From assembly GCA_016935315.1 (NCBI GenBank), contig JAFGRD010000139.1, positions 1-38,613 on the forward strand: 38,613 bases of DNA, given 5' to 3'. The notes beneath the pieces were generated by a model. It was not told the DNA's origin. It saw only the letters and a list, made by a program, of their open reading frames with translations, and did no database searches. This DNA is from Pirellulales bacterium (lineage in GTDB: Bacteria > Planctomycetota > Planctomycetia > Pirellulales > Thermoguttaceae). The translations under genes and the position numbers were made by a program. Positions 1-38,613 of this stretch are shown here, piece after piece; position 1 is the first letter of the stretch, and each line of letters begins with the position of its first letter.

Positions 1-2
1 GA

Positions 3-68
3 ACGCTCAAGAAACTACGGAAAAACGGCTTCGTACTCACAAAACTGATCCGCTGCAAATGGCCCTGA
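3..68 (+). other. Possible 3' end of a truncated CDS
   Basis: The third plus-strand frame is open from the window edge to a TGA at 66-68 and reads TLKKLRKNGFVLTKLIRCKWP. The Lys/Arg-rich segment could be the end of a small DNA-binding or winged-helix protein, but 21 residues are too few to assign a family. A second frame is also open to a TAG near 73, so the reading frame is not certain. It would converge with the oxidoreductase gene ending at 122. Confidence 0.2.
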
Positions 69-121
69 CCTAGCGCTGTAGTATTAGGGTTCTGCGTTAT
101 TAAGAGGTTCTTCGCCCCACC

Positions 122-1429
122 TCACAGCGTCCAAGGCCCGCGATATGCTCGCGCACGCATCCGGTTGGCCGTCGGGTCGTCCAGGAACTGCTCCGCCTCG
201 GGGTCCCAGCGCAACGTCCGCCCAAGCTCCATGGCGATGTTGCCCAGGTGGGCGACCGAACAGCAGCGGTGGCCGATCTCGGCGGGGAAGTACGGATCGC
301 GGCGGCTTTTCACACAGTCGAGGAAGTTGCGATGCTCCCCCTGAGGGCAGGTGAACAGGCGGGTCTCCTCGGGCCCGATCGGGCTGTCGAGGATCTCCTG
401 CGAGCTGGCCTCCAGCTTGCCGATCCACCCGTTGTTGCCGATCCAGCCGTCGGTCCCCTCGAAACGCAGCGCCACGTTGCCGCTGTCGACCTGCATCACC
501 ACGCCCCCGGCGTACTTGTACGTCAGGTGGAACTCGTGAAACGTGTCGTACAGGCCGCTCTCGAACCGCTTGCCGGTGCCCTCAACCTCCACCGGCCCCG
601 ACCGCTCGGTGTCGTTGGCCCATTGGGCCGTATCCAGCAGATGGGCGCCCCAGTCGGCCAGCATGCCGCCGGAGAAATTGCTGACCCATCGCCAATGGAA
701 CGGGTGGAGCCCGTCGCGATAGGGAACCCGCGGCGCCGGCCCGACCCACATTTCGTAGTCGAACCCCTCGGGGATCGGCTTGGGCACGGGATCGCCCGCG
801 TTGCCCGGTCCGGCCGGAAGCCCCACGAAGATCCGTTGCAGCTTGCCGATCCGCCCGTTACGCACCAGCTCGGCCATCCGGTGATAGACGGGCAAGGAGC
901 GGTCCTCGGTCGAAAGCTGGAACACGGCGCCGTATCGATCGACCGTATCGGCCAGCGCCCGGCCCTCCGCCAGCGTCAGCGTGGGCTTCTCGCAGATCAC
1001 GTCCTTGCCCGCGCGGAGCGCTGCAATCGACATCGGCACGTGCCAGTGGTCGGGCGTGGAGATCATCACGGCGTCGATGTCGTCGCGGGCGACGACCTCT
1101 CGCCAATCTTGCGTCGTCTGGCAGGTGAAGTCCTGGCCGAGTTTCTGCCGCACGGTTTGCAGGGCCTGGTCGATTTGACGGCGGTCGACGTCGCACAGGG
1201 CCACCGGCTGGGCGTCGGCCTGGTGCAGGAACATTTGCAGGTTCCGTCCAATGCCGTGCCCGCCCACACCGAGGAAACCGACCGTGATCCGATCGCTCGG
1301 GGCCACCGTGGCGACCTGCCCCAGCGCCGACGCCCGCACGATCCACGGCCCGGCCATGGCGCCGCCGACGGCCGCGGCCCGTTCGAGGAACGTTCTGCGA
1401 GTGACGTCTCCGCCGGTCGGCCGGGTCAT
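122..1429 (-). CDS. Tat-exported Gfo/Idh/MocA family oxidoreductase (paralogue 1)
   Basis: Predicted NAD(P)-dependent sugar or inositol-type dehydrogenase of 435 aa; the substrate is unknown. The start at 1429 is chosen because GGAGGA lies 5 nt upstream; an in-frame ATG 21 nt earlier would place that Shine-Dalgarno sequence inside the gene. The N-terminus carries a twin-arginine motif (TRRTFLE, about residues 10-16), a hydrophobic stretch and a small-residue region, so export by Tat is likely. Next come a Rossmann nucleotide loop (GFLGVGGHG, about residue 54), the family motif TPDHWHVP and the EKP motif containing the usual catalytic lysine. The C-terminal domain contains WVGPAP and ends RAYRGPWTL, an ending shared with the two upstream paralogues. 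It is the last gene of a same-strand triplet, 110 bp after paralogue 2. Planctomycetes often carry many such enzymes, probably for modifying sugars outside the cytoplasm. Confidence 0.93.
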   Translation of the reverse strand: MTRPTGGDVTRRTFLERAAAVGGAMAGPWIVRASALGQVATVAPSDRITVGFLGVGGHGIGRNLQMFLHQADAQPVALCDVDRRQIDQALQTVRQKLGQDFTCQTTQDWREVVARDDIDAVMISTPDHWHVPMSIAALRAGKDVICEKPTLTLAEGRALADTVDRYGAVFQLSTEDRSLPVYHRMAELVRNGRIGKLQRIFVGLPAGPGNAGDPVPKPIPEGFDYEMWVGPAPRVPYRDGLHPFHWRWVSNFSGGMLADWGAHLLDTAQWANDTERSGPVEVEGTGKRFESGLYDTFHEFHLTYKYAGGVVMQVDSGNVALRFEGTDGWIGNNGWIGKLEASSQEILDSPIGPEETRLFTCPQGEHRNFLDCVKSRRDPYFPAEIGHRCCSVAHLGNIAMELGRTLRWDPEAEQFLDDPTANRMRARAYRGPWTL

Positions 1430-1496
1430 CGGTCGTCCTCCTTCCATCAAGCGGTCAGTTGCGGCCGGCGATCAGGCCGGCTTTTCCGTCTCGGGG

Positions 1497-1534
1497 CTTC
1501 CGCGGCAAGGCGAGCCGAGCGTATTCCGCGGAAG
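1497..1534. repeat. 9-bp perfect inverted repeat between oxidoreductase paralogues
   Basis: CTTCCGCGG (1497-1505) and CCGCGGAAG (1526-1534) are perfect inverted copies separated by 20 bp, starting 6 bp beyond the stop codon of paralogue 2. A second stem, GCCGGC-GATCAG-GCCGGC (1464-1481), lies closer to the start of paralogue 1 and is followed on the plus strand by TTTT. No U-tract follows either stem on the transcribed minus strand. They may be processing or attenuation stems rather than terminators. Confidence 0.45.
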
Positions 1535-1539
1535 TCCGG

Positions 1540-2832
1540 CTATATCTGCCACGGCTGGCGCATTGGTCGCCAGGTCATCAGGTTGGCTTCGTCGTCGCCG
1601 ACGAATTGTTCGGCGGCGGGGTCCCACTGCAGCTTTCTCTCCACCTCCATGGCGATGTTGGCCAGATGGCAGAGCGTGGCGGAGCGATGGCCGATTTCGA
1701 CCGGAACGTTAAGCCCTTTCGGGCTGCGCCGCCGCACGCAATCGAGCCAGATGCCCATGTGGCTGCCTGGCTGGTCGGGTGGGGCCAGGTGGAGATCGTT
1801 CGGGCCGACCCGTGCCGTCAGCAGCGAAGCCGGCTCGGCCGACATTCCGTCGCGGCCGACGAAGATCCAACCCTCGCTGCCCTGGAAGCGAACGCCCCCG
1901 CTGCCCGAACCTTCCAGACTTCGCAACTCGACCGTCTCGCCCCCGGCGTATCGGAAGTCGACCTGCAAGTCGTAGAAAGTGTCGTGGATCCCGGTGGCGT
2001 TGCGCTTGCCGCGGCCTTCCACCTCGACCGGCCCGGAGTCGTCGGCCCCGATGCCCCATTGGGCGATGTCCAGGTGGTGGGCTCCCCAGTTGGTCATGTC
2101 GCCGCCCGAGAAATCGCTCACGAAGCGAAACTTGTAATGCACGCGGTCGGGATGGTAGGGCGAATAGGGCGCCGGCCCCAGCCACATCTCGTAATCCAAC
2201 TCCGGCGGCACCCGGCGCGGCGCCCATTTGTTGTTGCTGCCGCCGCGGGTGAGGATCTCCACGCGAACCGTCTGCAGCTTGCCGAGATACCCGTTGCGGA
2301 CCAGCTCGCAGGTCCGGGTGAACTTCTCGTATTCCGGCGAGCGCTGCTGGCTGCCCACCTGCACGATCGCCCCGTAGCGCCGAACCGCGTCGGCCAGGAT
2401 CCGCCCCTGGTGGATGGTCAGCGAGACGGGCTTTTCGACGTAGACCGCTTTGCCCGCCTTCACGGCCGCCAGGGCAATCGGGACGTGCCAGTGGTCGGGC
2501 GTGGCGACGACCACGGCGTCGATATCGTCACGGGCCAGCACCTCGCGGAAATCGCCGTAGGCCGCACAGCTCCGGTTGCCCGCCATCGCGTCGATCTTGG
2601 CCTTGGCCGCCTGCCGATGGTTGGCGTCCACGTCGCAAACGGCCACCACGCGATCGCCGCCGGCCATGATCTGCTGGCCACGGCTGCCCGATCCAATCAG
2701 GGCGGTGGTAATGCGATTGCCGGGCGCGGCGGTGCCGAGCACCGCCGATGGGATCACATACGGCGCCGCGGCCGCGGCGCCGGCCGCGGCGAGAAACTCG
2801 CGTCGCGTCCGACGGATCGATGTCGGCTTCAT
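1540..2832 (-). CDS. Tat-exported Gfo/Idh/MocA family oxidoreductase (paralogue 2)
   Basis: A 430-aa member of the Gfo/Idh/MocA family. The start at 2832 gives a 6-nt spacing from AAAGGA; another in-frame ATG 6 nt earlier abuts that sequence and is less likely. The N-terminus has a Tat motif (RRTRREFL, about residues 7-14), an alanine-rich hydrophobic core and PSAVLG before the mature domain. The Rossmann loop GSGSRG, the motif TPDHWHVP, and VEKP with the catalytic-lysine position are all present. The C-terminal domain contains WLGPAPYSPYHPDRVHYKFR and ends RPMRQPWQI. The motif pattern and length match both neighbours, which implies ancient tandem duplication rather than recent copying, since the sequences are well diverged. 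Substrate and partners cannot be read from sequence; export suggests action on periplasmic sugars. Confidence 0.93.
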   Translation of the reverse strand: MKPTSIRRTRREFLAAAGAAAAAPYVIPSAVLGTAAPGNRITTALIGSGSRGQQIMAGGDRVVAVCDVDANHRQAAKAKIDAMAGNRSCAAYGDFREVLARDDIDAVVVATPDHWHVPIALAAVKAGKAVYVEKPVSLTIHQGRILADAVRRYGAIVQVGSQQRSPEYEKFTRTCELVRNGYLGKLQTVRVEILTRGGSNNKWAPRRVPPELDYEMWLGPAPYSPYHPDRVHYKFRFVSDFSGGDMTNWGAHHLDIAQWGIGADDSGPVEVEGRGKRNATGIHDTFYDLQVDFRYAGGETVELRSLEGSGSGGVRFQGSEGWIFVGRDGMSAEPASLLTARVGPNDLHLAPPDQPGSHMGIWLDCVRRRSPKGLNVPVEIGHRSATLCHLANIAMEVERKLQWDPAAEQFVGDDEANLMTWRPMRQPWQI

Positions 2833-3236
2833 CAACATTCCTTTCTGTGCTGGATTCGTAATCAGGTTCTCGCGGATCGTCGTCTCGTTCTGCGAGACGA
2901 TCCTCCACCTCGCACAGCGAGATGGCTACCAAGTAGGCGAGACGGCTGCGCGGTGGGCAAGACGGCTGGGTGGTGCTTCTGTGGCCGCAAGCCACATCGG
3001 GGATGTCGGCTGGCGCTGAGTCATTATCGCACGCTGGGTTCTCCGAGACCCATTCTACCGCGGTCTCACCGGCAATTGCAACATCCCGGCAGCAGACGGA
3101 CCGACAGTGGCCGGGGCGTCCCTGCGACCGCCGGGCTCCCCGTTTCCGCCGACCGATCGTCCAGGCCAGGCTGAATTTCGGCCGGAACGCGATCCACAAT
3201 CGGTGGATGCGAAAAAACCCGGGGATTTCTTCTGTC
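2833..3236. repeat. Gene-free spacer with hairpins and a three-copy 20-bp tandem repeat
   Basis: No credible gene is seen in these 404 bp. From left to right there is an 8-bp perfect stem (GGATCGTC at 2874-2881 with GACGATCC at 2896-2903) and a 5-bp hairpin CTCGC-ACA-GCGAG (2909-2921). Three tandem units follow at an exact 20-bp period, with cores GCGAGATGGCT (2917), GCGAGACGGCT (2937) and GCAAGACGGCT (2957). A hairpin GTGGC-CGCAA-GCCAC (2981-2995) closes the set. The block lies upstream of paralogue 2 and downstream of paralogue 3, so it could be a leader element or a dispersed intergenic repeat. The rest (about 3000-3236) shows nothing I can name. Confidence 0.6.
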
Positions 3237-4571
3237 TTACAGAGACCACGGCGGCCGCGCCGCCCGCGTCAGCCTCAGCGAAGCCTCCGGATCGCCTACG
3301 AGCGTTTCCCGGACCGGATCCCAAGTGATCTTCCTCCCGACGCGGATGGCGATGTCCGAGAGATGGCTGATCAGGTCGGAGCGCACGGCGTCGTCAATGT
3401 GGCTGACCGGCGTCTGGCGGGTTCGCACGCATTCGACGAAGTTCCGCTCCTGGCCGCGGCTGACCGGGAGGCGAACGTCGTCGGGGCCGAGCACGCTGTT
3501 GCGCAGGCCGGCCGGCTCGCACTCCATGCCGCCATAGTACAGCGCGATCCAGCCTTCGGTACCGATCAGTTGGACGTAGTCGTCCCGTTGGGCCAGCCGC
3601 GGATCCTCCTGCTTCGCCACGCCGGTGGCCCAGTAGCGCATCGTCACTCCGCCCGAGAACCGGATGGCCACGTCCCAATCGACGACCGCGTCGTTGCACC
3701 CGTGCAAATCCACCACGCCGGTGCCCTCGACCTCCCACGTGCCGGCCCGATGGGTGTCGAAGGCCCATTGCAGCAGATCGAGAGGATGGGCTCCCCAGCC
3801 GGCGATGAAACCTAGGGCGTAGTCGTAGACGTGGTACCAGCCGGTCCCGCTGTCGGGACAGCCCGAATACGGCCGCCACGGTGCCGGCCCCAACCAGAGA
3901 TCGTAGTCCAACTCGGCCGGCACGGGTTTGGGCAGGCGGGAGCCGCCCCGGTCGCTATTGGGGGCTTTCACACGTATCTCGCGTATTTCGCCGATCCGCC
4001 CGTTGCGGACCAGCTCGCACCCCAGGCGGCAGGCCGCGATCGATCGGGCCTCGGTGCCGTACTGGAACACGCGATCGTAACGCCGCATCACCTCGCGACA
4101 CGTCAGGTCCTCGGCCACGCTCACCCCCAGCGGCTTCTCCACGCACACGTCCTTGCCGGCCTTGGCCGCCGCCACGGCAACGGGAACGTGCCAATGGTCC
4201 GGCGTGGCGATTCCCACCGCGTCGAGATCGTCCCGATCGAGCAGTTCGCGGAAATCGCGATACGTACGGCAATCGGTGTTCTGGTAATGCGTATCGACGA
4301 CGCCTTTGGCCTGCCGGACGACCGGCTCCCAGACGTCGCAGACGGCCACCAGTTGGGCCTCGGGACAGGTCAACTGCTCGTGGATGTTTACCTGGCCGCG
4401 CGGGCCGGTGCCGATGTAGCCCAGCACGGTCCGCTCGCTGGCCGGCGGCCTTCCCGCCTGGCCCAGTGCGGCCGAGGTAATCACGTAAGGCGCCGCGGCC
4501 ATGGAGCCCACGGCAGCGGCCCGCTTCAAGAAGTCTCGCCGGTTCCACGGCCGGTTCGTTTGCCCGTGCAT
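3237..4571 (-). CDS. Tat-exported Gfo/Idh/MocA family oxidoreductase (paralogue 3)
   Basis: A 444-aa Gfo/Idh/MocA oxidoreductase and the first gene of the triplet. The start at 4571 is chosen because a strong purine tract containing AGGAGG lies just upstream; an earlier in-frame ATG would put this tract inside the gene. The signal region has NRRDFLKR (about residues 10-17), then a small-residue hydrophobic core ending ITSAALGQ, typical of Tat export. The Rossmann loop is GTGPRG. The motif TPDHWHVP and the EKP catalytic-lysine segment follow, then WLGPAPWRPYSG in the C-terminal domain and the shared ending RAARPPWSL. A 404-bp spacer separates it from paralogue 2, so the triplet may not be one transcript. 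A structured-RNA locus is transcribed divergently upstream. Substrate unknown. Confidence 0.93.
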   Translation of the reverse strand: MHGQTNRPWNRRDFLKRAAAVGSMAAAPYVITSAALGQAGRPPASERTVLGYIGTGPRGQVNIHEQLTCPEAQLVAVCDVWEPVVRQAKGVVDTHYQNTDCRTYRDFRELLDRDDLDAVGIATPDHWHVPVAVAAAKAGKDVCVEKPLGVSVAEDLTCREVMRRYDRVFQYGTEARSIAACRLGCELVRNGRIGEIREIRVKAPNSDRGGSRLPKPVPAELDYDLWLGPAPWRPYSGCPDSGTGWYHVYDYALGFIAGWGAHPLDLLQWAFDTHRAGTWEVEGTGVVDLHGCNDAVVDWDVAIRFSGGVTMRYWATGVAKQEDPRLAQRDDYVQLIGTEGWIALYYGGMECEPAGLRNSVLGPDDVRLPVSRGQERNFVECVRTRQTPVSHIDDAVRSDLISHLSDIAIRVGRKITWDPVRETLVGDPEASLRLTRAARPPWSL

Positions 4572-4740
4572 TACTGGCCCTCCCTCCTGGGTTTTCGGAT
4601 TCGCACCCCCACTGCGCACCCAGTCTAATGGAATTTCCTCGCGGTGGCCAGCAACGCCGTGCCGGGATGCGTCTTCCGGGGCTTCTCGAGCAGGTCTTCG
4701 CGGAGCCGGAAAAAAATGAGAATCGGCCGAAAAACCGCCC

Positions 4741-4769
4741 TTGACTCAAAGCGGCAAATTCCATATTCT
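4741..4769 (+). promoter_or_regulatory. Sigma70-like promoter of the candidate structured RNA
   Basis: TTGACT (4741-4746) and TATTCT (4764-4769) are separated by exactly 17 bp, close to the housekeeping consensus. The predicted start, about 4776-4778, coincides with the 5' strand of a 10-bp helix. The promoter before rpsJ has almost the same hexamers (TTGACC, 17 bp, TATTCT), which supports both. The next annotated gene on this strand is more than 10 kb away, so the promoter most likely serves the RNA that follows. Confidence 0.6.
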
Positions 4770-4776
4770 CGCCGCC

Positions 4777-5085
4777 TCGTAAGTCAATTCACACCCTTGG
4801 CAGGGACCAGGAGTTGGCTTACGGCGGACAAGAGAACAAACGAAGCAATCCGCGTGGATGGGTCTGCATCCGGGGAGGTCGGGCCACCGGCATTCCTGCG
4901 GACCACGAAGCGAACCACCGCCCGCACGGAAGCAGGCGGCTCGCTTCGGACATACTACGAACGCTCGTCGAAACATCCGGCCCTCTCGCGTCCGGAGGTC
5001 TCGCACGTGAAGCGTCCAATCGCTCCCGGAAAAGTGTCGTGTCCTTCGCCCCCCTGGGACGCAGCCTTTCCGGGGGCCTTTTTTT
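4777..5085 (+). ncRNA. Candidate free-standing structured RNA, about 310 nt, family unknown
   Basis: A non-coding transcript is inferred from a promoter, consecutive strong helices and a terminator. The 5' helix pairs CGTAAGTCAA (4778-4787) with TTGGCTTACG (4814-4823), one G-U; its loop holds a hairpin CCCT-TGGC-AGGG and an unpaired ACCAGGAG. An A-rich linker and the hairpin ATCC-GCGT-GGAT (4848-4859) follow. GGTCTGCA (4861-4868) then pairs with TGCGGACC (4897-4904). CGAAGCGA (4906-4913) pairs with TCGCTTCG (4941-4948) and encloses CCGCCCGC/GCAGGCGG with one C-A mismatch and an ACGGAA loop. A terminator ends it. I see no RNase P, tmRNA or SRP signature. Reading frames on either strand look like unselected arginine- and proline-rich translations without a well-spaced ribosome binding site. 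It lies between the start of a Gfo/Idh/MocA gene and the end of glgC, convergent with glgC. Confidence 0.55.
5029..5085 (+). terminator. Intrinsic terminator of the candidate RNA
   Basis: GCCCCC (5048-5053) pairs with GGGGGC (5072-5077), followed by seven T (5079-5085). An alternative longer stem pairs CCCGGAAA(A)G (from about 5026) with CTTTCCGGG and encloses GTGTCC/GGACGC. Either fold places a GC-rich stem directly before the U-tract. It is oriented plus, so it cannot serve glgC, which is on the minus strand. Confidence 0.65.
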
Positions 5086-5271
5086 GCGCGATGGGCGCTC
5101 TTGCTGAAGGAGCACCGTTGCCCGCAAATGCACGGTTGCCTCGCCCTGAACCGGCGCCTCAAGGTGCGTGGCGGCGGCAAAGTGCAACGGCGCCTTGCGC
5201 CGCCCTGTCTTCCGCGATGTCGGTCGTCTCGGGCCGCGGGCTTCCGGCAGCGGCCGGACGATCAGCCCACG

Positions 5272-6552
5272 CTACGAGGCCTTGTGGTCGGCGCCGCGCG
5301 CCGCGCCCGGCTCCCCTTCCCCGAATTGTTCGACGCCGTCGGTCTTGGCAATCACGGTGACGTTGCTTTCGGTCACGGTGAAACCGCGCCGCCGATCGAG
5401 ATCGTGGTCGTAGCCGATTTCGATGCCTGCGGGAATCTGCACTTCCTTGTCAATGATCGCCCGGCGGATCTTCGCGTGTCGCCCCACATCCACCCCGTCG
5501 AAGAGGATGGAGTCTTCGATTTGGGCGTAGCTGTTGATGCGGGTGTTGAACGCCAGGATGGAGCGTTCGACCTGGCCGCCGGAGAGGATCGACCCGCCGC
5601 AGACTATGCTGTCCAGCGCCTGCCCCCGACGCGCCGGCGAGCCCTTCTCCGCGAAGACGAATTTCGGCGGCGGCAGATTGGGCTGGTAGGTGCGGATCGG
5701 CCAGCGGCAGTCGTACATGTTCAACTCCGGATCGACCGACACCAGGTCCATGTTGGCCTCATAGTAGGCGTCCAGCGTGCCCACGTCGCGCCAATAGGCG
5801 TCGCCTTTGAGGTTCTCGTCCCTGAACGGATAGGCGAACACCCGGTGCGTGCGGATGATCGCCGGAATCACGTCGTGGCCGAAGTCGTGGTTGCTGGCGT
5901 GTCGTGTGGCGTCGAGGCAGAGTTGCTCGAAGAGGAACCGGGCCGTGAAGACGTAGATCCCCATCGAGGCCAAGGCGTGCTCCGAATCGCCGGGGATCGG
6001 CTTGGGATCCTGCGGCTTCTCGTCGAACCCGATCACCCGCGAGTGCTCGTCCACCTGCATCACGCCCAACTGGTGCGCCGCCGCCACCTTGACCCGCAAG
6101 GCCCCGATGGTCAAATCGGCCTGGTTCTGGGCGTGAAAATCGACCAGCTTGCTGTAGTCCATCTTGTAGATGTGGTCGCCGGCGAGGATGGCCACGTGCT
6201 CGGGGCGCTCTTTCTCGATGGTGTAGATGTTCTGATAGACGGCGTCGGCCGTGCCCTGGTACCAGTGCTCGTCGATACGCTGTTGTGGGGGGACGACGTC
6301 GATGAACTCCCCTAATTCGCGGCAGAAGTACCCCTGCCAGCCCAGGTTGATGTGCCGGTCGAGACTCATTGCCTTGTACTGGGTCAAGACAAGGTGCTGG
6401 CGGATTCCGCTGTTGAGGCAGTTGGACAAGGCAAAATCGATGATTCGATAGGCACCGCCAAATGGAACCGCCGGTTTTGCCCGATCCCTGGTCAGCGGCT
6501 CCAACCGCGATCCCTTGCCGCCCGCCAGGATCACGGCCAACACGTTTCCCAT
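5272..6552 (-). CDS. glgC: Glucose-1-phosphate adenylyltransferase
   Basis: Makes ADP-glucose from ATP and glucose-1-phosphate, the committed step of bacterial glycogen synthesis, in the cytoplasm. The protein is 426 aa, the usual size. The start at 6552 has GAGG about 8 nt upstream and puts the nucleotide-binding segment LAGGKGSRLEPLT at residues 9-21, followed by KPAVPFGG (26-33); upstream in-frame starts would add an unrelated tail. Other family marks are WYQGTADAVYQN, GDHIYKMDY and FDEKPQ, then a C-terminal left-handed beta-helix region rich in hexapeptide-like repeats (VERSILAFNTRINSYAQIED). No other glg gene is in the window. Its upstream spacer holds a 14-bp stem-loop and a direct repeat that may be regulatory. 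Confidence 0.96.
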   Translation of the reverse strand: MGNVLAVILAGGKGSRLEPLTRDRAKPAVPFGGAYRIIDFALSNCLNSGIRQHLVLTQYKAMSLDRHINLGWQGYFCRELGEFIDVVPPQQRIDEHWYQGTADAVYQNIYTIEKERPEHVAILAGDHIYKMDYSKLVDFHAQNQADLTIGALRVKVAAAHQLGVMQVDEHSRVIGFDEKPQDPKPIPGDSEHALASMGIYVFTARFLFEQLCLDATRHASNHDFGHDVIPAIIRTHRVFAYPFRDENLKGDAYWRDVGTLDAYYEANMDLVSVDPELNMYDCRWPIRTYQPNLPPPKFVFAEKGSPARRGQALDSIVCGGSILSGGQVERSILAFNTRINSYAQIEDSILFDGVDVGRHAKIRRAIIDKEVQIPAGIEIGYDHDLDRRRGFTVTESNVTVIAKTDGVEQFGEGEPGAARGADHKAS

Positions 6553-6641
6553 ATTGTTTCCTCTGTTTGGGCTGCCTGCACAGAGTCGCTCTTCCGCGCA
6601 GTCTGCTTCCGTCAATTGTATTGATTTGGGCATTTGGCTAA

Positions 6642-6659
6642 AGAGGTCCTAGAGAGGTC
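6642..6659. promoter_or_regulatory. Direct repeat AGAGGTC x2 upstream of glgC
   Basis: AGAGGTC occurs at 6642-6648 and 6653-6659, 11 bp apart, which is one helical turn. It lies 90-107 bp before the glgC start. Same-face spacing suits a dimeric regulator, but no regulator is identifiable here. Confidence 0.3.
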
Positions 6660-6692
6660 TTCTTGATGTTTTCATTGTGAAGGATCAAGGCC

Positions 6693-6731
6693 GACCAACG
6701 AGGGGCCGGAAAAATCGGGCTCCCGTTGGTC
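6693..6731. repeat. Large stem-loop between the glycosyltransferase operon and glgC
   Basis: GACCAACG (6693-6700) pairs perfectly with CGTTGGTC (6724-6731). After one bulged A, GGGGCC pairs with GGCTCC (one G-U on the plus strand), leaving a 10-nt loop. It lies about 100 nt beyond the stop of the last glycosyltransferase gene and 140 nt before glgC. No U-tract follows on the minus strand, so termination would need help. A leader or insulator role is also possible. Confidence 0.45.
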
Positions 6732-6830
6732 GCCCTCGCGCATTGACTGTGCAAACGTCAATAACAGCTCTTTGAATGATCCCCTGTTTGCGAGAGACTC
6801 TCATCGCTCCTGCCCTTCCCAGCTTGACGC

Positions 6831-7931
6831 CTATTCGAGCGACTCCCGGTACAGCGAGACATACTGCTCGACCATCTTGCGTGAATGAAACTCACGCTCC
6901 ACCCGCTCGCGGCCGGCTCGACCCAGGCGCTCGGCCAGCTCGCCGTCTTCCAGCAGCCGGTTGGTGTGGCGGGCGATGCCGGCACGGTCGCCCAGCGCAA
7001 CCAGGTAGCCGGTCTGCTCGGGCACGACCAGTTCCCGCGCCCCGGGCACATCGGTGGCCACGACCGGCACGCTGGCCGCCATGGCCTCCATCACGGCGTT
7101 GGACTGGCCTTCGGCGCCTCCGGTGGACCAGAGGACATCGAAATGGGGCATCCATTGCGATACGTCGCCCCGGTCGCCCAGGAAATGGACCTTGTCGCGG
7201 ATGACCACCTGCTTGCGAAACGTCTGCAGCCGCTGCCGGTGCGGCCCGTCGCCGATGATCAGAAGGTGGACGTCGTCGCGGATCACCTTCAGCAGATCGG
7301 CCGCCCAGATCGCGTCCTTGATACGCTTCTGGCGGCTGAGCCGGCCCACCACCCCGACCAGGCGGCTCGGGGCCGGCAACCCCAACTCGGCCAGCAACTG
7401 GCGGCGCGTCGTGTCGCTCTGCCCATTGGACCCGACTCCATTGGGAATCACCCGAATCTTGCCGGCCGGCAGCCCGCGACGCACGTAATACTCGCGCACG
7501 GCCCCGCTATTGACGACCAAGCGGCTGCATCGCCGTCCGACGTAGCGGTCGGTAGCCAACTCGATCCATCCTTTCGGGGGCTCGATGTTGCGCAGCGCGG
7601 CAACCAGGCATTTCACTCTGCACGCCCGGGCAACCGCAAGGCCGTAGGCATTGGCCGCCGAGAGCCAGCAGTGGATCAGATCGGGACGCCATCGGGCCAC
7701 GTGGCGTTGCAGTTGCCAGACCGCCCGGGGGTCCAGCGGCCAGCGACGGCCGAAAGTGGCCACCTCCACGCCTGCCGAGGCCAATTCGGCCGCCAGCGGG
7801 CCTCCCTGGGAAAGGGCACAGACGCACACGTCGAACTGGTCCCGCGGCAATCGCCGGACCAGCAGGCTCATCTGCTTTTCCGTGCCGGCCCAGTCCAGTG
7901 TGGGAACAATCTGCAAAATCCGTTTTTTCAT
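6831..7931 (-). CDS. GT4-type glycosyltransferase
   Basis: A 366-aa GT-B fold glycosyltransferase, probably family 4, transferring a sugar from a nucleotide donor to a lipid- or glycan-linked acceptor at the inner membrane. The N-terminal domain opens with RILQIVPTLDWAGTEKQMSLLVRRL, whose acceptor-side G-x-E loop is typical. The donor domain has RVIPNGV, GVVGRLSRQKRIKDAI, LLIIGDGPHRQRL and the retaining-transferase segment EGQSNAVMEAMAASVPVVATD, with the expected E-x7-E spacing. The ATG at 7931 overlaps the stop of the upstream glycosyltransferase by 4 bp (ATGA), so the two are translationally coupled. AGGA lies 6 nt upstream. It is the last gene of the kds/lpt operon. Substrate specificity cannot be read from sequence. 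Confidence 0.93.
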   Translation of the reverse strand: MKKRILQIVPTLDWAGTEKQMSLLVRRLPRDQFDVCVCALSQGGPLAAELASAGVEVATFGRRWPLDPRAVWQLQRHVARWRPDLIHCWLSAANAYGLAVARACRVKCLVAALRNIEPPKGWIELATDRYVGRRCSRLVVNSGAVREYYVRRGLPAGKIRVIPNGVGSNGQSDTTRRQLLAELGLPAPSRLVGVVGRLSRQKRIKDAIWAADLLKVIRDDVHLLIIGDGPHRQRLQTFRKQVVIRDKVHFLGDRGDVSQWMPHFDVLWSTGGAEGQSNAVMEAMAASVPVVATDVPGARELVVPEQTGYLVALGDRAGIARHTNRLLEDGELAERLGRAGRERVEREFHSRKMVEQYVSLYRESLE

Positions 7932-9151
7932 GGTGCGTCCTGCGCCACCGGCGTTTCGCCGGCCGAGTTGGGGTCGCGGTCTCGCAAGTCTGTGAACAAT
8001 GTTACGTGCCGGTCGGTCGTTTTGGCAAGAGAGAACTCGGCGACGCAGGCTCGGGCGGCCGTGCCCAATTGGGCGGACAGCTCGCGCCGCTCGAGCAGGC
8101 GGACCACGGCGGCGGCCAGTGCCTCGGCGTCGGACGCCGGCACCAAGAGCCCCTGCCGGCCGTCGGCCATCACGCTGCGATGGCCGGCCGTGTCGCCGGC
8201 CACGATCGGCAACCCGGCCGCCATGGCCTCCAGCAGCGCCCGCGAGACGCCCCCGTCGAGCGAGGGCAGCACGAACAGATCGGCGGCGGCCAGCAGTGTG
8301 CCGATGTCGTCGAACGGGCCGACCCGCACCACCCGGCCCGACAGCCCCGACACCTCGATCTGCTGCATTAACGCCGCCCGGTCAGGGCCTCCGCCGGCCA
8401 GCCACAATCGGGCTTCGGGCCAGCGGGCAACGATCGATTGCCAGGCGGCCACCAGGGCTCGCAGCGACGGGCCGGGGTGAAGCTCGCCCAGGCAAAGCGC
8501 CAGCGGTGCCCAGTGCGGTACTTCCAGCGACGCATTGGCCATGGCCAGGGCGAAGCGGGCTTCTGTCTTGGCGGTTCGACTGCGCGGCGGCGGCAGTTCC
8601 ACGCCGTCGGGCAGATGGTGGATGCGAGGTCGGGGATAGCCGGCCGCCTGCAGCTCCCGCTCGATCACCCGATCGGCCGCCACGAAGGCCGCCGCCTTCA
8701 AACACTCCCGTTTGACTCGCCGGCCCCCGGAGGCGTCGATTTGCCAAAGACAATCGCCGTGGCGTCCCGCCGCCTCGGGTCGCAGCACGACCGGCAGTCG
8801 GCGATCCGTCGAGCCCCCGTGCAGCGTTTGCATCACCGCATGAGCCTCGTGCTTCAATCGCAGCACGTAGACCAACTCGAAATGGTCCCGGTGGTCGCGC
8901 AGCCAGCGGGCCAGCGCTCGCGCGTATCGGGAAGTCTCCCACCCACCTCGCGGCGCGAAAGGCAGACGGACCACCGGCACGCCGCGGAAGGTAATCCGGG
9001 CCGGCCACCGGGCGTCCCACGACGCCGTGACGACGGTCACGCGATGGCCCTGCTCGGTCAACTGCACCGCCAGCTCCGCCATCGTCTTCGGTCCGCCGGC
9101 CGTCAAGGGCCAGAAACGCGGTGTGACGAATACCAGTCGCAAAGGGCTCAC
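7928..9151 (-). CDS. GT4-type glycosyltransferase
   Basis: A 407-aa GT-B glycosyltransferase of the GT4 type. It starts with GTG at 9151, with AAGGA 9 nt upstream. The N-terminal domain begins LRLVFVTPRFWPLTAGGPKTM, the usual glycine-rich acceptor loop. The C-terminal donor domain has IHHLPDGVELP, LCLGELHPGPSLRALVAAW, LWLAGGGPDRAAL and PSLDGGVSRALLEAMAAGLPIVAGD, again with the E-x7-E type motif. The end overlaps the next glycosyltransferase by 4 bp. With Kdo genes and an Lpt-like gene upstream, a role in LPS core or other surface-polysaccharide assembly is likely, but this is inferred from context. A 102-bp spacer separates it from the preceding membrane-protein gene. Confidence 0.92.
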   Translation of the reverse strand: MSPLRLVFVTPRFWPLTAGGPKTMAELAVQLTEQGHRVTVVTASWDARWPARITFRGVPVVRLPFAPRGGWETSRYARALARWLRDHRDHFELVYVLRLKHEAHAVMQTLHGGSTDRRLPVVLRPEAAGRHGDCLWQIDASGGRRVKRECLKAAAFVAADRVIERELQAAGYPRPRIHHLPDGVELPPPRSRTAKTEARFALAMANASLEVPHWAPLALCLGELHPGPSLRALVAAWQSIVARWPEARLWLAGGGPDRAALMQQIEVSGLSGRVVRVGPFDDIGTLLAAADLFVLPSLDGGVSRALLEAMAAGLPIVAGDTAGHRSVMADGRQGLLVPASDAEALAAAVVRLLERRELSAQLGTAARACVAEFSLAKTTDRHVTLFTDLRDRDPNSAGETPVAQDAP

Positions 9152-9253
9152 CGATCTGATTCCTTGGAGCGTCCTTCCACACGAGCCGCTGTCTCGGCGA
9201 TGGGCCTACCGCGGTGTCTCCACAGCGTCTGACACCCGAACGTCCACGACCAG

Positions 9254-10786
9254 CTACAAGTCCTTCCCAACCCACGCATACAACGTCGCCACCGGCGTTC
9301 GCCCCAGGACTCTCCAAGCGCCGGCGCGTTGCAGATGCTCGTCAAACGCCGAGCCGGTGGCGACCAACGCGTGGCGGAAGCCGTACTTCGCCTGCCAGGC
9401 GTCGATCTGCGACGGTTGCCGGCGACGTGCATGGTCGTACGCCTGCAGGAACTCGCCCCCGTATAGGGCGCAACGGTCGTCGATAAACACCCGCAGCCGA
9501 GGTGCATAGTAAATCAACAGGCCGCCGAAGTCGAGGTCGTTGAAGATCGGCGTTCCCGCCGGCGCCGTGCGGTTGAGTTCCTGAAGCTTCGGCACCAGCG
9601 GCACCGGCCAACGGGCCGCGTCGAGTCGGGCCCAGCCACGGCCGACCAGCGGCGCCGGCACACCGGCCGCCTGCAGCACCATGGCCGCGATCACCAGCGC
9701 CGCCGGCAGGATCGCCGGCAGCCAGTTGCCCGCACGCCCGGAGGCCGGACTGCTTTCAACGGGGGGCAAAAACATCTCGCGGCGCTGAAGCCAGCCGATC
9801 CAGCGCGTGTGCGGAAGCATGTCGGCCGCGGCGATCGCGGCCGTAACGGCGAACAGCGGCACGTTACGCACCCGCCCGAGGGCCAAAACGAACCAGATCA
9901 GCGGCAGCAGCCACGTGATCCGGGGCATCTTCGGGAAAACGCCCGCCAGGCCGACCAGGTAGCCGAGTCCCAGCACGACCGTTGCCCAGCCGAGCGGATC
10001 GGTCAGGTTGAGCGGGGCGTGCTCTTGAATCAACCCGGGCAGGGGAACGGCCAGCGTGTTCAGCCAGGCCCGCGGCAGGTCCCCGCCGTAAGGGTTCACC
10101 AGCACCGAAAGGCCGCTGAGCACCAACAGCACGATCAGGGCAGTCGCATCACGGCCGCGGCGGACCGGTGAATCGTCCCGACCCAGCACCCAGAGCAGAC
10201 ACCACCCGGCGGCCGCCAGCCCCGCCGTGGCGAGGCCCGCCAGCACGCCGGCGTGCAGGTTGGCCCAGAGGGCACACAGCGGGACGAGCCATGCCAGTTG
10301 CCCCAGGCCCCTGCGGCCCGACTCGATCTCCACGAGCAACGCGAAGACCACGCCCAGCAGGCCGATCGAGAGGACCAAGGGGCGGACGTGGAACTGGTGC
10401 GAGCTGGCCAGCAGCACCAGCGCCAGCACACAGCCCACCGGCAAGAGGTGGAATCCGGCGCGAAGCAGCCGCCGCCCGAGCCACGCATAGATGCCGGCCA
10501 ACAGCGAGGCCGTCACCAGCAACAGGCCGTCCAATCCGGCCAGCCGGTGTACGGCCGCCATGCCGCATTCGGCCAGCCATTGGTGGGCGACCCAGGGCTT
10601 GCCGGCAAACGTGAAGCTGAACGGATCGGCCCGCACGACATGGCCCCGCTGAAGCATCCGCTCTCCCACGACCACGTGCCAGAACGTTCCGGGGTCGCGT
10701 AGCAGCGCGCTGCGGCCGACCAGCAGGAGCATCAGCCAAAGGACCAGAAAGAGCCCGACTTCCACGCTGAACAGTCGCCGCACCAT
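9254..10786 (-). CDS. Polytopic membrane protein, GT-C-like
   Basis: A 510-aa protein with about ten hydrophobic segments over the first 370 residues and a soluble C-terminal region. After the first transmembrane segment it reads DPGTFWHVVVGERMLQRG, then DPFSFTFAGKPWVAHQWLAE. This acidic-aromatic pattern in the first large periplasmic loop is common in GT-C type proteins that take sugars from polyprenyl-phosphate donors. The C-terminal part has FNDLDFGGLLIYYAPRLRVFIDDRCALYG, which recurs in bacterial membrane proteins of this kind. The exact reaction is unknown. AGGAG lies 8 nt before the ATG. Only 31 bp separate it from the giant Lpt-like gene, so it is probably cotranscribed and works on the same envelope glycan. 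Confidence 0.8.
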   Translation of the reverse strand: MVRRLFSVEVGLFLVLWLMLLLVGRSALLRDPGTFWHVVVGERMLQRGHVVRADPFSFTFAGKPWVAHQWLAECGMAAVHRLAGLDGLLLVTASLLAGIYAWLGRRLLRAGFHLLPVGCVLALVLLASSHQFHVRPLVLSIGLLGVVFALLVEIESGRRGLGQLAWLVPLCALWANLHAGVLAGLATAGLAAAGWCLLWVLGRDDSPVRRGRDATALIVLLVLSGLSVLVNPYGGDLPRAWLNTLAVPLPGLIQEHAPLNLTDPLGWATVVLGLGYLVGLAGVFPKMPRITWLLPLIWFVLALGRVRNVPLFAVTAAIAAADMLPHTRWIGWLQRREMFLPPVESSPASGRAGNWLPAILPAALVIAAMVLQAAGVPAPLVGRGWARLDAARWPVPLVPKLQELNRTAPAGTPIFNDLDFGGLLIYYAPRLRVFIDDRCALYGGEFLQAYDHARRRQPSQIDAWQAKYGFRHALVATGSAFDEHLQRAGAWRVLGRTPVATLYAWVGKDL

Positions 10787-10817
10787 GGAAACGTCTCCTG
10801 GGCCGCCTTCTCGGGCT

Positions 10818-13800
10818 TCAGGGCGCCGCCCGACGGGCCGCGGGGAATTGCCCCCGCAGCGACCGGGCCCCGTCGACCTTCAGGCACCGATTCGTCCGCG
10901 GCCAATAGCGTATCTTGCGGGCGGTGAATTCCGAGAGCGGGCCGCCGATCTGCTGCTGGCGAAAGAGGCTGGCGTCGCTGTGACCGTCGCCTTCCAGGAT
11001 CAGCAGGTCTTTGGCTTCGTCGTAGGTCATGCGGGCCGCCCGAGCCGTGAAGTTGCCGTCCTCGGTGATGCCCTCGACGACGACGCTCCCGACGGCTTCG
11101 AGTTCTCGGCTGGTGCCGGCCGGACCGCGCAGCTCGCTGACCGAGAGCTGGCGGCAGCGCATCACGGCCCCGCCCGGCCCCACTTCCTCGGGACGGTCGA
11201 CATCGAGCGTCGCCTCCCAGGAATCGACCGGGGCGAAGGTCACGCGGACCTGCTCGTGAAAGGTCAACTGGCGATTCTTGACGTCGCCGGTAATGCGATC
11301 CTGGAATCGGACGTGCAGACCGAGGCGTTGGTTGCCGTCGCGGCGGGGGGCCGCGCCGGGCAACAAGCCGCCCGATTCGTGGCGGATGCTGCGGACCCAA
11401 CCCGGGCCCCCGGCCGTCAGGGCCCCGCTGACGAGATTCACGGCCAGGTCGGCGACCTGCATCCGCTCGGTCGACGTCTGTACCCGTCCTGCGAATTCGC
11501 GGCTCTCCATCAACACGCCGCCGCGGCAGAGCAGTTGCTCGATCTCCGGCTTGAGGCCCTCTTGAATCTTGTTGGCCGAAAAGTCGATCGGCCGGGTCAA
11601 TCGCACTTCGAGGGTCTCGGTCTGCAGGTGCTGGTTCGGGGTCGAGGCGGTTACCGCTTCCTCGAATTGCGCCGTGCGGCCGTCGAACTCCATGCCGCGC
11701 TGCCAAAGGAGCTCCAACAAGGTCGGCTCGTCCAGCGGGCGGCCTTCGAGGTCGGTTTTCACGGGCAGCTCCATCCGCCCGGCCCCGTCGACCCAAAGCC
11801 GGTTCGTACCGCGGTTGAGACTGACGTTTCGGGCCGAGAGCGACATGCCGCGGCCCTGGAAATGGGCCGGCTTGCCTACGACCGTCACGGCCGCGTGCGG
11901 CTGGTCGGCGTCGATGGCGTGCAGCCGGTCGCCGCGAATGAGCACCGGCAGCTCACCGGGCTTCCGCGTCCGCGATTCGACGAACTCGACGCCGTCCTCG
12001 ACCGTCAGCTCCGATAGCTTCGCCTGCTCGCCCTCTGCGAGCCGCAGCTTGGCCCGCAATAGCCGCCCCACGATCTCGAAGTGCCCCTCGGCAGCCGGCG
12101 CATCGGCCGGCGGCAAGGCAGCGGGCGGCGGCGATCCGACAGGCGAGTCTGCCTGGCCGAGTGCTCCGGCGGCCGCGGCCGCTTCTGTCGGGTCCTGCTC
12201 GAACCAGACCTCCAACCGCTCGACGACCGCGGAAAGTTGTGGCGACTCGATCACGACGTTCGGTTCGGCAGGGGCCGTATCGTCGGGCCCCGCCGGCGGG
12301 AGACCCTGCCGGGCCGGCTGGCCGTTGTTCGGCTCGCCGCCGCCCAGCGCCAGCAGGCGATCGGGGCGCACGTCGTATCGACCGGGCCTCTCGGCCAACG
12401 GCACCTCCAACAGGTAGAAGTGGATCTCCGGTGCCTGAAGCCGCCCAATGTCGTGGGCCTCCAGCCTGGCCCCGCCGGTGAGCGAGATCACCTGGTTCTC
12501 TTCGTGCGGGCGGAGGTGGAGCAGTTGGCCCCAATGGGCTTCGAGCTGCCGATCCGGCCGATCGTCGGTCTGGCCGCGGAGCCAGCCCGGCCCGGTGGCC
12601 AGAACCTGGCCCAAACGGCCCGGCCCGGCCGACCGGTAGTCCAGGCTTTGAGCATGGAGCTGGTTGGGCCCGTGCTGCAACATCACCGGCAGCTCGCCGT
12701 CGAGCACGAGCCGCTCGGCCAGCAGGTCGTAGGACAGCCGCTGTCCCCGCGCTTGCAGAGACTCGCTCGGGGCCGAAACGACCACCGGATAGCCCCGGGC
12801 TTCGATCCGTTGCGGCTTCAAATCGAGCGTCGCACTGGACGGCTTCTTCGGCGTGACGCCGCCGGGCTGTTCACTGGCCGGTGCCGGCTCCGTCTTGTCG
12901 GTGAAAAAGATCGACAACAACTCGCACTGGAGCTGATCGGAGGGCCCCTCGGGATTCAGGTGCATCACGTCGACGCGGTCCTCGAACGTCGCCACTTTTT
13001 TGACGAAGTCGAACCGGAATCGGCCCCGGCAGGCGATCTCCAGGGGCAGACTCGTCTCGCCATCGCGTCGAAACAGGCTGCCGGAGAGTTTCTTCTCAGG
13101 TTTGGGCAAGCTGTCCTCGGCCGGCGCGGGAGTTGGACTGTTCTCCACCGGCCGGGCTGCCTGCCCCAGCTCGAGATGGAGCTGCTGGATGCGTTTCAGC
13201 TCGAACCAGGCGATGCCGGCGACGTTCGGGCCGTGCGTGCCGGTCTCTTCGCCGGGCAGCAGCTCGATGACCATGTGTTGGCCTCGGCCGTAGTGGGGCC
13301 CCCAACGAAACTCGACCGGATCGGGGGTCCAGATTTGCTGCTCGGTCAGACGGACGCCCCGGCTGGCGATCCAGAGGTCGTCCTCGGGGCCGGGCAGCTT
13401 GCCCTGGCCGTGGATGAGCACCTGGCCGCGCAACTCCCCGCCCACCAACCGGCCGATCTTCGCTCGGCGCAGATCGAACGGCTGATCGAACGTCAACAGC
13501 GCCCCCTCGGGCACCTGCAGGATCATGGCCCGGCGCTTGCGCATCGCCTCGTCGTCGACAGGTTCCTTCGGCATGAACACAATGGTCATCGGGCGGAGTT
13601 CGACCTGATACCCTGTCTCGTCGTTGCCGCCGAGGTTGCGGTAGTCCTGAAACAGGAGCCTGACCCGATCACTTTTGAGCACCTTGGGCTCGCCCAGCTC
13701 CCAGGCGTCGGGCAGAAACAGTCCCTGCAGCTCGCTGAGCTGGCGTTGGGCCGGGTCGCCGCCGGGGTTGCGGTCTTGATCCGAAATCGGCCCTTGGCGG

Positions 13801-13925
13801 CGGAGCTCGACCGACGGCTCGATCAGCGGCACGGCCACCAGGGCGTAGGTGCCGTAGGCCACCAGCACGATGGCAAGGCTGCCGCCTATGCGGAGGACGC
13901 GAGGTAGCGGAAGCGTGCGTGACAT
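10818..13925 (-). CDS. Giant LptC/LptA (OstA)-like LPS-transport protein
   Basis: A 1035-aa protein with one N-terminal membrane anchor (about residues 12-34) and a long periplasmic part. Lpt proteins carry LPS from the inner to the outer membrane on a beta-jellyroll bridge; LptC and LptA are normally separate proteins of about 190 and 185 aa. An OstA-like motif recurs here: ARGQRLSYDLLAERLVLDG, LSARNVSLNRGTNRLWVDG and, near the end, ARAARMTYDEAKDLLILEG. These align without gaps, and the last resembles the A-x-x-M-x-Y-x-x-A-K-D segment of E. coli LptA as I recall it. Pro/Ala/Glu-rich linkers separate the blocks. The gene follows kdsC by 17 bp, as lptC does in E. coli. AGGAG is 14 nt from the chosen ATG, so the start is slightly uncertain; an in-frame start overlapping kdsC is possible. 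Confidence 0.72.
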   Translation of the reverse strand: MSRTLPLPRVLRIGGSLAIVLVAYGTYALVAVPLIEPSVELRRQGPISDQDRNPGGDPAQRQLSELQGLFLPDAWELGEPKVLKSDRVRLLFQDYRNLGGNDETGYQVELRPMTIVFMPKEPVDDEAMRKRRAMILQVPEGALLTFDQPFDLRRAKIGRLVGGELRGQVLIHGQGKLPGPEDDLWIASRGVRLTEQQIWTPDPVEFRWGPHYGRGQHMVIELLPGEETGTHGPNVAGIAWFELKRIQQLHLELGQAARPVENSPTPAPAEDSLPKPEKKLSGSLFRRDGETSLPLEIACRGRFRFDFVKKVATFEDRVDVMHLNPEGPSDQLQCELLSIFFTDKTEPAPASEQPGGVTPKKPSSATLDLKPQRIEARGYPVVVSAPSESLQARGQRLSYDLLAERLVLDGELPVMLQHGPNQLHAQSLDYRSAGPGRLGQVLATGPGWLRGQTDDRPDRQLEAHWGQLLHLRPHEENQVISLTGGARLEAHDIGRLQAPEIHFYLLEVPLAERPGRYDVRPDRLLALGGGEPNNGQPARQGLPPAGPDDTAPAEPNVVIESPQLSAVVERLEVWFEQDPTEAAAAAGALGQADSPVGSPPPAALPPADAPAAEGHFEIVGRLLRAKLRLAEGEQAKLSELTVEDGVEFVESRTRKPGELPVLIRGDRLHAIDADQPHAAVTVVGKPAHFQGRGMSLSARNVSLNRGTNRLWVDGAGRMELPVKTDLEGRPLDEPTLLELLWQRGMEFDGRTAQFEEAVTASTPNQHLQTETLEVRLTRPIDFSANKIQEGLKPEIEQLLCRGGVLMESREFAGRVQTSTERMQVADLAVNLVSGALTAGGPGWVRSIRHESGGLLPGAAPRRDGNQRLGLHVRFQDRITGDVKNRQLTFHEQVRVTFAPVDSWEATLDVDRPEEVGPGGAVMRCRQLSVSELRGPAGTSRELEAVGSVVVEGITEDGNFTARAARMTYDEAKDLLILEGDGHSDASLFRQQQIGGPLSEFTARKIRYWPRTNRCLKVDGARSLRGQFPAARRAAP

Positions 13926-13942
13926 GGGGAACCGTCTGTCTC

Positions 13943-14461
13943 CTACAGGTACGGTTGGATCACCTCGTCCCAACGGCGTTGTGCCTTGAGGATCGTCTCC
14001 ACGATCTCGCGCACCGCGCCGAATCCGCCCGCCGTGGCGGTGACGTGATGGGCGGCCTCACGCAGCTCCGCGCAGGCGTCGCTCACGGCCACACCCAGCC
14101 CCACCGCACGCACCACCGGCAGATCGGGCAGATCGTCGCCCAGGTAGCAGGTCTGTTGCGGCGCCAGACCCAGCTCGTCGAGCACCTGGTGCAGGGTCGG
14201 CAGCTTCTCCTCGGTTCCCTGCCGGACGATCTCAATGCCCAACTCGCCGGCGCGGATCCTGACCACCTGCGAGCTCCGCAGCGTAATCAGGCCGAACCGG
14301 TATCCGGCCTTCTGCCACAAACGCACGCCCAGCCCGTCGCGAATCGAAAAACGCTTCGTCTCCACCCCCTGGTTGTCGAACACGATGCGACCATCGGTCA
14401 GTACGCCGTCCACGTCGGAGAGAATCAGTTCGATCGGCTGGCAACGCTCTTCGAGATTCAC
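13943..14461 (-). CDS. kdsC: 3-deoxy-D-manno-octulosonate 8-phosphate phosphatase
   Basis: Removes phosphate from Kdo-8-phosphate to give Kdo, the inner-core sugar of LPS. It is a small cap-less HAD phosphatase of 172 aa, a little shorter than the E. coli enzyme. HAD motif I is LILSDVDGVLTDGR (both catalytic Asp present), motif II is the LITLRSS segment, the lysine is in GTEEKLPTL, and motif IV is YLGDDLPDLPVV. The frame is open far upstream, but that part is a shadow of kdsD. GTG at 14461 is the first plausible start after the kdsD stop at 14548, although no clear Shine-Dalgarno sequence precedes it. It lies between kdsD and the Lpt-like gene, the same order as in enterobacteria. Confidence 0.93.
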   Translation of the reverse strand: MNLEERCQPIELILSDVDGVLTDGRIVFDNQGVETKRFSIRDGLGVRLWQKAGYRFGLITLRSSQVVRIRAGELGIEIVRQGTEEKLPTLHQVLDELGLAPQQTCYLGDDLPDLPVVRAVGLGVAVSDACAELREAAHHVTATAGGFGAVREIVETILKAQRRWDEVIQPYL

Positions 14462-14547
14462 GGGGAAATCGGGGTTTGGGGCCAGTGGAAAGCGATTGCG
14501 GAATGGAGTCGAGGGCCGAGGTGGTGCGGGGCGACGTCTGCAATAGT

Positions 14548-15663
14548 CTACGTTGCATCCCCCTCCTCTGGTTCGGGAAAAATCACGCGAGGCACCGAGG
14601 GCGCAGACAGCGGATCGCTGCGACTGGCCGTTTCGCCGAGCCCGTCCCAACCGCCGTCCTGGGGAAACAGACCGACCACGTCGGTCACGTCGATCAGTCC
14701 GACCGGCTTGCCGTCGGCGTCGACCACCGGCAGTTCGCTGATTTTGCGTCGGGCCATCAGGCCCACCGCCTCGGTCATCAGCGAGCCGCGTCGCGCCATC
14801 AGCGGATCGGCCGTCATGACGGCGCGGATCGGGGCGTCCAGGTCGGCGTCGCGACGGTCTTCGAACAGCCGGGCCAGATCGCTGTCGGTGAAAATGCCCG
14901 ACAGCCGGCCCTGCCCGTCGGTCAGCATCGTGGCCCCCGTTCGCCGCCCCGGCAGCCGCACGCCCACCAACACCTGGCGAACCGTCTGGCCGTCGGAGGC
15001 CACGCGACACTGCGACAGCGGCCGCATGGAGTCTTCGACTTTGCTGAGCTTTCGGCCCAGGCTCCCGGCGGGATGGAATCGGGCGAAGTCCTCGCGGCCG
15101 AAGTTCCGCATGCGGCTGACCACCAAGGCCAAGGCGTCGCCGACGGCCAGCATGGCCGTGGTGCTCGTGCTGGGAGCCAGCCCCAGCGGGCACGCCTCTT
15201 CCAGCGGTCCCAACTCGATCGCGACCGCGGCCGCCCGCCCGAGCGTGCTCTCGGCCCGGCTGGTGATCGCCAGAATCGGCACCCCCAACTCGGCCAGCGA
15301 GGGCAGCAGCCGCACCACCTCCTCGGTCTCGCCGCTCTGCGAGAGGATCAGCATCAGGTCGTCGGCGTCGACGCGGCCCAGGTCGCCGTGGACCGCTTCG
15401 GCCGGGTGCAGGCAGTGACTGCGGGTCCCGGTCGATGCCAGCGTGGCCATGATCTTCTGGCCCACCAGACCCGCCTTGCCCATGCCAGAGACGATCACGT
15501 TCCCCCGGCACCGATACACGTATTCGACCGCTCGGCAAAACGAATCGCCCAGCCGTTTGGCCACCCGATCCAGGGAGCGGCTCTCGATCTGGATGATCTG
15601 CCGGGCGTAGCGAAGTTGTTCGAAGGGGCTTTGCGGGGCCGGCGCAGCAGCTTCCATGCTCAT
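14548..15663 (-). CDS. kdsD: Arabinose-5-phosphate isomerase (KpsF/GutQ family)
   Basis: Interconverts ribulose-5-phosphate and arabinose-5-phosphate, the first step towards Kdo. The 371-aa protein has an N-terminal SIS domain with VIVSGMGKAGLVGQKIMATL, STGTRSHCLHPAEAVHGDLG and LSQSGETEEVVRLL, followed by RFHPAGSLGRKL. Two CBS domains follow, the second with RKISELPVVDADGKPVGLID. The start at 15663 gives AAGGA a 10-nt spacing; another ATG lies 6 nt inside. A 68-residue upstream extension of the frame has no similarity to the family and crosses the likely promoter. The CBS pair suggests control by a nucleotide or sugar ligand, as in other KdsD/KpsF enzymes. It is the first gene of the envelope operon. 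Confidence 0.95.
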   Translation of the reverse strand: MSMEAAAPAPQSPFEQLRYARQIIQIESRSLDRVAKRLGDSFCRAVEYVYRCRGNVIVSGMGKAGLVGQKIMATLASTGTRSHCLHPAEAVHGDLGRVDADDLMLILSQSGETEEVVRLLPSLAELGVPILAITSRAESTLGRAAAVAIELGPLEEACPLGLAPSTSTTAMLAVGDALALVVSRMRNFGREDFARFHPAGSLGRKLSKVEDSMRPLSQCRVASDGQTVRQVLVGVRLPGRRTGATMLTDGQGRLSGIFTDSDLARLFEDRRDADLDAPIRAVMTADPLMARRGSLMTEAVGLMARRKISELPVVDADGKPVGLIDVTDVVGLFPQDGGWDGLGETASRSDPLSAPSVPRVIFPEPEEGDAT

Positions 15664-15717
15664 CGACTCGTCGTCCTTGACCGAAGCCGTTCGAGGAGAG
15701 ACCAACCAAGTGGGCCC

Positions 15718-15746
15718 ATTGTAGCGTTGCATCCCGGCCGCGGCAA
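15718..15746 (-). promoter_or_regulatory. Candidate promoter of the kdsD operon
   Basis: On the minus strand TTGCCG (15746-15741) and TACAAT (15723-15718) are separated by 17 bp. The predicted start, about 15711, leaves a 48-nt leader before the kdsD ATG at 15663. This supports the shorter kdsD start. The divergent aldolase gene begins at 15917. Confidence 0.5.
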
Positions 15747-15827
15747 CGTAGAGTTCTGTGAGAAAGAGCGGTGTGCTGCCACCCACTGTGACCCCTGGCG
15801 GCCCCAACACCGCTCCGTTAGAATTAC

Positions 15828-15851
15828 CCGATTGCCACCAGCGCAAATCGG
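15828..15851 (+). other. Leader hairpin before the aldolase gene
   Basis: CCGATT (15828-15833) pairs with AATCGG (15846-15851) with a 12-nt loop, 66 nt before the aldolase start. A TAGAAT hexamer just upstream (15819-15824) could be a -10 box, but no good -35 element is found at 16-18 bp. Confidence 0.3.
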
Positions 15852-15916
15852 TGTCCCTGTGGTCCATCTAGCGACGGACCCGGCCAATGTCGGGTCGGAG
15901 AGGTGAAGAAGCTGTC

Positions 15917-16903
15917 ATGATCGTTACCACAAACGAGCTTTTCAGGCACGCCTATGGCAAGTATGCCGTGGGGGCCTACAACATCAACAACCTGGAGCAG
16001 ACCGTCGGCCTGTTTCGCGGGAACCTGGGGAAGTCGAAGTCGAACGACGACCCGACCGACCCGGCCAAGAGTGCTCCGTTTATCCTCCAGATTTCCCGCG
16101 GTGCCCGGGGATACACCGACAAGCGCTTCCTGGAAGCCCTGATTCGCGCCGCCGATCAGATCTTTCCCGAGGTGATCTTCGCGGTGCATCTGGACCACGG
16201 CACCGAAGAGGCCTGCTACGACTGCATTGATAGCGGCTTCTACAGCTCGGTGATGATCGACGCCTCGCACGAGGAGTTGCCGAAGAACATCGAGATTACC
16301 AAGCGGGTGGTGGAGCGGGCCCATGCGAAGGGCATCGTGGTGGAGGCCGAATTGGGCCAGCTCGGCGGCGTTGAGGAAGACATCGTCGGCAGCGTCTGTC
16401 TGACCGAACCCGACCAGGCCGTCGAATTCGTCGAAAAGAGCGGCTGCGATTCGCTGGCCGTGGCCATCGGCACCTCGCACGGGGCCTACAAGTTTGCCGG
16501 CTCCCAGGGCCTGCACTTCGACGTCCTGGAGAAGATCCAGAATGTGCTGCCGGAGGCCTTCCCGCTGGTGATGCACGGCTCCAGCAGCGTGCCCAAGGAG
16601 TGGGTCGATCGGATCAACGCCGCCGGCGGCCAGATGAAAAGCACCAGCGGCGTGAACGAGGACCAGTACCTGCCGGCGGCCAAGCTGGGCGTCTGCAAGG
16701 TGAATATCGACACCGACGGCCGGCTCGTCTGGTGTGCCATCCACCGCGAGTCGTTCCGCGACGACCCGGAGAACTTCGATCTGCGGCCGCCCGGCAAGCT
16801 CTTCATGCCGGCCTACGCCGACTACATCGTCCACAAGAACGGCAAGCTCGGTTCAGCCGGCCAACTGGAGGGCGTACGCCGGATGCTCGCCGAGGGGAAA
16901 TAG
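15917..16903 (+). CDS. fba: Class II fructose-bisphosphate aldolase
   Basis: Cleaves fructose-1,6-bisphosphate to dihydroxyacetone phosphate and glyceraldehyde-3-phosphate, in both glycolysis and gluconeogenesis. It is a zinc-dependent class II enzyme of 328 aa. The start at 15917 has GAGAGGTGA upstream (about 10 nt) and begins MIVTTNELFRHAYGKYAVGAYNINN, the usual N-terminus; the ATG 30 nt earlier adds unrelated residues. The zinc and catalytic segment VHLDHGT and the later VVEAELGQLGG and VMHGSSS segments are present. It is transcribed alone, divergent from the kds operon, and ends at a good terminator. It provides hexose phosphate used by glgC and envelope sugar pathways. Confidence 0.95.
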   Translation: MIVTTNELFRHAYGKYAVGAYNINNLEQTVGLFRGNLGKSKSNDDPTDPAKSAPFILQISRGARGYTDKRFLEALIRAADQIFPEVIFAVHLDHGTEEACYDCIDSGFYSSVMIDASHEELPKNIEITKRVVERAHAKGIVVEAELGQLGGVEEDIVGSVCLTEPDQAVEFVEKSGCDSLAVAIGTSHGAYKFAGSQGLHFDVLEKIQNVLPEAFPLVMHGSSSVPKEWVDRINAAGGQMKSTSGVNEDQYLPAAKLGVCKVNIDTDGRLVWCAIHRESFRDDPENFDLRPPGKLFMPAYADYIVHKNGKLGSAGQLEGVRRMLAEGK

Positions 16904-16929
16904 GCCGCGCGGTTGCGTGGGACCTCCTT

Positions 16930-16983
16930 GAGTCCACGGGTAGCTCTGCCCCCCCTCAGATGCCGCCCGTGGGCTCGCTTTTT
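16930..16983 (+). terminator. Intrinsic terminator of the aldolase gene
   Basis: GAGTCCACGGG (16930-16940) pairs with CCCGTGGGCTC (16966-16976) over 11 bp with one wobble pair, followed by GCTTTTT. It begins 27 nt after the aldolase stop, between convergent genes. The 25-nt loop is unusually long. Confidence 0.75.
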
Positions 16984-17000
16984 GCGCTGCGCCGGGTGGC

Positions 17001-17864
17001 CTACTCTTCCAGTTGCAGCACTTCCGGCGGGCTGAACAGACCGTCTTGCTGCGTCTGGGCCAGCCTGATCAGCAACAGCTTCTGCTCAAGCCGGCCGTTG
17101 TCTTCGGTAAAGAAATGGTGGCCGAGGCTGCCGGGCAGATCCGGCAGGCTGCAAATCACCAGCATGTTGCCGGGCGCAAGCGTCGCCGAGACGCCCAACT
17201 CGTCGAATACGCGACGCGGCTTGCCCGGTTCCAGACGCCACATCCCTTGCCGGGCTACAAACGTCTGTCGCACTTCGTCGTGATGCAGCTCGGGCACCAG
17301 TTCCACCCGGACACGGCCGTCTTGCTGCGGAAAGCTCTTCAGCGCCAACATGGCCTGGGCCTGGCAGTAGGTCTGGCCACACAGCTCCCCCGGCTCTTTC
17401 AACAGCACGGGCAGTTGATCGTAGATGCCCGAGGCGACGATCTCGCCCCGTCGGCCCTTGCGGATTTGCAGGTGGCGCCGCAACACGCGCGGCTGGGGCT
17501 CGGTGTCGGTCAGATCGGTTTGTCCGGCCCCGGCGCCGGGCGACGGTTTGCCCTCCAGCTCGAGAAGTCTCGACAACAGCGTGGGGACATGGCCGTCGAT
17601 CAGCCCGATGCGAAACCCGTTTCGCCACAGACGCTGCCGCAAGTCGACCGGAAAGTGTTGCTCATCCACCTCCTGCCACAGGGTGCCGTTGATCTCCGGG
17701 TCGCCGAAGGGGAAACGGGCGAAGAAGATCTCCAGCACGACGCTGTCGGCCGACATTTGCGAAGGCTCGAGGGGCGAGTTGCCCTTCTTTGCGGGGGCAG
17801 TGCATCCTGCCAAGCAGAGGGCGGATGCCAACAGCAACAGAGTTCGTCCCGGCGAGGGTGGCAT
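17001..17864 (-). CDS. Predicted lipoprotein of unknown function
   Basis: A 287-aa protein whose N-terminus reads MPPSPGRTLLLLASALCLAGC, with the lipobox LAGC giving Cys at residue 21. It should be lipid-anchored after cleavage by signal peptidase II. The start at 17864 fits the signal peptide; a longer in-frame version would bury it. The mature part is a mixed alpha/beta-looking sequence with no motif I can place. It contains SADSVVLEIFFARFPFGDPEING, a Cys pair in LCGQTYCQ and the segment LAPGNMLVICSLPDLPGSLGHHFFT. It sits 78 bp downstream of the metallopeptidase-like gene on the same strand and converges on the aldolase gene. I do not recognise the family. It may be a planctomycete-conserved envelope protein. 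Confidence 0.75.
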   Translation of the reverse strand: MPPSPGRTLLLLASALCLAGCTAPAKKGNSPLEPSQMSADSVVLEIFFARFPFGDPEINGTLWQEVDEQHFPVDLRQRLWRNGFRIGLIDGHVPTLLSRLLELEGKPSPGAGAGQTDLTDTEPQPRVLRRHLQIRKGRRGEIVASGIYDQLPVLLKEPGELCGQTYCQAQAMLALKSFPQQDGRVRVELVPELHHDEVRQTFVARQGMWRLEPGKPRRVFDELGVSATLAPGNMLVICSLPDLPGSLGHHFFTEDNGRLEQKLLLIRLAQTQQDGLFSPPEVLQLEE

Positions 17865-17942
17865 ACGACGCGTGCAGACGAGCGGGAAGTGGCGATCGAT
17901 CGGCGTGCGGAGGGTAGTCGCCCGGACGCGGCATGTCAATGG

Positions 17943-18581
17943 CTACTGGACGGGAATCAGCTTCGGCGAGGGGAACTTTCGGCCGTGGACGTGGCCGTGC
18001 CGGGTGGTCAGCTCGCGAAAATCGTCGCGCAGAAACGCCCACACCGATTCCGCCGGTTCGTCGGCGAGCCACCGCCGCAAAAGCGTCTCGACCTGGGTGT
18101 CGTACCGCTTCTGCGACGCGCCATGGGCGAAACAGCGGCCGCCGAAGCGTCGCACGTCACCGTCGAATTGCGGCCCGATGTGCCACAACTCGTGGACGAC
18201 CGTGGTCAGCTTCTCGCGAAGCGGAAGATCCAAGAACCGGGGGAGATAGAAATTCAGGATGTACAGCATCTCGCGGCCCGAGGCGTCGTAGAGCCGCTGG
18301 ACGCCCCATTTCCGACCGCGGCGGACCGTGTGCAATGCTCCGCCGGCAAACCGCATCGGGGTCAGCGAGGCGTACATCCCGAAGGGGGACGCCTTGCGGG
18401 CTTGCGAGAAGCCGACGGCCACCCGATCCATATCGACGTGTCGCAGCCGGCCCACGCGAGTGACCATGTCGTCGCAGAGGCGACGCATGTGGAGGGTGAA
18501 ATCGAATCCGGCCGGCCGTCCCTCGCCGGCCAGCGAGGGGCGGTTGCCGTGGCGGGAATTCCGTTGCCGGGCCAGACTCAT
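17943..18581 (-). CDS. Putative zinc metallopeptidase (HExxH)
   Basis: A 212-aa protein with VVHELWHIGPQFDGD, a gluzincin-like HExxH signature for zinc binding and catalysis; a further acidic or histidine ligand probably lies downstream (RRFGGRCFAHG). It has no signal peptide, so it is probably cytoplasmic. The start at 18581 has AGGAGG 9 nt upstream; the frame is open further upstream, but that part overlaps rplQ and is unlike a protein. The AGGAG lies in the loop of a perfect 6-bp hairpin. It follows rplQ by 109 bp on the same strand and precedes the lipoprotein gene. The protein resembles small predicted metallopeptidases known only from genomes. The substrate is unknown. Confidence 0.72.
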   Translation of the reverse strand: MSLARQRNSRHGNRPSLAGEGRPAGFDFTLHMRRLCDDMVTRVGRLRHVDMDRVAVGFSQARKASPFGMYASLTPMRFAGGALHTVRRGRKWGVQRLYDASGREMLYILNFYLPRFLDLPLREKLTTVVHELWHIGPQFDGDVRRFGGRCFAHGASQKRYDTQVETLLRRWLADEPAESVWAFLRDDFRELTTRHGHVHGRKFPSPKLIPVQ

Positions 18582-18585
18582 GCAG

Positions 18586-18602
18586 GATCCCCTCCTGGGA
18601 TC
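18586..18602 (-). promoter_or_regulatory. Hairpin presenting the Shine-Dalgarno sequence of the metallopeptidase gene
   Basis: On the minus strand GATCCC and GGGATC form a perfect 6-bp stem around the 5-nt loop AGGAG, the core of the ribosome binding site. The ATG follows at 18581. The stem could tune translation of this gene separately from the ribosomal operon ahead of it. Confidence 0.45.
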
Positions 18603-18644
18603 ACAGCCATCGGCTTCGTCGGGGCCTTTCAAGAAACAAGCTGA

Positions 18645-18690
18645 ACGTACACGAAAAAAGAAAGACGGACCGCAGCCTAGGGGCCGGCGA
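18645..18690 (-). terminator. Possible terminator after rplQ
   Basis: Just after the rplQ stop the minus strand has a GC-rich segment that can form a weak stem (GCC/GGC and CCG/CGG pairs), then the T-rich run TCTTTCTTTTTT. The stem is imperfect, so termination of the ribosomal transcript here is only a possibility. Read-through into the metallopeptidase gene is equally open. Confidence 0.3.
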
Positions 18691-19389
18691 CTACTTCTCG
18701 TCCTGCTCTTCATCCGCCCCCGCGGCCGCATCGGCTTCGGCGTTGTCGGGTTCGACTTCGCTGGTCTCGGCCGCGCCAGTCTCGACCTGCGGCGGTTGCG
18801 ATTCGTTCTCGACGGTTGGTTCCGTCTCGGGCTCGAAGGCGGGCTTGGGGGCCTTCCTTCGCTTGCGGTCGTGGGTGCCGACGAATTCCAGCAGTGCTTG
18901 CGGACCGGCGTCGCCGAGCCGCGGCTGGGCCAGGCGGAGCACGCGGGTGTAACCGCCGTTGCGGTCCTCGAATCGCGGCGCGATCTCGTCGAAGAGGATT
19001 CGCACAGCCTGCTTGTCGCCGAGAAGCTTGAGTGCCCGACGCCGGGCAGCCACCACCGGAGCGATCGTCTGGTTCCACTCCCGCCATTGCTCGCTGCCGC
19101 GCCACGTGCGCCACTGCTGGCTGTTGCGTTCGGCGTCGGGTTCGAGGCGGTCGGCGGCCGCCTGGTGGGGCAACGCGCGGCGGGCGATCGTGATGCATCG
19201 CTCGACCAGCGGGCGCACCTCCTTGGCCTTCGCGAGCGTGGTGACGATCCGCCCCTTCACCTTGGGTGCATTCTCGTCGGTTTCCGCGTCGCGCTCGGTC
19301 AAGAACAGGGCACTGGCCAGGTTCCGCAACAGGGCTCGTTGGTGGTTCGGATTGCGGCCGAACTTACGGCCTCGTTTTCGATGTCGCAT
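18691..19389 (-). CDS. rplQ: 50S ribosomal protein L17, extended form
   Basis: Large-subunit protein near the peptide exit tunnel. The start at 19389 gives the canonical MRHRKRGRKFGRNPNHQRALLRNL. The protein is 232 aa, almost twice the 127 aa of E. coli. Compared from memory with E. coli, there is an insertion of about 13 aa after ALFLTER and one of about 45 aa (rich in Arg, Gln and Trp, including QQWRTWRGSEQWREW) before the conserved RRRALKLLGDKQAVRILFDEIAPRF. The C-terminal tail of about 65 aa is strongly acidic. The core segment NGGYTRVLRLAQPRLGDAGPQALLEFV is intact. It is the last gene of the S10-spc-alpha cluster, 40 bp after rpoA, with no clear Shine-Dalgarno sequence. Confidence 0.96.
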   Translation of the reverse strand: MRHRKRGRKFGRNPNHQRALLRNLASALFLTERDAETDENAPKVKGRIVTTLAKAKEVRPLVERCITIARRALPHQAAADRLEPDAERNSQQWRTWRGSEQWREWNQTIAPVVAARRRALKLLGDKQAVRILFDEIAPRFEDRNGGYTRVLRLAQPRLGDAGPQALLEFVGTHDRKRRKAPKPAFEPETEPTVENESQPPQVETGAAETSEVEPDNAEADAAAGADEEQDEK

Positions 19390-19429
19390 GGCTATCGTGT
19401 TTCGTTTCAGGAGGGCTTCGCCGTGCCGA

Positions 19430-20428
19430 TCAGAACGAGCTGGCGGGAGTGGGCGGCAGCCGCATCCCCAAATGCAGCCCGATGTCGGACAGCTTCTCGC
19501 GCACCTCGGCAAGCGTCGTCTCGCCGAAATTACGGACTTCCAGCAACTGGTCTTCCGTGCGGATCACCAAGTCCCGGACCGTGTTAATGTGTTCCGACTC
19601 CAGGCAGTTGGTCGCCCGAACCGACAGGTCCAACTCCGCCAGACTCATCGCCAGCTTCGTTTCCGTGGCCTGGTCCAGGCCGGAACTGGCGCCGGTGCGG
19701 GATTCGGCGTGCACCATCGGACCCAACTCGGTGTATTGCACGAACGGGTTGAGGTGTTTCCGCAGGATCTTGGCCGATTCGACCAGGGCCAGTTCGGGCG
19801 ATACCGAACCGTCGGTCCAGATCTCCAGGGTCAGCTTGTCGTAGTTGGTCTTCTGCCCCACCCGCGTCTCCTCGACCTCGTAGCGGACTCGCACCACCGG
19901 GCTGAAGGCCGCGTCGACCAGAATGATGCCGATTTCCTGGGGTTGGGGCGTGTGCTCGGTCGCCGGGACGTAACCCCGGCCGTTCTCCACCACCATCTCC
20001 AGCAGGAAAGACACGTCGCCGGTCAAGGTGGTGATCACGTGATCCTTGTTGATCACCTCCACCTGATCGTCGGTTTGCACATCGGCGCCGGTGACCACAC
20101 CGGCGGCGTTCTTTTCGATCCGAACCACGCGGGTCTGGTCGCTGTGGTTCTTGACCACCAACGACTTGACGTTCAGCACGATGTCGGTCACGTCTTCCAC
20201 CACGCCCGATAGCGTGCTGAACTCGTGCTGAGCCCCGTGCAGCTTGATCTGGGTCACAGCGCTGCCTTCCAGGCTGCTGAGCAAGATGCGGCGGAGACTG
20301 TTGCCGACCGTCACGCCGAACCCACGTTCGAACGGTTCGACGGTGAACCGGCCGTAGGTGGCCGACAGGGTGGACCGATCGGCGATGACTTGACTGGGCA
20401 ACTCGAGTCCGCGCCAACGAATACGCAT
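19430..20428 (-). CDS. rpoA: DNA-directed RNA polymerase subunit alpha
   Basis: A 332-aa alpha subunit, normal in length. The N-terminal domain, which dimerises and nucleates polymerase assembly, contains [28 protein letters not shown]. The C-terminal domain, which binds UP elements and activators, has the helix-hairpin-helix segments [24 protein letters not shown] and [22 protein letters not shown] lies 6 nt before the ATG. The gene is between rpsD and rplQ, the standard alpha-operon order. Confidence 0.98.
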
Positions 20429-20480
20429 AGGAAGCCTCCGATTCCAATTGTCTTGCGGCTGAGGTAGCAGCTGACCGGTT

Positions 20481-21107
20481 CTACTTGGAACAAAGCTCCA
20501 CGATCAGTTGGGTCTGAACGGGAATCGACACGTCTTCGGCTTCCGGCAACCGGAGCACGTGCCCTTCCGGCTGCGGCCCCTGGATCAGGGAAAGAAACTC
20601 GGGAACTTCGCGAGCAGACTCCTCCAGGCTGGCCTGGACCCACTGGAGGCTCTTCGGACGATCCTTTACCCCGATGACGTCGCCGGGCCGGGTCAAGCAG
20701 CTGGCCACGTCCACGCACCGCCCGTTGACGGTGATGTGTCCGTGGTTGACCATCATGCGGGCCTGGGCCCGCGACTGGCCGAAACCGAGCCGGCAGACGA
20801 CGTTGTCGAGCCGGCGCTCCAACAGGCTCATCAACACCTCGCCCGTGTTGCCTTTGGCCCGCTCGGCCGCGTCGAAGTACTTGCGGAACTGGCGTTCCAG
20901 CACGCCGTAATATCGCTTCACCTTCTGCTTTTCGCGCAGATGGATGCCGTAGTCGGTCAGCTTGCCGCGCCGGAAAACGTTCATTCCCGGCGCCGATTCC
21001 CGGCGCTCGAAGGCGCACTTCGGCGTATCGCAGCGGACTCCCTTGAGGAACAGCTTGGCGCCCTCGCGGCGACACATCCGACAGACGGGTCCAGTTACAC
21101 GAGCCAT
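20481..21107 (-). CDS. rpsD: 30S ribosomal protein S4
   Basis: Primary 16S rRNA binding protein that starts assembly of the 30S 5' domain, and part of the mRNA entry site. The protein is 208 aa from 21107, chosen because GAGG is 6 nt upstream and [10 protein letters not shown] is the family start. It is a zinc-type (C+) S4: CRMC near residue 9 and CDTPKC near residue 26 give four cysteines. The S4 RNA-binding domain follows with [32 protein letters not shown]. In E. coli S4 represses its own operon; no equivalent pseudoknot was identified here. Confidence 0.97.
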
Positions 21108-21195
21108 TCTCGGCCTCACTCCAAGCCAAATGTTTTGCTTCGGTACGAAAACGCTTCTTCCGGCGGCGTGGCAGGCGGGGTGACCGCGGCGGCGA

Positions 21196-21576
21196 TCAGA
21201 CGCGACGGCGCTTCTTCGGACGACAGCCGTTATGTGGCAACGGGGTCACGTCTTCGATCGACTTGATCTTCAACCCGGCCGATTGCAGCGCCGTGATCGC
21301 ACTCTCCCGACCGCTCCCCGGTCCCTTCACTTTCACGTCGACCTCTTTCATGCCGTACTTGGCGGCCTTATCGGCGACCTGCTGCGCGGCCGACTGGCCG
21401 GCAAACGGCGTACTCTTGCGACTCCCCTTGAAGCCGCTTGTGCCGGCGCTGGCCCAGCAGAGCGTGTCTCCCTTGGTGTCGGTAATCGTGATCGTCGTGT
21501 TGTTGAACGTCGCCTTGACGTGGGCCACACCCACCGTCACGTTGCGACGGACCTTGCGTCGTTTCGCTTTGGCCAC
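21196..21576 (-). CDS. rpsK: 30S ribosomal protein S11
   Basis: A 126-aa protein of the 30S platform, contacting the Shine-Dalgarno helix region. It starts with GTG at 21576, preceded by GGGAG about 10 nt away. Family segments are [42 protein letters not shown] and the end [15 protein letters not shown]. It lies between rpsM and rpsD in standard order. Confidence 0.97.
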
Positions 21577-21613
21577 CGTATCTTCACTCCCTCAACAGGA
21601 TGGTTTGGTCCGC

Positions 21614-21997
21614 TTAGCGCAGATCCTTCACGCCCTTCTTGCCGGCCACGGTCTTCTTGGGACCTTTGCGGGTTCGCGCGTTGGTGCGCGTCCGCTGACC
21701 GCGGACCGGCAGCCCACGGCGGTGGCGCAGCCCCCGATAGCAGCCGATATCCCGCAACCGGATGATGTTCTGGTTCCGTTGCCGCCGCAATTGCCCTTCG
21801 ACCACGTAGTCCTTGTCCAAGAGGGCCGCCAACCGGGCCAATTCGTCCTCGCGCAAATCGCGCGCCCGAACCTGGGGGGCGATCCCCGCCTTGTGGCAGA
21901 GAATCCGGGCCGTCCTGGGACCCACACCATAGAGGTACGTCAGCGAGATCGCCGTCGGGCGGTCGTTGGGGATATCAACACCTAGCAAACGCGGCAT
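21614..21997 (-). CDS. rpsM: 30S ribosomal protein S13
   Basis: A 127-aa protein of the 30S head that bridges to the large subunit and contacts P-site tRNA through its basic tail. AGGAG lies 9 nt before the ATG. It begins MPRLLGVDIPNDRPTAISLTYLYGVG with the helix-hairpin-helix region, and ends with RGLPVRGQRTRTNARTRKGP and a lysine-rich tail. It follows rpmJ by 37 bp. Confidence 0.97.
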   Translation of the reverse strand: MPRLLGVDIPNDRPTAISLTYLYGVGPRTARILCHKAGIAPQVRARDLREDELARLAALLDKDYVVEGQLRRQRNQNIIRLRDIGCYRGLRHRRGLPVRGQRTRTNARTRKGPKKTVAGKKGVKDLR

Positions 21998-22034
21998 GCT
22001 TACACTCTCCTACCGGCGAAACCAGCCCGAACAC

Positions 22035-22148
22035 TCAGCCCTGACGCTGCTTGTGACGCGGGTTCGAACAGACCACGTACACCACGCCCCGACGGCGGAC
22101 GATCTTGCAGTTCTCACAAATCCGCTTCACACTGGCACGAACTTTCAT
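22035..22148 (-). CDS. rpmJ: 50S ribosomal protein L36
   Basis: A 37-aa protein, [15 protein letters not shown] at the start and [11 protein letters not shown] at the end. It is the zinc-binding type, with C-x2-C (CENC), a third Cys and a His as ligands. It occupies the 30 nm-scale core of the 50S near the base of the L7/L12 stalk. The start at 22148 is the only ATG. It opens the alpha-operon part of the cluster after a 244-bp spacer; infA, which commonly lies between map and rpmJ, is absent. Confidence 0.95.
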
Positions 22149-22191
22149 GGCACACTACGGGCTATTTTATTTTCGAGGGGCAAAGCACCTC

Positions 22192-22221
22192 AGTATAATG
22201 GCTCGGGCCTTGCCCCTACAA
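22192..22221 (-). promoter_or_regulatory. Candidate promoter of rpmJ-rpsM-rpsK-rpsD-rpoA-rplQ, with a flanking inverted repeat
   Basis: The minus strand has TTGTAG (22221-22216), an 18-bp spacer and TATACT (22197-22192). The predicted start is near 22185, about 37 nt before rpmJ. A 7-bp inverted repeat, GGGGCAA (22177-22183) and TTGCCCC (22210-22216), brackets the -10 box and could be an operator. A second TTGAAC-17 bp-CATAAT pair lies further upstream. The rest of the map-rpmJ spacer (22149-22392) has two small stems and no gene. Confidence 0.45.
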
Positions 22222-22392
22222 GACCCTCCCGGCAAATAATTATGAGTCGCAGACTCGGTTCGTTCAAGGGCAGAACGAATCGGGCTACTTCACTCGCTTC
22301 GCAGGGCACTGGAAATGCCCCATATCACCCAGGCTTTCTGGGCATCCAGGCCAGCCATCCCGGCGCCGCCAAAAACTGCGTGGCAGAGCGCC

Positions 22393-23190
22393 CTACCACC
22401 CCTCGCCATTCGGGCCGGCCGTCAGCACCAAGGGGCCGGAATCGGTAATCGCCACCGTGTGCTCGAAATGAGCACTGGGACGGCCGTCAGCCGTGACCTG
22501 TGTCCACTGATCCGGCAGGCCCCGCACCTGCTTGGTCCCCAAATTCACCATCGGCTCCACCGCGATCACCAACCCCTCGGCAAGGCGAAAGTCCCCACTG
22601 CGCCGGAAACCCCGGCCGGCAAAATTCGGGACCTGAGGATCCTCATGCATTTCGCGCCCGATTCCATGCCCCACGAACGCCTCGACCACCGACAGCTTGT
22701 GGGACTTGACGAATCGTTCCATTTCGGCGGCCACCTGGCTCCAGCGGCTCCGCTCGCCCATCAGCCGGATGGCCAGTTCCAACACCTGTTTGGTAACCTC
22801 CAGTAGCTGCTGAACCTCGGGCGGGACGGCCCCGACCGCGTGGGTCGTCGCCGCGTCGCCGCACCACCCGTCCAGCTTGCAGCCGATATCGACGCTGACG
22901 ATGTCCCCTTCCTTCACACGACGGTTGCCCGGGATCCCGTGCACCACCTCCTCATTGATCGAGATGCACGTCACGGCGGGAAACGGCAGACCGCCGGGGT
23001 TGGAGTTGGGGAAATTCTTGAACAGCGACTCGGCGTCGTTCTCCCTGAGAAACTGATCGACCGCGGCCTCGATCTCGGCCGTGGCGATGCCCGGCCGAAG
23101 CATCGACGCAACCCGCTGGTGGGCTTCCCAAACCAGTAGGCCGGCCTGGCGCATTCGCTCGATTTCCCGGGGCGATTTCAGGATCTCCAC
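22393..23190 (-). CDS. map: Methionine aminopeptidase, type I
   Basis: Removes the initiator methionine from nascent proteins; a dinuclear metalloenzyme of 265 aa. GTG at 23190 is chosen because AGGAGG is 7 nt upstream; a TTG 6 nt earlier is too close. Metal and substrate ligands are visible: HGIPGNRRVKEGDIVSVDIGCKLDGWCGDAATTHAVG (the two Asp), VEAFVGHGIGREMHEDPQVPN (His), a glutamate in VIAVEPMV and a final glutamate in AHFEHTVAIT. It sits between adk and rpmJ, a common spc-operon arrangement. Confidence 0.97.
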   Translation of the reverse strand: MEILKSPREIERMRQAGLLVWEAHQRVASMLRPGIATAEIEAAVDQFLRENDAESLFKNFPNSNPGGLPFPAVTCISINEEVVHGIPGNRRVKEGDIVSVDIGCKLDGWCGDAATTHAVGAVPPEVQQLLEVTKQVLELAIRLMGERSRWSQVAAEMERFVKSHKLSVVEAFVGHGIGREMHEDPQVPNFAGRGFRRSGDFRLAEGLVIAVEPMVNLGTKQVRGLPDQWTQVTADGRPSAHFEHTVAITDSGPLVLTAGPNGEGW

Positions 23191-23231
23191 GCCCAAGCCT
23201 CCTAGCGTCTGTGGCTGGCTAGCCGAAGCAC

Positions 23232-23792
23232 TCAGCCGCTGATCTTGTCGAGCACGGCTCGGGCACGGGCGAAGATTTCGTCAACGGTGCCCAGACCGTC
23301 GATGCTTTGAAGCAGGTTGCGCTGTTGGTAGTATTGAAGCAGCGGTTCGGTCTGCTCGCGGTACGCTACCAGTCGCTGGCGGATCACCTCGGGGGTATCG
23401 TCGGCCCGGCCGCGGCCGGCCAGCCGCTGGAAGAGTTCTTCCTCGGGCACCTGCAACTCCAGCACGACGTCCAGGGGAGTCTCCTTTTCGGCGAGCATCT
23501 GATCCAGCGCTTCGGCCTGGGCGATGGTCCGCGGGAAACCGTCCAGCAGATAGCCCTGCTGACAGTCGGGCTCGGCCAGTCGTTCGGCGATGATGGCCAC
23601 GATGATTTCGTCGGGCACCAACTCGCCGGCCGACATATACCGGTCGGCCTGTTGGCCGACTTCGGTTTTTGCGTCGCGCGCTGCGCGGAGCATGTCCCCG
23701 GTCGAGAGATGCGCCATTTGGTAGGTTTCGATCAGGCGTTCGGCCTGGGTGCCTTTGCCGGCGCCCGGGGGGCCGATGAAAACGATCCGCAT
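23232..23792 (-). CDS. adk: Adenylate kinase, short-lid form
   Basis: Interconverts ATP + AMP and 2 ADP. The protein is 186 aa; forms with a long lid domain are about 215 aa. The Walker A loop is GPPGAGKGTQAERL at the N-terminus, followed by HLSTGDMLRAA for AMP binding and GYLLDGFPRTIAQAEAL. The lid is reduced to RLAGRGRADDTPEVIRQRL and has no zinc cysteines. AAGGA lies 8 nt before the ATG and the gene follows secY by 24 bp. Confidence 0.97.
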   Translation of the reverse strand: MRIVFIGPPGAGKGTQAERLIETYQMAHLSTGDMLRAARDAKTEVGQQADRYMSAGELVPDEIIVAIIAERLAEPDCQQGYLLDGFPRTIAQAEALDQMLAEKETPLDVVLELQVPEEELFQRLAGRGRADDTPEVIRQRLVAYREQTEPLLQYYQQRNLLQSIDGLGTVDEIFARARAVLDKISG

Positions 23793-23816
23793 GGTGCTTA
23801 TCCTTCGGTCTGACGA

Positions 23817-25172
23817 TTATTCCAGCAAGCCCCGGTAGTTGCGCATCACCAGATGGCTGTCGATCTTCTGCACGAGATCGAAGGCCACGCTGACGGCGAT
23901 CAGCAACCCGGTGCCGCCGTAGAAGCTGGCCACCGTATAGGGGATTCCCATGGCGCCGCCGATGATCGTGGGAATGATGGCGACCAGGGCCAGGAACCCG
24001 GCGCCCACGTAGGTGATGCGCACCATCACCCTTTCCAGGTAATCGGCGGTGCGTTTGCCGGGGCGGTATCCGGGGATGAACGTGCCGTAGTTCTTCAAGT
24101 TATCCGACATATCCTTCGGGTTGAAGGTAATGGCCGTCCAGAAATAGCAGAAGAAGTAGATCATCACGACGTAGAGCACGTTGTAGACGAAGCCTGTGCC
24201 GCGCTGGAAGGTCTCGTTGAGCGTGTTGAGGAACGGCGAATCGGTGTATCGCAGCAGCAGGCCGAACAAGACCGTGGGGAACAGCAGCAGGCTGCTGGCG
24301 AAGATGATCGGCATCACGCCGGCCTGGTTGACCCGCAGGGGCAGGTATTGCCGCGTGCCGCCGAAAACCCGCCGGCCCCGCACGTGTTTGGCGCTTTGGG
24401 TGGGGATGCGGCGCTGGCCCTGGGTAATGAACACCACGCCCACGATCACTGCGACGAACAGCACCGCCAGAATCAGTAGTGTTTCGACACCGAACTTTCC
24501 CTTCGAGCCGGTCAGCTCGAGCTCGGTTTGCGTCAGCAGTTGGTAGCCGGCGCTGGGCATCCGGGCGAGAATACCGGCCATGATCAGCAGGCTGATGCCG
24601 TTGCCGATGCCGTACTCGTCGATCTGCTCGCCCAGCCACATCAGGAAGACGGTTCCGGCGGTCATGGTCAGCACGGCGGTCAATTGCCAACCGAACCCCA
24701 GGCTGCCGTCGGCGCTGAGCACGCTTTCTCGGATCAAGTCGCCTCCGCCGGCCCCGGCCACCCACCGCACGTAGAACCAGCTTTGGCCCAGGCAGAGCAC
24801 AACGGTCGCATAGCGGGTGTACTCGTTGATTTTTTTGCGCCCGCTTTCGCCTTCCTTTTGCAGCCGCTCCAGGGGCGGATAAACGCTGCCGAGGAGCTGG
24901 AAAATAATCGAGGCGGAGATGTAGGGCATGATCCCCAGGCCGAAGATGGTGGCCTGGCTGAGCTGGCTGGCGCTGAAGACGGCCACCTGCTCAATCAATT
25001 GGCCCAGGCCACCGGCGCCCCCGCCGCCGAAGAAATCGGTCATCGCTTTCTGGTCGACGATCGGTAGCGGGATCTGCCAGCCGATTCGATAGATGGCCAG
25101 AAACAACAGCGTCAGCAGGATCTTCTGGCGCAGCTCAGGGATCGTGAAGACGACACGAATCTTTTCCCACAT
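23817..25172 (-). CDS. secY: Preprotein translocase subunit SecY
   Basis: Forms the protein-conducting channel of the Sec translocon in the inner membrane. The 451-aa protein has about ten hydrophobic segments. Family marks are GIMPYISASIIFQLL, a cytosolic loop with RRIPTQSAKHVRGRRVFGG, LPLRVNQAGVMPIIFASSLL and the C-terminal GGTGLLIAVSVAFDLVQKIDSHLVMRNYRGLL. A glycine-rich stretch (FFGGGGAGGLGQL) fills the first periplasmic loop near the plug. It lies 37 bp after rplO; only a weak Shine-Dalgarno sequence is seen. Confidence 0.98.
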   Translation of the reverse strand: MWEKIRVVFTIPELRQKILLTLLFLAIYRIGWQIPLPIVDQKAMTDFFGGGGAGGLGQLIEQVAVFSASQLSQATIFGLGIMPYISASIIFQLLGSVYPPLERLQKEGESGRKKINEYTRYATVVLCLGQSWFYVRWVAGAGGGDLIRESVLSADGSLGFGWQLTAVLTMTAGTVFLMWLGEQIDEYGIGNGISLLIMAGILARMPSAGYQLLTQTELELTGSKGKFGVETLLILAVLFVAVIVGVVFITQGQRRIPTQSAKHVRGRRVFGGTRQYLPLRVNQAGVMPIIFASSLLLFPTVLFGLLLRYTDSPFLNTLNETFQRGTGFVYNVLYVVMIYFFCYFWTAITFNPKDMSDNLKNYGTFIPGYRPGKRTADYLERVMVRITYVGAGFLALVAIIPTIIGGAMGIPYTVASFYGGTGLLIAVSVAFDLVQKIDSHLVMRNYRGLLE

Positions 25173-25209
25173 CGCTCGATCCGCTTGTTGGAGTAGTCTT
25201 CGTGGTGAT

Positions 25210-25710
25210 CTACGTCTTGGCCCGGCTCTTGGTGCCCTGTTTGTTCTTGACCACCGGGGCCTTGGCCGGCAACACGACGACCTCGCCGCCCGCCTTCTCG
25301 ATCTTCTCCACCGCCGACCGGCTGAACCGGTGGGCCGAGATCTTCAGCTGCTTGGTCAGTTCGCCGTCGCCGAGGACCTTCACCACGTCGTGGCGCCCCT
25401 TGGCGAGGTTCTTCTCTTTCAGCAGTTCAGGGGTCACCTCGGCGCCGTCGTCGAACCGTTTGTCCAAGTCGCCCAGGTTGACCACCGCGACGGTCAAGGC
25501 CCAGCGGTTGTTGAAGCCCCGCTTGGGGATGCGCCGCACCAGCGGCATCTGCCCACCTTCAAACGAGGGACGCATCGAATAGCCGGCCCGGCTCCGCTGG
25601 CCCTTGTGTCCGCGGCCACAGGTCTTGCCGTGGCCCGACCCTGTGCCGCGTCCCAGGCGCTTGCGGCGTTTGTGTTTGGTGATTCCGCGATGGACGTCGT
25701 TGAGATTCAT
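25210..25710 (-). CDS. rplO: 50S ribosomal protein L15
   Basis: A 166-aa late-assembly 50S protein. It begins [41 protein letters not shown], the long glycine- and arginine-rich extension into 23S rRNA, and continues with [17 protein letters not shown]. The C-terminal globular part ends with a lysine-rich tail. The ATG overlaps the rpsE stop by 4 bp, so there is no room for rpmD, which often lies here. Confidence 0.97.
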
Positions 25711-26192
25711 GTCAAGGAGACTCCCCGCAGGCGCTCGACCTCGCTTTGAGTGCGGAGCGTTTGCAGTGCGCTGATGGTGGCTTTGACCAGGTTGATGGGA
25801 TTGCTGGTGCCGAAGCTCTTGGTGAGGATATCGCGGATCCCGCAGGCTTCGCAGACGGCCCGCACGGCGGCGCCGGCGATCACGCCCGTTCCCGGACTGG
25901 CCGGCACGAGGATCACCCTGGCGGCCCCGAAGTGTCCCTTCACGACGTGCGGAACGGTGGTGCCGTCCAGCGAGATGGAGACCATGCTTCGCGAGCCGTC
26001 CTTGACGGCCTTCTCCACGGCGGGAGGAACCTCGTTGGCCTTGCCGTATCCCCAGCCGACCTTGCCCCGGCCGTCGCCGACGACCACCATCGCCGTGAAG
26101 CTGAATCGCCGGCCGCCTTTGACCACGGCGGCACAGCGCCGGATCTTGACGACCTTGTCGATCAGTTCACCATGTGTTGTTTCGGATGCCAT
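25707..26192 (-). CDS. rpsE: 30S ribosomal protein S5
   Basis: A 161-aa protein at the mRNA entry channel, involved in decoding accuracy. Family segments are [42 protein letters not shown], and the C-terminal fold with [30 protein letters not shown]. No Shine-Dalgarno sequence is evident. The stop is fused to the rplO start (ATGA), indicating translational coupling. Confidence 0.97.
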
Positions 26193-26234
26193 TTGTCGTG
26201 GAAGGTATTAGGTTGAGTGGCTAAGGGTTTCCGG

Positions 26235-26603
26235 TCAAAACGCGAGCCCTGCTTCTCGCGCGGCGTCGGCCAGCGCGGCGATGCGGCCGTGATACTTGTA
26301 CTCACGGCGGTCCAGGGCCACTTCCTTGATGCCGGCCTCCAGGGCCCGCTCGGCGATCGCTTTGCCTACCGCGGCGGCAGCGGTTTTGTTGCCGCCGTAA
26401 GGCACCACACCGTTGAGCTGCTCGTCTCGGGTGCTGGCCGACGCCAGGGTCCGTCCGGCCAGGTCGTCGATGATCTGGGCGTATACGTGCCTGTGGCTGC
26501 GGAACACGCTCAGGCGCGGCCGGGTCGAGTACTTTTTGACCCGGTTGCTGACGCGGTAGCAGCGCCGCTGCCGCTGGTTGCCGATTCGCTTCTCGTGTTT
26601 CAC
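26235..26603 (-). CDS. rplR: 50S ribosomal protein L18
   Basis: A 122-aa 5S rRNA-binding protein. It starts with GTG at 26603 (protein begins [18 protein letters not shown]). Conserved parts are [46 protein letters not shown] and the end [21 protein letters not shown]. It follows rplF by 25 bp; the upstream purine signal is weak. Confidence 0.97.
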
Positions 26604-26628
26604 GTTTCTGTCTCGCTCACTGAGGTGA

Positions 26629-27174
26629 CTACTTCACCATCGCCTTGCCCTGCTTGCGGCGGACCTGCTCGCCGTAGAAGCGGATCCCCTTGCCCTTGTA
26701 GGGCTCCGGCTTGCGCAGGGCACGGACCTCGGCCGCAAACTGGCCGACCATTTGCTTGTCGATCCCCTTGATGAGGATATGCTGTTGGTCGGGACAGGTG
26801 ACGTCCAACCCGGGCGGGATGGGCACCTGCAACTCGTTGGCCAATCCGACCCGCAACTGCAATATTTGATTCTGCACCGCCGCCAGGTAGCCTACGCCGT
26901 GGATCTCCAGCCGCCTCTCGTATCCGTCGGTCACCCCCACCACCATGTTCTGGATCAGGGCCCGCGTCAGGCCGTGCAGGGCGCGGCTTTCGCGATGGTC
27001 ATCCTGGCGGGCAACGCGGATCGTCTTGGCCTCGCCGTCGTAGGTCACGCTGATTTCCGGACGGTGCTGCCACTGGAGCTTGCCCAAGGGGCCTTCCACG
27101 GTCAGGTTGCGGTCGGCCAGGTGGACCTTGACCTTGTCGGGGATCTGCACCGGTTTGTTTCCGACCCGGGACAT
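26629..27174 (-). CDS. rplF: 50S ribosomal protein L6
   Basis: A 181-aa protein near the factor-binding region of the 50S, made of two similar domains. The start at 27174 ([17 protein letters not shown]) has AAGG 9 nt upstream; the longer open frame is a shadow of rpsH. The C-terminal signature [24 protein letters not shown] is intact. Confidence 0.97.
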
Positions 27175-27236
27175 GTCAATCTGCCTTTGTAGTATGCTCG
27201 TACGGTTGATCGGGAATAGGTTTGGGCAGCATCCGG

Positions 27237-27632
27237 TTACCAGACCTCGCAGAGGACTTCGCCGCCGAGTTTGCGTTGTCGGGCTTCGCGATCGCTGATC
27301 ACGCCGCGACTGGTGCTGATGATGCAGATTCCCAATCCGCCGAGGATGGGTTTCATCGCCGCCGCGCCGCTGTAGACGCGTCGCCCGGGCTTGCTGACCC
27401 GGCGCAGCCGCCGAATCACCCGCTCGCCGTTGGGGCCGTACTTCAAGTGCAGCCGCAGCGCATTGACGGGTCTCTGGTCTACTTCTTCCCAATCCCAGAT
27501 GTAGCCCTCACGCTTGAGCACCTCGGCCAGGCCGCGTTTGACCTTCGACGCGGGCATCTCGACGTGGGGCCGTTCGACGCGCACCGCATTGCGGATACGG
27601 GTCAACATGTCGGCGATGGGGTCAGTCATCAT
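27237..27632 (-). CDS. rpsH: 30S ribosomal protein S8
   Basis: A 131-aa primary binder of 16S rRNA helix 21, and in E. coli the repressor of the spc operon. It begins MMTDPIADMLTRIRNAV; the second Met is an equally possible start. The C-terminal RNA-binding part has KPGRRVYSGAAAMKPILGGLGICIISTSRGV. It follows rpsN by 16 bp. Confidence 0.97.
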   Translation of the reverse strand: MMTDPIADMLTRIRNAVRVERPHVEMPASKVKRGLAEVLKREGYIWDWEEVDQRPVNALRLHLKYGPNGERVIRRLRRVSKPGRRVYSGAAAMKPILGGLGICIISTSRGVISDREARQRKLGGEVLCEVW

Positions 27633-27648
27633 GATGTTGGGTATCCCT

Positions 27649-27834
27649 TTACCAACTCGCCTTCTTGACGCCAGGAATCAGCCCTTCGTCCGCAAGGTTG
27701 CGGAAACAGATCCGGCAGATCCCAAACTTCCGGTACACGCTCCGCGGTCGCCCGCAGATCCGACACCGCCGCTCGTGGCGAGAGGAAAACTTCGGCGTTC
27801 GCAGCGCCTTGGCGATTTTCGATTTGCTTGCCAT
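27649..27834 (-). CDS. rpsN: 30S ribosomal protein S14, zinc-binding type Z
   Basis: A 61-aa short S14 with two C-x2-C pairs, [21 protein letters not shown], that bind zinc; the long zinc-free form is about 100 aa. It helps assemble the 30S head. The ATG at 27834 has AAAGGA 9 nt upstream. The frame is open much further upstream, but that is a shadow of rplE and rplX. Residues before the first CxxC ([20 protein letters not shown]) match the type Z family. Confidence 0.96.
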
Positions 27835-27914
27835 GCCGTTTGGTCCTTTGGTCGTTTCAGGCCCGGTGGCCGGCGGAAGCCGCGAACGCCTCCGCGCCGC
27901 CGCCGGTCGCGGTT

Positions 27915-28532
27915 TCATGCTGCCCGCATCGGCAGCCCGAATTTCCGCAACAACTCGCGGGCCTCGTCGTCTCGGTCGGTGCTGGTCACCAGCGTGATGT
28001 TCATGCCTTGGGGTCGGGTGTATTTGTCCGGATTCAACTCGGGAAAGACCAATTGCTCGGTCAGGCCCAGGCTGTAGTTGCCGCGGCCGTCGAAGGCCGT
28101 AGGGCTGAGGCCGCGGAAGTCGCGTACTCGGGGCAGGGCCACCGAAATCAGCCGGTCCAGGAATTCGTACATCCGCCGGTGCCGCAACGTCACCTTGCAG
28201 CCGATAGGCATCCCCTCGCGAAGGCGGAAGCCGGCGATCGACTTGCGGGCCAGCGCGACGACCGGCTTCTGGCCGGAAAGCATCTTCAGGGCGTCGACGG
28301 CCTCTTCCAGGTGCTTCTTCTCGCCGATCGCACTGCCCACCCCCATGTTGACCACGATCTTCTCCAGCCGCGGCAGCGCAAGGGCATTGGTGCGTCCCAA
28401 CTCCTCGGCCAGCGCCGGGAGGATCTCTTCGGTGTATTTCTGGTACAGTCGAGGCGTGGGGATTTCCCGCGGCTGCTGGGGCGTTTGATCGTCCTGCTTC
28501 GACTTGTCCGACTTCTTCTGCTTGGCTGCCAT
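27915..28532 (-). CDS. rplE: 50S ribosomal protein L5
   Basis: A 205-aa 5S rRNA-binding protein, about 25 aa longer than E. coli because of a Lys/Gln-rich N-terminal tail ([20 protein letters not shown]). The core follows with [53 protein letters not shown] and [20 protein letters not shown]. It lies 9 bp after rplX. Confidence 0.97.
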
Positions 28533-28541
28533 CGTTCTGCT

Positions 28542-28895
28542 TTACGCTTGTTTCCTGGCGTGTCGGGCCCGGGCCGGGGCAATCTGTCCGTTGCCGGCCC
28601 CGCACTTCTTGCAAAAGCGCTCCTTGCTGCCGTCCTCCAGGTACCGCACGCCGAGCCGCGTGGCCGCGCCGCACTTCTCGCAGACCAGCAAGGCGTTGGA
28701 GATCGAGATAGGCATCTCGATCGACAACCGCCCGCCTTGCGGGTTGCGCTGGCTGCGACGCACGTGCTTGTATACCCGGTTGATCTGCTCGACGACCATC
28801 TTGCCGGCCTGGCGATCCACACGAAGCACCTTGCCCCGCGCGCCCCGGTCGTCGCCGGCAATGATCTCCACGGTGTCGCTAACTCGAATCCACAT
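28542..28895 (-). CDS. rplX: 50S ribosomal protein L24
   Basis: A 117-aa assembly-initiator protein at the exit tunnel. The KOW motif is in [30 protein letters not shown]. Near the C-terminus two C-x2-C pairs (CEKC and CKKC) separated by about 25 residues make it a zinc-type L24. The ATG shares one base with the rplN stop (TGATG). Confidence 0.97.
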
Positions 28896-29263
28896 CAGAC
28901 CACCTCGTTGGCGAGGCTGACAATCTTCATAAAGTTCCGTTCACGCAGTTCCCGGGCCACCGCACCGAAGATCCGGGTGCCGCGGGGGTTTTTCTCGTTG
29001 TCGATGATCACCGCCGCGTTGCTGTCAAAGCGAACGTAGCTGCCGTCGTTACGGCGGGTCGGCTGCTTGCAGCGGACGATCACCGCCCGAACCACCAGGC
29101 CTTTCTTCAGTTCGGCGCCGGGGATCACGCTTTTAATGCTGCAGATCACGATGTCGCCCACTCCGGCGGTTCGCCGGTGCGTACCGCCCAACACCTTGAT
29201 GCACATCAGTTCCTTGGCCCCGCTGTTGTCGGCCACGGCGAGTCGGCTTTGCATCTGGATCAT
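28895..29263 (-). CDS. rplN: 50S ribosomal protein L14
   Basis: A 122-aa intersubunit-bridge protein, contacting 16S helix 44 and the ribosome-silencing factor RsfS in other bacteria. It begins [27 protein letters not shown] and ends with [29 protein letters not shown], standard for the family. The stop overlaps the rplX start by one base. Confidence 0.98.
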
Positions 29264-29323
29264 GATTACCGTCCAAATCGCAGTTGTTTCTATCCTCAGG
29301 CGTCAGGTCCCGGCCGGCGCTGC

Positions 29324-29623
29324 TTAAGCCTCGGCCGCTTCGGCCTTGGCCGCCGCACGCATCGCCGCCAGATCGATCAGTCGGCCCTTCTCCACGACCC
29401 GCACCAATTCCCAACGTTTCGTCTTCGACCGCGGGCGGCACTCGACGATCTCTACCATGTCGCCCTGGCCTGATTCATTCTTTTCGTCGTGGACCAGGCA
29501 CACGGTCCGGCGGCGGATGTATTTCCCATATCGCGGGTGCCGGACCAGGCGAGGGATCTCTACGCGGCGCGTTCGGGTCGCCCGGTCGCTGGTCACCACG
29601 CCAATCGCCACTCTCTTAGGCAT
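29324..29623 (-). CDS. rpsQ: 30S ribosomal protein S17
   Basis: A 99-aa primary 16S binding protein with an OB fold. It begins [23 protein letters not shown]; the conserved [26 protein letters not shown] follows. The C-terminal tail is alanine-rich. GAGG lies 9 nt upstream. The start overlaps the end of rpmC by 8 bp. Confidence 0.96.
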
Positions 29624-29840
29624 CGTTCGGTTCCTCTCCGGCAGCGGCCGCTCGCTCGCGCTCTCTCTGGATCGTTTTGATCCGGGCGATCAGCCGGCGG
29701 TTTTTGCGCAATTCGCTGGGGGCGTCGAGTCGTTCCGTCTGGGCCTGGAGCCGCAGATGGAAGAAGTTGTCGGTCGTCTCTTTCAGCGTAACCGCCAACT
29801 GTTCGTCGCTCATCTCTCGAAGTTCGGTGGCTTTGATCAT
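29616..29840 (-). CDS. rpmC: 50S ribosomal protein L29
   Basis: A 74-aa helical protein at the exit-tunnel rim near the docking site of trigger factor and SRP. It begins [21 protein letters not shown] and has the signature [15 protein letters not shown]. The end overlaps rpsQ by 8 bp; rplP lies 30 bp upstream. Confidence 0.96.
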
Positions 29841-29870
29841 CGTTTCGTTCTCGTGTTCGCCCCGTGGCGG

Positions 29871-30287
29871 CTAGAGCGGCCGGCGTCTCAGGAAGCGGAC
29901 CCGCACGGGCATTTTGTGGGCCAGACGCGTGAAGCACATGCGCGCGGCCTCCTCGGAGACCCCGCCGATCTCGTACAACACCGTGCCCGGCTTTACCACC
30001 GCCGCCCAAAAATCGGGTTCGCCTTTCCCTTTTCCCATCCGGGTTTCCAGGGGGATCGAGGTGACGGACTTGTGCGGGAAGACGCGGATATAGAGCCGGC
30101 CCTCGGTGCGCAGGTATTGCTGCGCCGCGATACGCCCGGCCTCGATCGTCGCCGCACTGATCCAGCCACCCTGGACCGTTTGCAGGCCGAAGTCGCCGAA
30201 GACGACCCGGTGACCGCGCGAGGCGTTACCTTTTATACGTCCTCTTTGGCTTTTTCGGTGCTTGACCCGTTTTGGCATCAACGCCAT
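29871..30287 (-). CDS. rplP: 50S ribosomal protein L16
   Basis: A 138-aa protein near the A-site and 5S rRNA. The start at 30287 (MALMPKRVKHRK) has GAGG 9 nt upstream; the ATG at 30278 is the alternative and would match the usual N-terminus more closely. Conserved parts are GRIKGNASRGHRVVFGDFGLQ, MGKGKGEPDFWAAVVKPGTVLYEI and EEAARMCFTRLAHKMPV. The 5' end overlaps rpsC by 62 bp in another frame, an unusually long overlap for this operon. Confidence 0.95.
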   Translation of the reverse strand: MALMPKRVKHRKSQRGRIKGNASRGHRVVFGDFGLQTVQGGWISAATIEAGRIAAQQYLRTEGRLYIRVFPHKSVTSIPLETRMGKGKGEPDFWAAVVKPGTVLYEIGGVSEEAARMCFTRLAHKMPVRVRFLRRRPL

Positions 30288-30942
30288 CGATATCATCCTC
30301 GCTATACATGCCCTGATTGACCCACACCTGGATGCCGATGTGGCCTTGGGCGATTTTGGCTTCGGTGAAGCCGTAATCGATCTTGGCCCGCAACGTCGAA
30401 AGCGGAATGGAGCCGGAAATCTGTTTTTCGCGCCGCGCCATTTCGGCTCCACCCAGCCGGCCAGCCAGTTGGATCTTGATTCCCTTGGCCCCCGCTTCCA
30501 TCGTCTGTTCCATCGCCCGCTTCATCGTTCGCCGGAAACCGGACCGCTTGGCCAGTTGCTCGGCGATGTCTTCCGCCACCAGTTGGGCAACGATTTCGGG
30601 GCGGCTGATCTCTTCGATCTTCAGGTTGATCCGCCGGCCCGTCTTCTCCTGCAACTCCTTCTGCAACTCCTCGACCCGCTCACCCTTGCGCCCGATGAGG
30701 ATCCCCGGCCGCGCCGAGTGCAGGATCACCTTGACCTCGTCGCGGGTGCGCTCGATTTCGATCTTGGCAATCGCCGGATACATCGGCTTGCCGAACTTTT
30801 CTTTGCGGTGCTTGATGAAACTGCGGATCTTCTGGTCCTCGACCAACAGCTCGGCGAATTCCTGCTTCGACGCATACCAGCGGCTCTTCCATCCAACCAT
30901 CACGCCGGTGCGGTATCCGGTCGGATTGACTTTTTGACCCAT
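30226..30942 (-). CDS. rpsC: 30S ribosomal protein S3
   Basis: A 238-aa protein of the mRNA entry tunnel with helicase-like function. It begins MGQKVNPTGYRTGVMVGWKSRWYASKQEFAELL. The KH domain has GILIGRKGERVEELQKEL; the C-terminal domain has GRLGGAEMARREKQISGSIPLSTLRAKIDYG. Its lysine-rich end overlaps the start of rplP. Confidence 0.98.
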   Translation of the reverse strand: MGQKVNPTGYRTGVMVGWKSRWYASKQEFAELLVEDQKIRSFIKHRKEKFGKPMYPAIAKIEIERTRDEVKVILHSARPGILIGRKGERVEELQKELQEKTGRRINLKIEEISRPEIVAQLVAEDIAEQLAKRSGFRRTMKRAMEQTMEAGAKGIKIQLAGRLGGAEMARREKQISGSIPLSTLRAKIDYGFTEAKIAQGHIGIQVWVNQGMYSEDDIDGVDAKTGQAPKKPKRTYKR

Positions 30943-30998
30943 GCTTCGACTCCCAGGCCCTGCGACTGCGGGATTGACCCTTCGACTTCGGAACCCGT

Positions 30999-31325
30999 CT
31001 ACTCCAAAGCCACGTGAATATGCGACATGCGTTTCTTGATAATCGCCGCCATTCCGCGGGCGCGAGGGCGCATCCGCCGGAACATCGGGCCGGAGTCCAC
31101 CCGCACGTCCACCACCATCAGGTGATGCAGGTTGGGCGCCCGCCGGTCCTCGGCGTTCGCCAGGGCGCTGCGAAGCACCTTTTCCAGCAGCCGCGCCCCG
31201 CGGTTGGGCTGATACTTCAGCACGTCCAACGCCTCGTCGGCGTACTTTCCCCGGATCAGGTCGGCCAGGGGGCGAACCTTGCGGGGGCTGATCCGCGCGT
31301 ATCGATGTACTGCCTCGTAAGCCAT
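30999..31325 (-). CDS. rplV: 50S ribosomal protein L22
   Basis: A 108-aa protein whose long hairpin lines the exit tunnel; in other bacteria this loop affects macrolide sensitivity. It has YARISPRKVRPLADLIRGK and the hairpin segment VDVRVDSGPMFRRMRPRARGMAAIIKKRMSHI. One base separates it from rpsS. Confidence 0.97.
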   Translation of the reverse strand: MAYEAVHRYARISPRKVRPLADLIRGKYADEALDVLKYQPNRGARLLEKVLRSALANAEDRRAPNLHHLMVVDVRVDSGPMFRRMRPRARGMAAIIKKRMSHIHVALE

Positions 31326-31326
31326 C

Positions 31327-31596
31327 TTATCGCTTACCCTTCCCGCCGTGGCCGCGGAACGTCCGCGTCGGGGCGAATTCCCCCAATTTGTGGCCGACCA
31401 TCTCCTCGGTCACGAACACCTTGATGTGGTTCTTCCCGTTGTGGACCATGAAGGTGTGACCGACGAACTCAGGCACCACGGTACACGCCCGGGCCCACGT
31501 CTTGACCGGCTCCTTGGTTCCCTGCTCGTTGAGCTTCTCCACCTTCCGGTAGACGTTCGGATCAACGAACGGGCCCTTCTTTAGTGATCTGCTCAT
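31327..31596 (-). CDS. rpsS: 30S ribosomal protein S19
   Basis: An 89-aa protein of the 30S head. It begins [23 protein letters not shown] and carries the signature [38 protein letters not shown]. The 69-bp spacer to rplB contains TGTCAGTCGTC, an 11-mer also found before rplB. Confidence 0.97.
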
Positions 31597-31665
31597 GATC
31601 TTGGTGATCCGTTGTCAGTCGTCGGTACTCGCTGAGATCAGAACTCGCCGAGAACCGACTGCTCC

Positions 31666-32520
31666 CTATATCTTCAACAGTCCATATCGTCGCGACCGCC
31701 GCCGCCGGACAATCGCCTTGTTCGACGCTTTTCGCTTCTTGCGCGTGGACCCGCCCTTGGTCGGCTTTCCGGTCGGAGAAACGGGATGGCGCCCGCCCTT
31801 GGTCCGACCCTCGCCGCCGCCGTGCGGGTGGTCGATGGGATTCATGGCGGTGCCGCGGACGTGAGGCCTGCGGCCCAGCCAACGCTTCCGTCCCGCCTTG
31901 CCCAGCACGATGCCCATGTGGTCGGAATTGCCGATCGTGCCGATCGTCGCCCGGCACGACGCCGGAACCCGGCGAATCTCGCCGCTGGGCAGGTTGATTT
32001 GCGCCCAACCCGCATCGCGGGCGGCCAAGGTCGCCTTCACACCGGCCGATCGGCACAACGTGCCACCGCGGCCGGGTTGTATCTCGATGCTGTGGATATC
32101 CGTGCCCAACGGAATTTTCGACAGCGGCAGGCAATTACCCAGCGTGGCCGGCGCGTCGTCGCCGCTATGCACCTGATCGCCGGCTTTGAGTCCTTCCGGC
32201 GCCAGGATGTATCGCTTCTCGCCGTCGGCGTAGAACAGCAGGGCAATGCGGGCACTGCGGTTCGGATCGTACTGAATCGAGTTGACCACGGCCGGAACGC
32301 CGTCCTTGTTCCGGCGGAAGTCGATCTGGCGGTACTGCCGCTTGTGTCCCCCACCGCGATGGCGGACCGTGATCTTGCCCTGATTGTTGCGGCCGCTGGA
32401 GCGACGCTTCGGCTTGAGCAGCTTCTTGACCGGCTTCGCTCCCGGCGTCAGCTCGGCGAAATCGCTGACCGTGGCCCCGCGGCGACCCGGCGTAATCGGT
32501 TTGTATCGGCGAATACCCAT
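31666..32520 (-). CDS. rplB: 50S ribosomal protein L2
   Basis: A 284-aa protein needed for subunit joining and peptidyl-transferase activity. It begins [21 protein letters not shown] and has [22 protein letters not shown] in the N-terminal part. The C-terminal active region [17 protein letters not shown] and [25 protein letters not shown] includes the conserved histidine. The 123-bp spacer before it holds degenerate short repeats and no Shine-Dalgarno sequence. Confidence 0.98.
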
Positions 32521-32643
32521 GGCTGTCAGTCGTCAGCTTTCGATGATCGGTTTCTGGTAATCGGCTTTCCGCGATCGGTCTTCGACCGTCATTTCTCGTA
32601 CCCTCCGCCGACAACGGAAAACGGCCGGCGGACGACTCCTCCG

Positions 32644-32955
32644 TTAGAAGAAATCAATCCGGTGCTCCGGGTCCAGCGTCACGATCGCCTTCTTCCAGCC
32701 CTTGGTCGTTCCCCAACGGAACCGGGTGCGGCGAGGCTTTCCTCGGCGATTCTGCGTGTTGACCCGAATGACCTTCACGTCGAACAGCTCTTCGACCGCC
32801 CGGCGGATGTCCTCCTTACCCGCCAACTGATTCACCTCGAAAGCGTAGGCATTGTTGCGATTGGCCTTGTGCATGCCCTTCTCGGTAACCAACGGACGCA
32901 GAATGACCTGATGGGGGTCCAGGCTCAGCTTGGTTTTGGTGACGTCTCGGGCCAT
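32644..32955 (-). CDS. rplW: 50S ribosomal protein L23
   Basis: A 103-aa protein at the exit-tunnel mouth, the docking site for trigger factor and SRP. It has ILRPLVTEKGMHKANRNNAYAFEVNQLAGKEDIRRAVEELFDVKVI, then a basic loop and RFRWGTTKGWKKAIVTLDPEHRIDFF. GGAG lies 7 nt upstream and rplD ends 4 bp before it. Confidence 0.97.
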   Translation of the reverse strand: MARDVTKTKLSLDPHQVILRPLVTEKGMHKANRNNAYAFEVNQLAGKEDIRRAVEELFDVKVIRVNTQNRRGKPRRTRFRWGTTKGWKKAIVTLDPEHRIDFF

Positions 32956-32959
32956 GGCT

Positions 32960-33616
32960 CTACTCCCCTTCGTTGGAGGCCTGCGTCGCGCCGATTGCCT
33001 TCTGGCGGAAGGCGTCCAGTGCAGCCGTCGTCATCAGCAGCCGCCGGGGGTGCAGCACGTTCAGCGCGTTGAGCTCTCCCACCGGCACCACCGAGACGTT
33101 CGCCAGGTTGCGGATGCTCTTGTATACGTTCACGTCGTAATCGGCGACCGCGACCAACAGGCTGACGCCGTCGATCTTCAGGGCCTTGAGGATGGCGGCC
33201 ATTTCCCGCGTCTTCGGTTCGGCAAACCCCAGATCGTCGATCAACGTCACCTCGTCGTCGGCGATCTTCGCGGCCATTGCCATCCGCGCGGCCATCCGTA
33301 ACGCCTTTTTCGGCAGCCGGTACGACCAGTCGCGGGGCCGCTTGGCGAAGATGTGGCCGCCCCCGGCGCGGATGCCGCTGCGCCGCGAGCCGGCCCGGGC
33401 GCGCCCGGTGCCCTTCTGCCGATACATCTTCTGAGTCGAGCCCCGCACTTCCGAACGGCCCTTGGTCTTGGCCGAGCCCTGACGCCGGTTGGTCTGATAC
33501 ATCACCACCGCGTCGTGCATCAGTTGCTTGCTGATGCGCGGAGCCAGCGCGGCCGGGTCGACCTCGTAGTTGCCGACCTCCGCTCCGGTCCGATCGTAAA
33601 CAGGCAAACTGACCAT
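32960..33616 (-). CDS. rplD: 50S ribosomal protein L4
   Basis: A 218-aa protein whose long loop reaches into the exit tunnel; in E. coli it represses the S10 operon. The ATG at 33616 is preferred to a TTG 9 nt earlier. The loop has RQGSAKTKGRSEVRGSTQKMYRQKGTGRARAGSRRSG. The globular end contains LHPRRLLMTTAALDAFRQKA. No S10-leader attenuator is seen before rpsJ. Confidence 0.97.
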   Translation of the reverse strand: MVSLPVYDRTGAEVGNYEVDPAALAPRISKQLMHDAVVMYQTNRRQGSAKTKGRSEVRGSTQKMYRQKGTGRARAGSRRSGIRAGGGHIFAKRPRDWSYRLPKKALRMAARMAMAAKIADDEVTLIDDLGFAEPKTREMAAILKALKIDGVSLLVAVADYDVNVYKSIRNLANVSVVPVGELNALNVLHPRRLLMTTAALDAFRQKAIGATQASNEGE

Positions 33617-33659
33617 GGTCTTCAATCCCTAACGTCGCGCAAGCGGCCTTCGGCCCCTC

Positions 33660-34379
33660 TTATTTAAGCTTATTGGTCTGTTGAATCGTCACGAACCCGC
33701 CGTTGGGCCCCGGAACGGCCCCGTAAACCAGCAGGAGATTATTCTCCAGGTCGACCTCGACCACCCTGAGGTTCCGCACCGTGCAGCGGGCGTTGCCATA
33801 TTGGCCGGCCGCCTTCTTGCCCTTGAACATCCGCGCTGGCGAGGCGCTGCAACCGGTCCCCCCGACGTGCCGGTGGCACTTCTTCACGCCGTGGGTCGCC
33901 CGCTGGCCCCGAAAATTGTGCCGCTTCATGGCCCCGGCCGTGCCCCGGCCTTTGCTGGTGCCGACCACGTCGACCGCCTGGATGTCGGAGAAAACGCCGA
34001 CGCTGAGTTCCTGACCCACCTCATAGCCGTCGACCGATCCGCGGAACTCGCGGACGAAGCGCTTTGGCTCGCAGTTGGGCTTGGGCGCCGGCTCCACTCC
34101 CGCCGCCGCCCGACGCCGCTGGCGCTTGCTGTCGAGCTTGGCAACGTGGCCGCGCTGACTGCGGCTGGCGAGACGTTTTGTCCGGCGCTGATGACCTGCA
34201 GCCGGACGGGGCTTGTCCAGATACCCCAATTGGACGGCTTCGTAGCCGTCCCGCTCCTCGGTTCTCAATTGCAGGACATGGCAAGGGCCGGCTTGAATGA
34301 CAGTTACCGAGATGACCTTGCCGGTCGGATCGTAGATCTGCGTCATCCCGACCTTGCGGCCGAGTAGTCCAACTGCCAT
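33660..34379 (-). CDS. rplC: 50S ribosomal protein L3, with a basic insertion
   Basis: A 239-aa early-assembly protein near the peptidyl-transferase centre. The start at 34379 (MAVGLLGRKVGMTQIYD) has GAGG 8 nt upstream. The conserved loop SKGRGTAGAMKRHNFRGQRATHG is intact, including the Gln methylated by PrmB in other bacteria. It is about 30 aa longer than E. coli L3 because of an Arg/Lys/Ala-rich insertion (from GHQRRTKRLASRSQRG to GVEPAPKP, about residues 63-102). Confidence 0.97.
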   Translation of the reverse strand: MAVGLLGRKVGMTQIYDPTGKVISVTVIQAGPCHVLQLRTEERDGYEAVQLGYLDKPRPAAGHQRRTKRLASRSQRGHVAKLDSKRQRRRAAAGVEPAPKPNCEPKRFVREFRGSVDGYEVGQELSVGVFSDIQAVDVVGTSKGRGTAGAMKRHNFRGQRATHGVKKCHRHVGGTGCSASPARMFKGKKAAGQYGNARCTVRNLRVVEVDLENNLLLVYGAVPGPNGGFVTIQQTNKLK

Positions 34380-34504
34380 CGCTCTTGCCTCGCCATACAT
34401 GGCCGGGGGGGGACAACCGGCTCGCGGCCGGGTCTGCCTCCCAGGCTTCCACTACATAGATATGGACCTGAGAAACCGGGCTGTGAATGCCTTCTTCGGA
34501 AATC

Positions 34505-34837
34505 CTAGCGCTGCCTGCTGGTCGCCTTGATCTTGATGTCGACGCCTGCCGGCAGGCTCAGCTTGTTCAGTGCCTCAATCGTCTTGGCCGTCGCCTGCAA
34601 AATGTCGATCAGCCGCTTGTGCGTGCGGATCTCGAACTGCTGGCGGGCCTTCTTGTCCACGTGCGGGCTGGACAAGACCGTATACCGTTCGATCCGGGTT
34701 GGCAGCGGAATCGGGCCGTGGACGATCGAGCCGGTCCGCTTTGCCGTATCCACAATCTCGATCGCACTTTGATCCAGAATCGCGTGATCATACGCCTCCA
34801 TGCGGATGCGGATGATCTCATTGGTCTGACCAGCCAC
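34505..34837 (-). CDS. rpsJ: 30S ribosomal protein S10
   Basis: A 110-aa protein of the 30S head, also known as NusE in antitermination. GTG at 34837 is chosen because GGAGG is 6 nt upstream and the N-terminus then reads [24 protein letters not shown], the family pattern. The signature [44 protein letters not shown] is intact. It is the first gene of the cluster; the str genes (rpsL, rpsG, fusA, tuf) are not upstream. Confidence 0.97.
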
Positions 34838-34881
34838 GGAAGTCCTCCGGGTTCCCAATTCCAAGTTGCCAAAGAATCACG

Positions 34882-34896
34882 CCACCTCAATGGTGG
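34882..34896 (-). other. Leader hairpin of the rpsJ transcript
   Basis: CCACC and GGTGG form a 5-bp stem with a 5-nt loop inside the predicted 62-nt leader of rpsJ. No U-tract follows, so it is not a classical attenuator. Confidence 0.3.
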
Positions 34897-34906
34897 GAAA
34901 CATCAG

Positions 34907-34935
34907 AGAATATCAGTTTCGGCAGTACCGGTCAA
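34907..34935 (-). promoter_or_regulatory. Promoter of the S10-spc-alpha cluster
   Basis: The minus strand has TTGACC (34935-34930), a 17-bp spacer and TATTCT (34912-34907). The predicted start near 34900 gives a 62-nt leader before the rpsJ GTG. The hexamers nearly equal those before the candidate RNA at 4741-4769. Confidence 0.65.
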
Positions 34936-34939
34936 CGGC

Positions 34940-35249
34940 CCCACGGCCGAAATTCCCGGATTCCGAGGTTTTCTCCGGCGGTGCCCGTACAACGGGCCGG
35001 AACAATCGGCACCGATCAGCCAGTTTGCCACCCCGATTCGCCTCCTGCCCCCGAAAGTCTCGCCCTCGATACCGTTTCGATAAAGCCTATGTCCCGCCCG
35101 ACAAGAAGCCAATCGATCGCCGCCAATAAGCCGATTGATACCCGTCAGCAGAGGGGGCCTGTTCCCGCGAGAAGAACAGGCGAGCCGCAGGTCTATTCCC
35201 GCCTGAAGACCAAATCCTAACCCCGCGCAAAGGCTCCAAGCCGAGGGGC
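34940..35249. other. Gene-free divergent spacer
   Basis: About 310 bp between the rpsJ promoter and the membrane-protein promoter. No gene is convincing. One possible stem is CAGGCG/CGCCTG near 35178-35206. The reading frames here are shadows or short and composition-driven. Confidence 0.5.
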
Positions 35250-35277
35250 TTGCCAACCGGCGTGGTCCAGGTATCCT
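35250..35277 (+). promoter_or_regulatory. Candidate promoter of the divergent membrane-protein gene
   Basis: TTGCCA (35250-35255), a 16-bp spacer and TATCCT (35272-35277). The predicted start near 35284 leaves about 33 nt before the ATG at 35317, which supports that start. Confidence 0.4.
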
Positions 35278-35316
35278 ATCAAATTGGGTGGTTGTTGGCT
35301 GCCGGCCATCGAGGAT

Positions 35317-36723
35317 ATGTCTCTCGTCGGCCAGGCAATCGCCCAGGCGACGCTGAATTCCATGCAGGAAGTCCTCTTCGAATACGAGTTGAACCCGACG
35401 ACCTGGGCCTACCTGTCGTCGCTGATGACGATCGGGATCTACTTCAAGTTCAGTCGTTTCTGGAGTGTGAGGAACCTCGATCTGGTCGGGCTGATCGCAT
35501 TGGCGCCCGGCCTGCTGCTGCTTTTTCACGGATTGAAGAAATACGCAGCCGGGGTGGAGTCGTTGGGGCACACCCTGGAGCAGTTCGGCTATGTTTGGCT
35601 GTTCAGCGTGGGGGCCTTCTTCCTGATCCGTCTGCTGCTGGACCCCGTCATGGTCCGACGCCCCTTGCTGGAACCGAATCTCTCGGCCAGCGGGCTGACG
35701 TTCACGGCCGTCGCCCTGTTGGTCTTCCTGATGGGCAACGTCATCGCCGAAAAGCGGCCCCAGCGGCTGGAAGACGTCTTGCCCCAGTCGCCGACGCAGC
35801 CGGGGCCCGGCTATCCGGCGTTCTATCAGTTCGCTTGTCGCACCGGCGGGCCGACGGCTCGCGCCGCCCGGATCGCATCGCCGCCGAAGGTGAACCTTCG
35901 CCAGGCCACCTTGTCCTCGGAGGCCGAATCCGAAAGAGCCTCGCCACAGGCCGGCGGCGACCCGCTGCTGCAAAAGGCCACCCGGCGAACCGTGGCCATC
36001 CTCGCCCATCTGGCCGTGCTGATCGGTGTGGTCCTGATCGGCTACCGCCACTTCGACAACATCCATACGGGCCTGGCCGTGGCCTCCCTCTACCTACTGG
36101 TCTTCTATTCCAGCCAAATGGTGGGCCGTGTCGACCACGTGCTGCCAGCCGCCCTGCTGGTCTGGGCCGTCGAGGCCTATCGCCGGCCGGTGGTGGCCGG
36201 CATTCTGATTGGCCTGGCCGGCGGGCTGACCTTCTATCCGCTGTTCCTGCTGCCGCTCTGGTGCGGCTTTTACTGGCGGCGGGGACTGATCCGGTTCGCC
36301 ATCGGCCTGGTGCCCGCGCTGGTTCTGCTGGTGGCCCTGCTGCCTCTGGGCCCCGGCGGGCCGGGCGAGATGCTGGAGGGCCTGAAGCTGATGTTCGGCT
36401 GGGTCAACCCATTGCGGGAAATTCGGGTCGGCTTCTGGGCCCATCACGAGCCGGCGTACCGGATTCCCGTGCTGGCGGCGTCGGTGGCGCTGTGCGGCAG
36501 CCTGGCGCTGTGGCCTGCGCAAAAGAACCTCGGCACGCTGCTGAGCTGTTCGGCGGCGGTGATGCTGGCCGTTCAATTCTGGCACCCCGACCACGGCGGT
36601 GTCTACATGGCCTGGTACCTGCCGCTGCTGTTGCTGACGGTCTTTCGCCCCAACCTGGAAGACCGCGTGGCCATCACCGCCCTGACGGAAGGCTGGTTCC
36701 GGCGACGCCCGGCATTTGGCTGA
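35317..36723 (+). CDS. Polytopic membrane protein, possibly GT-C-like
   Basis: A 468-aa protein with about ten hydrophobic segments. The first third holds four or five; a hydrophilic stretch of about 90 residues (NVIAEKRPQRLEDVLPQ to GGDPLLQKATRR) follows; the remaining segments include HTGLAVASLYLLVFYSSQMVGRVDHVLPAALLVWAVEAYRRP. That second half resembles membrane glycosyltransferases of the polyprenyl-sugar type in layout, but no catalytic motif is certain. I do not recognise the family. The ATG at 35317 fits the promoter, although its GAGG is only 2 nt away; the ATG at 35362 is the alternative. It is transcribed away from rpsJ and converges on the small membrane-protein gene. Confidence 0.75.
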   Translation: MSLVGQAIAQATLNSMQEVLFEYELNPTTWAYLSSLMTIGIYFKFSRFWSVRNLDLVGLIALAPGLLLLFHGLKKYAAGVESLGHTLEQFGYVWLFSVGAFFLIRLLLDPVMVRRPLLEPNLSASGLTFTAVALLVFLMGNVIAEKRPQRLEDVLPQSPTQPGPGYPAFYQFACRTGGPTARAARIASPPKVNLRQATLSSEAESERASPQAGGDPLLQKATRRTVAILAHLAVLIGVVLIGYRHFDNIHTGLAVASLYLLVFYSSQMVGRVDHVLPAALLVWAVEAYRRPVVAGILIGLAGGLTFYPLFLLPLWCGFYWRRGLIRFAIGLVPALVLLVALLPLGPGGPGEMLEGLKLMFGWVNPLREIRVGFWAHHEPAYRIPVLAASVALCGSLALWPAQKNLGTLLSCSAAVMLAVQFWHPDHGGVYMAWYLPLLLLTVFRPNLEDRVAITALTEGWFRRRPAFG

Positions 36724-36747
36724 ATTCCTGAAGGCCCCCTCACTGGT

Positions 36748-37032
36748 TCATCGAGACAGAACCATGAGCCCCAGCGTCATGAGTGCGCTGGCTACCGCTG
36801 CGCAACCCAATCCGATGGGCAGTTCAAGAACGCCTTGAGAGGCGACAAGGTGGTGTGAGACAAACATCGCCGGATAGACAAGAGCCGCTGATACAAGGCA
36901 GATAGCAATACGCCACCTCAACGGCGGCCACCGCTCCGAAAACCCGGGGGTAACCTGGAACGTGAGCCGAATGCCCCAAGCGGCTGCAAGCAGTGAGAAG
37001 AGAAATGCGATCGCGTACGCCACATACAACAT
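36748..37032 (-). CDS. Small membrane protein of unknown function
   Basis: A 94-aa protein that is almost wholly hydrophobic, with three predicted transmembrane segments (about residues 3-25, 41-60 and 70-92) and a short basic loop (SERWPPLRWR). No family is recognised. It follows the scramblase-like gene by 30 bp on the same strand, so the two are probably cotranscribed and may act together at the membrane. A purine-rich tract with GGGAG precedes the ATG. Confidence 0.6.
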   Translation of the reverse strand: MLYVAYAIAFLFSLLAAAWGIRLTFQVTPGFSERWPPLRWRIAICLVSAALVYPAMFVSHHLVASQGVLELPIGLGCAAVASALMTLGLMVLSR

Positions 37033-37062
37033 TCGCTCCCGCCCCCTCTATCCGGCGGGCGC

Positions 37063-37665
37063 TCAATTGCCGCCCTTGTTCTCGAAGTGGACGAAATCGA
37101 TCAGAAACACGGCGCCCAGGAAGATCGCCTTGGCTCGGATGTCCCACTCTGCCGGAAAGGTCACGCCGAAATTGTCGGCGTCTGTGAAACCTTCTTTCAT
37201 CAGCCCGCTCCACTTCTTGGTGATCTTCCCAAACTCGTCGCCGCCGGCTTGGATCCTGAACGTCCAGGGGTGCAGCAGGGGGCCGAAGAGCTGGAATACC
37301 TCCTGGCCGGAGCTATCCAACACCGAGTAGATGCGGCGCAAGATCGAGAACCGTCGCTGAATTGTGCCCAGAAGGCGGCCCTGCGAATCGACGATCTCGG
37401 CCCGGTGGAAGTAGAATCGGAACGGCCGCACGACCCGCAAGATCACCTGGCCGTCGTCAGTCATCACGGCGATCGAAAACGGTCGCAACGCCTTGAGAAA
37501 CCACCTCGCCAAGGTCGAGCCGCCCACCTCGGCGGCCAAGTACAGTTGGCGGCCCGACTCGTCCAACACGACGTACTTGTTGATGGTCTCGAACCCGGTA
37601 AGGATTTCGCCCCATTCCTTCTTCTGGCTTACCACGAGACTGCTGGTCGATGACAGTCTGTCCAC
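37063..37665 (-). CDS. Scramblase/LURP-one-like protein
   Basis: A 200-aa protein resembling the phospholipid scramblase and LURP-one-related fold, a 12-stranded barrel around a buried C-terminal helix. The pattern is visible as repeated beta-hairpin segments: YVVLDESGRQLYLAAEVGG, VILRVVRPFRFYFHRAEIVDSQGRLLGTIQRRFSILRRIYSVLDSSGQEVFQLFGPL, then WTFRI and KKWSGLMKEGFTDADNFGVTFPAEWD before a hydrophobic helix AKAIFLGAVFLIDFVHFE. Bacterial members have no proven lipid-moving activity. It starts with GTG at 37665 with AGGAGG 6 nt upstream. The downstream partner is the small membrane protein. Confidence 0.8.
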   Translation of the reverse strand: MDRLSSTSSLVVSQKKEWGEILTGFETINKYVVLDESGRQLYLAAEVGGSTLARWFLKALRPFSIAVMTDDGQVILRVVRPFRFYFHRAEIVDSQGRLLGTIQRRFSILRRIYSVLDSSGQEVFQLFGPLLHPWTFRIQAGGDEFGKITKKWSGLMKEGFTDADNFGVTFPAEWDIRAKAIFLGAVFLIDFVHFENKGGN

Positions 37666-38145
37666 GCTTGGCCTCCTGTGATGGCATGCGTTGCCCCATC
37701 CTTTATGGTATTCGCACGGTGGCTCCGGTTCTTATGGATGTTCGCATGGCGAATGATCAAGGCCATCCGCCGCATCTCTCGCTCACGCTTCGGGTTACTA
37801 TCCTCGGTACGCAACCCCATTTCTTGGTCGTGACTTCTTAGTCGTGACAGAGCCTAGTGTTTCTGTCCCAACTTCCCGACGTCAGGGGAACCGCTACCTC
37901 TTCGGTTCCGAGGTCTGTGATGCTTTCACCGCGGTGCAGCCTATCACGCCCAGAGCATGGAGACCATCGCGAAGGCTGCGCATAGCGCACCCCAAACCCC
38001 GTGTCGCCCCCCTGCCCACCGAGTAACCGTTCACGGGTATATTCGACGTGACGTGCTTTGTTGGAAAGACAGGCCACGAGGCAGAGGGAACACTCGTGGC
38101 CATCCCGCGAAATCTTCCCAATTCGCGTTGCTACCGTTCGGACTA
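37666..38145. other. Gene-free spacer with a tandem duplication, hairpins and a possible promoter
   Basis: No gene is convincing in these 480 bp. TTCGC-ATG-GCGAA (37741-37753) is a palindrome lying between TTGATC (37760-37755) and CATAAG (37736-37731) on the minus strand, a weak candidate promoter for the scramblase-like gene. AACCCGAAGCGTGAGCGAG (minus strand, about 37798-37780) resembles a short repeat I recall from planctomycete intergenic DNA. TTCTTGGTCGTGAC and TTCTTAGTCGTGAC stand head to tail at 37821-37848. GGAACCG/CGGTTCC (37887-37909) forms a 7-bp stem. Confidence 0.5.
38072..38101 (-). terminator. Possible terminator after the PEP-CTERM gene
   Basis: GGCCACGAG (38072-38080) and CTCGTGGCC (38093-38101) form a perfect 9-bp stem with a 12-nt loop, 45 nt after the stop of the PEP-CTERM gene. 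On the minus strand it is followed by TGTCTTTCC, a weak U-rich tract. Confidence 0.4.
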
Positions 38146-38613
38146 CTACTTCCGACATCTCCACCACATCAGTGCGGCAACCAGCCCGCATGCCAGCAAG
38201 GTGATGCTACCGGGCTCAGGAACACTTGCCACGCGGAACCCTAGGCCGCCGGTCTCGAACGTCGGGTCGGTGCCGCCGTAGCGGGAGGAAGCGAGAAAGT
38301 GGGTGTAGCCGTCGTACAAGTCGCCGCCCCGCTGACCACGCGACGAACCGGCGCCGTAGCTTGGATCGTCGTGCGGACTCTCCAGCCACTCCCCGTTGTT
38401 GCCCATGATGTCGTAGGTGCCGTTGAGTTCTTCGCTCCCGCTGCCGACGTTCCAGGAGCCGTACGGATCAGTCGCGTAGTCATCGTCGTAGTAGTTCCAG
38501 CCCGTACCGCTGCCGTCACCTTGATGCAACGTGTCGCCAGGCTTCGTGGCGTAATCCTGGATGGTTTCGCTTGTAGCGTTCCAATAGGCCGCCTTGAACC
38601 ATTCGTCCTCGTC
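38146..38613 (-). CDS. C-terminal part of an FGE-sulfatase-domain protein with PEP-CTERM sorting tail (5' end outside window)
   Basis: The last 155 residues of a larger protein. They begin DEDEWFKAAYWNATSETIQDYATKPGD, the late part of the formylglycine-generating-enzyme (SUMF1/FGE-sulfatase) fold, continue with GTYDIMGNNGEWLESP and RGGDLYDGYTHFLASSRYGG, and close with LGFRVASV. A PEP-CTERM signal follows directly: VPEPGS, a hydrophobic helix ITLLACGLVAALMWW and the basic end RCRK. Such tails are recognised by exosortase and direct export to the cell surface or extracellular matrix. This FGE-like domain therefore probably acts outside the cell as a structural or binding fold and not as the sulfatase-activating enzyme. 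The key cysteines of true FGE cannot be judged because the rest is missing. A stem-loop lies after the stop. Confidence 0.88.
   Translation of the reverse strand, partial: DEDEWFKAAYWNATSETIQDYATKPGDTLHQGDGSGTGWNYYDDDYATDPYGSWNVGSGSEELNGTYDIMGNNGEWLESPHDDPSYGAGSSRGQRGGDLYDGYTHFLASSRYGGTDPTFETGGLGFRVASVPEPGSITLLACGLVAALMWWRCRK

Follow-up and report, generated by a model that had tools for sequence, protein, structure and literature searches.

Comparative sequence analysis supports the existence of a non-coding RNA gene, equipped with a promoter and a structure of its own, that is common to many planctomycetes. The member described here lies in a Pirellulales bacterium (Planctomycetota; Planctomycetia; Pirellulales; Thermoguttaceae; GCA_016935315.1), on a contig of 38,613 nt (JAFGRD010000139.1, our G000:C17) that belongs to a draft genome of 7.1 Mb and was analysed whole; we refer to this contig as the window. 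Positions 4732-5085 of the window make up a transcription unit of promoter, structured RNA and terminator, one member of a family in which two elements of the RNA are conserved, a C6 loop borne by the terminator hairpin and a hairpin with an ANGGAN loop. We suggest that the RNA is a trans-acting small RNA with a C-rich loop, usually single-copy and independent of Hfq, which resembles 6C/B11 and sX13 and in addition carries a dock for CsrA; to this reading we give an even chance. The preliminary description of the window had seen here a structured RNA locus with its own promoter and terminator, and this view is not only confirmed but extended to an RNA family.

The transcription unit and its surroundings

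The RNA gene occupies about 310 nt of the plus strand (4776-5085), its start being predicted from the -10 box and its end being the terminator T run. It sits in a stretch without a convincing gene, between a divergent gene for a Gfo/Idh-like oxidoreductase (minus strand, from 4619 down) and glgC (5272-6633, minus strand), whose product scores over the curated cut-off as glucose-1-phosphate adenylyltransferase. The RNA had been taken to lie upstream of glgC; it actually adjoins the downstream side of that gene, and the two are convergent.

The promoter (4732-4769, plus strand) consists of an upstream box, AAACCG (4732-4737), a -35 element, TTGACT (4741-4746), and a -10 element, TATTCT (4764-4769), followed by a G+C-rich discriminator. 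TTGACT and TATTCT, with the 17-nt spacing reported in the preliminary description, form the sole sigma-70-like site in 4500-5400 (one found against 0.1 expected in shuffles). The transcription start had been placed at the first paired base; since TATTCT ends at 4769, it is rather to be expected near 4776, so that the first helix, which begins at 4772, probably has its outermost pairs ahead of it. Among the matches listed, the pattern TTGAC-N17..20-TAnnnT occurs within 420 nt upstream of the RNA in 105 of 112 loci, against 1.2 expected from dinucleotide shuffles, the 112 being those of at least 118 loci found by a pattern of the last conserved block that have enough upstream sequence; equal-length downstream stretches, where available, hold it once, again among the matches listed. 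Across 123 distinct promoters the upstream box reads AAA[C/T]CG, with the three A conserved at 81, 94 and 94%, the C at 77% and the G at 75%, and the 7 nt after the -10 element are 88% G+C. Such a G+C-rich stretch after the -10 element is a feature of growth-controlled promoters in other bacteria. Box and promoter together have one perfect match in the host's own genome, the studied site, and the idea of a promoter class common to other genes was rejected, three sites with up to two mismatches being found in that genome against one in a backward control.

At the other end, the terminator with seven T noted in the preliminary description is borne out by a stem (5022-5032/5067-5077) and the T run that follows it (5079-5085, plus strand). 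Three terminator-like sites occur in 4500-5400, against 1.3 expected, and two of the three are the RNA's own terminator. None of 100 shuffles folds as stably as 4770-5085 (z -3.5). Because the opposite strand, too, gives a fairly stable fold (z -2.6, 1/100 shuffles as stable), stability alone is not decisive, and it is the homologues that decide. These argue against a protein gene, which we rejected: a check for a conserved frame among 129 long homologues, duplicates included, found none, only 17-19 of them being open through in any one frame. We would infer that the RNA is expressed in the cell.

Hairpins of the RNA

The terminal hairpin (5022-5077, plus strand) has an outer stem (5022-5032/5067-5077), an internal loop and an apical stem (5041-5044/5057-5060), and its apical loop (5045-5056, plus strand) holds a run of six C (5049-5054) within the sequence CCCCCCU. 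Directly before the stem lies CCAAUC (5016-5021, plus strand), which is unpaired and conserved, being altered in some families. None of 200 shuffles was as stable as the hairpin (z -4.1). Two covariance models were made of it, R1 from 43 sequences and R2 from 70, and in these the loop reads NNGCCCCCCU. The 43 come from an alignment (A3) of those among 148 terminal hairpins that have the commonest right-arm length, subsequently thinned; the 70 form an alignment (A6) of 70 matches in 70 chosen loci, fitted to R1 at E 1e-5, which leans toward the structure. The preliminary description had proposed a search for covariation, and it is present in both the terminal hairpin and the middle domain. For the terminal hairpin, 15 of 18 pairs in A6 change on both sides, 0/500 shuffles reach any of five covariation measures, and sliding the pairing partners lowers all five.

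While the stems thus change in compensation, CCCCCCU is identical in 70/70 rows of A6, a constancy that partly follows from search models and a pattern seeded with that very loop. Much of the stem differs in some families (for instance GUCC/GGAC as against AUCC/GGAU, or GGUUC/GAACC), and the C run is lengthened to C7-C8 in one genus. Nothing would oblige a plain terminator to preserve its loop under changing stems, and the constancy of the loop therefore speaks against a mere terminator. That the C6 loop might pair with GGGGG in the RNA's own terminator strand was also considered and rejected: the loop is constant although this strand may read GGGGGC or GGGAGC, and the long-range stem accounts for the strand.

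Upstream of the terminal hairpin lies a middle domain (z -3.1; 1/200 shuffles as stable) with two helices on the plus strand. P2 (4861-4904) pairs GGUCUGCA (4861-4868) with UGCGGACC (4897-4904) and continues in an inner stem; 95% of its cells are paired and 4 of 8 pairs change on both sides. P3 (4906-4948) pairs 4906-4913 with 4941-4948 and continues in an apical stem, at whose tip CACGGAAG (4925-4932, plus strand) presents an ANGGAN hexaloop (4926-4931) closed by C-G, a recognition element of the CsrA/RsmA type. RNAalifold, run unguided, recovers both helices and the tip of P3 with its C-G closure; it does not recover, on the same middle-domain alignment, a small hairpin (AUCC-loop-GGAU, 4848-4859, plus strand) that precedes the domain, with 78% of cells paired and two of four pairs changing on both sides. 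In that alignment (A4, 35 of 73 middle domains), with the structure as written by hand, 18 of 32 pairs change on both sides and 0/500 shuffles reach any measure; the removal by hand of 15 rows that fitted poorly biases this result toward the structure. Because its 73 source domains were found by CANGGANG, A4 is no evidence for that motif.

The evidence for the motif lies in its frequency. CANGGANG (C-ANGGAN-G) occurs in 105 of 113 long forms of the RNA, against 9.5 expected from shuffles, a long form being one whose 5' part, counted after removal of duplicates, measures at least 140 nt. Permuted motifs are at chance (11 and 7 RNAs against 8.8 and 7.4 expected), as is the reverse complement (6 against 5.7), and the bases outside the closing C-G can pair in 148 of 156 sites. 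Sixty of the 113 long forms carry one site, as the window RNA does, 39 carry two, six carry three and eight carry none. The ANGGAN hexaloop is the site described for CsrA/RsmA proteins in extracts of PMC3791407 and PMC7652899, the latter giving RUACARGGAUGU as a SELEX consensus, and the hairpin at the tip of P3 would accordingly be expected to bind CsrA.

The 5' part as a whole measures 12 to 394 nt across homologues. The window RNA begins with a stable hairpin (4772-4827, plus strand; z -5.3, 0/200 shuffles as stable) that exposes ACCAGGAG (4806-4813). The preliminary description had taken ACCAGGAG, in this first loop, for a possible Shine-Dalgarno mimic, an idea that finds no support, the hairpin being lineage-specific rather than conserved: it varies in homologues, and some of them (L004, L007, L010) have no room for it. 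Ten distinct short forms have a 5' part of 12-117 nt, eight of them of less than 60 nt; all keep the terminal hairpin, 0/10 have CANGGANG, and the shortest would be little more than the terminal hairpin. Since this hairpin is all that the short forms retain, we regard it as the core of the RNA. An extra C6 run is found in the 5' part of 7 of 123 distinct RNAs (with duplicates included, 11 against 5.8 expected, about twice as many), and for six of these seven RNAs the prediction puts the run in a hairpin loop. These six, whose second loop holds a run of six or more C, are L028, L029, L076, L104, L156 and L163; L028 and L156 have one CANGGANG each, and the other four have none. Among the eight long forms without CANGGANG, three (L029, L076, L104) have the second C6 hairpin loop and five have neither.

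Distribution across the planctomycetes

A DNA search with the studied RNA, in which positions of about 108-208 and 271-345 of the query emerged as conserved blocks, gave E values below 0.001 in 45 of 60 relatives, the host's own genome included; that genome holds one full match, and its other hits are short fragments at E 0.047 or worse. A pattern of the last conserved block found at least 118 loci in a named genome collection. This pattern required the C6 loop, which the DNA and covariance-model searches favoured without requiring it. The matches listed are planctomycetes by title, except for one 'bacterium' and one Nealsonbacteria, and the isolates among them are Bythopirellula polymerisocia, Botrimarina colliarenosi, Botrimarina hoheduenensis, Aeoliella straminimaris and Lacipirellula limnantheis. 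Model R2 finds 151 of the 248 class genomes at an E value of 0.001 or lower; with family sizes taken from the full list of a class sample of the same size, the count is 68/70 for the host's family and order and 63/72 for family f21, and R2 further finds 16 genomes of f105 (13 at E 1e-12 or better), two of f108 and two weak ones of f104 (about E 1e-4). The picture is repeated in a sample of the phylum, where R2 matches 26 of 27 genomes of the host's order and f21, and no credible match was obtained among the 267 other genomes, one at 25 bits not being credited.

The 60 relatives include 45 with strong matches (E below 1e-10), and these are unevenly spread. Thirteen of 37 genomes in the host's family are without a strong match, though other families of the order nearly all have one; the contrast of 24/37 in the family with 21/23 elsewhere in the order indicates that the RNA was lost or has diverged in part of the family. 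Usually there is one strong copy per genome. G446 has four, and its contig C1 bears four terminal hairpins (L296-L299), three of which have altered stems and no promoter pattern in the examined stretch; either duplication and decay or specialisation would account for them.

Neighbouring genes were clustered for 174 loci, a set in which some contigs appear twice, once from each of two sources, and in which contig ends cut many flanks short. In 28 of the 174, from the host's family to f21 and thus in at least two families, glgC is convergent and lies within 260 bp downstream, and it is perhaps the ancestral neighbour of the RNA. About 20 other loci have a KpsF/GutQ-type sugar-phosphate isomerase and a KdsC-type phosphatase downstream, one representative of each having been checked. 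That the neighbours vary suggests that the RNA acts in trans. Control of the convergent glgC by a cis element or by antisense pairing, which the window and the other loci with this arrangement might bring to mind, is for the same reason very improbable: other loci have other neighbours, the RNA's own terminator precedes glgC, and the conserved parts lie inside the RNA.

Proposed function and alternatives

We posit that the RNA, transcribed from its own promoter and ending in a terminator hairpin with an exposed C6 loop, would use this loop to pair with G-tracts of target mRNAs, in their leaders or ribosome-binding sites, and so block translation. In the long form, the C-ANGGAN-G hexaloop hairpin would dock CsrA, which would either be titrated or help to hold RNA and mRNA together; the latter is proposed because most copies carry one or two sites. 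This regulation would work without Hfq. Profile searches are consistent with such a setting, Hfq (PF17209) being found in 0/118 genomes of the class, with 5 of 14 control genomes positive, E. coli and B. subtilis among them, and CsrA (PF02599) being found in 248/248, with 2 to 17 matches each. As Hfq was not found, CsrA is present everywhere it was sought and small RNAs with C-rich loops are known, we interpret the RNA as a silencer that acts by a C-rich loop and carries a dock for CsrA. The constant loop, the enriched CsrA-type site, the covariation and the Hfq/CsrA setting are supported by comparison of sequences; the pairing with G-tracts, the targets and the repression are what we would deduce from them. 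Weighing against the proposal are the lack of a CsrA-type site in 8 of 113 long forms and in all ten short ones, the single site of the window RNA, a surplus of further C6 runs that is only about twofold, and the 13 of 37 genomes of the host's family in which the RNA is lost or diverged. It is also conceivable, if doubtful, that an Hfq-free riboregulatory system extends across much of the class, with CsrA, which has up to 17 matches per genome, in the place of Hfq, docking on the RNA's hexaloop hairpin and bridging the RNA to the mRNAs that the C6 loop silences.

If it works as proposed, the RNA, widespread and with a constant C6 loop, a dedicated promoter and, in most long forms, a CsrA-type hairpin, would place small RNAs with C-rich loops in a further phylum, offer an entry to post-transcriptional control in bacteria with many CsrA copies in which Hfq was not found, and make a role of CsrA in the action of small RNAs directly testable.

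The very features that suggest a silencer with a CsrA dock lend themselves to other interpretations. The strong and specific enrichment of CANGGANG in long forms, in a class where every searched genome has CsrA and many paralogues of it, could mean that the RNA is mainly an antagonist of CsrA/RsmA of the CsrB/RsmZ type, its ANGGAN hairpins sequestering the protein and its terminal hairpin just terminating and stabilising the transcript. We think this unlikely, as the short forms have the C6 loop but not the motif, a single site, as in most long forms, is little for a sponge, and a mere terminator would not hold its loop constant under changing stems. The studied RNA is like CsrB, RsmY and RsmZ in its C-ANGGAN-G hexaloop hairpin (here 4925-4932); it differs from them in having none to three sites rather than many, none at all in short forms, and in possessing a second and more conserved module, the C6 loop.

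That module might in turn be a binding site for a protein, formed by the C6 loop together with the unpaired CCAAUC, in which case the RNA would serve not as an antisense regulator but as a scaffold or a housekeeping ribonucleoprotein. A loop that stays constant while most stem pairs change would be expected of such a site, and the RNA has the single full match in its own genome and, apart from the host's family, the near-universal presence in the order that would suit this role. Nor is a G-tract signal at gene starts clear in the one sample searched (1.2 Mb, a quarter of G023): G6 lies at -25..+5 of 5 of 775 predicted genes, against 3 and 4 in two control intervals, and C6 of 1 of 775. No partner protein is known, however, C-runs in the hairpin loops of other small RNAs pair with G-tracts (extracts of PMC10470900 and PMC3771888), and the C7-C8 run of one genus is something that pairing tolerates; we place this interpretation at the same low level as that of a CsrA antagonist.

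The silencer reading draws on small RNAs described elsewhere. An extract of PMC10470900 describes B11, a mycobacterial RNA with two C-rich loops that pair with G-tracts of leaders, either loop being able to repress a leader with a six-G tract, and one of PMC3771888 describes sX13 of Xanthomonas, whose C-rich loops repress mRNAs with G-rich motifs near their starts, Hfq being dispensable. The studied RNA shares C-rich apical loops with sX13, which has three stems with such loops, and the two are likened by description, not by sequence. With 6C (RF01066)/B11 it shares a hairpin loop holding six or more C in a row, here 5049-5054. The 6C family has two C-rich stem-loops, and one study reportedly announces in its title the chaperone-independent binding of 6C sRNA. 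In contrast, the studied RNA normally has a single C6 loop, which sits on the terminator, and a second hairpin loop with C6 is predicted in 6 of 123 distinct RNAs; it is planctomycete, is not matched by the 6C covariance model, and its C6 loop is joined to a CsrA-type hairpin. Closer to the host, the Rhodopirellula-1 motif is a candidate structured RNA of planctomycetes as well, listed in 2010 without an Rfam number in its table row (PMC2864571); going by that row, its occurrence in Proteobacteria too and what seems to be a probable cis-regulatory role do not fit the studied RNA, but the two may be the same. Our literature search found no report of an RNA like the present one in planctomycetes. 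Small RNAs with C-rich loops and CsrA-binding RNAs are both known; what is new, as far as tested, is their combination, as well as the host class and the RNA family.

The RNA might also have diverged from within a known family, such as 6S, 6C, RNase P, SRP RNA or tmRNA, as the resemblance of the C6 loop to 6C RNA and a report, in an extract of PMC5673643, that 6S RNA is absent in relatives might suggest. We consider this the least probable of the interpretations, and extremely so. Rfam models at gathering score find nothing in the whole window or in 16 homologous loci, and permissive settings yield chance-level matches only, the best in 4700-5120 having an E of 0.34. The preliminary description, in which novelty was tied to the lack of an Rfam match and features of RNase P, tmRNA and SRP RNA had been sought by eye in vain, is in agreement with this, the models of these three being without match in the window and the 16 loci, as is that of 6S RNA (RF00013). 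Membership of 6C was rejected, its model being over the cut-off in 0/60 relatives, where the weak hits listed lie at other loci; one such place, L216 (G042:C1:133583-133659), differs from that of the studied RNA and scores 40.7 bits against a cut-off of 47. We likewise rejected the idea that the RNA is the missing 6S RNA, as the 6S models have their matches elsewhere in 7 of 60 relatives, three of them over the cut-off; the host's order may have a diverged 6S RNA.
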